DNA of 64,000 nt, from the NCBI RefSeq assembly GCF_002896875.1, contig NZ_CP023278.1, forward strand, positions 1,612,001 through 1,676,000, written 5' to 3'. The notes below the pieces were generated by a model. That model searched no databases. It worked only from the letters and a program-made list of their open reading frames with translations, and was not told the origin of the DNA. The DNA comes from Nostoc sp. CENA543. GTDB taxonomy: Bacteria; Cyanobacteriota; Cyanobacteriia; Cyanobacteriales; Nostocaceae. This document shows positions 1 through 64,000 of this stretch, in pieces (positions within the stretch are counted from its first letter, which is position 1; the number at the start of each line of letters is the position of its first letter). A program made the position numbers and the translations under genes.

Positions 1-2
1 CC

Positions 3-89
3 AAATTAGGCTGGAATAACGAGAAAATTTTGCAGTTTTATTATCCTGGGACAGAACTTAAAGCACTTAGCCCAGAAATCAAATTTTAA
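3..89 (+). CDS. C-terminal end of a SpoIID/LytB-like protein (partial, cut by window edge)
   Basis: An open frame runs from the left edge to a TAA at 87-89 and gives about 28 residues. The stretch ILQFYYPGTEL resembles the C-terminal end of SpoIID/LytB (amidase enhancer) domains, which commonly finish in a YYPGT-like motif. SpoIID-type proteins act on peptidoglycan in the cell envelope. Only the tail is visible, so the family call rests on one short motif and is tentative; it could be another protein with a similar end. Confidence 0.45.
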   Translation, partial: KLGWNNEKILQFYYPGTELKALSPEIKF

Positions 90-361
90 TCAAAGGAGAA
101 GAAAGACAAGCCTTGTCGGTGACTATGGGTGAATTAATCCTAATAGGGAGTCAGAATTTCAGAATAATGATCTGCGATCGGCTAGAGCCTCTTATAGTTA
201 TGGTGAATCGCTATTAATTAGCGAAGTCAACAACAAGTTTTCTGATTAGCAACAGACTTCATCCTCACAGGGGGTGGAGTCATTTTATAGCGATAGCCAA
301 CTCGCAGGCTATTCTGAATACAAGATTCTGACCCCTTGGATAATTCTGAGATATCTAACTC
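90..361. other. Gene-free gap before petF
   Basis: AT-rich spacer between the partial left-edge gene and the stop of petF. I see no coding frame, no clear terminator hairpin and no tandem repeat array. Confidence 0.5.
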
Positions 362-694
<333 letters not shown>

Positions 695-887
695 TCAATT
701 TATCCCAAAGCAACGCTAACAGCTTTTCTGATGTAAATAAGCTGTTGTTTAAAATTTGCTTCAATTCTGATACTACGGGAAAATTTAAAGTATGTAACCA
801 GAAATCACACACGATTAGTAATGAGATTTAGTTAGTAGATAACAATAAGTTTTGTTTATATCTTGCGGATGCAATATCTCTAGCAAT

Positions 888-975
888 AGTCAATAGTTAT
901 TAGTCATTAGTCATTAGCTTTTCTACCCCTGTTCTCCCTTGTCTCCCTTGTCCTCAGTCCCGAATCCCCAGCAAC
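888..975. repeat. Short tandem heptamer repeats (TAGTCAT, TCCCTTG and CCCCAGT types)
   Basis: TAGTCAT-type heptamers at 888-917 are followed by TCCCTTG-type and then CCCCAGT-like units that reach almost to the bvdR start. These match the short tandemly repeated repetitive sequences known from heterocystous cyanobacteria. They create a spurious TTG-started extension of the next gene. The remaining 662-887 spacer is AT-rich and shows nothing else. Confidence 0.8.
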
Positions 976-986
976 CCCTAGATTTT

Positions 987-2003
987 ATGTATAATGCAAA
1001 AGCAGCTTTGGGAAAAGCAAAAGTGCGTGTGGGTTTAGTTGGTACAGGATATGCAGCAAAACTACGAGCAGAGGCTCTACTGCAAGATCAACGTTCAGAT
1101 TTAGTTGCAGTTGCGGGAAATACTTTAGAAAGAACGCAAACCTTTGCTAAAGACTACCAAACAGAGGCGATCGCCCCTTGGCAAGATTTGATAAAAAGAG
1201 AAGATATAGAGCTAGTAGTGATCTCTACAATTAATAGTGAGCATGGAGCGATCGCCCGTGCCGCACTTCTAGCAGGTAAACACGTAGTTGTAGAATATCC
1301 CTTGGCCATTGATTTGGCTGAAGCTGAAGAATTGCTGGCTTTAGCAAAAACGCAAAAAAAATTACTCCACGTTGAACATATTGAGCTTCTAGGCGGACTG
1401 CACCAAGCCTTAAAGCAAAATATAGACAAGGTAGGGCATTTATTCTACGTCCGCTACAGCACGATTAACCCCCAAAACCCTGCCCCCCGCAAATGGACAT
1501 ATAATCATAATCAGTTTGGGTTTCCTTTAATTGGCGCGCTCTCTCGTTTACATCGGCTGACAGATTTATTTGGTGAGGTTTTTTCTGTCAACTCTCATCA
1601 AAGATTTTGGGAAATAGAATCAGACTATTACCAAACTTGCTTTTGTATGACACAAATTTGCTTTCAGAGTGGTTTATTAGCTCAAATAATTTACGGCAAA
1701 GGTGAAACTTTGTGGCAGTATGAACGTAAATTTGAGGTTCATGGCGAAAACGGCGGTTTAATTTTTGATGGGGATACGGGATTGTTTATTCAACATGGGC
1801 AAACTACAGCTATCGAGGTGGGAACTCGTTGGGGTTTGTTTGCCAAAGATACGAAAATGGTGTTAGACCATTTATTTGACGGTACACCTTTGTACGTCAC
1901 TCCAGAGGAAAGCTTGTATACCCTCAAAGTGGCTGATGCTGCAAAAAGAGCCGCAGAAACTGGCTTAACTATATTTCTTACAAATCAATCAAGTAGAAAA
2001 TGA
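987..2003 (+). CDS. bvdR: Biliverdin reductase (Gfo/Idh/MocA fold)
   Basis: The 338-residue NAD(P)H-dependent oxidoreductase reduces biliverdin to bilirubin. The N-terminal Rossmann motif is GLVGTGYAA (about residues 16-24). Segments such as HVVVEYPLA, LLHVEHIELLGG and RYSTINPQNPAPRKWTY match the cyanobacterial BvdR pattern (Synechocystis Slr1784) as I remember it, including the EHIELLGG core. In that setting the enzyme is linked to phycobilin metabolism. The reading frame extends upstream to a TTG at 939, but that part is translated repeat DNA, so the ATG at 987 is chosen. The stop overlaps the start of map by four bases, so the two are probably co-transcribed and translationally coupled. 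A generic Gfo/Idh/MocA dehydrogenase is the alternative. Confidence 0.85.
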   Translation: MYNAKAALGKAKVRVGLVGTGYAAKLRAEALLQDQRSDLVAVAGNTLERTQTFAKDYQTEAIAPWQDLIKREDIELVVISTINSEHGAIARAALLAGKHVVVEYPLAIDLAEAEELLALAKTQKKLLHVEHIELLGGLHQALKQNIDKVGHLFYVRYSTINPQNPAPRKWTYNHNQFGFPLIGALSRLHRLTDLFGEVFSVNSHQRFWEIESDYYQTCFCMTQICFQSGLLAQIIYGKGETLWQYERKFEVHGENGGLIFDGDTGLFIQHGQTTAIEVGTRWGLFAKDTKMVLDHLFDGTPLYVTPEESLYTLKVADAAKRAAETGLTIFLTNQSSRK

Positions 2004-2761
2004 AAACAGAGATAATTGTTATTTTATCCCAAAGAGAAATAGAAAAAATGCGCCAGGCAGGACGCTTGGCTGCTCAACTCTTGCAGCATTTAGAGCCATT
2101 GGTCAAACCAGGAGTTACCACCCTAGAACTCAACGACGAAGCCGAACGGTGGACACAAGCACAGGGAGCAAAAAGCGCGCCTTTGGGCTATAAAGGCTTT
2201 CCTAAATCAATTTGCACCAGTGTTAATGAAGTCATTTGTCATGGTATTCCCAATGCCAAGCAGGTTCTCAAAGAAGGTGACATCATTAACATCGATGTGA
2301 CACCGATTGTAGACGGCTATCACGGTGATACATCGAAAACTTTTATTGTTGGTAGTGCATCTCCCAAAGTACAGAAACTAGTGGAAGTTACAGAAAAGTG
2401 CCTGCATTTAGGGATTGCAGAAGTTAAACCAGGGGCGCGCATTGGTGACATTGGCGCAGCAATTCAAGAGTACGCTGAGGGAGAGGGCTTTTCTGTAGTG
2501 CGTGATTTTGTCGGACATGGTATCAGCCATATTTTCCACACAGCACCGGATGTTCCCCATTATGGTGTCAGAGATAAAGGTAAACGCCTGCGTCCTGGAA
2601 TGGTATTTACTATTGAGCCGATGATTAATGAAGGTACTTACGAAGTAGAAATGCTCAACGACGGTTGGACAGCCGTCACACGCGATCGCAAATTATCAGC
2701 ACAATTTGAGCATACCGTAGCTGTCACAGAAGACGGCGTAGAAATTCTGACTCTGCCTTGA
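2000..2761 (+). CDS. map: Methionine aminopeptidase, type I
   Basis: The 253-residue cytosolic metalloprotease removes the initiator methionine from new proteins. The family residues are all visible: His in ICHGIPN, the metal Asp pair in IDVTPIVDGYHGD, the His in GHGISHIFH, and the Glu residues in FTIEPM and QFEHTV. Length is typical of the short bacterial type without the N-terminal zinc domain. Its ATG overlaps the bvdR TGA. The first ten residues could be dispensable, because a later start near SQREIEKM would also fit the family. Cyanobacteria usually carry several map paralogues. The TGA is followed directly by a TAGTCAT array. Confidence 0.92.
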   Translation: MKTEIIVILSQREIEKMRQAGRLAAQLLQHLEPLVKPGVTTLELNDEAERWTQAQGAKSAPLGYKGFPKSICTSVNEVICHGIPNAKQVLKEGDIINIDVTPIVDGYHGDTSKTFIVGSASPKVQKLVEVTEKCLHLGIAEVKPGARIGDIGAAIQEYAEGEGFSVVRDFVGHGISHIFHTAPDVPHYGVRDKGKRLRPGMVFTIEPMINEGTYEVEMLNDGWTAVTRDRKLSAQFEHTVAVTEDGVEILTLP

Positions 2762-2896
2762 TAGTCAATAGTCAATAGTCATTAGTCAATAGTCATTAGT
2801 CATTAGTCATTAGTCATTAGTCATTAGTCATTAGTTCTTCTCCCCTGCCCCCTGCCCAGTCCCCAGTCCCCAGTCCCCAGTCCCCAATCCCCAACC
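2762..2896. repeat. TAGTCAT heptamer array followed by CCCCAGT array
   Basis: About ten TAGTCAT/TAGTCAA units start one base after the map stop codon (to about 2834). They are followed by CCCCTGCC and then several CCCCAGT units to about 2893. Past the repeats, 2897-3011 is an AT-rich leader to the next gene with no clear promoter. Confidence 0.85.
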
Positions 2897-3011
2897 AAAA
2901 GAAATATTACAGAAAGTTACAAAATTTATCTTATATTGGGTTTGCACCTGTATTTTCAGGTGTCTATTTTGATGTAGATGCGGATTAATTTCGCCTTAAT
3001 TTATAAAACCC

Positions 3012-3659
3012 ATGACTCAAATAGTTTGGATCGCAAGACACGCTAACCGTCTTGACTTTGTAAACCCCGATTGGTTTCTCACCGCAGAACGACGCTACGA
3101 TCCACCCCTGTCTGAAGATGGTTTTGTACAAGCCAAGCAGCTAGCGAGGCGATTAAAAAACGAAAATATCTCTCATATTTTTGCTTCTCCGTTTCTCCGA
3201 ACGGTGCAAACTGCTAATGCTGTAGCAGAAGCTTTAGACTTGCCTATTAAACTAGAGACAGGGTTGAGTGAATGGCTAAATCCGGCTTGGATGACAGAAG
3301 AACCCGAAAGACTGTCAATATCAGCCCTTGTAGAATTATTTCCTAGAATTGACACTAGTTACACACCGCGCATTGCGGCCAAATATCCTGAAACTCATGA
3401 ACAGGTACGCGCCCGTTCAGGACAAACAGCCAGATGTTTAGCAACAGAGTTCTTCCCAGATGATATTTTGCTAGTAGCACACGGTGCTTCTGTATTAGGG
3501 GGCGCAATGGGATTAGTTGGGGAGATTGCCAAAAGTGAAGTTAAAGCCTCCTTATGTTCTCTAGTCAAAGTCGTGCGTCAAGAACCTGAATGGTTGTTAG
3601 AACTAAAAGGAGACACCAGCCATTTAACTCAGGTAGAGGAAGTCATTCGCTTTGCTTAG
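3012..3659 (+). CDS. Histidine phosphatase family protein (phosphoglycerate mutase-like)
   Basis: A 215-residue protein of the branch-1 histidine phosphatase superfamily. The phospho-acceptor is H10 in IARHANRLDF, an RHA variant of the usual RHG motif, and the second catalytic His is H157 in LLVAHGAS. ASPFLRTVQTA is the usual arginine-containing motif after the first helix. The family covers phosphoglycerate mutases and small-molecule phosphatases, and the substrate cannot be told from sequence. The RHA form suggests a phosphatase rather than a glycolytic mutase (inference). It stands alone between two repeat-filled spacers. Confidence 0.8.
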   Translation: MTQIVWIARHANRLDFVNPDWFLTAERRYDPPLSEDGFVQAKQLARRLKNENISHIFASPFLRTVQTANAVAEALDLPIKLETGLSEWLNPAWMTEEPERLSISALVELFPRIDTSYTPRIAAKYPETHEQVRARSGQTARCLATEFFPDDILLVAHGASVLGGAMGLVGEIAKSEVKASLCSLVKVVRQEPEWLLELKGDTSHLTQVEEVIRFA

Positions 3660-3975
3660 GTTGGGGATTGGGGACTGGGGACTAGGGACAAGGTAGACAA
3701 GGTAGACAAGGTGGATATTTCTTCACTCAGCACTGGCTAAACGCCACGCTATCGCTAACAGCACTCAAATCAATTCAAAATTCAAAATTCAAAATTCAAA
3801 ATTAAAGAATTGATTACTAAATACTCAGCACTCACCACTCAGCACGGGCTAAACGCCCCGCTTCCGCTAACAGCACTCAAATCAATTCAAAATTCAAAAT
3901 TCAAAATTCAAAATTAAAGAATTGATTACTAAATACTCAGCACTCACCACTCAGCACTCACTACTCACTACTCAC
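3660..3975. repeat. Repeat-filled spacer with a 112-bp tandem duplication
   Basis: GGGGACT-type heptamers (3662-3690) and AAGGTAGAC units come first. Then a 112-bp block is present twice in tandem, at about 3725-3836 and 3837-3948. Each copy holds CACTCAGCAC, a GGCTAAACGCC-like palindrome, an array of TTCAAAA heptamers and TTAAAGAATTGATTAC. The copies differ at a few positions near the GGCTAAACGCC block. CACTACT units lead up to glk. Confidence 0.85.
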
Positions 3976-3985
3976 TTACTGATTT

Positions 3986-5011
3986 ATGACTTTACTATTA
4001 GCAGGAGATATTGGCGGGACTAAGACTATTTTGCGTTTGGTGGAAATATCAGACGCATCTGAGTTACAGACTATTCATGAGGCAATTTACCGCAGTGGGG
4101 ATTTTCCTGATTTGGTGCCGATAGTGCAGCAATTTTTACTTAATGCTAATGCAGGTACACCGGAAAAGGCTTGTTTTGCGATCGCTGGCCCCGTGGTTAA
4201 CAATACTGCTAAACTCACTAATCTAGCTTGGTTCTTAGATACAGAACGCCTCGCACAAGAATTGAGTATTCCTCTCATTTCTCTTATTAATGACTTTGCG
4301 GCTGTCGGTTATGGCATTTTTGGCTTGAGTAAACAAGATTTGCTGACTTTGCAAGTAGGTAAACACCAACAAGAAGCACCGATTGCAATTATTGGGGCTG
4401 GGACTGGTTTAGGACAAGGATTTTTAATTAAACAGGGGAATTACTATCAAGTCTTTCCGTCAGAAGGGGGACACGCCGATTTTGCGCCACGTAATGAGTT
4501 AGAGTTTCAATTATTAAAATATCTGCTGGATAAACATGATATTCAGCGTGTGTCTGTGGAAAGGGTAGTATCTGGACAGGGGATTGTGGCGATTTATCAA
4601 TTTTTGCGCGATCGCTATCACACTACTGAATCCCCAGAAATCGCCCAAATTGTTCGTACCTGGGAACAACAAGCCGGACAATCAGAAAAAACCGTTGATC
4701 CTGGTGCAGCCATTGGGAAAGCAGCAGTGCAAGGAAGCGATCGCCTCTGTCAACAAACTTTGCAAATATTTATCGATGCTTACGGTGCAGAAGCCGGAAA
4801 TCTCGCCCTCAAACTCTTACCCTACGGTGGCTTGTACATTGCTGGTGGTATTGCCTCCAAAATCTTACCTTTGATACAAAATGGCAATTTCCTCTTAAAT
4901 TTCACCCAAAAAGGCAGAATGCGTTCCTTGTTAGAAGAAATACCAGTGCATATCATTCTCAATCCACAAGTTGGACTAATAGGTGCTGCTTTGTGTGCTG
5001 CTAGGTTATAA
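3986..5011 (+). CDS. glk: Glucokinase
   Basis: The 341-residue enzyme phosphorylates glucose with ATP to glucose-6-phosphate in the cytosol. The N-terminal phosphate-binding motif GDIGGTKT (residues 7-14) is followed by the family blocks SLINDFAAVGYG, GAGTGLGQGFL and EGGHADFAPR, the last being part of the glucose site. The C-terminal GGLYIAGGIASKI closes the ATP site. These are the signatures of the bacterial Glk family (PF02685) rather than of ROK kinases, which carry a cysteine-rich zinc motif that is absent here. Length is typical. It appears monocistronic after a repeat-rich spacer with no clear promoter. Confidence 0.9.
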   Translation: MTLLLAGDIGGTKTILRLVEISDASELQTIHEAIYRSGDFPDLVPIVQQFLLNANAGTPEKACFAIAGPVVNNTAKLTNLAWFLDTERLAQELSIPLISLINDFAAVGYGIFGLSKQDLLTLQVGKHQQEAPIAIIGAGTGLGQGFLIKQGNYYQVFPSEGGHADFAPRNELEFQLLKYLLDKHDIQRVSVERVVSGQGIVAIYQFLRDRYHTTESPEIAQIVRTWEQQAGQSEKTVDPGAAIGKAAVQGSDRLCQQTLQIFIDAYGAEAGNLALKLLPYGGLYIAGGIASKILPLIQNGNFLLNFTQKGRMRSLLEEIPVHIILNPQVGLIGAALCAARL

Positions 5012-5055
5012 CAGCTACATCATCAGTGTATTAGCATCTTGTGAATGCCAAAACC

Positions 5056-5724
5056 ATGACACTTAGAGTTTTGTTCTCATTCCTAGCCGCCACCTTAATT
5101 TGTGGCGGATCTGTAATTGTAGACGCAAGCCAGCCTAAACGCCCGACTGTATCAGCCAAAAGAGTAGCAGTAGCACGCAAAAAAACCACTGTTGCACCTG
5201 CTAAAACTTCCGTTTTACTGAAAAAAACCACTACTACCCAACCAGTACAACCCCAGTGGAAGCCATTCACATCCCCAGATGGGCGTTTTACTGTATTAAT
5301 GCCAGGAATTCCCAAACAGGAATCCCAAACCCAAAAAACGCACATGGGGGAAATCGACTTACAAATATTTGCGGCTCAACCACCTAAACAAGAAGTAGCC
5401 TATCTAGTGGTATACAATGATTTTCCTCATAGTTATGCCCAAATTAATAACCCACAAGAAATCTTGAATGATGTGCAAGCGATGGCGTTAAAAACTACTC
5501 AAAGTAATTTGCTCAATCATCGCAATATTCGTAGTTCTAATGGTCATCCCGGCAGAGAATTCGCCTATATTAACGCAGGGGGGAAAATCACTAGAACTAG
5601 AATTTATCTAGCAGAAGGGCGTTTATATCAAGTAATGGCAATAACTACCAAAAAGCAACAAAGGAATTTATCTAAAACAATTACAGGATACCTCAACTCT
5701 TTTCAGATAGTTCTGAAAAAGTAA
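5056..5724 (+). CDS. Secreted protein of unknown function
   Basis: This 222-residue protein has a predicted signal peptide (MTLRVLFSFLAATLICGGSV), a basic Lys/Thr/Val-rich linker (about residues 30-75) and a globular C-terminal domain. That domain starts with WKPFTSPDGRFTVLMPGIPK and continues through PHSYAQINNPQEIL to a LNSFQIV end. The F-SPDGRF-V-MPG pattern recurs in cyanobacterial exported proteins of unknown role, some faintly PsbP-like; that is memory, not a search. A GTG 15 bases upstream at 5041 is an alternative start, but ATG at 5056 gives the cleaner signal peptide. It lies 44 bases after glk on the same strand and may be read through from it. Confidence 0.65.
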   Translation: MTLRVLFSFLAATLICGGSVIVDASQPKRPTVSAKRVAVARKKTTVAPAKTSVLLKKTTTTQPVQPQWKPFTSPDGRFTVLMPGIPKQESQTQKTHMGEIDLQIFAAQPPKQEVAYLVVYNDFPHSYAQINNPQEILNDVQAMALKTTQSNLLNHRNIRSSNGHPGREFAYINAGGKITRTRIYLAEGRLYQVMAITTKKQQRNLSKTITGYLNSFQIVLKK

Positions 5725-5744
5725 GTGTACGCCGTGTGAGACTT

Positions 5745-6020
5745 TCGCTTTGAGTGGTGTTAGCGGAAGCGGGGCGTTTAGCCCGTGCTGAGTGGGTGAG
5801 TGCTGAGTAATGAGTGCTGAGTAATGAGTGCTGAGTAGTGTTAGCGGAAGCGGGGCGTTAGCCCGTGCTGTTAGCGGTAGCGGGTTTAGCCGGTAGTGAG
5901 TCAAGAAATAAATTCTGCCTTGTCTCCCTTGTCTCCCTTGTCTGCCTTGTCTCCCTTGTCTGCCTTGTCTCCCTTGTCTCCCTTGTCCCCAATCCCCAAT
6001 CCCCAGTCCCCAATCCCAAT
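5745..6020. repeat. Palindromic GTTAGCGGAAGCGGGGCG units and TCCCTTG arrays
   Basis: Three copies of a GTTAGCGG-AGCGGG-GTTTAGCC block alternate with GAGTGCTGA units (5757-5895). Next come about nine TCCCTTG/TGCCTTG units (about 5920-5987), then CCCCAATCCCCAGT units to about 6015. The reverse strand reads as a fake GRQGRQG coding frame. The serC leader follows. Confidence 0.85.
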
Positions 6021-6143
6021 GAAAAGGGGACTGCTTCCTTACTTCGTGGAATCTAGTCCACAAAGTTTGCAACAATACCCCAGATATCCGGTAATGTAGT
6101 ATCTACATCATTACTAGCTACTTCATAAGCAACTGCTGCAACC

Positions 6144-7322
6144 ATGTCAGAGTCTCTTACTCCCCCCACAATTAAACCCCAAAATCCCAATTTTTCTTCT
6201 GGCCCTTGCGCCAAGCGTCCAGGTTGGTCTGTAACTAATTTGCAAAATGCTTGTTTGGGTCGTTCCCACAGATCAGAAGATGGTAAAGCTAAATTAACTG
6301 AAGCAATTGAACGTTCTAAAAAAATTCTCGGTCTACCTGCTGATTATCGCTTGGGTATTGTTCCCGCATCTGATACCGGTGCGGTAGAAATGGCTTTATG
6401 GTCACTACTCGGACAGCGACCCCTTGATATCCTGGCTTGGGAAAGTTTCGGTCAGGAATGGGTGAAAGATGTCGTAGATGAATTGAAATTGTCTGATGTC
6501 CGTCTCATGAAAGCACCCTATGGCAGTTTAACCAATTTAGAGGAAGTGGATTTTAGCCATGATGTGGTGTTTTTGTGGAATGGGACAACATCTGGTGTGA
6601 GAGTTCCCAATGGGGATTGGATTCCCGATGACCGTCAAGGGTTGACCATTTGTGATGCTACATCTGCGGTATTCGCGATGGATATCCCTTGGGAAAAAAT
6701 CGATGTGCTGACATATTCTTGGCAAAAAGTTTTAGGTGGGGAAGCGCAACACGGTGTAGTTGTTCTCTCACCCCGCGCTGTAGAAAGACTGGAAAGTTAT
6801 CAACCAGCTTGGCCGATTCCCAAAATTTTCCGCCTCACCCAAAAAGGGAAACTCATTGAAGGTGTTTTTAAAGGAGATACCATCAACACACCATCAATGT
6901 TGTGTGTAGAAGATGTCATAGATGCTTTAGTTTGGGCAGAAAGTATTGGCGGACTCTCCGGCTTAATTAGTCGCAGTGAAGCGAATTTGGCAGCAATTAG
7001 CAAATGGGTGGAACAAAGCAGTTGGGCGGATTTCTTGGCAGAGAAACCAGAAACTCGTTCTTGTACTTCGATTTGTTTAAAAATTGTGGATGCTGGATTT
7101 ACTAGCCTCAGCACAGAAGACCAAGCGAAATTTGCCAAAAAAATGGCGAAGCTTTTAGAAAAACAACAAATTGCTTATGATATTGCTCCCTATCGCGCTG
7201 CACCCCCAGGACTGAGAATTTGGGGAGGTGCTACGGTAGAAACTGCTGATATTGAAGCATTACTTCCTTGGTTAGATTGGGCATATACTTCTGTAAAAGC
7301 TGAATTTGCAGTAGCGGCTTAA
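6144..7322 (+). CDS. serC: Phosphoserine aminotransferase
   Basis: This 392-residue PLP enzyme converts 3-phosphohydroxypyruvate and glutamate to phosphoserine and 2-oxoglutarate in serine biosynthesis. The N-terminal [15 protein letters not shown] and the [15 protein letters not shown] block belong to the long SerC type shared by cyanobacteria, archaea and alphaproteobacteria. The PLP lysine is K195 in SWQKVLGGE, and the ring-stacking and aspartate region is [12 protein letters not shown]. The C-terminal RIWGGATVE holds the substrate-binding region. Length fits this subtype. No partner gene of the serine pathway is adjacent. Confidence 0.9.
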
Positions 7323-7444
7323 CGTAGGGGTGCAGGGGTTTAGGGGTTTAGGGGTGTGAGGGAAGATAGAAAATATATAATGTTTTCACTTACGCCCTTA
7401 AATTACGCCCTTAAAACCCTACAACCCTTACCTCTAAATTCGTT

Positions 7445-8095
7445 CTAGTTGCGTAAATTAGCGGGAATTTGTTCTGGAATCACCCAATAGTAGATAGTTT
7501 TGCCATCTACTTGTAATGTCTTTTCGGGTTTCCAATCTCCCATATCAAAGGCATGGGAAACTACCCTTGTGCCAGGTTTAAGTTCTCTGAAAAGTTTAGG
7601 ACGTAGTTTGAGGTTGATTTCAGGTAACAGGTAGAGTGTAACTACTGTGGCGTTACTCAAGTCAGTATTAAACAAGTCTTGTTGAATAAACTGTACTTTA
7701 TCGGTTACTCCGGCTTGTTGGGCATTGGCGTTAGCTTCTTGGATACGTTCTGGACTAATATCTATGCCAATGCCTTTTGTACCGTATTTTTGGGCGGCTG
7801 TATTGACAATCCGACCGTCACCACTACCTAAGTCGTACAGCACATCATTTTTATTAACTTGCGCTACTTCTAGCATGGCATCTACTACAGGTTGTGGAGT
7901 CGGGACATAGGGAACATCAGCCGGACGTTCTTGGGGTTGTGTCTGAGCTAATGTTTCAGTTTGACCTGTTAATGTGGGTGCAGAAGGCTGTGCTTGTGCA
8001 TCTAAATTTTGCGCTGGGGTTGTGCATCCCACAAGACCAACATTAGCAAAACTTACGCTAGCAACAACGAGCAGTAACATTTTTTGCAACTTCAT
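7445..8095 (-). CDS. Lipoprotein with a SAM-dependent methyltransferase-like domain
   Basis: A 216-residue protein. It starts MKLQKMLLLVVASV and has a lipobox-like LVGC about 25 residues in, so it is probably exported and lipid-anchored. After a Gln/Pro-rich linker, the rest is a class I methyltransferase fold: DLGSGDGRIV is the SAM loop, GIGIDISPERI is motif II, and IQQDLFNTDLSNATVVTLYLL is motif IV/V. A longer frame starts at 8134, but a GGAGG site 9 bases upstream supports the ATG at 8095. An extracytoplasmic SAM enzyme is odd because SAM is cytosolic, so the lipoprotein prediction or the activity may be wrong. Substrate unknown. Confidence 0.7.
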   Translation of the reverse strand: MKLQKMLLLVVASVSFANVGLVGCTTPAQNLDAQAQPSAPTLTGQTETLAQTQPQERPADVPYVPTPQPVVDAMLEVAQVNKNDVLYDLGSGDGRIVNTAAQKYGTKGIGIDISPERIQEANANAQQAGVTDKVQFIQQDLFNTDLSNATVVTLYLLPEINLKLRPKLFRELKPGTRVVSHAFDMGDWKPEKTLQVDGKTIYYWVIPEQIPANLRN

Positions 8096-8306
8096 AAAAA
8101 ATAACCTCCAATGAAAATTGTGAATTTTGAACAAAAGAGCCGCTAAGGGGCTTCCAACTAAAAAAATATAGTCGCGGTGATGAGCAGGGAGCAGGGGGGC
8201 AGGGGGCAGGGAGAAAAAGAAATTATTTCACTCAGCACCGGCTAAACGCCGCGCTACCGCTAACAGCACACAGCACTCATTACTCAGCACTCATTACTCA
8301 GCACTC

Positions 8307-9665
8307 TCAGATCTGACGTTGGCGGTAGCGATTCCAAACTAAAAACGGTATCCCTGCTGCTACCACTAACACCCCTGCGATCGCTCCTACGTTGGTATAA
8401 ACTAAGCTGGAGTAAAGCAGGTAGCCACACACAACACAAAAGAGTAATGGTGTCAAAGGATAAAACGGCACATTAAAGGGGCGTGTTATCTGTGGTTCTC
8501 TGTATCGCAGCACTAGCAAGGAAATACCAGAAAGTAGGAAAAAGAACCAAAATACAGGCGCGGTGTAATCTACCATTGTTTCAAACCCTTTGCGGGTGAG
8601 TGTGCCTAATAAAACCAGTCCCAAGGCGATCGCCGCCTGTACAATTAACGCAGAGGTGGGAGTGCTGGGGAGTTGTTGCCAACGTCCCATAAAACTAAAT
8701 AGAGGAAAATCTTTGGCGAGAGCGTAATTAGTCCGCGCCCCAGTGAAAATTGTGGCGTTAATAGCTCCCAAGGTGGAAATTGCAATTAAGAAACTAATAA
8801 ACCAAGCTCCAGTTTCCCCGGCTATGGAGCGCATTAAATCGGCGGCTACAGCTTCGGACTGTGCCATGTTGGTTAATCCTAAGCCGCGCAGGTAAGCCCA
8901 ATTGATTAGTAGGTAAATGGCGGTGATTATCCCAATACTCCACAATAGCGATCGCAATATGTTGCGCCTTCTATTTTGGATTTCTGCGGAAATATACGCC
9001 GCTTCGTTCCAACCACCGTAAGATAGCAACACAAACACCATTGCTAACCCCCAATTACCTGTAGTAGTGGTTTCTAGCGTTACCCTAGAGGCATTTGTGG
9101 CAAATAACCCAAACATGACTACTAGTAACAACCCTAAAACTTTGGCTACAGATAGTAAGTTTTGTGTCCATTTACCTTGTCTTAAACCCACCAGATTCAA
9201 GGCTGTTAACAGTGCAATGACTCCGGCTGCATATATAGAGGATGAAAATGCGCCTAATCGCCACAATTGGGTAGCATAATCACCAAAAACGAAAGCGAGG
9301 AGAGTAATAGAACCAGTTTGAATGACTGTGAGTCGCGCCCAAGCAAACAAAAAGGCCAGCGATCGCCCAAACGCCCTTTTAAGATAAAAATAGACCCCAC
9401 CCACGTCAGGATAGGTTGTTGCTAACTCTGCATAACACAACGCACCGATAATTGATACTAAACCCCCAGCTAGCCACAACAGCAATACAGTAATATCATT
9501 TCCTGCTTGACTTGCTACTAATGCAGGAGTTTCAAAAATACCTGCACCAATCACAATACCTACAATTAAAGCCACTGCATCTGGTAATCTTAACAACGGC
9601 TTAGGTGTTGCCACATCTGTAGCCTGTACTCCCTCCAGTACAATGTTTTCTGTAGGTCTACTCAC
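8307..9665 (-). CDS. APC-family amino acid permease
   Basis: A 452-residue inner-membrane transporter with about 12 hydrophobic segments. The first helix, LRLPDAVALIVGIVIGAGIFETPALVA, carries the unwound GAGIF motif characteristic of the amino acid-polyamine-organocation superfamily. Other family landmarks are ELATTYPDVGGVYFYLKRAFG and the SYGGWNEAAYISAEIQNRRRN loop. The start is GTG, supported by an AGGAGC site 5-6 bases upstream. The W-N-E-A loop resembles heteromeric-type (LAT-like) permeases, but substrate cannot be assigned. The downstream side holds GCAGGGG-type and CACTCAG repeats (8185-8305). Confidence 0.82.
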   Translation of the reverse strand: MSRPTENIVLEGVQATDVATPKPLLRLPDAVALIVGIVIGAGIFETPALVASQAGNDITVLLLWLAGGLVSIIGALCYAELATTYPDVGGVYFYLKRAFGRSLAFLFAWARLTVIQTGSITLLAFVFGDYATQLWRLGAFSSSIYAAGVIALLTALNLVGLRQGKWTQNLLSVAKVLGLLLVVMFGLFATNASRVTLETTTTGNWGLAMVFVLLSYGGWNEAAYISAEIQNRRRNILRSLLWSIGIITAIYLLINWAYLRGLGLTNMAQSEAVAADLMRSIAGETGAWFISFLIAISTLGAINATIFTGARTNYALAKDFPLFSFMGRWQQLPSTPTSALIVQAAIALGLVLLGTLTRKGFETMVDYTAPVFWFFFLLSGISLLVLRYREPQITRPFNVPFYPLTPLLFCVVCGYLLYSSLVYTNVGAIAGVLVVAAGIPFLVWNRYRQRQI

Positions 9666-10067
9666 ATTAGCTCCTTACTTTGAGAGTTTCAGGGAACACG
9701 ACTAGACTTTGCCATACTTCAAAGTCTATGAAGATGAAAAGCAAAGTTTTCATCAAAAAGCCCAGGGTAATTTTTAGGTAATCACTGAATATCAGCACGA
9801 TTTTTTGGCATTTTTGACATTAAAAGTAAATGGGACTGAGGAGTAGTGTCTTTGGTGTGGGTAACAGAGGAGTGTTTGATCAGTCCCATATCTTAAATTT
9901 TTATAAAAAAATATGACACAAAAATGATAAACACAAAATAAATCACTTTTTTTTTGATTTTTTTGATAAAAAATAATCTTTTTATTCCCTGTTTTTTAAT
10001 TTGTATAATCCACAAGATAGTTGCCAAAAATCTAGTTTTATCCCTAGTGAAATTCCGTATTAAATAG
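9666..10067. other. AT-rich gap upstream of the permease
   Basis: No coding frame. The left part is the presumed promoter region of the leftward permease. The 9900-10000 part is very T/A-rich with poly-T runs. A TATAAT at 10004-10009 reads rightward and may start the small RNA described next. Confidence 0.45.
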
Positions 10068-10116
10068 AAAGAACTCCGGTTTCAAGATTGTTTAATCTAA
10101 ACCGGAGTTCTTTTTT
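10004..10116 (+). ncRNA. Candidate small RNA with intrinsic terminator
   Basis: A perfect TATAAT (10004-10009) is followed about 60 bases later by a very strong hairpin: AAGAACTCCGGTTT pairs with AAACCGGAGTTCTT, then six T. A transcript from about 10016 to 10116 would be about 100 nt and has no evident open reading frame. No good -35 TTGACA is seen, and I did not recognise a known cyanobacterial sRNA (Yfr1, NsiR4 or PsrR1 were considered). The hairpin could instead be a terminator without an sRNA. Confidence 0.4.
10068..10116 (+). terminator. Strong rho-independent terminator
   Basis: A 15-bp perfect stem (10068-10082 with 10099-10113) has an inner AGATT/AATCT extension and ends in TTTTTT on the plus strand. 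The reverse strand also has a shorter T-rich tail, so it may act in both directions and insulate the leftward lipoprotein genes from the permease. Confidence 0.75.
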
Positions 10117-10196
10117 ACAAGTCGCGGAGAGGAGCAGCGAATTAGTTTTATTTCCCCCTGCCCTTCGGGTTCGCAGTCGCTCATGGGGGAAACCCC

Positions 10197-10243
10197 CTTC
10201 TCTACGAGAGGCTACCGCCAACGCGAAGCCTCTCGTAGAGAAG
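10197..10243. repeat. 17-bp perfect hairpin of a dispersed repeat family
   Basis: CTTCTCTACGAGAGGCT at 10197-10213 is matched perfectly by its reverse complement at 10227-10243 around a 13-nt loop, ACCGCCAACGCGA. Related CTACGAGA / GCTACGCCAACGC sequence appears near 11.9, 13.3, 14.8 and 42.1 kb. Confidence 0.75.
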
Positions 10244-10290
10244 ACCGCGCTGTCTCACCCCCTGCCCATATCTTTTTCACTAGAAGCCCG

Positions 10291-10893
10291 TTATCTAATT
10301 TCCCTCGCTGTACGGGAGACTGTATCAGTTGCATCTTCAGCTTGTTGCTGAATGTTACGACCAATATCTGCTGCTCCACGCTGAACATTTTTCGCTGCAT
10401 CTTCAGCAGCATTTTGGGTGTTTTGTTTGAGGTTTTCAAACCCGCGTTGAGTTCCTTTGACTAAACCTCTACGCACTTCTTCTGCTGAACTACCCACATC
10501 TTCACCTAAATTTTTGACTCTTTCATCAAAAGGTGTACCTTGGCGATAATTGCGGGCATATTGTTCTGTGCTATCAATACCTTTTTGTTCCACATTTCTT
10601 TTAGCCATGTCTCGCAAAGCCTTAGCTTTGGCTTCTGCGGCTTTTTCATCGGCTCTAGCTCTAGGATCTACATCGCTAAAGTTGTTCATTCCACTTTGGG
10701 GTGCATTCAGAGGATAGCTTTTTGTGGGATCATATCTTTCTATATTTGGAGATTGCGCGCTTGGTTGCGGTGGTTGTGCTGCAATAGTTGGACGGTTACA
10801 AGCTTGTGCTGTTAACAGGACAATCCCTGCTAGAAAAGCTGTCAATACTTTTAGAGGACGCAGACTTTTGAGCCAATTAATTAATCTTGTCAT
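10291..10893 (-). CDS. Lipoprotein of unknown function, helix-rich (paralogue of next gene)
   Basis: A 200-residue protein with a signal peptide MTRLINWLKSLRPLKVLTAF and a lipobox ending in LTAQAC, so probably membrane-anchored. The C-terminal half is low-complexity, charged and helix-prone: RGFENLKQNTQNAAEDAAKN, then GRNIQQQAEDATDTV. This heptad-like Ala/Gln/Asn pattern resembles LEA or apolipoprotein-like amphipathic helices (inference). A frame to 10926 exists, but a GGAG site supports ATG at 10893. Its N-terminus is clearly related to the upstream neighbour (LK-L---KVLT-FLAG), so the pair arose by duplication. No function is known to me. Confidence 0.7.
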   Translation of the reverse strand: MTRLINWLKSLRPLKVLTAFLAGIVLLTAQACNRPTIAAQPPQPSAQSPNIERYDPTKSYPLNAPQSGMNNFSDVDPRARADEKAAEAKAKALRDMAKRNVEQKGIDSTEQYARNYRQGTPFDERVKNLGEDVGSSAEEVRRGLVKGTQRGFENLKQNTQNAAEDAAKNVQRGAADIGRNIQQQAEDATDTVSRTAREIR

Positions 10894-10955
10894 AGTTTTA
10901 CTCCTGAGATTTTTGTAAGTTGACAATTTCGATGAATAAAAAGTATCAATTCATG

Positions 10956-11522
10956 CTATCTACCAACTGCGGGGTTCTTTTGCAGTTCAGGTCTTGCACT
11001 TGTTTCATCTGCTTTTTCTCGCAAAAAACCAGAAGCTTCTTTAATGTTTTCTTGGACTGTACCCACTCTTTCTTGAATTCGAGTCCCTACGTCCGGTTCA
11101 CGCTGAATTAATCCACCTGGTTTTGGTTGTTTGTAATCTTCTTGAGTAATCAATGGTAGTTCTCCTTCTTTGAGAACTCTACCAGTGGGTGTTTCCGCAC
11201 CAGGATAGAGCAATTCAGATTCTCTATTGGCTGCAATTAATATTGGTGCATTGCTGTGTAAACTAGCTTGGTTATTACTTTTATCTGTCTTGGGGTTGTT
11301 GATTTTTGGATCTGTAGACATCCGATATTTGGTGTAATTATCTCCCCCATTTTTATAGGGATTGTTCGCACCACCTGCTTGTACAGCAGGATTTTGCGGA
11401 TTAGATCCTTGGGGATTGGCTTGACTACAAGCAGTGTTGAAAACTAACAATAGACCAGCCAAAAATACAGTTAACACTTGGCGAATTCGCAGCTTTTTCC
11501 ATAAGGCTTTTAAATTATCCAC
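10956..11522 (-). CDS. Lipoprotein of unknown function (paralogue of preceding gene)
   Basis: A 188-residue predicted lipoprotein. The signal sequence contains IRQVLTVFLAGLLLVFNTAC, ending in the lipobox Cys. The mature part is hydrophilic and Asn/Gln/Pro-rich at first, followed by RIQERVGTVQENIKEASGFL, a helix like those in the neighbour. The start is taken as GTG at 11522 because AAGGAGG lies five bases upstream; a TTG at 11546 extends the frame but has no such site. It is 62 bases upstream of the next lipoprotein gene on the same strand, so an operon is likely. Function unknown. Confidence 0.65.
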   Translation of the reverse strand: MDNLKALWKKLRIRQVLTVFLAGLLLVFNTACSQANPQGSNPQNPAVQAGGANNPYKNGGDNYTKYRMSTDPKINNPKTDKSNNQASLHSNAPILIAANRESELLYPGAETPTGRVLKEGELPLITQEDYKQPKPGGLIQREPDVGTRIQERVGTVQENIKEASGFLREKADETSARPELQKNPAVGR

Positions 11523-12271
11523 CACTTCCTCCTTGAAAATAATCAACAGCTTTATTAGTTATTTACAAGCAATCAATAATTAACTATTTATATGCTGTTT
11601 GAGGACTTTGTTAGACTATTAAATTGACTAACAGTTTTTAATAGTAGGTGGTAGAAACTAGCTTTTCCTCTAGCGTAAGTCACATTATTTTGATGAAAAA
11701 TGTATAATTACTATCTTACTAGGGAGAGATATCAGATAAATTGCGATAAAACGAGTGTAGATAAGTATAATTTATACTTTTTCGGAATAGGAAATCTGCA
11801 AATTCAAATTAAAGGTTTGTAATGTACCCCTGCACTCAAGCAAGCTATGCGTAGCGTCTAGTTGGCGCAGCCTATCATAGAGAAGAGAGAATTTTAGTTC
11901 TCTCTACGAGACGCTCCGCGAACAAAAAAGGACTAAAGTCCTGACTCCGAACTTAATCTTAGTGCTTCTACATTACTTAATATAGTTTGGTGGTTGCAAA
12001 TCTTTCTACTTATTTAAATAATTAAAAGCTTTTTATTGGTTATGAAATATAAATTTTTCCAGTGTTGAACAACAAGAATTATGTTGTATGATATCAATTC
12101 ACCCAAGTTTTGAAATATATCCCAACCCAGATATCGTTGTAAAAAACAGATTTCTTAATGGGTGAATTTTGTAGTTTTATTTTCCCATAGGGTATGTATG
12201 GATTTTGAATTGGTATGACTGATGTAGCATAGTATTTGAGATATTTAGCCTTGGGTGTTTTAGCTAGGTAA
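11523..12271. other. Gap with dispersed repeat between lipoprotein operon and ybhN-like gene
   Basis: No gene is seen. The first 300 bases are AT-rich and should hold the promoter of the leftward lipoprotein pair. A dispersed repeat lies at about 11838-11955. The remainder to 12271 is AT-rich without a recognisable site. Confidence 0.5.
11838..11955. repeat. Dispersed repeat with GGACTAAAGTCC hairpin
   Basis: The element contains AAGCTATGCGTAGCGTCTA, an AGAGAGAA-TTTTAG-TTCTCTCT hairpin, ACGAGACGCTCCGCGAAC and the palindromic GGACTAAAGTCC (11930-11941). The same order (CGCGAAC, A-run, GGACTAAAGTCC) recurs at 14.8 kb and, inverted, at 42.1 kb. Confidence 0.75.
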
Positions 12272-13186
12272 ATGACTATTAAACTGAAGCAGATTCTACG
12301 TTGGGTAATTTTGGGGGCTACCTTAGTTTTTGTTGGTAAAGCCTTGCAAGATAACTGGTTGGAGGTGACGGCTATCCGCATTGATGAGGCGGGATGGTCA
12401 ATTTTAGCGATCGCAACCGGTATTACTCTCTTAGCGCATACCTGGGCTGGTTGGATTTGGACTTGGATTCTCCAGGAATTGAAACAACCCGTACCAGCTA
12501 CCAAATTTATTCAAGTTTACCTCAAAACTAACATCGCCAAATATTTACCGGGGAATGTGTGGCATCATTATGGGCGAATTGTCGCAGCCAAAAATGCTAA
12601 TATCTCGGCTGGTGCAGCTACTCTCAGTGTTTTATTAGAACCTCTATTGATGGCGGCGGCGGCTTTAATTTTTGTGGTGTTATTCGGTAATCAATTTGCC
12701 GCTAACAACAATACTTTTATTCAACAGTTATTTAAAATATTTAGTTTAATAATTATTCTTGGTGCTATACATCCCCGATTTTTAAATCCAGTAATTAACT
12801 TATTGCATAAATTAAAAGTTAAAAAATCAGACAATAAATCAACTCCCAATGTCGGGATTCGTCGCTATCCCCTACGCCCCTTGTTAGGCGAAATGGCATT
12901 TTTAGGACTGCGGGGTTTAGGGTTTATCTTAACTCTATTTGCGATTATGCCCTTAAATTTTGGTCAAGTTCCTTTATTGTTGGGGGCTTTTAGTTTTTCG
13001 TGGCTGTTGGGGTTTATAGTTCCTGGTGCGCCTGGAGGTTTGGGTGTATTTGAAGCTACAGCGATCGCTCTTTTACAACATCGCTTTCCCTCCGGCGCAA
13101 TTATTAGTGCGATCGCTTTATATCGTCTCATTAGCATCATCGCAGAAGTCGCCGGTGCTGTTTTGGCTTCCCTGGATGAGCGTTAG
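12272..13186 (+). CDS. YbhN/UPF0104 family integral membrane protein
   Basis: A 304-residue multi-spanning membrane protein with about seven to eight hydrophobic segments. KTNIAKYLPGNVWHHYGRI (about residues 86-104) and the late GAPGGLGVFEATAIALLQH match the pattern of the lysylphosphatidylglycerol synthase transmembrane region / UPF0104 family, where YLPG and PGGLG-FE are the conserved blocks. The catalytic GNAT-like domain of MprF is absent, so this is the stand-alone membrane form, thought to act in lipid transfer or flipping. No partner gene is adjacent, and the exact role is unknown. Confidence 0.75.
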   Translation: MTIKLKQILRWVILGATLVFVGKALQDNWLEVTAIRIDEAGWSILAIATGITLLAHTWAGWIWTWILQELKQPVPATKFIQVYLKTNIAKYLPGNVWHHYGRIVAAKNANISAGAATLSVLLEPLLMAAAALIFVVLFGNQFAANNNTFIQQLFKIFSLIIILGAIHPRFLNPVINLLHKLKVKKSDNKSTPNVGIRRYPLRPLLGEMAFLGLRGLGFILTLFAIMPLNFGQVPLLLGAFSFSWLLGFIVPGAPGGLGVFEATAIALLQHRFPSGAIISAIALYRLISIIAEVAGAVLASLDER

Positions 13187-13366
13187 GCAAAAGGCAAAAG
13201 GCAAAAGGTAAAAGGCAAAACAAGAAAAGATTATTTTGCCTTAGTCCATTGCGAATTGCGTTAGCGTAACACTCCGTGGAAGCAAGCTACGCGGTAGCGT
13301 CTCTTAGAGAAGCGAGGCGGGAGCATCGTTGCGAATTGCGAATTGCGAATTGCGAATTGCGAATTG
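13187..13366. repeat. CAAAAGG and GCGAATT tandem repeats around a dispersed element
   Basis: CAAAAGG heptamers (13189-13220) begin immediately after the YbhN stop. A copy of the AAGCTACGCGGTAGCGTCTC element follows (13275-13315), then five GCGAATT heptamers (13331-13365) up to the gor stop codon. Confidence 0.8.
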
Positions 13367-13368
13367 TT

Positions 13369-14721
13369 TTAACGCATGGTGACGAATTCTTCGGCGGAAC
13401 TGGGATGAATCCCGACTGTGGCATCAAAATCAGCTTTTTTCGCACCCATTTTAACGGCAATTGCTACGCCTTGAATAATTTCAGCAGCATAATCGCCTAC
13501 CATGTGCGCGCCCAAAACTTGGTCAGTTTCTTGATTGACAACTAACTTCATCATGGTTTTTTCTTCTTTACCTGCTAAGGTGTAGTACATGGGACGGAAA
13601 CGAGAGCGATAAACTTTAATGCGATCGCTACCATATTTCTCAATGGCTTCTGCTTCTGTTAATCCCACTGTCGCCGCTTCGGGACTGGTAAAAATCGCTG
13701 TGGGAATATTTTCATAACTCATCACGCGCGATTTACCACCAAATACGGTATCAGCTAAGGCTCGGCCTTCATTAATTGCAACAGGAGTTAGTTGGAATTT
13801 ACTAGTACAATCACCGACAGCATAAATATGCTCTTCCGCCGTGCGACTGTATTGATCAACTAAAATCATCCCCGCTTCATCTACTTTTACACCAGTATTT
13901 TCTAAGCCAATATTATCGGTGTTGGGTTTTCTTCCCAATGCCGCTAAACTGACTGCATCGGCTAGGATATTTTCTTCCTCATCTGTTTGAACTTTAACAC
14001 TGACCCCATTATCTGTCTTTGTAATTTCGACAGTTTTGATATTATTAATAATTCTGATACCGTGGCGGATCATCCCTTCTTGAATTTCTGTCCGCAAATC
14101 GTCATCGAATCCACGCAGAATTTTATCTTGGCGAATTACTTGAATGACTTCTGTCCCTAAGCCATTTAAAATGCAAGCAAATTCACAGCCAATATAGCCA
14201 CCACCAAGTATGACTATTCTTTTGGGTTGGGGATTCATATTAAACACATCATCAGAAATCAGTGCGTGTTCAATTCCTGGAACATCAGGACGGACTGGTG
14301 TTCCCCCCACCGCAATCAAGATTTTATCGGCGGTGACTTTAGTGTCACCAATTTCAATGGTATGACTATCAATAAATTTTGCTCGTCCCTGATATATCTG
14401 CACTTTGGAGTTATCTAACATTCTTTGATAGATACCATTGAGCCGCGTTACTTCATTATTAACGCGAGTAATCATCTCTTCCCAATTCAAAGAACTCTGC
14501 ACAGGACTCCAACCATAGCCTTGTGCTTCTTCCATCGCACCAGGGAAGCGAGAAGCATAAACCATTAATTTTTTTGGTACGCAACCACGATTAACGCAAG
14601 TACCGCCGAGTCGATCAAACTCTGCAATTCCCACCTTTGCACCATATTCCGCCGCACGGCGCGCAGTAGCAATCCCACCTGAACCCGCACCAATTACAAA
14701 TAAATCAAAATCGTAAGTCAC
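13369..14721 (-). CDS. gor: Glutathione-disulfide reductase
   Basis: A 450-residue cytosolic flavoenzyme that reduces oxidised glutathione with NAD(P)H. The FAD-binding motif is GAGSGGIA (residues 11-18). The redox-active disulfide is C42/C47 in GGTCVNRGCVPKK, and the second Rossmann motif is VILGGGYIGCEFA. The C-terminal HPSSAEEFVTMR provides the catalytic His439/Glu444 pair. The CVNRGC form and the full-length match to GR separate it from lipoamide dehydrogenase. It lies 450 bases downstream of the peroxiredoxin gene on the same strand, an antioxidant neighbourhood, but an inverted repeat between them suggests separate transcription. Confidence 0.92.
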   Translation of the reverse strand: MTYDFDLFVIGAGSGGIATARRAAEYGAKVGIAEFDRLGGTCVNRGCVPKKLMVYASRFPGAMEEAQGYGWSPVQSSLNWEEMITRVNNEVTRLNGIYQRMLDNSKVQIYQGRAKFIDSHTIEIGDTKVTADKILIAVGGTPVRPDVPGIEHALISDDVFNMNPQPKRIVILGGGYIGCEFACILNGLGTEVIQVIRQDKILRGFDDDLRTEIQEGMIRHGIRIINNIKTVEITKTDNGVSVKVQTDEEENILADAVSLAALGRKPNTDNIGLENTGVKVDEAGMILVDQYSRTAEEHIYAVGDCTSKFQLTPVAINEGRALADTVFGGKSRVMSYENIPTAIFTSPEAATVGLTEAEAIEKYGSDRIKVYRSRFRPMYYTLAGKEEKTMMKLVVNQETDQVLGAHMVGDYAAEIIQGVAIAVKMGAKKADFDATVGIHPSSAEEFVTMR

Positions 14722-14804
14722 GTTGTTTTGCTCCCAATTACAAATAAATTTAAGGCATAAGAAGAACAGGGTAAATAATTATAAAGTTTGTAGTAATAAC
14801 TTTA

Positions 14805-14905
14805 TTTCTCTCTGCGTTCTCTCCGAGAGGCTACGCCAACGCGTAGCGTGTCGTAGACAGACTTCCGCGAACAGAAAAGGACTAAAGTCCTTACTACGAA
14901 CTAAA
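14805..14905. repeat. Dispersed repeat with GGACTAAAGTCC hairpin, second copy
   Basis: It contains CCGAGAGGCTACGCCAACGC, TCCGCGAACA and GGACTAAAGTCC (14879-14890) followed by TTACTACGAAC, in the same order as the copy at 11.9 kb. Confidence 0.75.
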
Positions 14906-14987
14906 TTCTAGGATTTTTACATTGTTGAACATAGTTTATTTTTTTCCAGTCGTTCTATTTAAGTTAAATGACAAATTAAGAATGAAA

Positions 14988-15028
14988 TAGGCAAAGGAAG
15001 TAATCTACAGTCTAGCTTCCCTTGCCTA
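14988..15028 (-). terminator. Possible terminator of the peroxiredoxin gene
   Basis: TAGGCAAAGGAAG (14988-15000) pairs with CTTCCCTTGCCTA (15016-15028) with one mismatch. On the minus strand the hairpin is followed by a T-rich stretch, and it lies downstream of the leftward peroxiredoxin gene. Confidence 0.4.
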
Positions 15029-15171
15029 AAAACCAACAAGCGCAGAATCATGAACAATTAACAGTGGTAAGTGGTGTTAGCGGTAGCGCGGCGTTTAGCC
15101 GATACTGAGTGCGGAATTATTGTTTCTCTGCTTTCCCTACACCCTTACACCCTTACACCCCTATACCCTTA

Positions 15172-15744
15172 TTAACCGACGAATGCTAAACGAGGTGCAA
15201 CTTCTTTGGAACGTTCTACACCTTTGAGGTATGCCAAAACTGTATCTGCGTCGGAAACTTCAAAAGGATCGGTAGGACAGTTGTCTTCAAAGCCTGGTTC
15301 AATGAACATTTGTTCAATCTGTCCATCGTTGACAACCATTGCATAACGCCAAGACCGCATTCCAAAGCCGATGTTAGATTTATCTACTAACATTCCCATT
15401 TTACGGGTAAATTCGCCACTACCGTCAGGTAACAAGAAGACGTTCTTCGCGCCTTGTTGTTTACCCCATTGGAACATCACAAACGCATCATTTACTGATA
15501 AACAAATAATTTGATCAACGCCTAAAGCTTTGAATTCATCATATAGTTCTTCATAACGGGGCAGGTGAGTAGAAGAACAGGTGGGTGTAAAAGCCCCAGG
15601 TAAAGCAAATAAGACTACTTTTTTCCCGCCGAAAATTTCTTGAGTTGTGCGGTCTTGCCAACGGTAGGGATTAGGGCCAGGTACGGACTCATCTCTAACA
15701 CGGGTTTTAAATACAACATCGGGAACGCGAGTAATAGCAGTCAT
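15172..15744 (-). CDS. Type II (Prx5-like) peroxiredoxin
   Basis: A 190-residue thiol peroxidase that reduces H2O2 and organic peroxides. The peroxidatic Cys is C56 in [13 protein letters not shown], the defining motif of the type II/Prx5 group. R130 in the [10 protein letters not shown] block is the likely active-site arginine. Further cysteines are C81 and C156, and C156 (DNCPTDPF) might act in resolution. It diverges from a PerR/Fur-family gene. The same divergent arrangement is known for Synechocystis sll1621/slr1738, which suggests peroxide control by that regulator. Reductant (glutaredoxin or thioredoxin) cannot be told from sequence. Confidence 0.9.
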
Positions 15745-15833
15745 AAATACCTCGTTTTTAGATGGAATAATTAAACTTTCGTCGCAGTTTGATTATTTTT
15801 ATTGGTGTGTGTTGTTCACCTGTAAATCAGAAT

Positions 15834-15851
15834 AATTCCAAGTTAGGAATT
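15834..15851. promoter_or_regulatory. Inverted repeat in the prx/perR divergent region
   Basis: AATTCC-AAGTTA-GGAATT is a perfect 6+6 dyad between the divergent peroxiredoxin and PerR-like genes. It does not match the classical PerR box (TTATAATnATTATAA), so assignment as the operator is inference from position and symmetry. Confidence 0.35.
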
Positions 15852-15898
15852 AGTAAATAGTTATAAATACTGATTTTTTATTTTTATTCTTAAGAAAG

Positions 15899-15927
15899 TT
15901 AAACTCTTAAAGGAGAAAGGTTATAAT
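15899..15927 (+). promoter_or_regulatory. Possible sigma-70-type promoter of the perR-like gene
   Basis: A TATAAT (15922-15927) lies about 40 bases before the ATG, with a weak TTAAAC (15899-15904) 17 bases upstream. Confidence 0.45.
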
Positions 15928-15965
15928 AGCGGTCTAGGCTTATTTACCTTGGTCAAGTAAATCCT

Positions 15966-16382
15966 ATGCAGCAGCGAGCAGACGAAATTATCAAGACACT
16001 CAAAAGTAAAGGATTGCGAGTCACGCCACAAAGGTTCGCAGTCTATGCCAACCTGCTGGAGAGAACAGACCATCCTACCGTTGAGCAAATTTTGACGGAT
16101 TTAAACAAAGATGCGCCAACCTCATCACAGGCTACAGTATATGCTGCGCTTCAGGCATTGCGTGAGGTTGGTTTAGTGCGAGAAGTGCTATTAGAAGAGG
16201 GTGTTTCCCGCTACGATGCCAATGTAGCCCCCCATCATCATTTCCGGTGTAAATGCTGTCGCACAATTGAAGACGTTCAATGGAATGCTTTCGGCAATAT
16301 TGATTTAAGTCAACTGCGTTCAGGACTCAAAGCCGAAAGGTTTGAGGTGATAGTACAGGGAGTGTGCGATCGCTGTCAATGA
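15966..16382 (+). CDS. perR: Fur-family regulator, PerR-like
   Basis: A 138-residue metal-dependent repressor. The N-terminal winged helix contains KGLRVTPQRFAVYANLL and the recognition-helix region SSQATVYAALQALREVGL. The C-terminal part has HHHF (H90-H92), structural zinc pairs C95/C98 and C134/C137, and D84 in RYDA, in line with a PerR-type Fe/Mn site whose His ligands are oxidised by peroxide. Position opposite a peroxiredoxin gene supports PerR over Fur or Zur. It probably represses the peroxiredoxin and itself. The symbol follows the family and synteny; in Anabaena the same type is often called FurC. Confidence 0.85.
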   Translation: MQQRADEIIKTLKSKGLRVTPQRFAVYANLLERTDHPTVEQILTDLNKDAPTSSQATVYAALQALREVGLVREVLLEEGVSRYDANVAPHHHFRCKCCRTIEDVQWNAFGNIDLSQLRSGLKAERFEVIVQGVCDRCQ

Positions 16383-16513
16383 GTTGGTCATGGGGTATGG
16401 GGCATGGGGCATGGGGTAAAATCTTCCCTACACCCCCATACCCTTACAGCCGTACACCCTTCTTTCACTTCCACTGATAAAATCAACATATATCTTGCGA
16501 AGGAATCAATCCT

Positions 16514-17272
16514 ATGGAATATTCCATTGCTCTACCCCAGCTGCCAACAGCCGAAGAATTGCCCGATTCTGACGAGACACCTGTGGATAACGAACTGCAA
16601 AATCTGATTCCTAACTTACTGTTGGCTATTTTATCGGCGGTGTGGAGCGATGGGCTACGCCCCACCGGAGGTGATCGCCAGGATTGGTTTTTTGGGGTAG
16701 ATATGGGTATCTACTATTTGCCGACTGCACCCCGAAAATCTATTGTTCCTGATGGTTTTTTGAGCTTGGGTGTAGAACGACGACGACAACAACGAGGTAG
16801 ACTCAGTTACGTTTTATGGGAAGAAAACTGGATTCCGCCTATTTTGGTTGTTGAAGTTGTTTCTCAAACCTATGGTGGCGAATACGACACCAAAATGAGC
16901 AAATATCTGGATTTGGGCGTATTGTATTACGTCATCTATAATCCCGACTATTGGCAGCGAGATGATCACGCTCCCTTTGAAGTGTATAAACAAGTTAATG
17001 ATGAGTTTGTTTTGCAATCGCAAGCACAGTTTTGGATACCGGAATTACAATTAGCAATTGGCGTGGATGTGGGTATCTACGGAGGCTGGGAAAGAGAATG
17101 GTTATTTTGGTTTAATCAGGATGGTGAGCGATTCCCCAGTCCCGATGAACGAGTAGAACAAGCCGAACAGCAAGCTCAACAGGCTCAACAGCAAGCTCAA
17201 CAGGCTCAACAAGAGCTTGAAGACTTACGAAATCGACTCAAACAGCGCGGTATCGATCCCGATAGTTTTTAA
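16514..17272 (+). CDS. Uma2 (DUF820) family restriction-endonuclease-fold protein with coiled-coil tail
   Basis: A 252-residue member of the large cyanobacterial Uma2 family, which has a PD-(D/E)XK-like nuclease fold. The core contains VPDGFLSLGV, ILVVEVVSQTYGGEYDTKMSKYLDLGVLYYVIYNP (Glu and Lys of the nuclease signature), and the C-terminal part is a Gln/Ala-rich coiled coil (QQAQQAQQQAQQAQQEL) ending in RLKQRGIDPDSF, a common tail in this family. A short GGGCTACGCCCC element is inserted in frame near residue 47-50 and appears to add GLRPTGG. Genomic role is unknown; the family is numerous in Nostoc and may be linked to mobile elements. Confidence 0.8.
   Translation: MEYSIALPQLPTAEELPDSDETPVDNELQNLIPNLLLAILSAVWSDGLRPTGGDRQDWFFGVDMGIYYLPTAPRKSIVPDGFLSLGVERRRQQRGRLSYVLWEENWIPPILVVEVVSQTYGGEYDTKMSKYLDLGVLYYVIYNPDYWQRDDHAPFEVYKQVNDEFVLQSQAQFWIPELQLAIGVDVGIYGGWEREWLFWFNQDGERFPSPDERVEQAEQQAQQAQQQAQQAQQELEDLRNRLKQRGIDPDSF
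16652..16663. repeat. GGGCTACGCCCC mini-element within the Uma2 gene
   Basis: A GGGC/GCCC hairpin sequence, common between genes here (for example 27419-27431, ACTACGCCCCGC), sits in frame inside the Uma2 gene and seems to add about 6-7 residues. Confidence 0.5.
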
Positions 17273-17273
17273 C

Positions 17274-17331
17274 AGTTATCAGTTATCACGCTTGTGAAAC
17301 ACCACACGCCTGATAACTGATAGCTGATAAC
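17274..17331. repeat. Inverted repeat between convergent genes
   Basis: AGTTATCAGTTATCA on the left pairs with TGATAACTGATAGCTGATAA on the right around a short loop. The genes on either side converge here, so it may work as a two-way terminator. The GTTATCA unit is a common tandem repeat in this genome type. Confidence 0.5.
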
Positions 17332-17338
17332 CTCTGCT

Positions 17339-18385
17339 TTAACTTTGCATTACCGCATCTAACAGCACATCTGCCCCAAAACGGACGACATCGGTGCAGG
17401 GTAGACCGGTTTCGGCTGTAGTTTGAGCGATCGCATCTTTAGCCGTAGTTTCATCTAAATGGGCAGTGTTCAGAGCTACACCAACTACAGGTACTTTTGC
17501 AAATGCACCCCCAGCACTAGCGACGGTTTCATACAGGTTAATTACCTCTGGTAAAGGCGGAATGGGTACGTGAGAGTTATTGCGATTGTGGGTTTGTCCG
17601 GCTTTATGTACCAACACTAACTGCGTCGGTTGAGAACCACGAATTAAAGGCAAGGTTGCAGTTGAACCAGGGTGTAATAATGAACCTTGTCCTTCTATAT
17701 ATAAAATGTCGTAGTTTTTGCCGTAGCGCATCACCATCTGTTCTACTGCACCAGCCGCAAAGTCTACACGGACAGCATCCAAGGCGACACCATCCCCTTC
17801 TAACATCACACCGGTTTGTCCTGTCGCCAAAAACTTAGAACGCCAACCGCGCAATTTTGATAACCAATGGAGTTCTAAACTAGTGGACATTTTGCCGATA
17901 GCCATGTCAGTCCCCACAGTTAGCACCCGCCGACAAGGTAAATTTCTGGCTGCGCCACTGGCGATTTCTAAATTAGGGGGTTCTTTACGTACATCCCAAA
18001 TTAATTGTCCAGGTTTGAGGAGTGCATTTAAATCCGGCATATTGGCTAAGGGTGTATGTAAGCCATTCACCAAAGACATCCCTGATTCTAAAGCTGTTTT
18101 AATTTCCATCCAGTAATCATCAGGTATCCCGCCACCTGCGGGTGCAATCCCCAAAACTAAAATTTGCGGCTGATATTCCAAAGCTGCTGCTACCGATTCC
18201 ACAATGGGAACATCCCGCTTAATACCTGTGATTTCTCTTAAAGATTTGCCTGCACAGGTTTTATCTATGACTGCGACAATGGGGGCTTCACTGTAGCGTA
18301 GGAGTGCTAGCCCAGTTTTACCTATAGATCCTTGAATTCCTTCGTGTAATAAAATAGCGACTTTTTGATTAAGCGGCAGACGCAC
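17339..18385 (-). CDS. dgcN: DUF1611 family protein, DgcN-like (D-glutamate N-acetyltransferase family)
   Basis: A 348-residue cytosolic protein. It begins VAILLHEGIQGSIGKTGLALLRYS, followed by an N-terminal Rossmann-like part, then VLTVGTDMAIGKMSTSLEL, a P-loop-like motif (about residues 156-174). ILYIEGQGSLLHPGS and LVLVHKAGQTHN are further DUF1611 blocks. In marine bacteria the DUF1611 protein DgcN acetylates D-glutamate, and DgcA then racemises N-acetyl-D-glutamate. Here it overlaps by 17 bases, on the same strand, an enolase-superfamily epimerase, the same pairing. The activity is inferred from this pairing; an older NAD-dependent epimerase label also exists for the family. Confidence 0.75.
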   Translation of the reverse strand: MRLPLNQKVAILLHEGIQGSIGKTGLALLRYSEAPIVAVIDKTCAGKSLREITGIKRDVPIVESVAAALEYQPQILVLGIAPAGGGIPDDYWMEIKTALESGMSLVNGLHTPLANMPDLNALLKPGQLIWDVRKEPPNLEIASGAARNLPCRRVLTVGTDMAIGKMSTSLELHWLSKLRGWRSKFLATGQTGVMLEGDGVALDAVRVDFAAGAVEQMVMRYGKNYDILYIEGQGSLLHPGSTATLPLIRGSQPTQLVLVHKAGQTHNRNNSHVPIPPLPEVINLYETVASAGGAFAKVPVVGVALNTAHLDETTAKDAIAQTTAETGLPCTDVVRFGADVLLDAVMQS

Positions 18386-19433
18386 TGTATTTTACCCCCA
18401 ACCCTGGTAAATCGTTTGGTAATACTCTCCCTTCTTGTACTACTGCACCTGTGAAGGGATCATCAATTAAATTTAAATGACTATCTAAATCTAAATAATC
18501 AGCTAATGGCGAAAGTTGCGCCGCCGCCGTATTAGATAGGGAACTGTCAGAATAACAGCCAAACATGACCTGTAAACCGTGCGCTTTTGCCGTGTGTACC
18601 ATCCGCATGGCTTCAGTTAAGCCTCCAGATTTCATCAACTTGATATTAATGCCATCAACATAGCTTGCCAAATGGGGAATATTAGAGCTATTAAAGCAGC
18701 TCTCATCTACAAAAATTGGCAATGGTGATTTTTCTTTTAGCTTAATTAAATTATTTTCTTCTCCCCGTGGTAACGGCTGTTCTACATATTTAATCCCTAA
18801 ATCTGCTAGCCAATTACACATCTCAATGGCATTTGCTAGACTCCAACCCCCGTTAGCATCCACAAAAAATTCTAATTCTGGTGCGACTTCTTGCACCGCT
18901 AATAACATTTTCTTATCCGCTTCTATACCCTCTGGAGAACCTAACTTGACTTTAAACAAGCGCACATCCATAAATTGTAACCAATCTCTTGCCCTGGTCT
19001 GAGCTGCTGTTGGTGAATCAATGCCGATGGTGACGGAAGTTGGTACTATTGCTTGGCGATTCAGTCCCCAGATTTGCCACAGGGGTAATCCCACAGACTT
19101 ACCAAACCAGTCATATAACGCCATATCAAGTGCAGCCCTAGCCGCCGAAGGAACTTGATGTTGGATGAAAACTTGCTCAATTTCCTGTCTCTGCAATGGG
19201 TGGAATGCCTGCAAAACAGGTGCAATTTGTTCCAAGGAGGTTTTAATAATATCAGTTGATTGTGCATGATTGCCCACACCAAAAGGCGACGCTTCACCCC
19301 AACCTACAATCTGATTGTCTCCATCAGAACTGACAATTTTGACCCAAACATTGGTTGTCTTTGCTGTTGTTCCGCGACTAATAGTTAAGGGAAATCGCTT
19401 GTTAACAGTAAATAGATTTACTTCTATGTGCAT
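18369..19433 (-). CDS. dgcA: Enolase-superfamily dipeptide epimerase / DgcA-like racemase
   Basis: A 354-residue member of the muconate-lactonizing enzyme subgroup. The capping domain starts with MHIEVNLFTVNKRFPLTISRG. The barrel carries LFKVKLGSPEG (catalytic Lys pair), the metal ligands in FVDANGGWS and KYVEQPL, the Asp in IFVDESC, and the second-side Lys in INIKLMKSGGL. This pattern fits L-Ala-D/L-Glu epimerases. Next to the dgcN-like gene, N-acetyl-glutamate racemase is an equally good reading. The frame extends to a TTG at 19478 that reads MHLHCFC; the ATG at 19433 gives the normal family start. It is upstream of dgcN in the operon. Confidence 0.78.
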   Translation of the reverse strand: MHIEVNLFTVNKRFPLTISRGTTAKTTNVWVKIVSSDGDNQIVGWGEASPFGVGNHAQSTDIIKTSLEQIAPVLQAFHPLQRQEIEQVFIQHQVPSAARAALDMALYDWFGKSVGLPLWQIWGLNRQAIVPTSVTIGIDSPTAAQTRARDWLQFMDVRLFKVKLGSPEGIEADKKMLLAVQEVAPELEFFVDANGGWSLANAIEMCNWLADLGIKYVEQPLPRGEENNLIKLKEKSPLPIFVDESCFNSSNIPHLASYVDGINIKLMKSGGLTEAMRMVHTAKAHGLQVMFGCYSDSSLSNTAAAQLSPLADYLDLDSHLNLIDDPFTGAVVQEGRVLPNDLPGLGVKYSASAA

Positions 19434-19569
19434 AATAATGCTCAAACTTTGGCAAGAGCAAAAACAGTGTAAGTGCAAATTTTAGCTGATTTGGTGTCAC
19501 TGTTATACTTTTTTACATTGAGTCTGAATTGCTAAAATATTAAATATTAAGTCGTAAAATCAAGAATTT

Positions 19570-20124
19570 ATGAGTAAATTGCAAAAATGGCAAATAATCA
19601 ACTCTAAAATGGTGTTAAATCATCCTTGGTGTCAGGTTAGACAAGATGAGATTAAATTACCCAACGGTCAGGTAATAGATGATTATTTTGTGATTATTAA
19701 GCCAGATATCGTCTTGGTTCTTCCTATTACTACCAATAGAGAAATTATCTTTGTCCGGCAATATAGACATGGAGTGGAGAATTTTTTCATGGAACTGCCT
19801 GCTGGTAGGTTTGACCCTACACAAGAAACCCCAGAAGATGCAGGTTTGAGAGAACTAAGAGAAGAAACAGGTTATGAGGCTGAACAATTGCAAAAAATTG
19901 CCACACTATACGATAACCCCAGTAAAGATACTAATAAAATTCATCTCTTCTTAGCAGAAAATGTCATTAAAGTTGGGGGTCAAAGTTTGGATATTACAGA
20001 AGAAATCGAAGTAATGCTGATACCAATAGATGAGGTATTAGAGAAAATTACTCAAGGAGAAATTGCGGTTGCAGGTAGTGTTGCTGCTCTACTTTTAGGA
20101 CTTAATTTTATAAGTAACGCCTGA
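19570..20124 (+). CDS. Nudix hydrolase, ADP-ribose pyrophosphatase-like
   Basis: A 184-residue cytosolic hydrolase of nucleoside diphosphate derivatives. The Nudix box starts at GRFDPTQETPEDAGLRELRE and continues ETGYE, matching GX5EX7REUXEEXGU with one spacing shift. VLVLPITTNREIIFVRQYRHGVENFFMELPAG is the usual lead-in for the ADP-ribose pyrophosphatase group. It diverges from the dgcA-like gene across a 136-bp promoter region. The substrate (ADP-ribose, NADH or sugar nucleotides) is not certain. Confidence 0.85.
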   Translation: MSKLQKWQIINSKMVLNHPWCQVRQDEIKLPNGQVIDDYFVIIKPDIVLVLPITTNREIIFVRQYRHGVENFFMELPAGRFDPTQETPEDAGLRELREETGYEAEQLQKIATLYDNPSKDTNKIHLFLAENVIKVGGQSLDITEEIEVMLIPIDEVLEKITQGEIAVAGSVAALLLGLNFISNA

Positions 20125-20448
20125 TGTGAATTAGAAAAACCTTAGATATCCAAAAAATAGCGGATGCTGGGAGCTAATGAGACTCGGTAGGGGCGGGTTA
20201 ATCAAATATCATGAACAATTAACGATGATTTTGGTGAACCCGCCCCTACAAATGTTTACGGAATTACCAGATTTTAATTCACATTAGACGTAAGTAATAA
20301 ATAAAAGTAAGCATGATTCAATATCAGTTCTGCTAACCACGAGAGAATCTCTCAAGCAAATATGAAAGAGGGACTGGGGACTGGGAAAGCAGGGGCAGAA
20401 TCACCCCGGACTACCGCTAACAGCACAAACAACCATAATTACTTGCAT
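20125..20448. other. Gap with a long inverted repeat
   Basis: No gene. It contains the inverted repeat at 20187-20249 and a short GGGACTGGGGACTGGG repeat near 20372. It separates the Nudix gene from a convergent HTH protein gene. Confidence 0.5.
20187..20249. repeat. 13-bp inverted repeat GTAGGGGCGGGTT / AACCCGCCCCTAC
   Basis: Perfect 13-bp arms (20187-20199 and 20237-20249) flank a 37-bp AT-rich centre. The GC-rich arms contrast with the surrounding sequence. It may be a small mobile or REP-like element, or act as a terminator for the convergent genes. Confidence 0.65.
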
Positions 20449-21198
20449 TTACCAAGAATCATAATTGGTTGGTTCAGAACCAATCAGAAAATCAAAATTA
20501 CCTTCACCTCTGCTTTGTTTCAGTGTTTCTATAATTTTTTGTGGGCTATCGTAGGGGCCACTAACGTAGCATGGTTTTCCATCACGACCGCATTCAATAC
20601 GAATGCTTTCATCCCAGTTGCCGATGTGCGAACGTGATTTTTCAAAGTCTTTGTGTGGTTGAAATCCTAAACTTTGTGCATATTCATAAGCACTAAATAT
20701 CATCCCTTGAGCAGCTTCGAGGGAAATTTCTTGTGGGTTTTCAGGAAATGGTTGGAATAGTAGTTCTGCAAATTCTTGAAATTCTCTCTTGTCTAATGTA
20801 CGTGGTGTTGTGGCATCTTTAATCCCTAAGCACCAGACATCTAAAAGATAACTACTAACTGCGATTTGATTGTATCGAGCAGTTCTGGCAATAACAACTA
20901 GTCCTAAACCGCGATCAAGAGACTCATTGTCCTTTGCAGATAAAATTGTAGACGGCAGATTTTTAATGCTATTGTCTGATGAGTCTTTAGGTAATAATTG
21001 GACTAAATTATTGCTTGCTAAACACTTGTAAACTGGATCTAGTTCCCCTTTGGCCAATCTATCTAATGTGGTTTGCTCTGCTTGATTTTTAAGTGCTGCA
21101 TTAACGTCTGATACTTTAAGGCCTAGTTTTCGCGCTATTTGTTTGGGTGTTAAATTTAATGCTCGTAAAGCATCGATTTGTTGTTGTGTTTCTGTCAT
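20449..21198 (-). CDS. Protein of unknown function with N-terminal HTH
   Basis: A 249-residue protein. The N-terminus, ALRALNLTPKQIARKLGLKVSDVNAALK (about residues 10-37), looks like a helix-turn-helix. The remainder contains RGLGLVVIARTARYNQIAVS, YLLDVWCLGIKDAT, GMIFSAYEYAQSLGFQPHKDF and RDGKPCYVSGPYDSPQKI. I recall the lDvyClGvKDa and yA-lGF-PH-Df segments from a widespread family of uncharacterised bacterial proteins, but cannot name a function. It is monocistronic, convergent with the Nudix gene. Confidence 0.6.
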   Translation of the reverse strand: MTETQQQIDALRALNLTPKQIARKLGLKVSDVNAALKNQAEQTTLDRLAKGELDPVYKCLASNNLVQLLPKDSSDNSIKNLPSTILSAKDNESLDRGLGLVVIARTARYNQIAVSSYLLDVWCLGIKDATTPRTLDKREFQEFAELLFQPFPENPQEISLEAAQGMIFSAYEYAQSLGFQPHKDFEKSRSHIGNWDESIRIECGRDGKPCYVSGPYDSPQKIIETLKQSRGEGNFDFLIGSEPTNYDSW

Positions 21199-21561
21199 AA
21201 ATCACTAAATTTATATCAAGTTATAATAAAAATATTAAATTGGATATCATTCTCACTAATTTAACTTCTAAAAATTAATCATATTTCGTTCATAAAACTG
21301 AGAAAATAAAAAACTAGTAAAAACATATCTCAATACACTGTCAATAGATAGCAAGCTTAAAACTACGTAACAATTTTACCCAAATAATTGAGGAGTGTTT
21401 TGGCTAGAAGTTAGCAAAACCCCAACTTGATTTCGTTGTTGTTTAATCTAGCTGTTCGTGTGATTTCCAATGCCAAATTTTGCAGAATATGGGCTGGGGT
21501 GTAGCTATAACGTGATCAATAGTCTGAACCCCACACCCACTGAAACTTCATGTGATGACAA
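21199..21561. other. AT-rich gap, nothing recognised
   Basis: The spacer between the start of the HTH protein gene and the end of exbD has no coding frame, tandem repeat or convincing hairpin. It must hold the promoter of the leftward HTH gene. Confidence 0.45.
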
Positions 21562-21966
21562 CTACCGCTTTTGAGTAGCGATCGCCAATTTAGCACCCTT
21601 AACCAATCGCACCTGATCCATCACAGCAACAACCTTACCATGACCGACCCGTTCATCAGCATTAATCACCACCAAAACATCTGAACTAGAACCAAGTAAA
21701 CCCCGAATCCGTTCAGCTAAAGAATCAACCAACACAGATTGACGATTCAAACTAACTTCCCCTTTTTCATCAACCGTGATTGTGATCTTAGCGGGGACTT
21801 GCTGTTGATTTGAGGTAGCCGCCTTGGGTAAATTCACAGGTAAACCCTCAGAGCGAGTCAAAAACAGCGTAGACATAATAAAAAACGTCAAAATCGCAAA
21901 AATCACATCAATCATCGGCACAATATTAATCTGTGCTGGGATATCGGGTTCATCTTGCAGACGCAT
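21562..21966 (-). CDS. exbD: ExbD/TolR family biopolymer transport protein
   Basis: A 134-residue inner-membrane protein with one N-terminal transmembrane helix (INIVPMIDVIFAILTFFIMST), which carries the conserved proton-channel Asp in PMIDVIF. It is followed by a small periplasmic domain (KITITVDEKGEVSLN, VVINADERVGHG). It forms the proton-driven motor with ExbB and energises TonB. The frame starts at 21987, but GGAG lies 8-9 bases before the ATG at 21966, which is preferred; either way it overlaps exbB, so the two are translationally coupled. Confidence 0.9.
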   Translation of the reverse strand: MRLQDEPDIPAQINIVPMIDVIFAILTFFIMSTLFLTRSEGLPVNLPKAATSNQQQVPAKITITVDEKGEVSLNRQSVLVDSLAERIRGLLGSSSDVLVVINADERVGHGKVVAVMDQVRLVKGAKLAIATQKR

Positions 21967-22603
21967 AGGTTCTTTCTCCTTTCTCATAGCGGCGACGATA
22001 GAGCAATTCTAACTGTCCACCATACTCCTGAAACAAAGCCATCTGCCGAGTATAAAGACCCCGAAAAGAATTAGCGAAAAATAGTGTAAAGATAGCAACA
22101 ATTAACCCAGTAGCCGTTGAAACCAAAGCCTCACTGATCCCCGCAGTCACCCCCGCAGTTTTCGTTCCACCCACATCTCCAATATCCAAAGAAGCAAAAG
22201 AAGTAATCAAACCCAACACTGTACCCAGCAAACCTAACAGTGGTGCTAAACCAATAATCGTATCAAAAATATTCTGAAAACGTTTGAGAATCGGAATCTC
22301 CGCCTGCGCCTCACTTTCGAGAGCCAAACGAAACTCCTCCGGTGTTGGTTCTTCCAACTCCAAAGCCGCTAAAAACACCCTAGCCAGAGGTAAATCTGCA
22401 TTTTGTCGGAGTAGTTCAATCGCACCCACCACATTATCTAAACGATAAAGTTTTAACACCTCTTTGATCACACGACCTTGACGATTATTTAATTTCAACC
22501 AAAAACGTACACGTTCAATAATCAAAGCTACCGCCAAAATCGAAAAACCGAACAGCGGCCACATCACAATCCCACCAGCCGCAAACAAATTCTTAATTCC
22601 CAT
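21950..22603 (-). CDS. exbB: ExbB/TolQ family proton channel protein
   Basis: A 217-residue inner-membrane protein with three transmembrane helices: MWPLFGFSILAVALIIERV near the N-terminus, then FDTIIGLAPLLGLLGTVLGLI and GISEALVSTATGLIVAIFTLFF, the MotA/TolQ/ExbB signature pair. It forms the pentameric channel around ExbD. It is upstream of exbD and diverges from tonB, so the three encode a complete Ton motor next to iron transport genes. Confidence 0.92.
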   Translation of the reverse strand: MGIKNLFAAGGIVMWPLFGFSILAVALIIERVRFWLKLNNRQGRVIKEVLKLYRLDNVVGAIELLRQNADLPLARVFLAALELEEPTPEEFRLALESEAQAEIPILKRFQNIFDTIIGLAPLLGLLGTVLGLITSFASLDIGDVGGTKTAGVTAGISEALVSTATGLIVAIFTLFFANSFRGLYTRQMALFQEYGGQLELLYRRRYEKGERTYASAR

Positions 22604-22800
22604 GCCCTACCTCGTGATGCCAAAAACAGAAAAACTATATAGCATCCTCAGATAATCAGATGAATTGAGAGTTATTGTCAAGATATTTTCCCAAGATTTG
22701 CTAATTATATGCAATTAGCATGACCACATTTTCTAGGAATAAATCGTTAAAAAAGTCTATAAAACGCTTTTCTGGCTATTAAGCACAGTTAATAACCACC

Positions 22801-22826
22801 TATAATTATCACTTGATATTTATATC
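22801..22826. promoter_or_regulatory. Weak Fur-box-like sequence before tonB
   Basis: ATAATTATCACTTGATATTTA resembles repeated NAT(A/T)AT hexamers of Fur boxes (GATAATGATAATCATTATC) in the exbB/tonB divergent region. The match is loose in AT-rich DNA and is supported mostly by the iron-uptake context. Confidence 0.25.
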
Positions 22827-22874
22827 TAGGCATCTTAATATGTCTAAGTTAGTAATATTAACTTGCAATAAATT

Positions 22875-24359
22875 ATGACCTTTTCGGGCATAGCTGTTGA
22901 GCAGCGTTCCAAGGAAGCTAAGACTCTCCGGTCTTTTCTGATTTACAGTCTGATTGGTTCGGTATCGTTGCATATTGGTGTCTTAACTTTCGGTATTGGC
23001 AATTTCTTCAACAGAAATCTTGAGATTGCTGATGAACCTTTAGAGGTGACGATAGTAGATGCGCCTACTGTCACACCTCAACCTACACCAGAGGTGACTC
23101 CACCAGAACCAGAAACATCTGTGACTAATCCCCCTCCAGTCGCACCTGCTCCCCAAGCTATTGCTCCGGTGGCCATATCTCCTGAGAAATTCACACCTCA
23201 ACCAGTGCAAAGGTTGTCTGAGCCTGTGAGTAAAGCACCCAAACCACAGCCTGTGGCACCATCTCGTGAAGTTGCCACTTCTCAACCTGTTAAATCACAG
23301 CCAACAACACCCCAATCTGCAAGTCAAAGCAGTGAAAAGTTAAGAACTTTGTTGAGTGGTGTGAGAGATAGTAGAGCTAGTCAACAAGGCAACAATAACG
23401 CTACTGAGGGGACAAGTTCTAATGTGTTGGTAGGTTCTGGTAATGGTACTCCCGTGGGGACTAATACTGGTACTAATACAGGGACTAATACGGGGACTAA
23501 TACTGGTACTAATACAGGGACTAATAGTGGTACTAATACGGGGACTAGTAATACAACAAATAGTACAGTAGCTACAGCCCCAAGTCCTGTGAGAGTTGCA
23601 CCCCCAGCTAATAATACAGGGAATGATTCTCCACGTTCTGGAAATGGTCGGGCGGCTTGTCGTGAGTGTGGTACTCGGTATCCAGAGGCGGCGAGAAGAA
23701 GAGGGATAGAAGGGACGGTGAAAGTAGCCGTTGATACTGACGAAAAAGGAAATGTGACTAATGTCAGAATTGTGAATTCAAGTGGGAATCGGGATTTGGA
23801 TGAAGAGACAATCAGACAAGCCCGGAACTGGAAATTAAAGCCTTCAGAGAGTGGTAGACAAGGGGTATCTATTGCCACCGAGTATGCAATTACAGGTTCT
23901 CGACGTTATCGGGAGTTACAAGAACGTAAACGACAAAGACAAGCACAGGCTAGACAACGTTCTACTGCTGCTAGTGCCAATAATGAGGACGATAATTCTA
24001 GTAATCGCCAAAGTACAAGGGCTGCCAATAATACTGAAACTCCCACTCGACGCAGACGGTTATCTCCCAGTAGTCCTGCATCTGAAACTGCATCTACGAC
24101 TAATACCAGAACACCTGAAAGTCAAGGAACTGTGAGGAGTCCTTTACTCAGGGTGCGCCGTGATTCTGATGTTACACCTTCTTCTCCATCATCACCGTCT
24201 ACTGCTAATAGAAGACGGCGCAGAATTCCAACACCAGCTACACAAGAAGCTTCTTCTTCTAGTGCTAGTCGCTTACGTAGTGCTTTGCGTCGTTCTCGTC
24301 AGTCTGCTCCTGCTCAACCAGCTTCAGAAGCTCCCGCCTCTACTGAGAATAACAATTAG
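22875..24359 (+). CDS. tonB: TonB-like energy transducer with a long C-terminal extension
   Basis: A 494-residue protein. A transmembrane helix (about residues 21-47) contains SVSLHIGVL, matching the S-x3-H motif (S29, H33) by which TonB contacts ExbB/ExbD. A Pro-rich periplasmic spacer (about 55-160) follows, then a GTNT tandem repeat of about eight units (about 193-225). The TonB C-terminal domain (about 255-345: YPEAARRRGIEGTVKVAVD, VRIVNSSGNRDLDEETIRQA) is followed by about 150 further residues rich in Arg, Ser, Thr and Asn. TonB normally ends with that domain, so the tail is unusual. Partner receptor and permeases lie directly downstream. Confidence 0.85.
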   Translation: MTFSGIAVEQRSKEAKTLRSFLIYSLIGSVSLHIGVLTFGIGNFFNRNLEIADEPLEVTIVDAPTVTPQPTPEVTPPEPETSVTNPPPVAPAPQAIAPVAISPEKFTPQPVQRLSEPVSKAPKPQPVAPSREVATSQPVKSQPTTPQSASQSSEKLRTLLSGVRDSRASQQGNNNATEGTSSNVLVGSGNGTPVGTNTGTNTGTNTGTNTGTNTGTNSGTNTGTSNTTNSTVATAPSPVRVAPPANNTGNDSPRSGNGRAACRECGTRYPEAARRRGIEGTVKVAVDTDEKGNVTNVRIVNSSGNRDLDEETIRQARNWKLKPSESGRQGVSIATEYAITGSRRYRELQERKRQRQAQARQRSTAASANNEDDNSSNRQSTRAANNTETPTRRRRLSPSSPASETASTTNTRTPESQGTVRSPLLRVRRDSDVTPSSPSSPSTANRRRRRIPTPATQEASSSSASRLRSALRRSRQSAPAQPASEAPASTENNN

Positions 24360-24428
24360 TAATTTTGTGGAGAGAAAATTATGGTTTTCTCGACCTAAAT
24401 TATCTATTCCCTCTCTACCATCAAAAGC

Positions 24429-25460
24429 ATGACAAGAGCAACTACAGCATCACCTAGAAACTGGAAAATAGCGCAATTATCACCCTTAGCAGGTCTGATT
24501 TTAGGAATAATGATCCTGCTAATTTGCTTAGTTTATAGTGTCACTTTAGGGGCAGCAGAAATACCTTTAAAGACAATTATCGAATCTTTCATCATCTTTG
24601 ATGGTTCTTATGAACATTTAGTGATTCAGACGGTGAGACTACCGCGATCGCTCGTTGCTCTGCTGGTAGGATCATCCTTGGCAGTCGCCGGTGCATTAAT
24701 GCAAGGTTTGACACGTAACCCCCTAGCAGATCCCGGTATTTTAGGTATTGAATCAGGAGCCGCGTTAGCTGTAGTTACCACAGTTTTTATGTTTGGTAGC
24801 TCCTCTTTGAATGTGTTAACGATGGTGGCTTTTGTAGGTGCTGGGGTGACAGCAATCTTAGTCTACCTTCTTGGTTCTCTGGGAAAGGGAGGCGCAACAC
24901 CATTAAATCTCACCGTTGCAGGTGCAGCGTTAACGGCTCTAATTTCTGCCCTCACAACTGCTATTTTGATTGTCAGTCAACGCACCTTAGAAGAAATCAG
25001 ATTTTGGTTAGCGGGTTCTTTGGCTGGAAGAGATTTTGACATCTTATTATCAGCCTTACCTTTTGTCGTCATTGGCTTAGTAGTCGCCTTGTTTCTGGGG
25101 AGACAAATTACAACCATGAGTCTGGGTGAAGATGTGGCTAAAGGCTTGGGGCAACAGACAACCTGGGTAAAAATTACAACTGGTATCAGCGTAGTTTTAC
25201 TGGCGGGAAGTTCCGTTGCGCTTGCCGGGCCAATTGGCTTTATTGGCTTAGTCGTTCCCCATATGGTGAGATTTTTTATCAAAGCTGATTACCGTTGGAT
25301 TTTACCCTACTCCGCAGTAGTGGGAGCAAGTTTGCTGTTAATTGCAGATGTGGCGGCGCGTGTTTTACTCAAACCCCAGGAATTACCAGTAGGAGTCATG
25401 ACAGCCTTGGTTGGCGCACCCTTTTTTGTCTACTTGGCTAAATCGAAGGTGAAAAAATGA
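24429..25460 (+). CDS. FecCD-family iron-siderophore ABC permease (first)
   Basis: A 343-residue inner-membrane permease with nine to ten hydrophobic helices. VRLPRSLVALLVGSSLAVAGALMQGLTRNPLADPGILG is the family signature after the first helices, and GLVVPHMVRFF is the loop that docks on the ATPase. Its TGA overlaps the ATG of the second permease gene by four bases (ATGA), so they form a heterodimeric channel. It starts 69 bases after tonB and probably belongs to the same transcription unit. Confidence 0.92.
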   Translation: MTRATTASPRNWKIAQLSPLAGLILGIMILLICLVYSVTLGAAEIPLKTIIESFIIFDGSYEHLVIQTVRLPRSLVALLVGSSLAVAGALMQGLTRNPLADPGILGIESGAALAVVTTVFMFGSSSLNVLTMVAFVGAGVTAILVYLLGSLGKGGATPLNLTVAGAALTALISALTTAILIVSQRTLEEIRFWLAGSLAGRDFDILLSALPFVVIGLVVALFLGRQITTMSLGEDVAKGLGQQTTWVKITTGISVVLLAGSSVALAGPIGFIGLVVPHMVRFFIKADYRWILPYSAVVGASLLLIADVAARVLLKPQELPVGVMTALVGAPFFVYLAKSKVKK

Positions 25461-26497
25461 AATTGGACTGGCTTGTATTCCGTTCTGAGTCTATATCTTT
25501 GCAAATTGACCGCCGTGTACCACCAATGCTGCTATGTTTGGCAGTGGCTATTGTGGTGGCGATGGTGATGAATTTAGGACGGGGTGAATATCCGATTTCT
25601 CCCTTAGATATCGTCAAAACTGTCTTGGGTATAGATACAGGCAACCCAGATCATGCTTTTGTCGTTTATAATCTGCGTCTACCCCGTACCCTAGTAGCTG
25701 TCATGGTAGGAATGGCTCTGGCGGTTGCTGGGACTATCTTTCAAGGCATCACACGCAACCCCTTAGCTGATCCCAGTATTATTGGAATCAATGCGGGAGC
25801 AAGTCTAGCAGCCGTATCGGTCATTGTCTTATTGCCATCAGCACCCATTTACATTTTGCCCTTATCAGCCTTTTGCGGTGCTTTATTGATGGCTGGGTTA
25901 ATTTACTCCTTCGCTTGGAACAATGGTAGTTCTCCGGTTTTATTTATTTTAATGGGCGTGGGGTTGTCTGCGATCGCCAGCGCATTCACCAGTTTATTAA
26001 TTACCTTTGGCGATATTTATAGCGTCAGCGATGCCCTGGTGTGGTTAGCGGGTAGTGTTTACGGACGCACCTGGGAACAAGTCTTTTCCTTCTTACCTTG
26101 GTTAATCGTTTTTGTCCCGATGGCGTTGATACTAGCTAGACAGTTGAACGCCTTAAATTTGGGGGATGATGTTGCCCAAGGTTTAGGTACTCGTGTGGAA
26201 TGGCAACGGGGTTTACTGGTGCTAGTGGGTGTCGCCTTAGCTGGTGCAGCAGTCGCCACCGCAGGCATGATTGGTTTTGTAGGATTAATTGCACCCCACA
26301 TTGGCCGACAGTTAGTCGGTACAAATCATCAAGGACTAATCCCTACCTCTGCATTGTTGGGAGGAATGTTAGTTGTCATCGCAGATTTCTTTGGCAGAAC
26401 CATGTTTGCACCTATCGAAATTCCTTGTGGAGTGGTGACAGCTGCTATCGGCGCGCCTTATTTTCTCTATTTGTTAATTCGTAATCGGAAAAAATAG
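25457..26497 (+). CDS. FecCD-family iron-siderophore ABC permease (second)
   Basis: A 346-residue partner permease with the same signature: LRLPRTLVAVMVGMALAVAG, then TIFQGITRNPLADPSIIG. The ATPase-docking loop is GLIAPHIGRQLVG. The substrate class is ferric siderophores, possibly vitamin B12 or heme in the wider family. The stop codon TAG is the first TAG of a following TAGTCAT array, so the repeat supplies the stop. Confidence 0.92.
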   Translation: MKLDWLVFRSESISLQIDRRVPPMLLCLAVAIVVAMVMNLGRGEYPISPLDIVKTVLGIDTGNPDHAFVVYNLRLPRTLVAVMVGMALAVAGTIFQGITRNPLADPSIIGINAGASLAAVSVIVLLPSAPIYILPLSAFCGALLMAGLIYSFAWNNGSSPVLFILMGVGLSAIASAFTSLLITFGDIYSVSDALVWLAGSVYGRTWEQVFSFLPWLIVFVPMALILARQLNALNLGDDVAQGLGTRVEWQRGLLVLVGVALAGAAVATAGMIGFVGLIAPHIGRQLVGTNHQGLIPTSALLGGMLVVIADFFGRTMFAPIEIPCGVVTAAIGAPYFLYLLIRNRKK

Positions 26498-26541
26498 TCA
26501 TTAGTCATTAGTCATTAGTCAACAGTCATTAGTCAACAGTT
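26495..26541. repeat. TAGTCAT heptamer array between permease and ATPase genes
   Basis: TAGTCAT and TAGTCAACAG units start on the permease stop codon and run to about 26539, 15 bases before the ATPase start. A short AGGAG ribosome site follows. Confidence 0.8.
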
Positions 26542-26556
26542 AAAATAGGAGTAAAT

Positions 26557-27375
26557 ATGAAAGGATTATCAACGAAAGGTTTATCTTTAGCTTATGATGG
26601 TGCGCCAATTATTCGTGACCTGAATTTGGTAATTCCTCATGGTAAAGTTAGTGCTTTAGTGGGTGCAAATGGTTGTGGTAAATCAACTCTATTACGAGGT
26701 TTAGCTAGGTTGCTTAAGCCTTATGGTGGGACAGTTTATTTAGACGGACAATCTATTTTTAATCTTTCTACTAAAGAAGTAGCACAACAATTAGGAATTT
26801 TACCTCAAAGTCCGGTTGCACCGGAAGGATTAACAGTTAGAGATTTGGTAGCCCAAGGACGTTATCCTTATCAAAATTGGTTGCAACAGTGGTCACAAAA
26901 AGATGAAAGAATTGTCCAACAGGCTTTAGAGATTACAGATTTGTTGACATTGGCAGATAGAGCCTTGGATACTTTATCAGGTGGACAAAGACAACGTGCT
27001 TGGATAGCAATGGCACTAGCACAAGATACAGATATTTTATTATTAGATGAACCAACTACTTTTTTAGATTTGGCACATCAAATAGAGGTTTTAGATTTGT
27101 TATATGAATTGAACCAGCATCAACAGAGAACTATTGTCATGGTGCTGCATGATTTAAATCAGGCTTGTCGTTATGCAGATTATTTAGTTGCAGTTAAACA
27201 AGGCAGAATTTTTACGGCTGGAGAACCAAAACAGGTAATGAATGAGGAAATGGTCAAAGAAGTTTTTGGTTTAGAATGTCGTATTGTTGCTGACCCAGTT
27301 GTAGGAACACCAATGTGTGTACCAATAGGACGCAAGGGAGAAATGCAATTACAAGCAAATTCTTGTAATTTGTAG
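26557..27375 (+). CDS. ABC transporter ATP-binding protein for iron-siderophore uptake (FecE/FhuC type)
   Basis: A 272-residue cytoplasmic ATPase that powers the two upstream permeases. Walker A is GANGCGKST (residues 36-44), the ABC signature LSGGQ is at 140-144, and Walker B is ILLLDEPT, followed by the switch region [14 protein letters not shown]. The [21 protein letters not shown] and [24 protein letters not shown] segments are typical of the siderophore/B12 subgroup. It is likely co-transcribed with the permeases despite the repeat array in between. Confidence 0.92.
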
Positions 27376-27513
27376 GAAAATTTGGCTTTGCTGATTAATG
27401 GGATGATTTTTGTCGGACTACGCCCCGCTAACGCTAACACGCCTACCGCTAACGCGGAACCGCTTGCGGTAGGCGCAAAGATGCAAAGAATCAATACTAA
27501 CCAAGTCTTTACT
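27376..27513. other. Repeat-derived leader of the AraC gene
   Basis: It contains ACTACGCCCCGCTAACGC and a hairpin in which CCTACCGC...GCGGAACCGCTTGCGGTAGG folds back (about 27440-27475). The open frame runs through it from a TTG at 27382, but the repeat content and family alignment argue that the protein starts later. Confidence 0.55.
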
Positions 27514-28512
27514 ATGACCCTGACTTTAAAACAGCAAGAATGGGAAGAAATGTGGAATACAACAGCCCCAGATGTTACATCTAGCTCAGATGTGCAATCA
27601 TTTGAGTATTTATTCCAATTTCCTCAGCAATTTGGTCAAGGTGGAAGAAAAGATATTGAGGTGCATCCAGAAATTTGCTTATCAATTTTTGATTATGATC
27701 TGCGTGAAAATGTAGTGGTAAAACTACCAGAGTGGGAACACCCTTTACAATTTAGTGTGAGTCTCTCTGGTACAGTTATCGATGAATATGGCGGGAAGTT
27801 GGGAGCAGGGTATACTTGCATTTCTGGGGGTGGGATACAACGTCAGATGTTGGTCAAAAGTTCTAAATCTCGACATATAGGGATAAATATTCATATGTCT
27901 CCTGATGTGCTGCGAACTTTTTTCCCCCATCATGATGGTGAAACGCTTCCCCAGTTGCGTTTGCTAGCCAACGGTGATGACTGGCAATCCTTAATCTACC
28001 CAGAAATTACGACTGCCATAGAACAAGTAGTCAAGCAAATGATGTCCTGTCCCTACCAGGGAACGACAAAACAGATATATTTGCAAGGAAAAGTCATAGA
28101 ACTTATGGCTTTGCAGTTAGCTCCTATTTTAAATAACCAAGCAGAACTAGCACCATCACCACAGCTTAAACCCACAACTGTTAACCGCATTCATCAGGCT
28201 AGGGAAATTCTGCACTTTCGTTTGGAAAATCCACCATCATTAGTGGAATTAGCAGAAATTGTCGGTATTAGTGATAGAACTTTGCGCTATGGGTTTAAGG
28301 CTTTATTTGGTACAACTGTATTTAGTTATCTGACGCAGAAGCGTTTGGAACGTGCCGAAGAACTTCTGCGACATGGTGGGGTGACTGTAGCGGAAGTGGC
28401 GAATTTATTGGGTTATTCTCATTTAGGACATTTTGCGGCGGCTTTTAAACGTCAGTTTGGAATTACACCGAGTGAGTGTTTGTTGGGTAAAAAATCTATT
28501 TCTCTTTACTAA
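27514..28512 (+). CDS. AraC-family transcriptional regulator, PchR-like
   Basis: A 332-residue regulator starting MTLTLKQQEWEEMW. The N-terminal two-thirds is a ligand-binding domain with the PchR-type middle (GYTCISGGGIQRQML, HIGINIHMSPDVLRTFF). The C-terminal AraC DNA-binding domain holds two HTH units: PSLVELAEIVGISDRTLRYGFK and TVAEVANLLGYSHLGHFAAAFKRQFGITPSE. PchR relatives sense ferri-siderophores and activate receptor genes. An ATG at 27481 and a TTG at 27382 are alternative starts, but they lie in or next to repeat DNA. Its likely targets are the receptor downstream and the exporter at 36.2 kb, where similar direct repeats occur. Confidence 0.85.
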   Translation: MTLTLKQQEWEEMWNTTAPDVTSSSDVQSFEYLFQFPQQFGQGGRKDIEVHPEICLSIFDYDLRENVVVKLPEWEHPLQFSVSLSGTVIDEYGGKLGAGYTCISGGGIQRQMLVKSSKSRHIGINIHMSPDVLRTFFPHHDGETLPQLRLLANGDDWQSLIYPEITTAIEQVVKQMMSCPYQGTTKQIYLQGKVIELMALQLAPILNNQAELAPSPQLKPTTVNRIHQAREILHFRLENPPSLVELAEIVGISDRTLRYGFKALFGTTVFSYLTQKRLERAEELLRHGGVTVAEVANLLGYSHLGHFAAAFKRQFGITPSECLLGKKSISLY

Positions 28513-28547
28513 TGCCGTTTTGGGATATTAACGCCATTTTTGGATAG
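28511..28547 (+). promoter_or_regulatory. Direct-repeat site before the TonB-dependent receptor, candidate AraC/PchR box
   Basis: Two similar units, AATGCCGTTTTGGGATA and AACGCCATTTTTGGATA, lie 19 bases apart directly after the AraC gene stop and about 90-120 bases before the receptor start. AraC proteins bind direct repeats. A pair with the same consensus, AAyGCCATTTTTGGATAG, occurs before the exporter at 36.2 kb. Confidence 0.6.
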
Positions 28548-28634
28548 ACGCGATCGCACCAATTTATCTAAACTACCTCTAGATACAACTGAGAACTTTA
28601 CGCAATAATTTCATTTACTGGTGTGGAGAGGGGC

Positions 28635-31244
28635 GTGACTAATTTGACATTTCTACCAAATGTGCGTTTTTGGTTAGGTATTACTTTATTAGGATATTTT
28701 ATTAATTGTTCCACCGCCCAAACGGCTGTGGCTGAGGCGAAAGGGGAAAATCCAGAAATCATGGAACTAGGGGAATTAAAAGCCCCAGTTAGTAGCATTA
28801 ATGGTTTGTTGTCTCAATCTCCAATACCAACTAATTCTCCTGCAACTCCATCAGCTATTACCATCACGGGTGTAAAAGCAAATCCCACAGACAAAGGTGT
28901 AGAAGTAATTTTAGAGACAACCCAGGGAGATCAACTGCAAATCACAAACCGTAGTGAGGGTAATAACTTTATTGCAGATATTTCCAATGCTCAGTTGCGT
29001 TTATCTTCGGGAGAAGCTTTCACATTTCGTTCGGAAAAAGCACTTGCAGGAATTACGGGAATCACAGTAACAAATATTGACAGCAATAATATACGAGTCC
29101 TGATAGTGGGTGAGAATATTTTGCCTACAGTTGAGTTATTTGATGGGGATGAAGGGCTGATTTTCGTAGTAGCATCTACGACAACGACAACCCAACAACC
29201 CCCAGAACAGCCAACAACTGCAACACCACGAGAAGAACCAACAGTCCAGCAGGATGAGCCAATTGAGTTGGTAGTCACGGGAGAGCAAGATAGATATCGT
29301 GTTCCCAATGCCAGTACAGTGACAAGGACAGATACACCTCTGCGAGATATTCCCCAATCGATTCAGATTATTCCCCAAGAAGTGTTGCGGGATCAACGTG
29401 CCGATATATCAAGCGCGCTGTTGAATGCTCCCAGTGTGCGTAACGCCGCACCTTCTAACTTTGATTCGTTGCGATTGCAAGTACGGGGATTTTTTAGCCA
29501 ACCCACATTAAATGGCATTAAAGAGACTAACGGTTTAGCCTCTAATGTGGGGCCTGACTTGACAGGAATTGAAAATATCGAAATTCTTCTAGGGCCAAAC
29601 TCAGTTTTACTAGGTTCCACGTCTCCAGGTGGAACAGTCAACTTTGTCACCAAACAGCCTTTACGAGATCCTTACTACTTTGTTGAAGCAACTGTGGGTA
29701 GTTTTGATTTTTATCGTGGTGAGGTGGATTTATCGGGGCCGCTAGATGATGAGAAAAAAGCACTATATCGGCTGAACGCATCTTACAGAGATCAAGGATT
29801 TTTTACTGATCTGAGCCAAACTAGAAATCTAGTAATTGCACCAGTTTTGAGTCTAGAACTGAGCAAAAATACCAATTTGACCATTGAAGGAGTTTATAAG
29901 AATCTAGAGCAAGACAACAATAACTTAGGCTTGCCTGCAATTGGCACTATCTTTTCTAATCCTAATGGCGAAATACCCCGTAGTCGCATCACTAATGAAG
30001 GCGAACTTGATGTCACAACTGCCAGGATTGGATATAGACTAGAGCATAAATTTAATGAGAATTGGTCATTAAATAATTCTTTTCGGTATGGCTACGTTAA
30101 CTATGATGGTACTGGTATTAACGTTGGTACAAGGCTTTTAGCCGATAATCGTACCCTACTGAGAACAGCTAACGATTCTAGCGATCGCTATCGTGACTAT
30201 AGACTAACAGCAAATGTGATTGGTAAGTTTGCCACAGGTGCAATCCAGCATCAATTATTATTTGGTATTGATCTAGGAAGGCTGAACAATAGCTTAAAGT
30301 TTACGGGTAGATCAGCCGCACCCATTGACTTATTTAATCCCATTTACGGTCAACCAGTGGGAGCAATCACATTTGAGCTTGATACTAACACCGTCACTGA
30401 TGAACTTGGTCTTATCATACAAGACCAGGTAACAATTACCGATAACTTAAAATTACTCATCAGTGGTAGATTTGACACCTTCACTCAAAATAACAAAGAT
30501 TTTCTCGCCGCTACAGAAACAAGTCAATCAAGTAGTGCTTTTAGTCCCCGCATAGGTATTGTATATCAGCCGATTCCACCTATTTCCCTGTATGCTAACT
30601 ATAGCCGTTCCTTTGAACCAGCTATTGGTCAAGCCTTTGATGGAAGCGACTTTGAGCCGACAAGGGGGACGCAGTACGAAGTTGGGGTAAAAGCAGATTT
30701 GCATAGTCGGCTTTCTACGACACTAGCTTTTTATGACATTACCCAGTCCAATATTTTAACTGACGACCCAGATAATCCAGGCTTTTCCATTCAAACCGGA
30801 GAACAGCGCAGCCAAGGTATTGAACTGAGTCTTGCAGGTGAAATTTTACCAGGATGGAATGTATTTGCTAGTTATGCCTATAACGATGCTCGTGTCACCG
30901 AAGATAATAGCATTCCTGTCGGCAACCGCGTACAACGGACAACTCCCCATGCTGCTAGCTTATGGACAACCTACGAAATTCAACGGGGAAATTTACAGGG
31001 TTTAGGCTTTGGTTTAGGATTGTTTTATGTAGGCGATCGCGCTGGAGATGCTGGAAATACATTTGAAGTACCTAGCTATTTAACAACTAATGCAGCTCTC
31101 TTCTACAAACAAGATAGATTCCGTGCAGCGATTAATATCAGAAACCTCTTTGACATAGACTATTTTGAAAATGCGTTCAATCGCTTGCGCGTCTCTCCTG
31201 GTGAACCATTTACAGTCCAAGGAACTGTTTCTTGGACATTTTGA
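28635..31244 (+). CDS. TonB-dependent siderophore receptor with AMIN domain
   Basis: An 869-residue outer-membrane receptor. A signal peptide (about residues 1-30) and a cyanobacterial AMIN domain (about 65-175, ITGVKANPTDKGVEVILETT...) come first, then a Pro/Gln/Thr linker, the TonB box region ELVVTGE (about 207) and the plug (RDIPQSIQIIPQEVLRDQRA, then LLGPNSVLLGSTSPGGTVNFVT). The rest is a 22-strand barrel ending in FTVQGTVSWTF with a terminal aromatic residue. This is the FhuA/FptA-like ferri-siderophore type. GTG at 28635 is preferred because GGAGAGG precedes it; a GTG at 28623 is possible. It is likely iron- and AraC-regulated. Confidence 0.9.
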   Translation: MTNLTFLPNVRFWLGITLLGYFINCSTAQTAVAEAKGENPEIMELGELKAPVSSINGLLSQSPIPTNSPATPSAITITGVKANPTDKGVEVILETTQGDQLQITNRSEGNNFIADISNAQLRLSSGEAFTFRSEKALAGITGITVTNIDSNNIRVLIVGENILPTVELFDGDEGLIFVVASTTTTTQQPPEQPTTATPREEPTVQQDEPIELVVTGEQDRYRVPNASTVTRTDTPLRDIPQSIQIIPQEVLRDQRADISSALLNAPSVRNAAPSNFDSLRLQVRGFFSQPTLNGIKETNGLASNVGPDLTGIENIEILLGPNSVLLGSTSPGGTVNFVTKQPLRDPYYFVEATVGSFDFYRGEVDLSGPLDDEKKALYRLNASYRDQGFFTDLSQTRNLVIAPVLSLELSKNTNLTIEGVYKNLEQDNNNLGLPAIGTIFSNPNGEIPRSRITNEGELDVTTARIGYRLEHKFNENWSLNNSFRYGYVNYDGTGINVGTRLLADNRTLLRTANDSSDRYRDYRLTANVIGKFATGAIQHQLLFGIDLGRLNNSLKFTGRSAAPIDLFNPIYGQPVGAITFELDTNTVTDELGLIIQDQVTITDNLKLLISGRFDTFTQNNKDFLAATETSQSSSAFSPRIGIVYQPIPPISLYANYSRSFEPAIGQAFDGSDFEPTRGTQYEVGVKADLHSRLSTTLAFYDITQSNILTDDPDNPGFSIQTGEQRSQGIELSLAGEILPGWNVFASYAYNDARVTEDNSIPVGNRVQRTTPHAASLWTTYEIQRGNLQGLGFGLGLFYVGDRAGDAGNTFEVPSYLTTNAALFYKQDRFRAAINIRNLFDIDYFENAFNRLRVSPGEPFTVQGTVSWTF

Positions 31245-31373
31245 CAATCTCATGATTTCTTAACTCACACTGGAGGATAAAAGCTGGCAGGATTTATCTA
31301 CACATCTTCAGCAACAATAATCTTCTAAATTTTTGGAGATGTGTATCAATCCTGTTTTATCAAACACAAATCT

Positions 31374-32351
31374 ATGAAAATAATTTCACATCGCTTTATT
31401 GTCCTATTGTTATTAGGAACTGTACTATTTACTGCTATTTGGGCTAGCAGTAAAAGTTTTACCTATGAAGCGACAAACTCATTATCTTTACAACGAACTG
31501 CAAAATGTCGAATGGTACAACACGTTAGGGGAGAAACTTGTATTCCCCTCAAACCTAAACGAATTGTCACCTTAGATTTTAATAGTTTTGCCGCAGTTTT
31601 GGCTTTAGAAACTAAACCTATCGCCACTTGGATTACAACGGAAATAGAAGATGACTTTCCTTACTTTCTAGGAAAAGCAGATGGAGTAGAAATATTAAGA
31701 AGTTCCAGTGGTCAAATTAATTTAGAAAAGCTTGTATTACTCCATCCCGATTTAATTATTGTGATTTCCCATCCTGGATTTGCAGGTATTTATAAATATG
31801 CTGCACAAATTGCACCTACAGTAGTTCTACCTTGGGTCGAAACTAGAGGAAACTGGAAACAACACATTCAAGATACTGCTAGGATTTTAAACAAAACAGC
31901 AACAGGTACTCAACTAATAAATTACTATCATCAACGCGTTAACCAATTAAAGCTAGCAATTGGTAATAATCAGCAAAAGAATAGCATATCATTTGCTTAT
32001 GTCGCTGCCGGACAACTAGTTATTACCCGTCAAAAATCTTTTGCAGGTGAAATTTTGCATGATATTGGTATATTAAAACCTATATTTGCTGAATCTGGTG
32101 ATTATGATTTACCTCTTTCGGAAGAACTTTTACCCAAGATTGATAGCGATATCCTGTTTATTGCGCCGCTACGCAAAGACGACTACTCTGTGATCAAAAA
32201 ACTTCAGCGAAAGCCTTTATGGTCTAAACTCAAAGCTGTGCAGCAAAATCAAGTTTACATAGTGGATTTTTCTGTTTGGCGGGGATTGAATATGCTTGCA
32301 GCTTATGCAATGCTCGATGACCTTGATAAATACATAGTTAATATCACTTAA
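31374..32351 (+). CDS. Iron-siderophore ABC transporter substrate-binding protein (FecB/FhuD type)
   Basis: A 325-residue exported binding protein. The signal peptide is MKIISHRFIVLLLLGTVLFT. The mature start RMVQHVRGETCIPLKPKRIVTLDFNSFAAVLAL is the common entry of the family. The first lobe has LEKLVLLHPDLIIV and the second ends with KAVQQNQVYIVDF. It would bind the ferri-siderophore in the periplasm and pass it to the FecCD permeases upstream. No lipobox is obvious. A GTG at 31341 would add 11 residues; ATG at 31374 gives the better signal peptide. It follows the receptor by about 130 bases on the same strand. Confidence 0.85.
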   Translation: MKIISHRFIVLLLLGTVLFTAIWASSKSFTYEATNSLSLQRTAKCRMVQHVRGETCIPLKPKRIVTLDFNSFAAVLALETKPIATWITTEIEDDFPYFLGKADGVEILRSSSGQINLEKLVLLHPDLIIVISHPGFAGIYKYAAQIAPTVVLPWVETRGNWKQHIQDTARILNKTATGTQLINYYHQRVNQLKLAIGNNQQKNSISFAYVAAGQLVITRQKSFAGEILHDIGILKPIFAESGDYDLPLSEELLPKIDSDILFIAPLRKDDYSVIKKLQRKPLWSKLKAVQQNQVYIVDFSVWRGLNMLAAYAMLDDLDKYIVNIT

Positions 32352-32355
32352 AATC

Positions 32356-32733
32356 ATGCCCAAATATAATTTATTTGTCTGCAAATCTTGTCACCGTTCT
32401 TCTCAGGAACGTCCAGATAATCCCCCTTTTGATGGTGATATCTTACTAGAAAAACTAAAAGATTTATGTAGTGAAGAATCGTCACTCCATAAACTAGAAA
32501 TTAAACCCGTTGAATGTTTATGGGCTTGTAATCACGGTTGTGTTGTAGCTGCTTCTCACCCAGACAAACCCACCTATCTTTTCGTCAATTTAACTCCAGA
32601 AGAAAGCGCAGCATCTTTACTGGAATTTATGGAATTGTATATCAAGAGTCACAAAGGCAATATAGCTTGGAAAAAATTACCTGAAGTGTTACAAGCTGCT
32701 ATTTTCGCGCAAATTCCACCTGGGGAAAGGTAG
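32356..32733 (+). CDS. DUF1636 family metal-binding (ferredoxin-like) protein
   Basis: A 125-residue cytosolic protein with six cysteines: C9 and C12 (CKSC), C38, C54, C58 and C62 (CLWACNHGC). The arrangement suggests a thioredoxin-like [2Fe-2S] or zinc fold; DUF1636 members are annotated as putative metal-binding proteins and often sit near cobalamin or iron uptake genes in cyanobacteria (from memory). The C-terminal half is plain helical. It follows the binding protein by four bases, so it is in the same operon and may handle released iron (inference). Confidence 0.75.
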   Translation: MPKYNLFVCKSCHRSSQERPDNPPFDGDILLEKLKDLCSEESSLHKLEIKPVECLWACNHGCVVAASHPDKPTYLFVNLTPEESAASLLEFMELYIKSHKGNIAWKKLPEVLQAAIFAQIPPGER

Positions 32734-32771
32734 TGGTGGTTATACTTTTTGAGGATTGTCTTCACTCAACT

Positions 32772-33641
32772 TCAGCGAGCAAACCAAGCCTCTAAATCAG
32801 CCATTCCCTGAAAATCTAACAGTGCTTCGCCAAGATTTTCTAATTGTTCTAAGGACAAAGATTCAACTTGCTGCCGCACCTCTGGAGATAATTCTCCCAC
32901 ACGACGAGTTAATTGACGCAAAACAAGCGATTTTTCTCCTTCTTCCCGTCCTTCTTCTCGTCCTTCTTCTCGTCCTTCTTCCCTTCCTTCTTCCTTAATT
33001 TCACGGTAAACTCTTGTTTCCTTGAGTGTAATCCCTAACATCTCTTCAACCTCCCGTTGACTCTTATCTTCAAACTTGTAGACCATGATAGTTGTTAGTA
33101 GCTCTATTATGGCGCGATTTTGGGTTTGAGGTGTTTCTTCTTGACTCCTGGCTAGCAAATACCTTGCTTCTTGTGGTGCTTGCTCATCATCAAGGGTAGT
33201 TAACACCATTAAAGCTACCCATATAGGTAAAGAGCGAATATCCCCCAACTCATCTAAATATATGCGATGTACTTGGTCGCCATTGAGGTGATTTCTATGG
33301 GGATAAATATCACTTTGCTCAATACTACGGGAAGGGTAAATAATCACAACTTGCCAGTCTCTAAATCTATTACGTTGGCGATAGAAATATAATGATGATT
33401 CTGCAAATACCCTTTCGTAAAGCTGTTCATCCCGTTGAAATTGCACTTCACAAAAATACACTATCCCTGGTCTTTCATCCTCTGGTGGCAAAAAAACTCC
33501 ATCAATTTCAAACTTCGGTTCTTTGACTGCTACTGAATCAAACCGATATGCTTCAGCATTTGTGGGAGGATTGGTTAACAATTCAAATAACAGAGTTGGT
33601 GATTGTTGAAATAGTTTGTAAAAAATTGAGTCACGCCGCAT
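32772..33641 (-). CDS. Rpn/DUF2887 family nuclease-like protein
   Basis: A 289-residue member of the Rpn family (recombination-promoting nuclease, PD-(D/E)XK fold) of the DUF2887 kind common in cyanobacteria. The N-terminus, RRDSIFYKLFQQSPTLLFEL, and nuclease core FEIDGVFLPP...PGIVYFCEVQFQRDEQLYERVFAE give the Asp/Glu-x-Gln active-site motif. A Glu/Gly/Arg repeat (EGREEGREEGREEGREEGE) lies before a helical tail. It lies on the opposite strand inside the iron-uptake cluster, so it probably entered later. Pieces of a relative persist at 35.1 and 36.0 kb. Confidence 0.82.
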   Translation of the reverse strand: MRRDSIFYKLFQQSPTLLFELLTNPPTNAEAYRFDSVAVKEPKFEIDGVFLPPEDERPGIVYFCEVQFQRDEQLYERVFAESSLYFYRQRNRFRDWQVVIIYPSRSIEQSDIYPHRNHLNGDQVHRIYLDELGDIRSLPIWVALMVLTTLDDEQAPQEARYLLARSQEETPQTQNRAIIELLTTIMVYKFEDKSQREVEEMLGITLKETRVYREIKEEGREEGREEGREEGREEGEKSLVLRQLTRRVGELSPEVRQQVESLSLEQLENLGEALLDFQGMADLEAWFAR

Positions 33642-33988
33642 GAAGCATTCTCGTTAAATTCTATTAAACATCTAACCATACTTACCTTGACATTCTGATT
33701 TGATTACTGCTCAACTCATCCCTAAACCCAGGTGACTCTTCAGTATGTGACATTCTTAACCTTGTCAGCGATCGCCAAAGTCTGGTTAGCATTATCCTCG
33801 TTCAACTCCGTGGTAAAATTATTGCTATTAATTATCATTAGTGTAGGCAATTCCTGACTTTGAACACAACTCCGACAGATGTTTGATGTTGAACATACAA
33901 GCAGGTGGGGGATTTGGTAGCCGTACTCATGCAGGTTTCCCCGGATAACCATTGACGGTTTTGGGTTCGATGTTGGTGAATTTTTAGG
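33642..33988. other. Gap between Rpn gene and second binding-protein gene
   Basis: No convincing gene. A minus-strand frame at 33740-33952 could give a short peptide ending in NANQTLAIADKVKNVTY, but its ribosome site is weak and no family is recognised. Confidence 0.35.
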
Positions 33989-35047
33989 ATGAGGGTAATT
34001 GTGCGATTATTGCTGTTAAGTTGTTTAATTTTAGTCTCAGTTTTAGGTTGTCATCACCAACCGTCTGACATCCCGTCTTCCCATCTCACACCCAGAGGTG
34101 ATTGTCAAACAGTGCGACATCTGGGAGGAGAAACGCAGATTTGTGGACATCCACAACGGATTGTGGTTCTCAATCCCAAGATGTTAGATATTGTACTGTC
34201 ATTAAATGTCCAGCCGATTGGCTACGCAGAAATATTTAGCAATCGTCGTGGCGACTTCGATCAACCTAGCCAACAGATTCCCTATTTAGGCGATCGCATC
34301 ACTCAACCAATTGCTAACCTGGGAATGAGTAGCAATCCATCCCTAGAAACTATCATCAAACTCAAGCCAGATTTGATATTGGGGGATATTCGGGGAAATC
34401 AGCAGCAATATAGTCAATTATCCCAAATTGCGCCTACATTGCTATTTGACTATGTTGGTAGAGATAAATGGCAAGATTCTCTACAAGCGATCGCTAAAGT
34501 TTTAGGACGTACTGATCAAGCTAAAAAAATCGTAGCAGCCCATCGTCAACAAATAGCAACAACTCGCCAAGTATTAGCACCGATTGTGAAAGCCTATCCT
34601 AAAGTTCTCATGGTATCCTCAGAACAACTCAACTCTTCAATAAATATTGTCACTCCTCTAGATTTTTGTGGAGGTTTATTAGAGGATATTGGATTTAAAC
34701 TGGCTACTGTTTCCAACTCTATACCCACAAATATTACTCAACAAATTTCCGTAGAAAAATTACCCCAATTTGATGCCGATTTAATCATTGTTCAAGGATA
34801 TAACATTGTAGAATTAAGCCGAATCAGAAATACCAATAGTTTTACCAAATCTCAATTAAAATCTGTGCAAAAATCTTGGCAAACCAACACTATTGCTCAG
34901 TCATTAAGTGCGAGTAGAAACAACCGAGTCTACTTTATTCCTTCTTATATTTGTCTGGGTTTACCTTCACCCAGTGGTACACAGATTACTCTTGAATCTT
35001 TACAAGAGCAGCTATTACCCTTGGACAAAACAGTGAATCGAAATTAA
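33989..35047 (+). CDS. Iron-siderophore ABC transporter substrate-binding lipoprotein (second)
   Basis: A 352-residue binding protein with signal peptide MRVIVRLLLLSCLILVSVLG ending in a lipobox (SVLGC), so anchored to the inner membrane. Family blocks include GHPQRIVVLNPKMLDIVLSL, SLETIIKLKPDLILGDI and FDADLIIVQGY. Cys pairs at CQTVRHLGGETQIC and in CGGLL may form disulfides. It is the second FecB-type protein in the island and could serve the same permeases with a different siderophore. GTG at 34001 is an attractive alternative start because GAGGG stands five bases before it. Confidence 0.85.
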   Translation: MRVIVRLLLLSCLILVSVLGCHHQPSDIPSSHLTPRGDCQTVRHLGGETQICGHPQRIVVLNPKMLDIVLSLNVQPIGYAEIFSNRRGDFDQPSQQIPYLGDRITQPIANLGMSSNPSLETIIKLKPDLILGDIRGNQQQYSQLSQIAPTLLFDYVGRDKWQDSLQAIAKVLGRTDQAKKIVAAHRQQIATTRQVLAPIVKAYPKVLMVSSEQLNSSINIVTPLDFCGGLLEDIGFKLATVSNSIPTNITQQISVEKLPQFDADLIIVQGYNIVELSRIRNTNSFTKSQLKSVQKSWQTNTIAQSLSASRNNRVYFIPSYICLGLPSPSGTQITLESLQEQLLPLDKTVNRN

Positions 35048-35054
35048 CTTTAGT

Positions 35055-35124
35055 TGTCAACACCATGAACCCTACCCACATAGGTAATTGGCGAATATCT
35101 CCCAAATCATCCAAATATATGTGT
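35055..35124 (-). pseudogene. Relic of an Rpn/DUF2887 gene (fragment 1)
   Basis: Reading the minus strand gives HIYLDDLGDIRQLPMWVG then FMVLTT, which aligns with RIYLDELGDIRSLPIWVALMVLTT in the intact Rpn gene at 32772-33641. A stop codon follows at once and no more of the gene is left. The intact paralogue is 2 kb away. Confidence 0.75.
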
Positions 35125-35490
35125 TAGCGAAGAAATTTCTTTGGGGCGATCACCCGCAAAATTTAGCTCTGAACTATCACGGCTAAATCCCATAAAACAT
35201 CAAATTTTGACTCCTCAAATTTGTTAGCTGGGGAAGAAAATACGAATTGCGATCGCAATAATTAAGACGTAACCAATAATTCATTATCCAAAATTAAATT
35301 TGTCATATTTAAACTTTTTTCAATTGTTAATTTAAAATATTATGCAATTAGTGCTTATTGCAATAACTATTCATTAAGTAGCAATACTTTCTGAGATGTT
35401 TAAAATATCTATTAGCTTAATATACTGAACTTCTCTAATAAAATAATGATATTATTTATCAATAAATACTAATAACACTAGAGATATTAC
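35125..35490. other. AT-rich gap before the EamA gene
   Basis: No gene is recognised. The region contains AT-rich DNA and one GCGATCGC site, and it probably holds the promoter of the EamA gene. With fragment 1 it fills the space after the second binding-protein gene. Confidence 0.45.
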
Positions 35491-35922
35491 ATGATCAATC
35501 ATGAAAAGGAAGCAATATTTTTCGCCTTATTATCAGCACTTTTTGCAGCCTTAACCACTATTTTTGGTAAAATTGGAGTCGAAGCAATTAACCCCACTTT
35601 AGCAACTGCAATTCGTACAGTTGTAATTCTAGTTATGGTTTGGGGTTGGGTTTTTACTAAAGGACAAATAGATGCACTGTTGACAATTTCTCCTAAAACT
35701 CTGCTATTTCTTATCTTATCTGGATTATCAACTGGTTTATCTTGGTTATTTTACTTTCGTGCTTTACAAGTTGGAAAGGCTTCTTTAGTAGCACCTTTAG
35801 ACAAATCGAGTTTGCTTTTGGTACTTGTGTTCTCAGTTCTTTTTCTCCAGGAATCACTAACGCTGCAAGTGATATTGGGTACTGTCATGATTTTGGCTGG
35901 AACACTAGTGCTGATTCTCTAA
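35491..35922 (+). CDS. Half-size EamA/DMT family transporter
   Basis: A 143-residue membrane protein with five hydrophobic helices, containing a single EamA unit: FFALLSALFAALTTIFGKIGVE at the start and YFRALQVGKASLVAPLDKSS then FLQESLTLQVILGTVMILAG at the end. Full-length members have two such units, so it should work as a dimer, like small multidrug-resistance proteins. Placed between a siderophore-binding protein and an ABC exporter, it could export a siderophore or precursor, but this is only context. Confidence 0.8.
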   Translation: MINHEKEAIFFALLSALFAALTTIFGKIGVEAINPTLATAIRTVVILVMVWGWVFTKGQIDALLTISPKTLLFLILSGLSTGLSWLFYFRALQVGKASLVAPLDKSSLLLVLVFSVLFLQESLTLQVILGTVMILAGTLVLIL

Positions 35923-35947
35923 GATAGTGGTTTTACGGTTAATTGTT

Positions 35948-35996
35948 AATAGACCTACAATAGCACAATTCACTGTTTGAGGTATTTCTTTTTGAC
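35948..35996 (-). pseudogene. Relic of an Rpn/DUF2887 gene (fragment 2)
   Basis: On the minus strand, GQKEIPQTVNCAIVG aligns with SQEETPQTQNRAIIE of the intact Rpn protein. On the plus strand the DNA TTTGAGGTATTTCTTTTTGA matches the intact gene near 33125-33145 at nearly every base. The order of fragments 1 and 2 is swapped compared with the intact gene. Confidence 0.65.
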
Positions 35997-36082
35997 CCTC
36001 AGAATTTTAGACTTTGGATATAAGGATTGTGAATTGAGTTTTGCGGTTCAGAGTATAACTGTGTTCAATAAATTACTGAACA

Positions 36083-36124
36083 ATTACCATATTAGGATAA
36101 AAAATTGCCATTTTTGGATAGAAA
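36083..36124 (+). promoter_or_regulatory. Direct-repeat site before the ABC exporter, candidate AraC/PchR box
   Basis: AATTACCATATTAGGATA and AATTGCCATTTTTGGATA lie 21 bases apart, about 80-120 bases before the exporter start. The second unit shares GCCATTTTTGGATAG with the site before the TonB-dependent receptor. Shared control by the AraC regulator of the island is inferred. Confidence 0.6.
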
Positions 36125-36204
36125 TTGTATATCGAAAAATAGTAAGCTTTATATATTTTGGTTAATTGCTGTTGTAATTAAGTTTCTAGATTTTAATTGA
36201 GACA

Positions 36205-37995
36205 ATGACACCTAAATTGCATAATGTATCAAATCAACTCCCTCCCTTACGGCGATTACTGCGATATGGACAAAAATATCGCGGACAAATTTATCAAGCT
36301 TCTACCTATTCTGTAATTAATACTATTTTAGATTTAGCACCGCCTTGGTTAGTGGGTATTGCTGTAGACATATTAGTGCAACAACAAGATTCTATAATTG
36401 CTAAACTTGGTATTAAAGAAGTAGTATGGCAATTTGCACTACTTTCATTAATTACTATTCTTATTTGGGTCTTTGAATCACTTTCTCAGTACGCTTATGA
36501 TCGACTTTGGCGCAATGTCGCGCAGAATATTCAACATAACTTACGTTTAGATGCCTACAATCACTTACAACAATTAGAATCAGCTTATTTTGAAGACAGC
36601 AGTACAGGTGGTTTGATGTCGATTCTCAGTGATGATATCAACCAACTTGAAGACTTTTTAAATGGGGGAGCAAATGAAGTTATTCAAGTCACAACTGCTT
36701 TGATAATTTTGATGGTTGGGGCGTTTTTTATTTTACCAGTTCATATTACTCTGGCGGCAATGTTACCTATGCCCTTTATTCTTTGGGGTTCATTGGTATA
36801 TCAGAAGCGTCTTGAACCCCGTTATGCTGATGTTAGAGAAAAAGTTAGTTTCCTCAATTCAAGGCTGGCTAATAATATTAGTGGAATTACTACAATTAAA
36901 AGTTTCACAGCAGAAAATTATGAGAATGCTAGATTAGCCGAGGAAAGTGAAGCTTATAGAAAAAGTAATACCAAAGCCATTAAACTTTCTGCGGCTTTTG
37001 TCCCCTTAATTAGAATGTTGGTTTTAGCAGGGTTTACGGCTTTATTATTTTTGGGAGGAATGGCAGCTTATTCACAAAAAATATCTATAGGTAATTACAG
37101 TGTTTTACTGGTGTTGGTGCAGAGATTACTGTGGCCATTGGTGTTTTTAGGAGAAACTTTTGACCACTATCAAAGGGCAATGGCTTCTACTAAGCGGGTG
37201 ATGGATTTATTAGATACTCCTATCCAAATTACTACGGGAGATGTGCCTTTAGTGATGGAACAGGTGCGGGGTGAAGTTGATTTGCAAAATGTGACTTTTG
37301 CCTATCGCAATAGTACCGCGATCATTAAAAATTTATCATTGCATATTCCTGCTGGAAATACTATTGCCATTGTTGGTTCTACCGGCTCAGGTAAAAGCAC
37401 TTTAGTGAAATTATTATTGCGGTTTTATGATGTTTCTAGTGGCGCAATTACGATTGATGGCGTTGATATTCAAAAGTTAAATCTGTATGATTTGCGTCGT
37501 AGTATTGGCTTAGTTAGTCAAGATGTGTTTTTATTTCATGGTACGGTAGCAGAAAATATTGCCTATGGTACGTTTGATGCTGGGGATGAAGCCATTATTA
37601 ACGCTGCAAAAGTAGCTGAAGCCCATGATTTTATTATGCGACTTCCTCAAGGTTATGAAACGATAGTTGGGGAACGAGGACAAAAGTTATCTGGGGGACA
37701 ACGCCAACGTATTGCTATAGCTAGAGCCGTTTTGAAAAATCCACCGATTTTGATTTTAGATGAAGCGACATCTGCGGTAGATAATGAAACGGAAGCAGCA
37801 ATCCAACGTTCTTTAGAAAAGATTACCGTAAATCGGACAACAATTGCGATCGCTCACCGTCTTTCCACAATTCGTCACAGTCATTGCATATATGTCATGG
37901 AACATGGACAAATTGTCGAGCAGGGTACACACGAAGATTTAATCGCCCTGAATGGGATTTACACCAGTTTGTGGCGTGTACAGTCTGGGCTTTAA
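36205..37995 (+). CDS. ABC exporter, fused permease and ATPase
   Basis: A 596-residue half-transporter. The N-terminal part (about residues 1-320) has six transmembrane helices of the type I exporter fold, with APPWLVGIAVDILVQQ and the coupling region ISGITTIKSFTAENYE. The ATPase part has Walker A GSTGSGKST (about 390-398), signature [20 protein letters not shown] (about 493) and Walker B ILILDEATSAVD. The receptor-like control site in front and the location at the end of the siderophore island suggest siderophore export, but the family also exports lipids, peptides and drugs. It is monocistronic. Confidence 0.88.
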   Translation: MTPKLHNVSNQLPPLRRLLRYGQKYRGQIYQASTYSVINTILDLAPPWLVGIAVDILVQQQDSIIAKLGIKEVVWQFALLSLITILIWVFESLSQYAYDRLWRNVAQNIQHNLRLDAYNHLQQLESAYFEDSSTGGLMSILSDDINQLEDFLNGGANEVIQVTTALIILMVGAFFILPVHITLAAMLPMPFILWGSLVYQKRLEPRYADVREKVSFLNSRLANNISGITTIKSFTAENYENARLAEESEAYRKSNTKAIKLSAAFVPLIRMLVLAGFTALLFLGGMAAYSQKISIGNYSVLLVLVQRLLWPLVFLGETFDHYQRAMASTKRVMDLLDTPIQITTGDVPLVMEQVRGEVDLQNVTFAYRNSTAIIKNLSLHIPAGNTIAIVGSTGSGKSTLVKLLLRFYDVSSGAITIDGVDIQKLNLYDLRRSIGLVSQDVFLFHGTVAENIAYGTFDAGDEAIINAAKVAEAHDFIMRLPQGYETIVGERGQKLSGGQRQRIAIARAVLKNPPILILDEATSAVDNETEAAIQRSLEKITVNRTTIAIAHRLSTIRHSHCIYVMEHGQIVEQGTHEDLIALNGIYTSLWRVQSGL

Positions 37996-38012
37996 CAGTC
38001 CACAGCGTTCTA

Positions 38013-38128
38013 ACTTTTCACGTTATAGGGAACAGGTAACGCAAAACCTAACCCCCTAACCCCCTTCCCTACTAGGGAAGGGGGAAAATTAAAGCCTCTC
38101 TCCTTTTAGGCGATGGTGTACACACAAG
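38013..38128. repeat. Dispersed repeat element, copy A (116 bp)
   Basis: It runs from ACTTTTCACGTTAT to GTGTACACACAAG and has a CCCCCTTCCCTA/TAGGGAAGGGGG hairpin in the middle and AAAGCCTCTCTCC near the end. The same sequence in the opposite orientation is at 58514-58627 with roughly 85 percent identity by eye. The hairpin sits downstream of the exporter and may also end its transcript. Confidence 0.75.
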
Positions 38129-38148
38129 TGTTACCAGCATCAAGAGAA

Positions 38149-40218
38149 TTACTTCGATGGTGGGCATAATCGCTGTACGCTTGCAGGTAATTTTTGACAC
38201 ATTTGTTGTAAAGTTTGTGGGTAGAGTTGCGAGAGTGCAAATAAAGCTATGGCGGAACTACCCATGAGTACAATTAGCAGCCCGCCCAGCATTAACCAAG
38301 GTTTACGCCGACGGATGGGGGTTGGAGTGGATTCTGCGCTCAGTTCTAAATCTAACAAGGCTTGAGAACTTGCGGCTAAAGCAGGTTGAGGTTCAATTTC
38401 TGCTAGTGATGATACTTCCGGTTCTGAAATTTCTGGGGGTATTTGTGTGATATCTGAGGTTACTGGGGGTATCTCTGCGATATTTGAGTTTAATGGTGGA
38501 ATTTCTGCTAGTTCTGAGATATCTGGTGGGATTTCTGCGATGTCGAGTATTTTTGATTCTGGGGGAATCTCTGCTAGTGGCTGTGGTTTAGGAATGGGGA
38601 CTAAATAATCTTTACTGAGACGACACAGAAGTAACACAAGCGAAATATTATCATGGCCATTTTCTTGATTGGCTAAATCAATCCATTGCTGAACGGCATC
38701 GGACAAAGCTAGTTCACCTGTTAAGATTGGCAGTGCGTAATCTTGCCAGGATTTTTCTACTAAATTGCGATCGCTCAAACCATCAGAACATAGCAATAAT
38801 ATGCCATCTTCCTCTAAAATCAAGCGTTGAATTACAAAACGCAGCGATTCAGCATCTCGGCTTCCCAAGGCTTGAGTTAAAGCTTGAGCATCTGGTCTTT
38901 GCAGTGCTTGATGATACAAGCTCCTTCCCAAACGGATTTCTCTGGCAATCACATCATCATCTACTGTCAGTTGTTGGCAATAGTCGCGAGTTATCCAATA
39001 AGCACGACTATCACCCACACTTGCCAAATATAATTCGTGGGCGTTTTCTGACTTCACCCCCGATAGTGTGGAAACTCTTTGCGGTACTTGTAAGGCCATG
39101 ACAAGAGTCGTCGCCATCCTGGCTCTACCTTGGCGGTTTTGTTCGTCGTTGCGGGAGCTAATTAAGTTATTAACTACCCGTAAGCAAGTTTCTAGTTGTT
39201 CTTGCAATAATTTGGGTGTAATTATCTCCGATTCTTGGGCTATCTCTGCCATTAGAGCTTGAATTTGCAATTTTAAGGACTGCACTGCTAATTGACTAGC
39301 AACTTCACCGCCTTGATGTCCGCCAATGCCATCGCAGACAATTGACAATTTTGGGATTAAGGAATCATTGAGATGCTCTAAACTTTGTGGAAAGCAAGTA
39401 TCTTCATTTTGTGTGAGTCGCATCCCCGTATCTGTTGCACCGCAAACCTGGAGCGTTAAGGGTAATTCTGCTGCTGTCGAGAGTAATAAAGCATTGAGTT
39501 GGGTGGTAATGGTGTCTAACTCCACTGCTGAGTTACTCATTTGCTGGAGAATATTATTTAATGCGACAGTGATTGGGGTGTCTGTGAAATTGATTAGAGA
39601 CTGCCAACTCTGGGCTAAATCCTGTAACGTGGGTGGTGCGGTGTTGATATTGGCGTGGAGTTCCAAAAGTCGCACACACCAACCTTGAACTCGCAAATTA
39701 TTCGGGATCAGTAAACTTTGACTCAGTCCCAATTCCGATAAAGGTGTCCACAGTTGGAGGATTTGCCAGAGCCAGTAAACTTGTCTCACTGGTTTAGCCT
39801 GATCCCAGGCGACATTCAAAGACGGGTAAAGATTTCCCTGTTTGTCGATAGGGACATTATCTAATAACAGGATATCCCCTTGATCTGCTGCTTCGGAGGG
39901 AACAAATCCATAGACTTGGGGAAGATGTAAACGCTCTGGATATAAGCGCAGATAGGGCATAATTGCTGGTGGCAGTTCTGGGGGTACAATTGGCGATCGC
40001 CCTGGTTGAGTGTCTAGCCATACTTGAGGTGCTATGACCTCATACCTATCGGCAAATTTTATACCTGGTTTCATCCTAGCTGCTGCTGCTCCACTTGCCC
40101 AAAGATAGCGATAAACTAAGTGAGTTTGACAACTGGCGCAGACAGCATCACCTATAGAGTTTATCGGATTCTCACAGTGAGGATTTATACAAAAAATAAC
40201 TTGCTCAGTAGAAATCAT
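38149..40218 (-). CDS. PP2C-type protein phosphatase with zinc ribbon and C-terminal membrane anchor
   Basis: A 689-residue protein. The N-terminal zinc ribbon is CINPHCENPIN...CASC (residues 10-33). A kinase-like but degenerate region follows (DRYEVIAPQVW onward), then a PP2C domain at about 265-535 with CDGIGGHQGGEVASQ, ASVGDSRAYWI, LCSDGLSD and GHDNISLVL, all metal-ligand motifs present. About five repeats of AEIPP (about 548-615) link to one transmembrane helix (about 643-665) and a short Cys-containing end. It should dephosphorylate Ser/Thr proteins at the membrane. PP2C partners of Hanks-type kinases fit the kinase-rich genome, but the target is unknown. Confidence 0.85.
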   Translation of the reverse strand: MISTEQVIFCINPHCENPINSIGDAVCASCQTHLVYRYLWASGAAAARMKPGIKFADRYEVIAPQVWLDTQPGRSPIVPPELPPAIMPYLRLYPERLHLPQVYGFVPSEAADQGDILLLDNVPIDKQGNLYPSLNVAWDQAKPVRQVYWLWQILQLWTPLSELGLSQSLLIPNNLRVQGWCVRLLELHANINTAPPTLQDLAQSWQSLINFTDTPITVALNNILQQMSNSAVELDTITTQLNALLLSTAAELPLTLQVCGATDTGMRLTQNEDTCFPQSLEHLNDSLIPKLSIVCDGIGGHQGGEVASQLAVQSLKLQIQALMAEIAQESEIITPKLLQEQLETCLRVVNNLISSRNDEQNRQGRARMATTLVMALQVPQRVSTLSGVKSENAHELYLASVGDSRAYWITRDYCQQLTVDDDVIAREIRLGRSLYHQALQRPDAQALTQALGSRDAESLRFVIQRLILEEDGILLLCSDGLSDRNLVEKSWQDYALPILTGELALSDAVQQWIDLANQENGHDNISLVLLLCRLSKDYLVPIPKPQPLAEIPPESKILDIAEIPPDISELAEIPPLNSNIAEIPPVTSDITQIPPEISEPEVSSLAEIEPQPALAASSQALLDLELSAESTPTPIRRRKPWLMLGGLLIVLMGSSAIALFALSQLYPQTLQQMCQKLPASVQRLCPPSK

Positions 40219-40453
40219 AAAATTATTAATTTAAAAATAAATCAGATCGTGAATTCAATTAAATTTAGCTGCCAAAGACTTGAAAGCTAGAATAGACTGG
40301 ACTTGTACACATTTTGCTACAGGTTGTTACTGAATTTAATCACAATTATTTACTAAAGATCGTCAATTTTTCTGTAAGCCGCTAGTGTCGATATGTATCT
40401 ACTCTCAGATATTGAGAAGTTTATGTTGTAACTGTAGTGTCTAGGATGGCGAT

Positions 40454-40888
40454 ATGCCAATTTCTACCTTAATCTGGCTGATGGCAGGAGCAGTTTTATG
40501 TTTGACAGAACTGTTTCTACCATCGGCTTTCGTGGCCTTTATGATGGGGATTAGTGCCTTAATTGTGGCGTTACTCTCGCAATTCGGGTTGGCGTTGTGG
40601 ATGCAAGTTGTAGCTTGGCTGCTAATTTCTAGCTTATTGATTGTGCTTTCCCGCCGATTTTTACAGCCACGACGACGCAAGTCAAAAATTCAAGATGCGG
40701 TGACAGCAGAGACGTTAACGGAAATTCCTGCTGGGAAAACAGGGCGTGTGCTGTACGAAGGGAATTCTTGGCGGGCGTTATGCGACGATGAAAAAATTGC
40801 GATCGCATCTCATGAAAGGGTTTATGTAGTCAGAAGAGAAGGAACTACATTGATTGTGATGCCAGAAAATTTGTTGAGGAGTCATTAG
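40454..40888 (+). CDS. NfeD-like membrane protein
   Basis: A 144-residue protein with three to four hydrophobic helices (LIWLMAGAVLCLTELFLPSAFV, then WMQVVAWLLISSLLIVLSRRF) and a C-terminal OB-fold-like domain (GKTGRVLYEGNSWRALCDDE-IA...VYVVRREGTTLIVMPE). This is the short NfeD form that works with SPFH/stomatin proteins. The stomatin gene lies 135 bases downstream on the same strand. The stop TAG is the first TAG of a TAGTCAT array, and the last two codons (SH) are repeat sequence. Confidence 0.85.
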   Translation: MPISTLIWLMAGAVLCLTELFLPSAFVAFMMGISALIVALLSQFGLALWMQVVAWLLISSLLIVLSRRFLQPRRRKSKIQDAVTAETLTEIPAGKTGRVLYEGNSWRALCDDEKIAIASHERVYVVRREGTTLIVMPENLLRSH

Positions 40889-40985
40889 TCATTAGTCATT
40901 AGTCATTAGTCATTAGTCATTAGTCATTAGTCATTAGTCATTAGTCATTAGTCATTAGTCATTAGTCATTAGTTATTAGTTATTG
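40882..40985. repeat. TAGTCAT heptamer array (about 14 units)
   Basis: Near-perfect TAGTCAT units run from the last codons of nfeD to about 40972, with TAGTTAT variants at the end, between nfeD and the stomatin gene. This is the longest uniform heptamer array in the window. Confidence 0.9.
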
Positions 40986-41023
40986 GTTTCAAATTTGATT
41001 TAAATATTTGGGAGTATTGATAA

Positions 41024-41998
41024 ATGTTTGAACAACTTCTTCTACTGGTATTTTTGGGCTTGGGTGGTTCTGCTGTGGCTGGTTCTGTGAAAGTTGTTAA
41101 CCAGGGGAACGAGGCTTTAGTAGAAAGGCTGGGAAGCTATAACAAAAAACTCGAACCTGGGCTAAATTTTGTCATGCCTTTCTTAGATAAAATTGTCTAC
41201 AAAGAAACTATTCGGGAAAAAGTTTTAGATATTCCACCCCAAAAATGTATTACCCGTGACAACGTAGGTATTGAAGTAGACGCGGTGGTTTATTGGCGGA
41301 TTGTTGATATGGAAAAAGCCTGGTATAAGGTAGAAAATCTCCATTCAGCAATGGTGAATTTAGTGTTAACTCAAATTCGCGCCGAAATGGGACAATTAGA
41401 ATTAGATGAAACCTTTACTGCGCGCGCTCAAATTAATGAAATTTTATTAAGAGACTTGGATATTGCGACTGATCCTTGGGGCGTAAAAGTGACACGGGTA
41501 GAACTACGAGACATTATCCCATCCCAAGCAGTGCGGGAATCGATGGAATTACAAATGTCAGCAGAACGCCGCAGAAGAGCCGCAATTTTAAATTCTGAAG
41601 GTGAAAGGGAAGCTGCTGTTAATAGTGCTAGAGGTAAAGCTGAAGCACAAATTTTAGATGCAGAAGCTAGACAAAAATCTGTGATTTTACAAGCGGAAGC
41701 CGAACAAAAAGCCATAGTTTTGAAAGCACAAGCAGAACGTCAACAGCAAGTGCTGAAAGCTCAAGCTATAGCAGAATCAGCAGAAATTATCGCTCAGAAA
41801 ATTAACTCAAATTCTACTACGAACCAAGCATTAGAAGTATTATTTGCTTTGGGCTATCTTGATATGGGTGCTATCATCGGCAAGAGCGATAGTAGCAAGG
41901 TAATGTTTATTGATCCCCGCACTATTCCTGCTACTTTAGAAGGTATCCGTTCAATTGTTGCAGATAATCCCACTGACTCAATAGTTAATGGGCGTTAG
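41024..41998 (+). CDS. SPFH/Band 7 stomatin-like (paraslipin/QmcA) protein
   Basis: A 324-residue membrane-attached scaffold protein. The N-terminus [32 protein letters not shown] gives a membrane segment and the SPFH start. The body holds [31 protein letters not shown] and [13 protein letters not shown], then a coiled coil ([26 protein letters not shown] and onward). It forms oligomers that organise membrane domains and may protect the FtsH protease (known of relatives). Pairing with NfeD is the usual operon. Terminated by the hairpin at 42055. Confidence 0.92.
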
Positions 41999-42054
41999 TC
42001 AAGTCGCTTTGCTTTAATTCAAAATACAAAATAATTAGTAGGATAATTTTTCAT

Positions 42055-42080
42055 GGGTGCAAGTATTTGCACCCTTATTT
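42055..42080 (+). terminator. Rho-independent terminator of the nfeD-stomatin operon
   Basis: GGGTGCAA-GTAT-TTGCACCC is a perfect 8-bp stem with a 4-base loop followed by TTATTT, 57 bases after the stomatin stop. Confidence 0.75.
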
Positions 42081-42089
42081 AATCAGTTT

Positions 42090-42202
42090 GTAGTAAGGAC
42101 TTTAGTCCTTTTTTGTTCGCGGAGCGTCTCGGAGAGAAATCCATTGCGTTAGCGTAGCGGGGCGTTAGCCCATTGCGAACTGCGAATTGCGAATTGCGAA
42201 TT
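42090..42202. repeat. Dispersed repeat with GGACTTTAGTCC hairpin (inverted copy) plus GCGAATT units
   Basis: GTAGTAAGGACTTTAGTCCTTTTTTGTTCGCGGAGCGTCTC has the same blocks as the 11.9 and 14.8 kb copies in reverse. It is followed by AGCGTAGCGGGGCGTTAGCCC and then GCGAATT heptamers to about 42202. The hairpin plus T-run may add a second terminator. Confidence 0.75.
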
Positions 42203-42206
42203 GGTT

Positions 42207-42560
42207 TTATATTGACTTACCTAAAGCACTGTTTTCTAATTGTTTGATTTGTTCTGATTGTTCTGCTAGACGCACAGTCAGACTTTGACACACTAATTCG
42301 CACAAATCAAAAATAATCGGATCAGCAATTTCATAGTATACACTTACACCTTGTGGTTGACGCTTGATGATACCTTTTTGCGCCAAAATCTGTAGGTGCT
42401 TGGAAACATTGGCTTGCTTAAGCTGCGTAATTTCCATAATTTCTGTGACATTTTTTGCACCTGTTTTGAGCGCGCACAAAACCTGTAAGCGGCTCACCTC
42501 AGATAACACTTTGAAATACTCTGCAACAGGTGTAAGTGCAATGGTGGAGGATTCGAGCAT
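42207..42560 (-). CDS. ArsR-family regulator, possible persulfide sensor
   Basis: A 117-residue winged-helix repressor: YFKVLSEVSRLQVLCALKTG, NVTEIMEITQLKQANVSKHLQIL and the beta wing IIKRQPQGVSVYYEI. Cysteines are C29, C87 and C91. A Cys in the VLC position and one near the C-terminal helix resemble the disulfide pair of BigR/SqrR persulfide sensors (inference). The ArsR metal motif ELCVCDL is absent. It diverges from a persulfide dioxygenase-rhodanese-TauE operon, which such sensors regulate, and a TACTATATAGTA palindrome stands between. Confidence 0.8.
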   Translation of the reverse strand: MLESSTIALTPVAEYFKVLSEVSRLQVLCALKTGAKNVTEIMEITQLKQANVSKHLQILAQKGIIKRQPQGVSVYYEIADPIIFDLCELVCQSLTVRLAEQSEQIKQLENSALGKSI

Positions 42561-42588
42561 GGTGCAATTAAGTTCAGTAATTTTTTTC

Positions 42589-42635
42589 TTGACATTCAGT
42601 ATTGTAACATGGCTAAATTATATTACTATATAGTA
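42589..42635 (+). promoter_or_regulatory. Promoter and palindromic operator of the sulfur operon
   Basis: TTGACA (42589-42594) is followed after about 19 bases by TAAATT as a possible -10. The perfect 12-base palindrome TACTATATAGTA (42624-42635) lies just downstream, where repressor binding would block transcription. It sits between the ArsR gene and the dioxygenase gene. Confidence 0.55.
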
Positions 42636-42681
42636 GTATAGTAGAAGCAAGTCCATAGATAATTTCTCAGGAGTTCTCATC

Positions 42682-43371
42682 ATGTTCTTTCGTCAGCTTT
42701 TTGACCCCGAAACCAGCACCTACACCTATCTAATTGCTGATGAAGCCAGTAAAACAGCAGTTTTAGTTGATTCAGTCTTAGAACAAGTCGATCGCGACCA
42801 AAAATTAATTGCAGAATTAGGGTTGAAGCTAGGTTACTGTTTGGAAACCCACTTACACGCTGATCATATTACCGGTGCGGGAAAATTGCGTGAGTTAACA
42901 GGATGTATAAATATTGTGCCGTTTGGTGCAAATGCGGCTTGTGCTGACAGAAAAATTCAAGATGGAGAAGTATTGCAAATTGGCTCAGTAGAAATTGCGG
43001 CGATCGCCACTTTGGGACACACTGACAGTCATATGGCGTATTTAGTCAACAACACCCATTTACTCACAGGAGATTCCCTGCTGATTCGCGGTTGTGGACG
43101 TACAGACTTTCAGAGTGGGAATGCAGGCGCGCTTTATGACTGTATCACCCAGAAGTTATTCACCCTACCTGATAGCACCCTTGTTTACCCAGGACATGAT
43201 TATCGGGGACACATGGTTTCTACTATTGGTGAAGAGAAACAATTTAATCCGCGATTTGTCGGACGCGATCGCGTAGATTTTATCAGCTTAATGAACAATT
43301 TGAATCTTCCCAATCCGCAAAAAATTATGGAAGCAGTCCCAGCTAATCAACGGTGTGGACAAGCAGCTTAA
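42682..43371 (+). CDS. MBL-fold persulfide dioxygenase-like protein (ETHE1/Blh type)
   Basis: A 229-residue metallo-beta-lactamase-fold protein. The metal motif is HLHADH (starting H57-x-H59-x-D61-H62), followed by LGHTDSHM, LTGDSLLIRGCGRTDFQ and YPGHDYRG. The RGCGRTDFQ insert and the overall length are the marks of ETHE1/Blh persulfide dioxygenases, which oxidise glutathione persulfide to sulfite using one Fe(II). Followed by a rhodanese and a TauE/SafE sulfite exporter-like gene, so the three form a sulfide-detoxification pathway. Located 121 bases from the ArsR gene; CAGGAG ribosome site. Confidence 0.88.
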   Translation: MFFRQLFDPETSTYTYLIADEASKTAVLVDSVLEQVDRDQKLIAELGLKLGYCLETHLHADHITGAGKLRELTGCINIVPFGANAACADRKIQDGEVLQIGSVEIAAIATLGHTDSHMAYLVNNTHLLTGDSLLIRGCGRTDFQSGNAGALYDCITQKLFTLPDSTLVYPGHDYRGHMVSTIGEEKQFNPRFVGRDRVDFISLMNNLNLPNPQKIMEAVPANQRCGQAA

Positions 43372-43439
43372 CAATTCAAAATTCAAAATACCCTATCGGG
43401 AAGCAAGCTACAAAATTCAAAATTCAAGAAATCACAAGG
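43372..43439. repeat. TTCAAAA repeats between dioxygenase and rhodanese genes
   Basis: AATTCAAAATTCAAAATACC and a second AAAATTCAAAATTC block flank a short GGGAAGCAAGCTAC element. The array does not break the operon order. An AAGGA ribosome site follows. Confidence 0.65.
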
Positions 43440-43446
43440 AATAATT

Positions 43447-43980
43447 ATGGTGCAAACAGCAAAATTGACAGAAATTGATGCAGCTACACTCAAACAGTGG
43501 TTAGATTACAACAGCATCTTATTAATTGATGTGCGTGAACCTTCAGAATACGCCGAAGAACATATCCCAGAAGCCAAGTTACTTCCTTTGTCTAATTTGC
43601 AACCCAAACAAATTACCTCAGAGGAAAAACCCATAGTTTTATACTGTCGTTCTGGGAATCGTTCTGCTCAAGCTGGTAAGAAATTCATCGCTGCCGGCAT
43701 GAACAATATCTATCATTTGCAGGGTGGATTACCAACTTGGAAAGCCGCAGGTTTACCCACCAAAATTAATCCGCGTGCGCCAATTAGTATCATGCGACAA
43801 GTGCAAATTGTTGCCGGTTCATTAGTAGTTACAGGAACTTTATTAGGTGCATTTGTCTCACCTTGGTTTTTAATTTTGAGTGGCTTTGTGGGTAGTGGAT
43901 TAGTCTTTGCTGGGGTGACAAATACTTGTGCAATGGGGATGTTATTGGCGAAACTACCCTATAACAAACGGATGGGTTAA
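43447..43980 (+). CDS. Rhodanese domain fused to DUF2892 membrane segment
   Basis: A 177-residue protein. The N-terminal rhodanese domain has LLIDVREPSEYAEEHIPEA and the active loop CRSGNRS with catalytic C67. The C-terminal DUF2892 part has two hydrophobic helices (SLVVTGTLLGAFVSPWFLIL, then GFVGSGLVFAGVTNTCAMGM), so the enzyme faces the cytosol from the inner membrane. It would transfer sulfane sulfur between persulfides and thiosulfate beside the dioxygenase. It is three bases from the TauE gene. Confidence 0.85.
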   Translation: MVQTAKLTEIDAATLKQWLDYNSILLIDVREPSEYAEEHIPEAKLLPLSNLQPKQITSEEKPIVLYCRSGNRSAQAGKKFIAAGMNNIYHLQGGLPTWKAAGLPTKINPRAPISIMRQVQIVAGSLVVTGTLLGAFVSPWFLILSGFVGSGLVFAGVTNTCAMGMLLAKLPYNKRMG

Positions 43981-43982
43981 TT

Positions 43983-44843
43983 ATGACGTGGATTATCGGT
44001 CATCTACTCGCCGTTGTTATTGGTATTAGCTTGGGTTTGTTGGGTGGTGGCGGTTCGGTGTTGGCTTTACCTGTATTAGTGTATGTCATGGGGGTTGCGC
44101 CGAAAAATGCGATCGCTATGACTCTGGTAATCATTGGTACAGTTAGCATATTGGGATTAATCCCCCACTGGCGCGCCGGAAATGTCTGGTTAAAGACAGC
44201 CGCTATCTTTGGCGCAGCTACAATGCTAGGTGCATTTTTCGGCGCGAAGTTAGCCACCCTACCATTTATTAGCGATGCTATGCAGATGTTACTGTTTGCG
44301 TTATTAATGTTAGTGGCTAGCATCGCCATGATTTGGCGTAGCGCACGCCAACAAAAAACAGATGATACTGGGACTTATCCACCGCCAGTCTGTAAATACT
44401 GCTGGCTATGGTTGATGAGTGAGGGAATCGTGGTTGGGACTTTGACGGGTTTAGTGGGTGTAGGTGGGGGATTTGCAATTGTTCCCGCCTTGGTGTTACT
44501 GGGTAAAGTCCCCATGAAAGCCGCGATCGGCACATCATTATTGATTATTATCATGAATGCGATCGCAGGCTTTATTGGTTATTTAGGACACGTCACCCTA
44601 GACTGGGGTTTAATGCTATCTTTTATCTTGGCGGCTAGTATTGGAACGGTGTATGGTAGCTATTTATCTCAATTCGTTCCGGCGACGCGGCTACAAAAGA
44701 GTTTCGGTTATTTTTTACTTGCTGTAGCCACGTTAGTATTATTTCAAAATCGCGATACCTTTTGGCAATGGTACGCACCAAAAAACACCGCATCCAATAA
44801 AACCAATTCGCAATTCGCAATGGACTTCGTCCCGCTACGCTAA
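43983..44843 (+). CDS. TauE/SafE family sulfite exporter-like membrane protein
   Basis: A 286-residue membrane protein with about eight helices in two halves. Each half starts with a Gly-rich signature: ISLGLLGGGGSVLALPVLVYV and LTGLVGVGGGFAIVPALVLLG. The family exports sulfite, sulfonates or related anions, which fits the persulfide-oxidising genes before it. The last residues, about from NSQFAMDFVPLR, come from a tandem repeat whose TAA is the stop codon, so the C-terminus is repeat-derived. Confidence 0.85.
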   Translation: MTWIIGHLLAVVIGISLGLLGGGGSVLALPVLVYVMGVAPKNAIAMTLVIIGTVSILGLIPHWRAGNVWLKTAAIFGAATMLGAFFGAKLATLPFISDAMQMLLFALLMLVASIAMIWRSARQQKTDDTGTYPPPVCKYCWLWLMSEGIVVGTLTGLVGVGGGFAIVPALVLLGKVPMKAAIGTSLLIIIMNAIAGFIGYLGHVTLDWGLMLSFILAASIGTVYGSYLSQFVPATRLQKSFGYFLLAVATLVLFQNRDTFWQWYAPKNTASNKTNSQFAMDFVPLR

Positions 44844-44931
44844 CGCAATGGACTTCGTCCCGCTACGCTAACGCAATGGACTAACGTCCCGCTACGCTAA
44901 CGCAATGGACTAACGTCCCGCTACGCTAACG
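44818..44931. repeat. Four tandem 28/29-bp repeats overlapping the TauE stop
   Basis: Units begin CAATGGAC and end GTCCCGCTACGCTAACG: 44818-44845, 44846-44873, 44874-44902 and 44903-44931. GCAATTC units flank them. The first unit encodes the last residues and stop codon of the TauE/SafE gene. Confidence 0.9.
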
Positions 44932-44966
44932 CAATTCGCAATTCCCCATTCCCCATTCCCTATTTC

Positions 44967-47183
44967 CTATATTTTCCCCTGCAAACTAAAATAGCGGCGA
45001 TATAATTCACAACTGGGTACTACTTTATCTTTTAACTGTTTCACCAGTCCCATACTACTGAGTTTATAAATTGTAATTGGATCTAATGATATTGCCTCTT
45101 GAGAATTAATTACTATATCTAATGCTTTTGCTAATTCTGGTTGTTCTTGCAAGACAGCTTGATGTCGTTGTAAGTGAGATGAATAAATCCCGTTTGATGT
45201 AGCGGCTGTATCTAGGAATTGAGCAAAGCTAATTTCCTCACGACTCAAATGATAAATAGCCATGTGTACTAATGCGGGATGTCCTTCCACCATAGCCATT
45301 AAATCTGCTGCTTCTTGGCTATTATTCCAATTGAGTCCATAGCGTTCGGCTAACTGCTGTACTTGCTCAAGGGTAAAGTGAGTTAATTCAATTGGTAATC
45401 CTACATTGAATGGGGATTGTTTTAATTGCAGAGGTACATAAATTTCTGTTGAGTGAACTATAACTAATCTGAGTTTCTGCCAAAGGGATTCTCTTTTTGC
45501 TTCTTCAAACCATGAACGAAATAAAGGTAAAACATCTTTTGCCACTATAGGATGTTCAAAGATATATTGCACTTCATCTAAGGATAAAATTAAAGGAGTT
45601 TTGATTTGTTTTAATATATGATTGCGGAAATAAAGAGAACAACTAATTTTACTACCAATATCTTCATCCCAATAATCATCTAACTTAGATTCCAGTTGCA
45701 ATTGACGGGTAACGTTAGCACACAGCCAGCGCAAAAACCGATTCAAGTCACTTAAAATTGCATCATCAATTTGTTCTAGATTTAAACTAGCCGTCTGATA
45801 ATTTTGTCGAGTTGCATAGTCTAAAGTCCTTAGCAGTAAAGATGTTTTACCCATTTCTCTAGGTGCTTTGATTCTGACTAATGCGCCATTTTTTCTAATT
45901 GCCTCGAATACTTGTGATTCTACCGCAGTTCTTTCTATGTAAAATGGAGAATCAAGGGGGACTGCTCCACTAGGATAAGAGAGAGAATTAATTGCCGTTT
46001 CAGGATGATTGAACGTCGGGTTAAGACTATTGAGTGTTGGTAATTCAGTAATATTTACTAATAAATGTTGATGCAGCCAATCTTGATGAAATATTTTGGT
46101 ATAAATCGGATTTTTAACAATTAAATTTCCTTCAGATTGGGATACAAGACCAGATAAGCGCAATTCTAGATACTCTGGAGAATTCTGTACGGGAATTTTT
46201 CCCTGTTGTAAAATGTGATAGTATATTTGCAGTAATTGTTGGCTTTTGGGCGTATTGCGGAGTAGGCGATCGCGTATTGTTCTCAAATGTTCTGGTTCGT
46301 CTTGAGATTCCCAGTTATTAATAATTTGGGTGTGGACAATTTTTTCTACCCATTTGGCTACTTCATCCTCTTGATTTGGACAAGCATCTGGATGATGATT
46401 GCAATAATTAACAATTAGCCAACACAGTTTTTGCGTAAGAAATGGCTGTCCGTTAGTCCAATATAAAACCTCTTTTAATACTGCCTTGGGGTTGTCAATT
46501 TTTTCTGAGAATCCTTGTAATAAAGGTTCACTATCTTCTATTTTAAATCCTTGTAATTCAATCGCTCTACCAATATTAAACGGAGTAGAATAGTGTTTAT
46601 CTTGAATTAAATCTGAAGGTGAAGCTACTCCTAATAAAGCAAATGCTAATCTTTTGTAAGCTGGTTTGATGGCTCGATTTTCATAACAGTGTCGAATGAG
46701 GGCAAAAAATTCATCTGTAGAAAATTTTAACCCCAGTACGTTATCGATTTCATCGATAAAAATCACAATTTTCTGTTGAATTTGCGTCAATAAGACGGTT
46801 TCAATAAATTTATTTAAACACTGAATTGGAGATAAATCATCATGCTCTTTTAACCAACTACGGCGATTGATTTTGAGTTGAAACCCACTTACCAATTCTT
46901 GAATAATCCCGCCATACCATTGAGAAGCTGTAATTTGCTGACTACCTATCCCACTTAACTCAATCTCAGCACAAATAAATCCCTGAGTCTTTAGTTTATT
47001 CATCGTTCGGACTCGTAAGCTAGACTTACCCATTTGTCTAGCATTGAGAACATAGCAATATTCAAGAGCCAATAGACCTTCATAAAGTTCAGTATCAGCT
47101 TGTCGCACGACATAAGTAAGTGCATCAGGTGGGAGACTACCACCTGCTTGATACCGATAGGTGGTATTAAAGTTTGCAAACAT
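44967..47183 (-). CDS. Double AAA_35-type ATPase protein
   Basis: A 738-residue protein made of two AAA_35-like (PF14516-type) ATPase units. Unit 1 (about residues 1-385): [22 protein letters not shown], an atypical P-loop [10 protein letters not shown] (K53), Walker [14 protein letters not shown], and the [14 protein letters not shown] block. Unit 2 (about 410-738): [19 protein letters not shown]-loop [11 protein letters not shown], Walker [13 protein letters not shown] and [15 protein letters not shown]. Both P-loops lack the first Gly of the classic motif. The family is STAND-like and common in multicellular cyanobacteria, often with signalling domains; activity and trigger are unknown. 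Its units match those of the two neighbours. Confidence 0.8.
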
Positions 47184-47676
47184 TGGTAGGAATTTACACG
47201 GCTAAAACCTGCTTCAGTGTTAATTTTCACATGATTTTCAGGTTTTGAATACCTGAGTTTACCTGAATTTACCTGAATTTAACTCAATCGTCTAGAGTTA
47301 AGCAAATCTTAAGAATACTGATCTTAACTCAACTATTGATTGCCAAAAGCCAGCATACTTATGAAAGATGATTAAAAGGTGTTTGAAAAGTGTTTGTCTG
47401 TTACTGTAAGTGTATTCATATCCCCCCTAACCCCCTTTTTTAAGGGGGAATAAGAATCAAGGTCTTCCACTTGCAAGGGGGAATAAGAATCAAAGTCTCC
47501 TTTTTTCAGGGTGATTTAGGGGGATATGAACTGATTTGAGACATCATTAATAACCTGTCAAATATCTTATTAGTTTGCCGACCAAAACAAAAACCTAAAT
47601 CAAATTCATAAATAGAATTATCTTTAGTAAAAACCAGAAGGAACTTATCACAAAATTCACAGGGTTAGTATGTAAT
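47184..47676. other. Divergent gap with an inverted-repeat element
   Basis: No gene. The promoters of the AAA_35 gene (leftward) and of the unknown membrane protein (rightward) must lie here. A TTTACCTGAA repeat stands at 47258-47280 and the 47415-47530 element in the middle. Confidence 0.5.
47415..47530. repeat. MITE-like element with TTCATATCCCCC ends
   Basis: TTCATATCCCCCCTAA at the left and its near-complement TTAGGGGGATATGAA at the right enclose 116 bp. Inside are a CCCCCTTTTTTAAGGGGG hairpin and two GGGGGAATAAGAATCAA direct copies. The ends resemble the inner element at 58.4 kb. Confidence 0.75.
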
Positions 47677-48603
47677 ATGGCTACTCGTAAAATTATTCTC
47701 CATACTCTCAGATGTGATAAAGCAGAAGATTATTTTGGCGGCGATGAAACTCTTTTAGAAATCTTCACTGACGGACAACAGCGCAGTCAAATTAAAAAAG
47801 ATATGAAAGCGGGAGACACCTGGCTACTAGGGAAATCATTTAATTTTAGTCAGGATGCAACAATCAAGTTATGGGATGAATATAAACCATCATGGCGCGA
47901 TCCTAATTACTTTTTAGGTGAATTTAAGGTAGGTAGTCTGGATGTCAATTTTGGTATTGCTAAATTTACCAAAGGGGCAGATTATACTTTGACATACACC
48001 GTCACTACTGACCGTCAACCCCAAGTTCTTCCTCAGACTTCCTCTCATGTCACTATTGAAATACTTGATGTTTACTGTAGTAATGTAGAAAATCCTACCA
48101 ATGTAGACGATATTTACATTCTCGGTGGCGTGACAGTTTTTGATCCCCAGACATCTATATTGGATACAAAACAGGCCAAGCCTGTCTTAACTAAACCTGT
48201 TGGGATTAGCAACGGTCAAACTCAACCAATCCCTTACGTTGTTTTCGATGCTGATGTCAAAACTAACTCTGCCATATATTTAGAAATGGCAGCATATAAT
48301 GAGGATTTTACAAAAGATTGGAGTCAATACCAAGTCTGGCTGGGTATTGCAATGACGGCTATTCGGACAATAGTTAATACAGTGGCCATATTGATAGCTG
48401 GTGCTTTAGTAAATATTGTCTTAGTGGGACTGAATCAATTTGCAGGTTGGGACAAGGATGAAAGATTAGGTATTCAGACACACACAATTATGGTGCAAGA
48501 CCTGAAGCCTGGAGAAACTATTTATGACTGGAGGATGATGGAAACTGGTCTAGGTCGGTCTACTGGTGACTATAAAGTTAGATATAAAATTACAGTGAGA
48601 TAG
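47677..48603 (+). CDS. Unknown protein with two beta-rich units and a hydrophobic segment
   Basis: A 308-residue protein with no signal peptide. Residues 1-115 form a beta-rich unit (KIILHTLRCDKAEDYFGGDETLLEIF, then KLWDEYKPSWRDPNYFLGEF). A second unit (about 125-308) has similar spacing (VTIEILDVYCSNVENPTNVDDIYILGG) but is interrupted by a hydrophobic stretch (about 229-258: IAMTAIRTIVNTVAILIAGA and on). The pattern is C2-like or jelly-roll-like to the eye, without a recognised family. It lies on the opposite strand between AAA_35 genes and may be their partner; function unknown. Overall confident as a gene, not as to role. Confidence 0.6.
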   Translation: MATRKIILHTLRCDKAEDYFGGDETLLEIFTDGQQRSQIKKDMKAGDTWLLGKSFNFSQDATIKLWDEYKPSWRDPNYFLGEFKVGSLDVNFGIAKFTKGADYTLTYTVTTDRQPQVLPQTSSHVTIEILDVYCSNVENPTNVDDIYILGGVTVFDPQTSILDTKQAKPVLTKPVGISNGQTQPIPYVVFDADVKTNSAIYLEMAAYNEDFTKDWSQYQVWLGIAMTAIRTIVNTVAILIAGALVNIVLVGLNQFAGWDKDERLGIQTHTIMVQDLKPGETIYDWRMMETGLGRSTGDYKVRYKITVR

Positions 48604-48653
48604 GAAGCTGCTTTGATTTCTGAAATGATTTGCGTAGGAAGGGAACAGGGAAC

Positions 48654-50054
48654 CTAATTTAAATTCATTTGAGTCCGCAAAATCTCATTGAAATAATTAC
48701 GATATAGTTGACAACGAGGTTCTACTTCGTTGCCGACTAGCTTGATTAAACCCATACTCTGTAACTGATAAGCGGATAATGCTTCTAATTGCACTGGTTT
48801 ACTGGATGCAATTACTGTTTGGAATGCTGCCAAAAGTTTTGGTTCTTGTTGCAAACTCAACCAATATTCTCTGAGGTGATGGCGATAGATACCTGCATCT
48901 GTTGTAGCTTCAATTAATAATTTTTCTAGGGTAATGTTGGGATAACTAATCAGGTGAGAAAATGCCTGTTGTAAAAGATAAGGATGACCACCCACTAATT
49001 GCATTAATGGTTCTACAAAAGTAACACCTTTGGCTAATCCATATTGGGCAGCAAATACTTGCACTTCTTCTTTAGTTAATTCTGGTAATTCAATGGGTAA
49101 GCCAACATTAAAAGGTGATTGATTAATATTGAGGCGGATATAAACATCGGTGGCGTGAGCGATGATTAAACGCAGTTTTTTCCAGTTTTGACGACTTCTA
49201 GCTTTCTCATACCAAGAACGTAATAATCCGAAAAAGTCTTCGTAAACTTCAGGATAGGGGAAAAGTACATCGACATCATCTAGACATAAAACTAGAGGAC
49301 TATCAGCATCAGTGAGCAGATATTCTTCTAAATAAGTCGTGCAACTGACTTTAGCACCAATACCTTCTTCATCCCAATATTCATCTATGTGATTAGGTAA
49401 GCGTAGTTCTCGACTGAGATTAAGACAAAACCAACGTAGAAATTTATTCAGGTTGGTAAAGTGAGTTTTGCGATCTGCCATCTCCAAACTAAAGCTAACT
49501 GTGCGATAACCTTGCTGTGCTGCTTTCATTAATAATCGCTCTAGTAAGGAAGTCTTACCCATAAGTTTGGGTGCTTTGATTCGCATTAGAGAACCTGGTT
49601 GCAGCAGAGTTTCATAACATAGTGATTCTAGGGGAGAACGACTTACATAAAATTCTTGACCTGAGACTAAATAGGGAGGAGCAACAGTTTCTAGTAAGTT
49701 GCTATTATGATTTTGACTGTTAGCGGTGCTGGTTTCTGGAACAGATAAGTAATCTGTTGTCATCAACTGTTGATCCCAGTATTTTTGCTCCCAGGTACGT
49801 TTCAATGCTTCCTTAAAATTACTCTTTCTGACTTTTTCTCCCAAAGAATCTGTTAATAATTTCCATAACTTGGGGGCAACATCTTGACTAATATAGCTGG
49901 TAGAATACTGATGTTGAGCGGCAATTTGATCATACTCTTCTCTTGCCCACGAACCTTTGAGGACAATGATTTCGACATCGCTTAACTTTCTCGAAAACTT
50001 TGTAAACACTGCTTGATTAGCGATGTTAATTGCTGCGTCCAAGTTAAAAGTCAT
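48654..50054 (-). CDS. AAA_35-type ATPase with N-terminal vMAP-like domain
   Basis: A 466-residue protein. The N-terminal about 95 residues (DAAINIANQAVFTKFSRKLSDVEIIVLKGSW, then HQYSTSYISQDVAPKLWKLLTDSLGEKV) look like the HTH-type domain found at the start of vWA-MoxR-associated and related cyanobacterial proteins. The ATPase unit (about 125-466) has the P-loop IKAPKLMGKTSLL and Walker B LVLCLDDVDVLF, with VGGHPYLLQQAFSHL near the end. It is closely similar to unit 2 of the 738-residue neighbour (FLRW-C-N--R-L-L motif with DEYWDEE). It lies 33 bases downstream of the giant kinase gene, in the same direction, and is probably co-transcribed with it. Confidence 0.8.
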   Translation of the reverse strand: MTFNLDAAINIANQAVFTKFSRKLSDVEIIVLKGSWAREEYDQIAAQHQYSTSYISQDVAPKLWKLLTDSLGEKVRKSNFKEALKRTWEQKYWDQQLMTTDYLSVPETSTANSQNHNSNLLETVAPPYLVSGQEFYVSRSPLESLCYETLLQPGSLMRIKAPKLMGKTSLLERLLMKAAQQGYRTVSFSLEMADRKTHFTNLNKFLRWFCLNLSRELRLPNHIDEYWDEEGIGAKVSCTTYLEEYLLTDADSPLVLCLDDVDVLFPYPEVYEDFFGLLRSWYEKARSRQNWKKLRLIIAHATDVYIRLNINQSPFNVGLPIELPELTKEEVQVFAAQYGLAKGVTFVEPLMQLVGGHPYLLQQAFSHLISYPNITLEKLLIEATTDAGIYRHHLREYWLSLQQEPKLLAAFQTVIASSKPVQLEALSAYQLQSMGLIKLVGNEVEPRCQLYRNYFNEILRTQMNLN

Positions 50055-50087
50055 GACAATTGTTAGTCCAACAGCTGCTATATTCTA

Positions 50088-53000
50088 TTATCTATAAAAT
50101 TCAATCCAACGACTGTTAAAAATTAATTCGTAAATCCGGTTGTGGACTTTTAAAGCACCTTGTTCCTTAATTACCAAGCCGGATAAAAGCAGTTCTCGTT
50201 CGTCTAGACTATCCACAGAATTGACCTGTCCTAATTCTAGGATCTGCTGATATAGGTCTAGCATTTTAGTGGGTTGACGATCGCCTTTGAGGATGCGATC
50301 GCGTATAGTTTTTAAATGTTCTGGTTCGTCTTGGGCTTCCCAATCTGCGATAATATTGCTATGAACTAGGTTTTCTACCCATGCTTTTTCGGTTTTCGCA
50401 GGGATAGAAGACGCAGCAGTGCGGATCATTTGGCAAATTTTTTGAGTTAAAAATGGCTGGCCATTAGTCCAGAATAAAACTTCTTTCAGCACTGCTTGGG
50501 GGTTAGTCACCTTGTCAGTCAATCCTAGCAAAAGGGGTTGCGCTTCGTCCATTTGAAAGCCACGCAGTTGAATCGCTTGACCAATATTAAAAGGAGTTTT
50601 GCGATAGTCGGTGATTAAATCACCAGGTGTAGCCACTCCAAATAAACCGAAACACAATCGTTGATACTCTGGGTTGATATTGCGTTGATTATAGCAGGAG
50701 CGAATCAGGGCAAAAAAGTCATTGACAGAAAAATCTAAACCCAACACACAATCAATTTCATCGAAGAAGATAATAATTTGCGGTGGTACATCACTATCTG
50801 GTAATGTCACTTCCCGTAACAAAACTTCTTCAAAGAACAGACTCAATCGCTGTACAGGAGAAATATCTAGTTTATCTTGCCACCAGGCTTTTAAATTCAC
50901 CTTCCCTAGTAAATCAAAACTTTGCCAAAGTTCCACAGCCAGACCTTTGTACCACTGATCTGGGGTAATATTTTCATTGCCAATGCGAGTCATATCAATG
51001 GCTACGCAAGCGATACCCTCTTGTTGTAAATGGTGCATCATCCGCACCATGAGGCTAGATTTACCCATTTGTCTGGTGTTGAGGGTATAACAAAACTCGC
51101 CACTTTTTAAAGCTTTGTAGAGATAACGATCAGCCGATCGCACTACATAAGTAGGCGCATCAATTGGTAAACTACCACCTACTTGATAATCATAATCGGA
51201 GGTTGATTCACCACTTTTGAGCAGAGCATTTTCAAATTCCAATTTGGCTTGAGTGGCTTTGAGAATTTCTAGAGTTTGTGTAAGTTCTTGGGTACGTTCT
51301 TGTACTTTTTCTTCGAGTGTGGCATAGAGGCGGGAATTTTCAATGGAGATGGCAGCTTGGCTAGAAAGAATATTTAAGATTTGGACACGATCTGATGTGA
51401 ATGCTCCAGTGACTAAATTATTTTCTAAATAGACAATACCGCTTAATTTGCCTTGGGTGAGGAGAGGTGTACAGAGAATAGATTTAGGCTGAGTGGTGAT
51501 AATGTAGGCATCACGGGTAAATTGTCCGTCTTGAGTAGCATCATCCAGCACTACATTTTCTTGGGTGTGGGCGACGTAGTTGATGATAGCAGATGATATT
51601 AGGGGTTTTTGTGTGGATTTATCTAGTGAATCTACTGCTATGGATTGTATTTTAATGTCAGTTGTGGTGGCGATCGCTTCTATCACCCACTGTTCTTGAG
51701 AATACAGCAACAAAAAGCCTCTTTGCGCCCCTGCATTCTCAATCATCATTTTCATTAACTTCGCCAACAATTTATCAAGAATAATTTCTTCAGCTAAAGC
51801 TTGAGAGGCTTTAATAACTGTGGTTAAATCAAGTATTTCTCCATCACTTCCAGTTGTCGAGATAGTGGGGCTAAAGCTTTTAGTTATTCCTTGGTTTGTA
51901 TTTATAGTAAGATACTGGGGGTATTCTGTTTCTAATTGTTTTACTTTGGCTCTAGCTCCCCAAAGAGTGCAACAATGGTGTGAATTTTTTAAATATAACT
52001 GACCGATTTCTTCCCTACCAATAGCCAGATAAAATTCTGCGGCTTTTTCATAAGCCAGTGCTTCTTCATGAAGAAATTCATATTTTTTTGCACCTTTTAT
52101 AGCTTGTTGATAAAGTTCTTCCGCTTGCCAATTTTTTCCTAAAAAACGAGCTTTTTCGGCAGCGACTAAATCATATTTGTGTTGAAAATTTTCTGGGCAA
52201 TGACTAGCCCATAATTTCATACTGTCCTGATTTTTATTTACTTGCTTGAGTAATTCTTTGTGCTGCTCATCGTTACTTTGATGACAATGGGCAATAAATG
52301 CAAGAGAAGAATAAAAATTATATTGAGGACTAACTAAAAAACCACTACAATCTTTTAGATATTTCTGACATTGGATAGCATTTTCAACAGCTTGCGTATA
52401 ATTTTTAAATAAATAGAATAGATAATTCTTGCCGAAATAGTAAATAAATAATAGCCAGTTATTATGCTCATCTCGATATTTTTGGATAGCTTGGGCTTCT
52501 AGTATTTGAGAATTACCAATTAATAAGCTATCATAGTTATCTTCAGTGATTATATTTGTGACAATATTTTGGCAAATCTCTATGTAATTTTTAGAATATT
52601 CTTGATTGAATTTATCAATTAATTTATGATATTTTGCATAATCTATCTCTAACTGTTGCAGATTACATCCTCCAAAAAATCTGATGAGGCAATAGTCCAT
52701 AGAAATATAGCAAACATATTCATTATTGCCTGTATCTATACCTTGTTTAATAGTATTTAATAATTGTTGTTGTGCTGCTTGTTTATTTATCAGTTCTTTC
52801 CAGTGCCAGATAAAAGCATAATATGAGTGCATCACTAAACACTCTGAACGGCGACTAATGGATTTCTCTAATAATTTGAGAGCCATCTTACCAAACTTAT
52901 ATCCAGAATCAATATCATTGATTAATCCACACAGTAGCATTCCATAGGAACTATAAATACCAGGAGCCTGGGAAGGATTATTATATTTAATACAAATATT

Positions 53001-55868
53001 CAGCTGAATTAAAACAATTTCAACAAATAAGGCAAAATTTGTTGTCCATGTTGCACTCATCATAGTTTGCAAGATTAATATAACCCCTATTTGATAAGGG
53101 TCGTCCATCATAGGTAAATCAGCCAAGTCTTCAATAGACCTTTCTTTTAAAATACTCCTGATGCTTTGTTGTTCCTCTTTAATCCTATTTTCTACTTTGA
53201 AATTTTTAATAACATGGTTAGATATTTTAATGTTTAATTGCCGTAATACTTCTAAGGCAACATCAATAGCTTTGTGGAGTTGAAACTGAGCAAAATAAGA
53301 TAAAATTTTTAATTCGTATACTTTGATTTTATCCAATAAATCCTGAGATGATTGCTCAACAATTTTAGATAGGAAATCTATTTGATCAAATTTACTATTT
53401 AAGTAGAGAGCTTCTAAAGTCTCTACATGAAGTTCCAAAGTGAATTGATAATTATATTGCCAACTATCTGATGCCAGTAGTTTTAATCCAGTTTCTAAAT
53501 ACCTCAAAGCTGTATCATAAGCTGTTGATGCTTTTGCTCTCTTAGCAGCCTGCATATTTAATCTAGCTAACTCGTCTTTTTCTGATTTTTCAACAATCAG
53601 TTGAGAACCTTCATTAATTTGGTTAACAATATCAAATATTTTCTCTTCTAATTTTTCTTCTGGACTGCTTTTAATTAATAAGCGACCTACTTGTAAATGC
53701 ACTGATTTTTTTTGCTCATGGGGAATTAAGCAATAAGCTGCTTGTTGTACTCGGTCGTGTAAGAATTTATAGAGAATATTTTTGGATAATTTAGGTTGTA
53801 AATCACCAGATACTTCCGAAACACTAATCATTGATTGTTCATAATTCCAAATTAGTGTAATTTTGTATTCATCATTGAGGGGAACAATTAATCCGGCTTG
53901 GATTGCTGGCTGTAATTTTGTAGCTGTAAATGTTGGAGAATTTTTATTAACTAATGAGAGAACCTCTAAATCAAATATATTACCGACACAAGCAGCTAGC
54001 TTCAGAACATCTTGAGTTTCCGGTGGGAGGTTTTTAATTTTCCCCACCATTAATTCCACTACATTATCAGTAATACCAACTCGTTTTATTTGTTCAATAT
54101 CCCACTGCCAGCATCCCTGAAACTTGTTAAACAATAAAAGCTTATCTCTATATAGAGATTGAAGTAATTGATTTAAAAAAAATGGATTGCCACTAGTTTT
54201 ATTAGCAATTAACTCTACTAAAGAAGCTGCTTCTTCTGTGGAACATCCCAGAGTATGAGAAATTAATTGATTGATGTGTTCAATCTTTAGGGATTGAAGA
54301 CTGATATAACTTGTTTTTGCTTTTGCATGATTAATTTGCTCCAGGGTAATCATTAAAGGATGTGTAGGACTTACTTCATTATCCCTATAAGCTCCTATGA
54401 TTAGTAAATATTGACTTTCTGGATCTGTTACCAGTAACTCAATTAACTTAAGAGATGGTAAATCCGCCCATTGTAAATCATCTAAAAATATCACTAAGGG
54501 GTGTTCTTGTGTGCTAAAAACACGAATAAATTTTTGAAAAAATAATTTAAATCTATTTTGAGCTTCTGTTCCTCCTAATTGCTCAATAGCAGGTTGTTTA
54601 CCAATTACCTGTTCTAGCTGAGGAATCACATCAATGATGATCTGAGCATTCGGTTCTAAGCTTGCTAAGATTTGCTCTGTCCAAATTTTTAACCTAGCTT
54701 CGGATTCACATAATAGTTGACGAATTAAATCCTGAAATGCCTGTGTAATTGCTGCATAAGGAATATCTCGCTTTAACTGATCGAATTTACCTGTAATAAA
54801 GTATCCTCGCTTGCTAGTAATAGGCTTGTGGATTTCATTAACTAAAGCAGATTTACCAATACCTGAATAGCCAGAAAGCAGTATCATTTCAGTATTACCT
54901 TGGCAAACTCGCTCAAAGGTTGTTAATAACTGGATGATTTCTTGTTCTCGTCCGTAGAGTTTTTGAGGAATATGAAACTTATCTGATACGTCTTGACTAC
55001 CTAAAGGAAAGTCATAAATTTTTCCCTGAGTTTTGAGTTGGTGAAGACAGTTTTTTAAATCCGCTTTAATTCCCAACGCACTTTGATATCGTTCCTCTGG
55101 AGTTTTCGCTAATAATTTCATGACAATATTAGCTACTGTTAAAGGAATCGTGGAATTTATTTCATCAGGTCGCTTGGGATATTGTGCTATGTGAGCATGA
55201 ACTAATTCTATTGGGTCATTAGTTGCAAAAGGAAGTTGATTAGTTAACAGTTCATAGAAAGTGACACCTGTAGCATAAAAATCACTTCGGTAATCTATAC
55301 CTCGGTTCATTCTACCGGTTTGCTCTGGGGCAATATAAGCTAAGGTTCCTTCTAATTGATTAATACTGCAAATTTGACGATTTTCTTGAGGGAGACTAGT
55401 GGAAATGCCAAAATCAATGATTTTTAGTTGTCCTGTTTTCTGGTTATAAACTATATTGAATGGGTTAATATCTTTATGAATAATATTAGCTGCATGAATA
55501 GCTGCTAAACTCTCGGTAATTTTAATAGCAATGCTCAAAAATTTTTCTAAATTCAACCTTTGTTTTGATATGAGAATTTTTAATGATTCTCCTCCAAAAT
55601 CTTCTAATAGCATTACTAAACTATTTTTATATCTTCGCAAATCATAAGCTTTAATAATACTTTCTTGGTTGATAGAACGAGTAATTTCATACTCTTGTTT
55701 ATATCTGCTTAGTTCGGAGGGAGTCGGATAATCTTCCTTCAGAACTTTAAGAATAATAGGTCGATTTTCCAGTTTAATGATACCTCGATAGATTAATGAG
55801 GAAGCACTTTCATATATTTGTTCATTAATCTGGTATTCATTTTGCAGTATATCTTGATAATCAGGCAT
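50088..55868 (-). CDS. Ser/Thr kinase - AAA - GAF multidomain protein ending in an AAA_35 unit
   Basis: A 1926-residue protein. Domains in order: Hanks-type kinase (about residues 10-275; [11 protein letters not shown] catalytic loop, [29 protein letters not shown]), AAA_16-type ATPase (about 300-600; [11 protein letters not shown] near 332, [12 protein letters not shown]), a long helical TPR-like region (about 640-1310), a GAF domain (about 1345-1510), a coiled coil, and an AAA_35 unit (about 1557-1926; [41 protein letters not shown]). Nostoc relatives of this layout usually finish with a histidine kinase, which is absent here. It is likely a large signalling switch; the trigger is unknown. 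Confidence 0.88.
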
Positions 55869-56053
55869 ATTACGTTTAATTAATTACAATGGAATACAAG
55901 CATATTTTATGTTTATTTCTTACATAAAATATCTCTGAACCTAGAATAAAAAAGCAAGCGGATTGCCGAATTTACACAACCCACTTGTATATTACTGTAT
56001 ACTAATTACAGGATTAATCACAATCACCCTAAAGCAATATTGACTAAGGTAAA

Positions 56054-57058
56054 TTAAGTAGTGCTGAGGGGAATATACGGATAGGGAGAAGCCACAAATT
56101 TTAGTTTTTTCTGCTGCCAGTCTTCAGTCTCTATCCTCTGATCTTTATCTTTGTATCTTTCAGGATAAAATGGCAGTTCGATGTGACTTTTTCTTGTCCC
56201 ATTTTGGGCTGTTTCTTGCGCTCCAGACCATCTTTGAATATCTTCTTGTTTCAGGCTAAATTCAGAAGGTCTAGGAGGATAGCCTAGAGTCACTTTTGTG
56301 TAGGGGGGTCTAGCTGGATAACCAGTTTGGGAAAGGTCTACTCTACTAGCATAAAAAGTATCCCATGATACATCTAAAGCATATTCCCAAATTGTTTCAT
56401 AGGTGCTTAAAATAGACCTCCAAAGTTGTTTCCATTGATTTCCGTCTTGATAGTATACCTGCCCACTTAATAGGAGAGATAACGATATTGAACCATAACT
56501 TACATATTCAGGATGAATTAAATATTCATCTTTTTTGTCTGAGTCAATGATCTTTTTACGTAATTGCTGGGATTTTATAGGCGTTAACTTCAAGTTTCCT
56601 GTATGATTTTCCAGCCAATAGGTATCAGGGATGATATTGTAAGAATTAAATATTTCTCTGACTAACTCTATTTGTGTTTTTTGTGCAGAGGTTTGAATTG
56701 TTTGGTCGTCTAGCCATGTACATGACATAATCTGAGAAAGTTGACGACATTGTAATAAAAACCTAACTGCGGAATATCTTGGATCATCAGTAGTGACAAA
56801 TTCTTGGTCAACTTCTGTTCCTGCTGTGGGTAAATTATTCTCGTCAATTTGATAGTAGGCAATGAGGTCTTTTTTAGAACCATAGACTAATTTCTTTTTT
56901 GTACTACCGAATTCTTCTGCGATCGCCAGTATTTGAAACAATGTTTCTTCTGGATCTAAAGATTCATTTTTCCTGACACTGACTGGATGATGTGATACAG
57001 GAGAATTGGGAAACAAATTTTTCAAATTCTCCAAATGTTCTCGTGTAAATGTGTGCAT
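56054..57058 (-). CDS. Protein of unknown function upstream of the kinase island
   Basis: A 334-residue hydrophilic protein starting MHTFTREHLENLKNLFPNSP. No signal peptide, membrane helix or known motif is visible. Features are a Tyr/Pro-rich stretch (GYPARPPYTKVTLGYPPRPS, about residues 258-277) and a C-terminal end PYPYIPLSTT. An AAGGAAAA ribosome site precedes the ATG at 57058; a TTG at 57076 is not preferred. It is 45 bases downstream of the amidohydrolase gene, so the two probably form an operon. Its role in the YcaO neighbourhood is unclear; it is too large and too ordinary in composition to be an obvious peptide precursor. Confidence 0.6.
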   Translation of the reverse strand: MHTFTREHLENLKNLFPNSPVSHHPVSVRKNESLDPEETLFQILAIAEEFGSTKKKLVYGSKKDLIAYYQIDENNLPTAGTEVDQEFVTTDDPRYSAVRFLLQCRQLSQIMSCTWLDDQTIQTSAQKTQIELVREIFNSYNIIPDTYWLENHTGNLKLTPIKSQQLRKKIIDSDKKDEYLIHPEYVSYGSISLSLLLSGQVYYQDGNQWKQLWRSILSTYETIWEYALDVSWDTFYASRVDLSQTGYPARPPYTKVTLGYPPRPSEFSLKQEDIQRWSGAQETAQNGTRKSHIELPFYPERYKDKDQRIETEDWQQKKLKFVASPYPYIPLSTT

Positions 57059-57103
57059 TTTTATTTTCCTTGACAAATAGCCAGATAATTCAATCAGAAA
57101 GCA

Positions 57104-58189
57104 TTAGTGTAAACTGTAAAAATGGAGAGGGTTATCCCAAAGAATCTTGTGGATTGTTTCTTGAGGTAACTGATTTTCCAGTTCTAGAAGCCGATTTACA
57201 ATGTCCGGCTGATGATCCATATGGGGATAATCAGAGCCGAAGAAAAAGTTACCTGCTCCAATGTACTCGATAATTTCTAATAAGCAAGGTTCAGAAGGTT
57301 CAATGGCAATAAAACATTGGCGGCGAAAGTATTCTGAAGGCGGCATTTTGATGTGATCTTTCACTTCAAAATATAAATTTTTGTATTCTTCATCTAGTCG
57401 CCAAAGCCAATAAGGAAGCCAGCCACAACCAGACTCTAAAAAACCAAATTTTAATTGTGGATGACGTTCTAAAACTCCGCCTTCAATTAACGCTAATAAA
57501 GCCATCATCTGTTCCATTGGATGGGAACAAGCGTGCATAGCAAAACGAGTATGAAATCTATCTGCACCTGTAGTTGGTAAACGGCTATGAGTTCCTTCAT
57601 GAATTCCCACCGCAATATTTAATTCTTCGCAGGCTGTCCAAAATGGTTCATAGCTGCGATCGCTGAGTATTCTACCTTTGACGGGGTTGGGACGTAAACA
57701 GATGGCTTTCCAGCCAAATTCAGCAATGCGGTGTAATTCTGACACCATTTTTTCTGGTGCATGAAGATTAATTGCTCCGACTCCTTTTAATTTGTCTGGA
57801 GCATAACTACAAAATTCTTCATATAGCCATGTATTGTAGGCTTGGGTAAAAGCTCCTACAACCTCTGGAGACATACTATCAATCGCAAATAGCCATAGTC
57901 CGTAAGTGGGATAAATAAAGGCGATATCAATCCCCATTTGTGTCATTGCTTGCAGGTGAGATTCGGCATCATAGCGGTGAAAATAGGCTTGGGGGTGAGC
58001 TTGCATCATTTGGCGATCGCCTACTGTTCTCACTTGTTGCGATATCTTATTTACTATGTCTTCTCCTTGAATTTTCATGTCTAGCGAGGGTGCATAGTGC
58101 CTAAATTCAGGTGCAAGGTATTTTCCCCACATCTGCGGCGGTTCAATTACATGGGAATCAGCATCAATAATCTTGTATCCATGCAGCAT
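57104..58189 (-). CDS. Amidohydrolase-family (amidohydrolase 2) metal-dependent hydrolase
   Basis: A 361-residue TIM-barrel hydrolase. The N-terminal motif IIDADSHVIEPPQMW supplies the first metal ligands (D11-x-H13). Others are GIHEGTHSRL, HACSHPMEQMMAL and FFGSDYPHMDH, with the metal Asp. Family enzymes are decarboxylases or hydrolases of aromatic and heterocyclic acids. The frame extends upstream to 58381, but that part reads intergenic repeats (PNSPFPIPHSP), so ATG at 58189 is chosen, though it has no clear ribosome site. It lies 571 bases downstream of the YcaO gene, on the same strand; a joint pathway is possible but not shown. Confidence 0.8.
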   Translation of the reverse strand: MLHGYKIIDADSHVIEPPQMWGKYLAPEFRHYAPSLDMKIQGEDIVNKISQQVRTVGDRQMMQAHPQAYFHRYDAESHLQAMTQMGIDIAFIYPTYGLWLFAIDSMSPEVVGAFTQAYNTWLYEEFCSYAPDKLKGVGAINLHAPEKMVSELHRIAEFGWKAICLRPNPVKGRILSDRSYEPFWTACEELNIAVGIHEGTHSRLPTTGADRFHTRFAMHACSHPMEQMMALLALIEGGVLERHPQLKFGFLESGCGWLPYWLWRLDEEYKNLYFEVKDHIKMPPSEYFRRQCFIAIEPSEPCLLEIIEYIGAGNFFFGSDYPHMDHQPDIVNRLLELENQLPQETIHKILWDNPLHFYSLH

Positions 58190-58361
58190 ATTATTTGGGG
58201 AATGGGGAATGGGGAATGGGGAATTGGGAATTTTACGCAGTTTAAAATCAGCCCAATAGGTGTCTTGACTTTTCACGGGATCTGGAAAACCCCTCTCCCA
58301 ACCTCTCACGCCAGTTGCTACAAGTCGGGCATTGCCTGCACAACGCACTGGCTCCCCTATA

Positions 58362-58532
58362 AGGCTACGGTGTACACACAAGTCTTATAACCTTGTCCCA
58401 CATTGTTTTGATCCCCCTAAATCCCCCTTAAAAAGGGGGACTTTGATTTTAGTTCCCCCCTTTTTAAGGGGGGTTAGGGGGGATCAAGCCACATTCTGCA
58501 CTCAGCAAAAAGATGTGTGTACACGGTAGCCT
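58362..58532. repeat. Outer inverted-repeat element with AGGCTAC/GTGTACACACA ends
   Basis: AGGCTACGGTGTACACACA (58362-58380) and its near-complement TGTGTGTACACGGTAGCCT (58514-58532) face each other with one mismatch and enclose an inner element. The right arm is also the edge of the dispersed repeat copy B. Confidence 0.7.
58408..58487. repeat. Inner inverted-repeat element with TTGATCCCCCTAA ends
   Basis: TTGATCCCCCTAA (58408-58420) and TTAGGGGGGATCAA (58474-58487) enclose CCCCCTTAAAAAGGGGG and CCCCCCTTTTTAAGGGGGG hairpins. It is 80 bp, nested within the outer element, and resembles the 47.4 kb element. Confidence 0.75.
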
Positions 58533-58627
58533 ACCAGGAGAGAGGCTTTAGTTTTCCCCCTTCCCTCGTAGGGAAGGGGGTTAGGGGGTTAGGTTTCACG
58601 TTAGCTTTTCCACATAACGTGAAAAGT
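58514..58627. repeat. Dispersed repeat element, copy B (114 bp, inverted relative to 38 kb)
   Basis: Reading the minus strand gives the same block order as 38013-38128: ACTTTTCACGTTAT, AAACCTAACCCCCTAACCCC, the CCCTTCCCTA hairpin, AAAGCCTCTCTCC and GTGTACACACA. Confidence 0.75.
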
Positions 58628-58759
58628 CAGAATGGGTGTACTATCAAATTAGGATAGCCAGCATTGTTTCTAGGAAATCCCTGTAATATCTAGCTTTCTT
58701 AATTTTGTAGGCGCAAGCCTTCCCGTAGGGTATTTTAAATTTTGAATTTTGAATTGATA

Positions 58760-61132
58760 TTACATCCACATGGGATAGGGATTGAGTTGTGCTTCTGTAA
58801 GCGGCTGTTGTAACCAACCCATTTTCACGGGGACATCATAAAGTCTGCCTGCACCTAAGCGTTTCCACATATGGCGCATTCCTGGTACAATCACTTTAGC
58901 GACATTGAGGCCAATATCAGGGCGAGTCTGATCTAGAACGAGCATTTCTAAACCATGCTGTTCCACAATTTTTTGACATAGCCTGACATCTTCAAGAAGA
59001 TCATCGCTGGCTAGTTGGGGATAATCTGCATAGACTTTGGGAACACTTTGAGCGTCGGGAAGTAGATAAGGTTGATTGGAGATATTTGCAGATTTCCACC
59101 ATTCCACAGCAAGGCGATCGCTAGATGGGGGATACTGGGTACTACCATCCGCGTTAGTCACTAATACATTCGGCAGAATTTGGTTCACTTCTGTTAAAGC
59201 TCGGCTAATGGCTAGCTTGGCATCAAAGTGAACGCCGTAACCTAAGATAATATCCTCTACATCTCTATCCGTTCTGCGACTAATGGCCGCAAAAGCCGGA
59301 ATGTTGAGATCACTAGTAATATCTATTACCCACAATTGTCTGTCAAGAGTTTGATAATATTTGTTCAAAGTTTGAAAATAAGGTTCATTAAAACTATTTA
59401 AATCTACTTGATGTTTTGGCAGCCGATTATACCACCACAACGCTACACAATCCCTTTCTACGAGTTCCATAAACCCCTGGAGAATGGCTTCTTCGAGGGT
59501 ATTACCTGCGGCGCAGCCGTTGGAGTCTGCCCAACAATCCCTCTCTCCTGACTGGGGATAGCCATAATAACAGTAGGCAGTAGGCAGATATTTAAATTCC
59601 TGATGAGTTAAAGACCAAACTGGTGTCCAGTCAATTTCTCTGGTGGTATCAAAAGGTGCAGGAACTTTTTGAAACCAACCTTGACAATCAACATTCCATT
59701 GTTCTCGGTGCTGATATTGAGTAGGGCTAAAATTCATACAATCATTGGGGTGAATTGCTTTGTCGCCCAACTGTTCATAACTGCTTTTGAGTCTGATTTC
59801 ATCTCCCTGAAACACCCCAGAATACCTTTCAATCGCTTCACAAAAACCACTAGCTTGGGCTTGGGTATCGGTTCTACCTTTACCGGCACTTCTACCGCCG
59901 ATATTTTGGCGTAAACTACCTAAATCATCAAAAAGGCTTTGAAAGTGATGCTTGGCTATGTATGTGTGAGTTAAGCCATTCCCTGGGATTTTGCTGAGTT
60001 CTCGAACAATACCTGTGATGGGGCTAATATGATGGGCGTATTTCTTTAAAGTTTCCTGTGGTGAACAAGAACGATGTCCGCCATCTGCGGTAAAAGTCTT
60101 CTGACGAGATTCTAAAACAATTGGCGAGGGCTGGTGATTTGGTTCACCGCAACTATGACATTGGGGACGCTGTATCACGGTATGGTTTTGGGTTTGGAGA
60201 GTCAAGGTGTCATAGGTGATAAGACTTTGATGCAAGGCAGGGGGGCAGGGAGCAGGGAGTAGGGGGGATTTGGTTGGAACTGAACTTTGTCCCGTTATGC
60301 TCGTACCATTGATGGTTGACTTTTCTCCCTTGCTCCCTGCTTCTTCATTTCCGCCTTGAATAATCCATTTGAAAACCTCTGTCGCTATCATTCCGAGTGC
60401 GGTTTGCACTGTAGCATTGAGGAATCCTAGAGGTGGGGATAGGGAAATCTGTTTATGTCTTTGAAGGTAACTAGCGACTGGGCGATTATTTCTTAGACGG
60501 TTAGCGAGACATTCCCAACAAGCTGTTTTTTGGGGGTGAAATATCGGCCCTATCCAAACTATCGTTCCCAGAGGATTAGCTAGTAGCCACGGAGATGAGG
60601 CTTGTTGATTAAATGCTGCTAGTTGGGGGTGGAGGTAGTCGTCAGTCAACACGACGGTGATATCTCCGGTTTCTGCGACTGGGATATCTAGGGATTTGAG
60701 GAGAGAAATTAATTCATCGGTGGGAAGAGAACCAAATGCTTGAACTGCAACTGTAGTTGATTGCAACCTTTGAGCAGCTACGATGGGGGGAATATGGAGA
60801 TGATGACAGAAAATGGCTAAAGGCGATCGCTCGGATTCATCTTCTAGATAACCCCGTTGTTCCATGTGGAATAGGGCGTATTGGGCTTTGATGCTGATGT
60901 TGAGAACATTCTGAAAAAATTCTGAATTTTCTGGGTTGGTGGGTAGTAGTTCTAGCTGAATGATATCAATGATTTCGTCAACGCTATACTTACCTTCTTT
61001 GATGAGAGAAGCAAGAAGAAATGAGAGGCGATCGCTCAAGCAAATGGATTCTCTCTCAGATATGATAAATACTTGGTCTGGTTCTATAGTTTCAACGGTA
61101 TAGCAGGACTTGAATTTTGGTTGATTAATCAT
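58760..61132 (-). CDS. Fused ocin-ThiF-like / YcaO cyclodehydratase (TOMM-type)
   Basis: A 790-residue protein. The N-terminal half resembles the ocin-ThiF-like leader-binding/E1-like partner (about residues 1-345), with zinc-type pairs CWEC (about 203-206) and CHSC (about 324-327). The C-terminal half is a YcaO domain (about 370-790): SGFCEAIERYSG, EAILQGFMELVERDC and AISRALTEVNQILPN supply the ATP/Mg residues. It ends NPYPMWM, a variant of the proline-rich C-terminus of azoline-forming enzymes. Such fusions (TruD/PatD-like) make thiazoline/oxazoline in peptides. A segment at about 262-298 is repeat-derived. No precursor, oxidase or protease gene is seen beside it. Confidence 0.85.
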   Translation of the reverse strand: MINQPKFKSCYTVETIEPDQVFIISERESICLSDRLSFLLASLIKEGKYSVDEIIDIIQLELLPTNPENSEFFQNVLNISIKAQYALFHMEQRGYLEDESERSPLAIFCHHLHIPPIVAAQRLQSTTVAVQAFGSLPTDELISLLKSLDIPVAETGDITVVLTDDYLHPQLAAFNQQASSPWLLANPLGTIVWIGPIFHPQKTACWECLANRLRNNRPVASYLQRHKQISLSPPLGFLNATVQTALGMIATEVFKWIIQGGNEEAGSKGEKSTINGTSITGQSSVPTKSPLLPAPCPPALHQSLITYDTLTLQTQNHTVIQRPQCHSCGEPNHQPSPIVLESRQKTFTADGGHRSCSPQETLKKYAHHISPITGIVRELSKIPGNGLTHTYIAKHHFQSLFDDLGSLRQNIGGRSAGKGRTDTQAQASGFCEAIERYSGVFQGDEIRLKSSYEQLGDKAIHPNDCMNFSPTQYQHREQWNVDCQGWFQKVPAPFDTTREIDWTPVWSLTHQEFKYLPTAYCYYGYPQSGERDCWADSNGCAAGNTLEEAILQGFMELVERDCVALWWYNRLPKHQVDLNSFNEPYFQTLNKYYQTLDRQLWVIDITSDLNIPAFAAISRRTDRDVEDIILGYGVHFDAKLAISRALTEVNQILPNVLVTNADGSTQYPPSSDRLAVEWWKSANISNQPYLLPDAQSVPKVYADYPQLASDDLLEDVRLCQKIVEQHGLEMLVLDQTRPDIGLNVAKVIVPGMRHMWKRLGAGRLYDVPVKMGWLQQPLTEAQLNPYPMWM
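60238..60344. repeat. Intergenic-type G-rich repeat inside the YcaO fusion gene
   Basis: GCAGGGGGGCAGGGAGCAG units at 60238-60268 face CTCCCTTGCTCCCTGC at 60325-60341, enclosing about 55 bp. The same repeat is common between genes here (8185-8215, 61230-61258). It encodes about 36 low-complexity residues (Gly/Ser/Thr/Pro) between the two domains, in frame. Confidence 0.7.
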
Positions 61133-61362
61133 GTTTTGTCAGCCAAATCTGGATATAACTGACATATGTTAACTAACAAGCAATTGCCCCAATAAGTAGA
61201 ACAGGGTAAATATTTGTAGTTCTGATTAGGCAGGGGGCAAGGGGGCAGGGAGCAGGGGGAAAGAGGATTTTAGCCTAGTTTACATTTCTTAAGATAGTTA
61301 GGTTTTTTCTCACCGACTTACTTATAAAATTAATTTTTATTAATTAAAGTTTTAGCGACCTG

Positions 61363-61572
61363 CTACCAACTGATATTAACTAAATCATCAGGATTGCCCT
61401 GGATGACATTTGGTTTAACAGTAAGATTTTTAAGTTTATCTATTTTTTCTACAGGGATTATTTTTAATAATTTGCCATTTTTATTAATTTCTAATGGCAT
61501 ACCGGTTTCTAGTACCTCATCTAATAGATGCTCAATATTATTCATTAATTCTGTTAATGTTACCTTTTTCAT
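61363..61572 (-). CDS. Phd/YefM-family antitoxin-like protein
   Basis: A 69-residue protein. KKVTLTELMNNIEHLLDEVLETGMPLEINKNGKLLKIIPVE matches Phd/YefM antitoxins, which bind DNA with this N-terminal domain and neutralise a toxin with their C-terminal end. The toxin (usually RelE/Doc/PIN) should lie immediately downstream on the minus strand, but the 230 bases to the YcaO gene have no frame. It ends ISW, shorter than I would expect, so it could be truncated or orphan. Relatives of this exact type are common in Nostoc. Confidence 0.75.
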   Translation of the reverse strand: MKKVTLTELMNNIEHLLDEVLETGMPLEINKNGKLLKIIPVEKIDKLKNLTVKPNVIQGNPDDLVNISW

Positions 61573-61622
61573 TACTTGCCTTCAAGATTTACATTGTTTC
61601 ATCAGTTCTAGGGTAACAGAGA

Positions 61623-61748
61623 GTGAATTCGATAACCTCTCCCCAAACCCCTCTCTCTTGAAAAATATACGAAAAATCAAGGTTTTGAAGCCTCTCTCCT
61701 TGTAGGGGAGAGGTTTGGAGAGGGGTTTTTAAAATTCATCGAATTCAC
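61623..61748. repeat. MITE-like element with GTGAATTCGAT ends (126 bp)
   Basis: Perfect 11-bp terminal inverted repeats, GTGAATTCGAT (61623-61633) and ATCGAATTCAC (61738-61748), surround CCTCTCCCCAAACCCCTCTC and its complement GAGAGGTTTGGAGAGGGG. It has no coding capacity and no clear target duplication, and it lies between the antitoxin and epimerase genes. Confidence 0.75.
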
Positions 61749-61784
61749 GTTAACAAAAATTTTGGCTTTACCCATAAGCATAGG

Positions 61785-62741
61785 TTAATTTGAAATAGCT
61801 TTAACACCGCTAATCTTTAATACATCACTCATAGTTGCACAGTAATTAGGTAACTCAAAACTACCAGGATTAATTACGGTGTCATAGGTGAAATGGCGAT
61901 AGTTCATGCAGAATCTATCCCAAGCCGCCATTTGAATCCGAAAGACGGCGATAATTAAATTAGCTAAGGATAAAGATAGGGGAATGCGGAAGAAAATCTT
62001 TTTGCCAAAATAACTACAAAGTTCTTCTATGGCTTGGTCGGCGGTTAGCCTTTTTTGTCCTAAAACTAGCCTGCGTGGTTTATCGTTTTGGGGAGGATTG
62101 ACAATTAAATATTTAACTACAGTTGCAATATCTTGACCGTGGATAAAGTGAAAACTACCATCAGCTTTGAAGAAACGAATTAAATTAATATATTTGGTAA
62201 CTTCGGGAATTCCTGATGTTAAATGAGAATAGGGTTTTTTGGCATCACCACCTAAAACTAAAGTTGGGAAAACAGTAGTAATTTTCGGTGCAATCGCCAA
62301 CTGTGATATCTTTTGTAAACACTCATATTTAGACCGGATATAATCTGTACCAATTTCTCCAGCTTCTTTGAGTGGTTGATTATGAGAGTCTAAAACACTG
62401 GCTGTAGAAAAATAAATAACTTGTTGACAACGTTCAGGATTTAATAGACTGAGTAATTCTAAAGTTTTAGATACATTAATATCAAAAGTTTGTTCACCAC
62501 CCCAAGCCGTAGCTGTGAGAACAGCGACATCAATTGTAGGTAGTAAATCTGCTAATTGGCTAATATTTTGCATATCACCCTGCAAAACATGAATACCAGG
62601 GCGAACAGTGGTATCAACTTGTAATTTTTGGGGGTTTCTGACTAGTAAATATAATTCGTCTTCTGTTTGTTGAATTAATGTTTCACTTATATAGTGACCA
62701 ATACAGCCACTAGCACCAGTTATTAAAATTCTTTTATTCAT
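61785..62741 (-). CDS. NAD-dependent epimerase/dehydratase (extended SDR)
   Basis: A 318-residue Rossmann protein. MNKRILITGASGCIGHYISETL holds the GASGCIG cofactor motif (TGxxGxxG type). LTATAWGGE, YFSTASV...DYIRSKYECLQ gives the Ser-Tyr-x3-Lys catalytic triad (YIRSKYE as a shifted YxxxK). FHFIHGQDIATVVKYLI is the usual late block. The frame extends to 62801, but ATG at 62741 starts exactly at the nucleotide-binding strand. Substrate is unknown; sugar-nucleotide or cinnamoyl/flavonoid-type reductases share this shape. Possibly co-transcribed with hemE, upstream. Confidence 0.78.
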   Translation of the reverse strand: MNKRILITGASGCIGHYISETLIQQTEDELYLLVRNPQKLQVDTTVRPGIHVLQGDMQNISQLADLLPTIDVAVLTATAWGGEQTFDINVSKTLELLSLLNPERCQQVIYFSTASVLDSHNQPLKEAGEIGTDYIRSKYECLQKISQLAIAPKITTVFPTLVLGGDAKKPYSHLTSGIPEVTKYINLIRFFKADGSFHFIHGQDIATVVKYLIVNPPQNDKPRRLVLGQKRLTADQAIEELCSYFGKKIFFRIPLSLSLANLIIAVFRIQMAAWDRFCMNYRHFTYDTVINPGSFELPNYCATMSDVLKISGVKAISN

Positions 62742-62821
62742 AAGAGAGAGGCAGGATAATTTTAGATTGTAAATTGAACAATCTAAAAATCGCAAATCCA
62801 AAATTAAATTTTATCGATAGA

Positions 62822-62903
62822 GTCAATAGTCTCTAATCCAAAGTCAATAGTTCCCAGAACAAAAACTAATGACTATCGACTAATGACTATTGACTAATGA
62901 CTA
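62822..62903. repeat. AATGACT/GACTATT heptamer array ending on the hemE stop
   Basis: Units such as AATGACTATCGACTAATGACTATTGACTAATGAC (complement of TAGTCAT) run from about 62822 into the TAG stop of hemE at 62901-62903. Confidence 0.75.
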
Positions 62904-63953
62904 AACCAACGCATTGAGTTGCTTGGCGGTTTCAAAGAAGAAAGCCACGTTTTCTTCTGGGGTGTCTGGGTGTACACCGTGACCGAGGTTGAGGATGTGA
63001 CCCCAGTTACCGGCTTTGCGAACAGTGTCAATGATGCGATCGCGGATAAATTCTTTTGAGCCGTATAATACGCCAGGGTCAAGATTACCTTGCACTTTGA
63101 CGTGTTTTCCTAATCTGGCTCGCGCATCGGCCATGTCTACTGTCCAGTCTACGGTGACGATATCCGCACCAGATTGTGCCATCCGTTCTAATACGCCTGC
63201 GCTACCACTGACTAACAAAATCAATGGGGTGTCTGGGTGAGTTTCCTTAACTTGCTGGAATACCCGCTTTTGGTAAGGTAGAGCAAAAATATCATAGTCT
63301 TGGGGGCTGAGATATCCTGCCCAAGAATCGAACATTTGCACTACTTGCGCGCCGGAGTCGATTTGATAACGGACGTAATCTGCGATCGCATCTGCTAATT
63401 TAGTTAGGAGTTGATGCAGCAAATCTGGCTGGGTGAAAGCCATGTTCTTGATGACGGAGTAGGTTTTAGAACCTTTACCCTCTACTGCATAAGCCGCTAA
63501 AGTCCACGGCGCACCCACAAAGCCCAATACCGTCGATTTGTTGCCTACTTCTTGACGTAATGCCTGCAAAATAGTTTTGATAAAAGGTAGAGCCGTTTCT
63601 GGTTCTAGTGGGTGCAGCGCGTCAATTTGTGCTTGAGTGCGAATGGGCGCATGAATAATGGGGCCTTTACCTTCCGCAATGTCCATGTCAATCCCCAAAC
63701 CGGGTAAGGGAGTCACAATATCGGAAAATAAAATTACGCCGTCTGGTTGGAAAGCTCTCCAAGGTTGCAGGGAGACTTCAATCGCTACTTCAGGAATTTC
63801 GGAGCGTTCGCGAAATGAAGGATATTTCTCCCGTAAATCCCGATATGCTTTCATGTATCGTCCCGCTTGGCGCATCATCCACACAGGGGGACGATCTACA
63901 ATTTCACCACGAGCAGCCCGCAAAAGATGAGGAGTCGTTGAAGCAAAACCCAT
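62901..63953 (-). CDS. hemE: Uroporphyrinogen decarboxylase
   Basis: A 350-residue cytosolic enzyme that decarboxylates uroporphyrinogen III to coproporphyrinogen III, a shared step of heme and chlorophyll synthesis. The signature [23 protein letters not shown] (about residues 22-44) and [20 protein letters not shown] (about 143-162) are both intact, as are [16 protein letters not shown] and the late [14 protein letters not shown]. Length is standard. Start ATG at 63953. It is alone at the window edge; the TAG stop falls at the edge of a heptamer repeat array. Confidence 0.95.
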
Positions 63954-64000
63954 TTAACACTTCATCCTAAGTCACTTTTTTATGTCAATGTTTAGCTTAT

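Follow-up and report, generated by a model that had tools for sequence, protein, structure and literature searches.

The closest described relatives of the protein studied here are the HstK-type hybrid Ser/Thr-His kinases of Anabaena and Nostoc (cbSTKIII). According to the accessible part of their description (PMC2176072), they have the Ser/Thr kinase, AAA_16/STAND part, helical region and GAF domain in common with the giant kinase of our window (the whole stretch of 64,000 nucleotides of Nostoc sp. CENA543 that was analysed), but end in HisKA/HATPase where the window kinase has an AAA_35 ATPase. The locus around this kinase resembles the NHLP-Burk TOMM clusters that have a large Ser/Thr kinase (PMC2887384), and also the NCBIfam kinase/cyclase fusion TIGR03903. 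Shared features are a fused SagD-type cyclodehydratase, a precursor with C-terminal Cys, Ser or Thr, and a large Ser/Thr kinase whose AAA_16 part is similar. The same paper reports no close homologue in the NHLP-Burk species for the transporters of other NHLP loci. In contrast to these clusters, the loci described here are cyanobacterial, have precursors of up to ~400 aa and an amidohydrolase, contain kinases ending in AAA_35, histidine kinase or SpoIIE, and score under the cut-offs of TIGR03903, TIGR03793 and TIGR03795.

Two further systems are relevant for the AAA_35 part, of which we distinguish subtype A, the type ending the window kinase, and subtype B, with a putative HTH-like head before AAA_35. 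As in the output of two-component systems and phosphorelays, A ends receiver-PAS-A proteins beside relatives ending in a histidine kinase (HK). Unlike in those systems, the kinase-A fusion has no phosphohistidine or receiver between sensor and output, and both A and B belong to a single Pfam family of P-loop ATPases. The STAND/ORC ATPases (SSO1545, Apaf-1, NLR NB-ARC, Cdc6) carry a winged-helix-like end behind an AAA core, as is also predicted for B, but the two-partner arrangement sets the present proteins apart.

Results

The giant kinase is a single intact frame (Table 1), in which Pfam gives the order Ser/Thr kinase (Pkinase, residues 13-262, 134 bits), AAA_16 (303-491, 157 bits), helical region, GAF (1364-1509, 55 bits) and AAA_35 (PF14516, 1565-1917, 107 bits, cut-off 27, E 1e-30), with a coiled linker at about 1519-1555 between the last two. 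The PF14516 match spans model positions 4-329 of 331, in agreement with the complete unit with Walker A and B that the original prediction had proposed, and the two motifs named beforehand sit at residues 1596-1605 and 1698-1710. Neither HisKA, HATPase_c nor SpoIIE was found in the protein at E 0.1, and the H-box pattern was not found either. The genome has 17 further giant paralogues, of which 16 match the window kinase in one piece (41-48 % identity) and one in two pieces. A profile made from the C-termini of those 16 matches at 1477-1545 (63 bits), reaching the coiled linker; its only other match is at 837-906 (1.5 bits). The domains and paralogue matches confirm the expected layout of Nostoc hybrid Ser/Thr-His kinases, the histidine kinase end is missing as predicted, and the domain content fits an output that bypasses any response regulator within the protein.

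Table 1. Features of the locus, in positions of the window
Feature	Position	Strand	Remarks
Natural A-B fusion, 738 aa, A-type and B-type AAA_35 in tandem	44967..47183	-	
Protein without family, 308 aa, between B and the A-B fusion	47677..48603	+	
Partner with B-type AAA_35 (466 aa), 33 bp downstream of the giant kinase	48654..50054	-	467 bits
Giant kinase with A-type AAA_35 tail, 1926 aa	50088..55868	-	ATG start, no internal stop
Candidate precursor of a RiPP (340 aa), possibly an elongated NHLP-like protein	56054..57076	-	Starts with TTG; Met 7 is internal
Amidohydrolase (PF04909), conserved locus member	57104..58381	-	Probable start at internal Met 65
YcaO cyclodehydratase, SagD family	58760..61132	-	TIGR03604 264 bits, cut-off 219

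An assembly or frameshift error can be excluded as the source of the fusion, because other genomes too have full-length kinase-AAA_35 frames. Counting frames of at least 1850 aa among the matches listed, they occur in at least 48 of the 243 sampled genomes of the order, and the fusion can thus not be called unusual, as had been supposed. No description of the kinase-AAA_35 fusion, the A-B pair or the kinase-YcaO locus was found in the open-access literature searched. The word kinase is absent from the accessible main text of PMC4603692, PMC12455567 and PMC11583998.

Besides its SagD-type YcaO part, the window YcaO protein has an N-terminal part of the kind that binds leader peptides (TIGR03882, 151 bits, cut-off 37); both are above cut-off, as expected for the cyclodehydratase of a TOMM (YcaO azoline) gene cluster. 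The grouping of the kinase with YcaO, amidohydrolase and candidate precursor is conserved. Among 40 high-scoring YcaO places hand-picked from the search result, a giant kinase lies within 15 kb in 32 and an amidohydrolase within 12 kb in 35. A second YcaO set had a kinase nearby in only 3 of 17 cases, so that the kinase does not belong to every YcaO locus. Over both sets, 34 of the 35 kinases near YcaO are on its strand. The 308 aa protein was present in only two of the loci L041-L065 (L041 and L048), and its membership of the locus is doubtful. In Calothrix PCC 6303 the locus is located on pCAL6303.01. None of the receivers listed for the genome of the window falls inside the window (scoring covered 150 of 178 candidates).

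The candidate precursor contains RQLSQIMSCTW at 111-121 and GYPPRPSEFSLKQEDIQRW at 265-283, and ends in SPYPYIPLSTT. Ser, Thr or Cys, as a putative heterocyclisable core would need, is terminal in 35 of 36 profile-labelled ORFs, 14 of which were seeds. The window protein had no TIGR03793 or TIGR03795 match at E 1; of ten relatives scanned, four short ones score 40-50.7 bits against the NHLP cut-off of 50.9, and the other six are without an NHLP match. Direct profile comparison of the 340-aa family with short NHLP-like proteins was not significant (20 %), the likeness going via intermediates. The fold model of the precursor (pLDDT 59) had no PDB match with E < 0.001 and nothing was built on it.

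The end module varies between close relatives. In a clade of 34 rows (FastTree support 100), all from loci that have YcaO, the precursor family or both, with L046 truncated by the end of its contig, 24 tails are AAA_35 of subtype A, five are histidine kinases and five SpoIIE phosphatases; Pfam was applied to representative tails. Parsimony on this tree, made with FastTree only, gives at least 5 tail changes in the clade and at least 13 over all rows with a tail label. The presence of all three tails in one clade therefore indicates repeated swaps of the end module.

B genes accompany the A tail. For 27 of 38 A-ended kinases and 1 of 14 others, a B gene lies at most 12 kb away (Fisher p 6e-5); within YcaO/precursor loci only, the figures are 14 of 21 and 1 of 14 (p 6e-4); the one exception, in L173, has a free receiver-PAS-A gene. 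Genome-wide, B is within 12 kb of 28 of 35 A domains, against a null mean of 0.5 and a maximum of 5 in 2000 placements. The tree-corrected test had the same direction (3.3 pairs vs 0.2) and was not significant (p 0.25). The tie is not strict: 11 of the 38 kinases with an A tail lack a B gene in this range, and 14 of 38 B genes lack a neighbouring A. The position of B varies (n=27): in 18 cases it is upstream and co-directional, in 7 downstream on the other strand and in 2 downstream and co-directional. The last of these placements, that of the window, is common to L041-L048. The idea that B occupies the place of a receiver was weakened by these varied positions and dropped. A and B were also found fused in one protein, and their Walker residues are kept (the Walker A lysine in all 76 A and all 48 B, the Walker B aspartate in all 76 A and in 47 of 48 B).

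Subtype A is also reached through receivers. Seven loci (L050, L051, L053, L054, L057, L066 and L173) have an HK-ended kinase with a small receiver gene and a receiver-A gene after it, and receiver-PAS-AAA_35 was confirmed in the five of these given to Pfam. Receivers lie 7-85 bp downstream of four of six HK-ended kinases. As A stands behind a receiver in a gene beside HK-ended kinases, the kinase-A fusion looks like a short-circuited phosphorelay, and as A ends receiver-PAS-A proteins, it seems to take the part of response-regulator output.

The structural model of B (pLDDT 79) predicts an HTH-like helical N-terminal domain (5-98), a low-confidence linker (96-138) and an ATPase with a winged-helix-like C-terminal end. 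The model resembles SSO1545, NLR NB-ARC and ORC/Cdc6 ATPases and, like these fold matches, combines a P-loop ATPase core with a C-terminal winged helix, as in STAND NTPases; by sequence, matches to solved structures are weak or lacking. Because the modelled fold is HTH-like, the head may bind DNA. It had no match above cut-off to a named HTH or effector-associated domain, Pfam HTH families included, and a suggested VMAP membership was rejected, the accessible part of PMC7159879 containing no link. In the accessible text of PMC11119718, AAA_35 is among the accessory domains of cyanobacterial sigma-70 factors.

Discussion

We see about an even chance that the window kinase is the sensor and regulatory hub of an NHLP-like TOMM RiPP locus, with the A and B ATPase pair as its output. 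The GAF, helical and STAND parts and the Ser/Thr kinase would sense a signal that changes the nucleotide state of A, directly in the kinase-A fusion and presumably by phosphorelay in the sister loci, from histidine kinase to receiver to receiver-PAS-A. A would then contact the homologous B ATPase, and B would through its head alter transcription, most likely of the precursor and YcaO genes. The swap of the phosphate-relay end for a paired ATPase switch suggests a so far undescribed form of paired signalling in bacteria. More tentatively, A and B could be a general cyanobacterial signalling pair, in which sensors are either fused to A directly or reach it via receivers, and A hands a nucleotide-dependent state to the HTH-headed B, so that the giant kinase-A protein would be a two-component system minus the phosphorelay.

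It is rather unlikely that the kinase is instead a component of the TOMM pathway itself, phosphorylating or holding the precursor/YcaO complex, with the C-terminal module tuning it and B a separate, general STAND protein. TIGR03903 (TOMM_kin_cyc) does match the window kinase at residues 303-663, and giant kinases adjoin YcaO in several separate clades of the tree, but the match is far under the cut-off (140 vs 706 bits). The tie of B to A-ended kinases, the receivers adjoining HK-ended ones and the receiver-PAS-A proteins argue for signal output rather than a structural role. The same A tail and B partner also speak against a neutral recombination product, in which similar linkers after GAF allow paralogues to exchange ends without any dedicated A-B pathway. 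The many tail changes and the giant paralogues in the same genome would provide for such exchange, but kept Walker residues, B going with the A tail and A serving as output of receiver proteins make this account very improbable.

A conflict or defence switch, a STAND-type alarm beside the RiPP locus that once activated would make the cell kill itself or restrict phage, appears improbable as well. The predicted STAND/NLR-like fold of B and the occurrence of A-type ATPases also on plasmids (41 records) are consistent with it, and the window kinase domain has PADLOC matches, to the kinases of PD-T4-6 and Mad6. However, the best 25 of 33 PADLOC matches lie in or near that domain and none of these extends past residue 320, as would be the case for any Hanks kinase; B and YcaO are without a PADLOC match, and for the kinase-A, B and A-B proteins of the window Pfam gave neither a nuclease nor a TIR nor a protease domain.

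With the A and B pair as signal output, an abundant and unexplained cyanobacterial ATPase family would gain a concrete function, that of an exchangeable output in signalling, with a testable pair of partners. Giant sensor kinases of this class would also be connected with a RiPP-like locus, in which the precursors appear to have unusually long leaders. The exchange of histidine kinase, phosphatase and AAA_35 ends inside a single clade, together with the receiver-bound and fused forms of the output, provides a natural experiment on how a signalling output is replaced.

The giant kinase and its C-terminal end

The giant kinase had been described as a Ser/Thr kinase-AAA_16-GAF protein that ends in AAA_35 and lacks a histidine kinase, and the Pfam, H-box and tail-profile results bear this layout out. 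Over all 1926 residues, the Pfam scan placed Pkinase at 13-262, AAA_16 at 303-491, GAF at 1364-1509 and AAA_35 (PF14516) at 1565-1917 and found no histidine kinase module, in line with the expected presence of PF14516 and absence of HATPase. The protein carries HKD...N, DFG and APE kinase motifs and Walker motifs in both AAA_16 and AAA_35, the catalytic motifs of such domains. The chromosome of this 7.2-Mb genome holds 17 further giant kinase-AAA_16-GAF paralogues. Sixteen align to the window protein in one piece, from about 10 to 1524-1558 (41-48 % identity), and the seventeenth was matched as two pieces (two rows of the search). The H-box pattern of histidine kinases was found in 13 of the 16 one-piece paralogues and, in the same pattern search, not in the window protein, which the profile of the 16 paralogue tails matched at 1477-1545 and not beyond 1545.

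The kinase-AAA_35 fusion is not unusual in the order, contrary to the original prediction. Relatives of the AAA_35 part occur in 209 of 243 sampled genomes (E 1e-20), and in at least 48 of the 243 the match lies within a frame of at least 1850 aa, a length used as a proxy for kinase fusion; a kinase domain is present in the 38 A-ended proteins of the compared loci (L-numbers) counted in the linkage test below, A being the AAA_35 subtype at the end of the giant kinase.

In a FastTree of 91 kinase-STAND-GAF regions, the window protein falls in a 34-row clade (support 100). Its loci have YcaO, the precursor family or both, apart from L046, where the upstream side is missing; for L061, L215, L233 and L236 the precursor gave the label, the stretch covered there containing no full YcaO. 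Tails in this clade are AAA_35 in 24 rows (including L046), histidine kinase in five and SpoIIE in five; Pfam gave SpoIIE in L166 and L184, HisKA/HATPase in L169 and a PAS end in L204, the L195 tail is cut off by the edge of the stretch covered, and the remaining non-A tails were assigned by motif. By parsimony, the tail changed at least five times within the clade and 13 times across labelled rows. YcaO-linked kinases also occur in other clades.

The YcaO locus and its candidate precursor

Features of the locus in window coordinates
Feature	Position	Strand	Remark
A-B fusion protein	44967-47183	-	carries both A and B AAA_35
308-aa protein	47677-48603	+	between B and A-B fusion; no Pfam/NCBIfam match; also in L041 and L048
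Giant kinase	50088-55868	-	1926 residues, uninterrupted frame
YcaO	58760-61132	-	same strand as kinase; above cut-offs of TIGR03604 and TIGR03882

YcaO, an amidohydrolase, a 340-aa protein, the kinase and a 466-aa AAA_35 protein follow each other on one strand, with gaps of 378, 27, 185 and 33 bp. The order YcaO, amidohydrolase, precursor, kinase is kept in L041-L045, L047, L048 and L058, and in L060 with extra genes in between; L059 has a short precursor relative at the precursor's place, and Argonema (L064) retains YcaO, amidohydrolase and kinase. Among 40 YcaO places hand-picked from the upper part of the match list (leaving out the own genome, G077, G094, G164 and some lower rows), a giant kinase lies within 15 kb in 32 and an amidohydrolase within 12 kb in 35; a second set, made up mainly of more distant YcaO genes and leaving out three further loci without a full YcaO, gave 3/17 and 4/17. 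Some of the first-set misses (L162, L168) lie near contig ends; others (L191-L194, L196) seem real.

In L059-L061 and L310 the precursor and the kinase are separated by a radical-SAM-like gene, and L064 and L310 have a methyltransferase gene (names annotated in L310, read from sequence in the others); both could possibly provide extra tailoring. L310 (NC_019727.1 60100-80757) is the mobilizable plasmid pCAL6303.01 of Calothrix PCC 6303, with B, YcaO, an IS1634 transposase, the methyltransferase, a 237-aa precursor candidate, the radical SAM gene and a kinase-A fusion. Near another YcaO gene, a 120-aa ORF (L203, frame starting at 1614) ends in CCCCCPCCTCT, a striking candidate RiPP core.

The 340-aa protein belongs to a family (A1) found in 17 of 243 genomes, most members ending in PYPYIPLS[STC] or the shorter PYIP..[STC]. 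A C-terminal S, T or C was seen in 35 of 36 ORFs labelled by the A1 profile (exception in L183), which include 14 profile seeds and one locus counted twice; further candidate ORFs were chosen by this pattern and thus give it no independent support. In profile comparisons, A1 matched a set of 166-237-aa proteins from other loci with a probability of 99.7 % (the two sets share three sequences), and that set in turn matched short NHLP-like proteins at 97 %; A1 and NHLP profiles compared directly gave 20 %, not significant, and an unrelated control 0.2 %. Four short relatives reach 40-50.7 bits against TIGR03793 (cut-off 50.9), and six others of 122-404 aa had no NHLP match when scanned. A conserved A1 helix has S-Q and W (S114, Q115 and W121 in the window protein) at the spacing of MprE7 Ser10, Gln11 and Trp17, proposed in PMC12455567 as YcaO-enzyme contacts; of the other MprE7 residues given there, Ala14 is matched in most A1 members but not in the window protein, and Gln7 is unmatched. 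The A1 proteins are likely NHLP-derived precursors with enlarged leaders. What sets the locus apart from the NHLP-Burk TOMM clusters with a large Ser/Thr kinase (PMC2887384) is its lineage, the length of the leader, the amidohydrolase and the end of the kinase; it also scores under the cut-offs of the corresponding NCBIfam NHLP/TOMM kinase models.

Pairing of A with B and possible output

The AAA_35 domains of the own genome fall into two score classes, five A (88-107 bits) and five B (417-494 bits; the partner subtype with an HTH-like head), and each A adjoins a B. This genome and 14 more contain 35 A domains, 28 of them with a B within 12 kb (one B may count for several A); random placement, repeated 2000 times, gave 0.5 on average and never more than 5. 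Of the 38 B, 24 lie near an A. Among 52 giant kinases, B lies within 12 kb of 27/38 A-ended versus 1/14 others (p 6e-5); in YcaO/precursor loci only, the counts were 14/21 versus 1/14 (p 6e-4), or 13/18 versus 1/14 (p 3e-4) without L215, L233 and L236, which had been chosen by A tail or precursor. An independent-pairs test on the tree had the same direction and was not significant. The only non-A kinase with such a B, L173, has a receiver-PAS-A gene. Relative to the 27 A-ended kinases, the place of B varies: it is upstream and co-directional in 18, downstream and oppositely directed in seven, and downstream and co-directional in two. L041-L048 resemble the window, with a downstream, co-directional B. 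Other own-genome A proteins go together with what, read by eye, seem to be WD40 repeats (L100), a coiled coil (L099) or transmembrane stretches (L101). The heads of their B partners differ, one being weakly Cro-like.

In seven loci (L050, L051, L053, L054, L057, L066, L173), the gene after the histidine-kinase-ended kinase encodes a small receiver, and the next one a receiver-A protein of 726-735 aa, which begins with the receiver and ends in an A-type AAA_35; Pfam on five of the seven proteins gave receiver, PAS and AAA_35 in 5/5. The L052 protein, GAF-AAA_35 by Pfam behind a kinase frame without GAF, is probably a split fusion. A receiver lies within 1 kb of 4/6 histidine-kinase-ended kinases (same strand, 7-85 bp downstream), 1/38 A-ended and 1/7 SpoIIE-ended ones. 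Receiver-A proteins beside histidine-kinase-ended kinases, together with the kinase-A fusions, suggest that A is an output with two possible routes to it, a phosphorelay or direct fusion.

In the predicted B model, five N-terminal helices, whose pattern suggests an HTH-like arrangement, are joined through a low-confidence linker to an AAA core, which is followed by a winged-helix-like end; the model's nearest folds are NLR NB-ARC proteins, SSO1545 and ORC/Cdc6. Walker residues are conserved in A and in B. The accessory domains that PMC11119718 lists for cyanobacterial sigma-70 factors include AAA_35, as would suit an output at the level of transcription. Because of the B model, the kept Walker residues and the AAA_35 of sigma-70 factors, we propose that A would contact B and hand a nucleotide-dependent state to it, and that B would then act on DNA, a bold reading in which A and B may be signalling partners.
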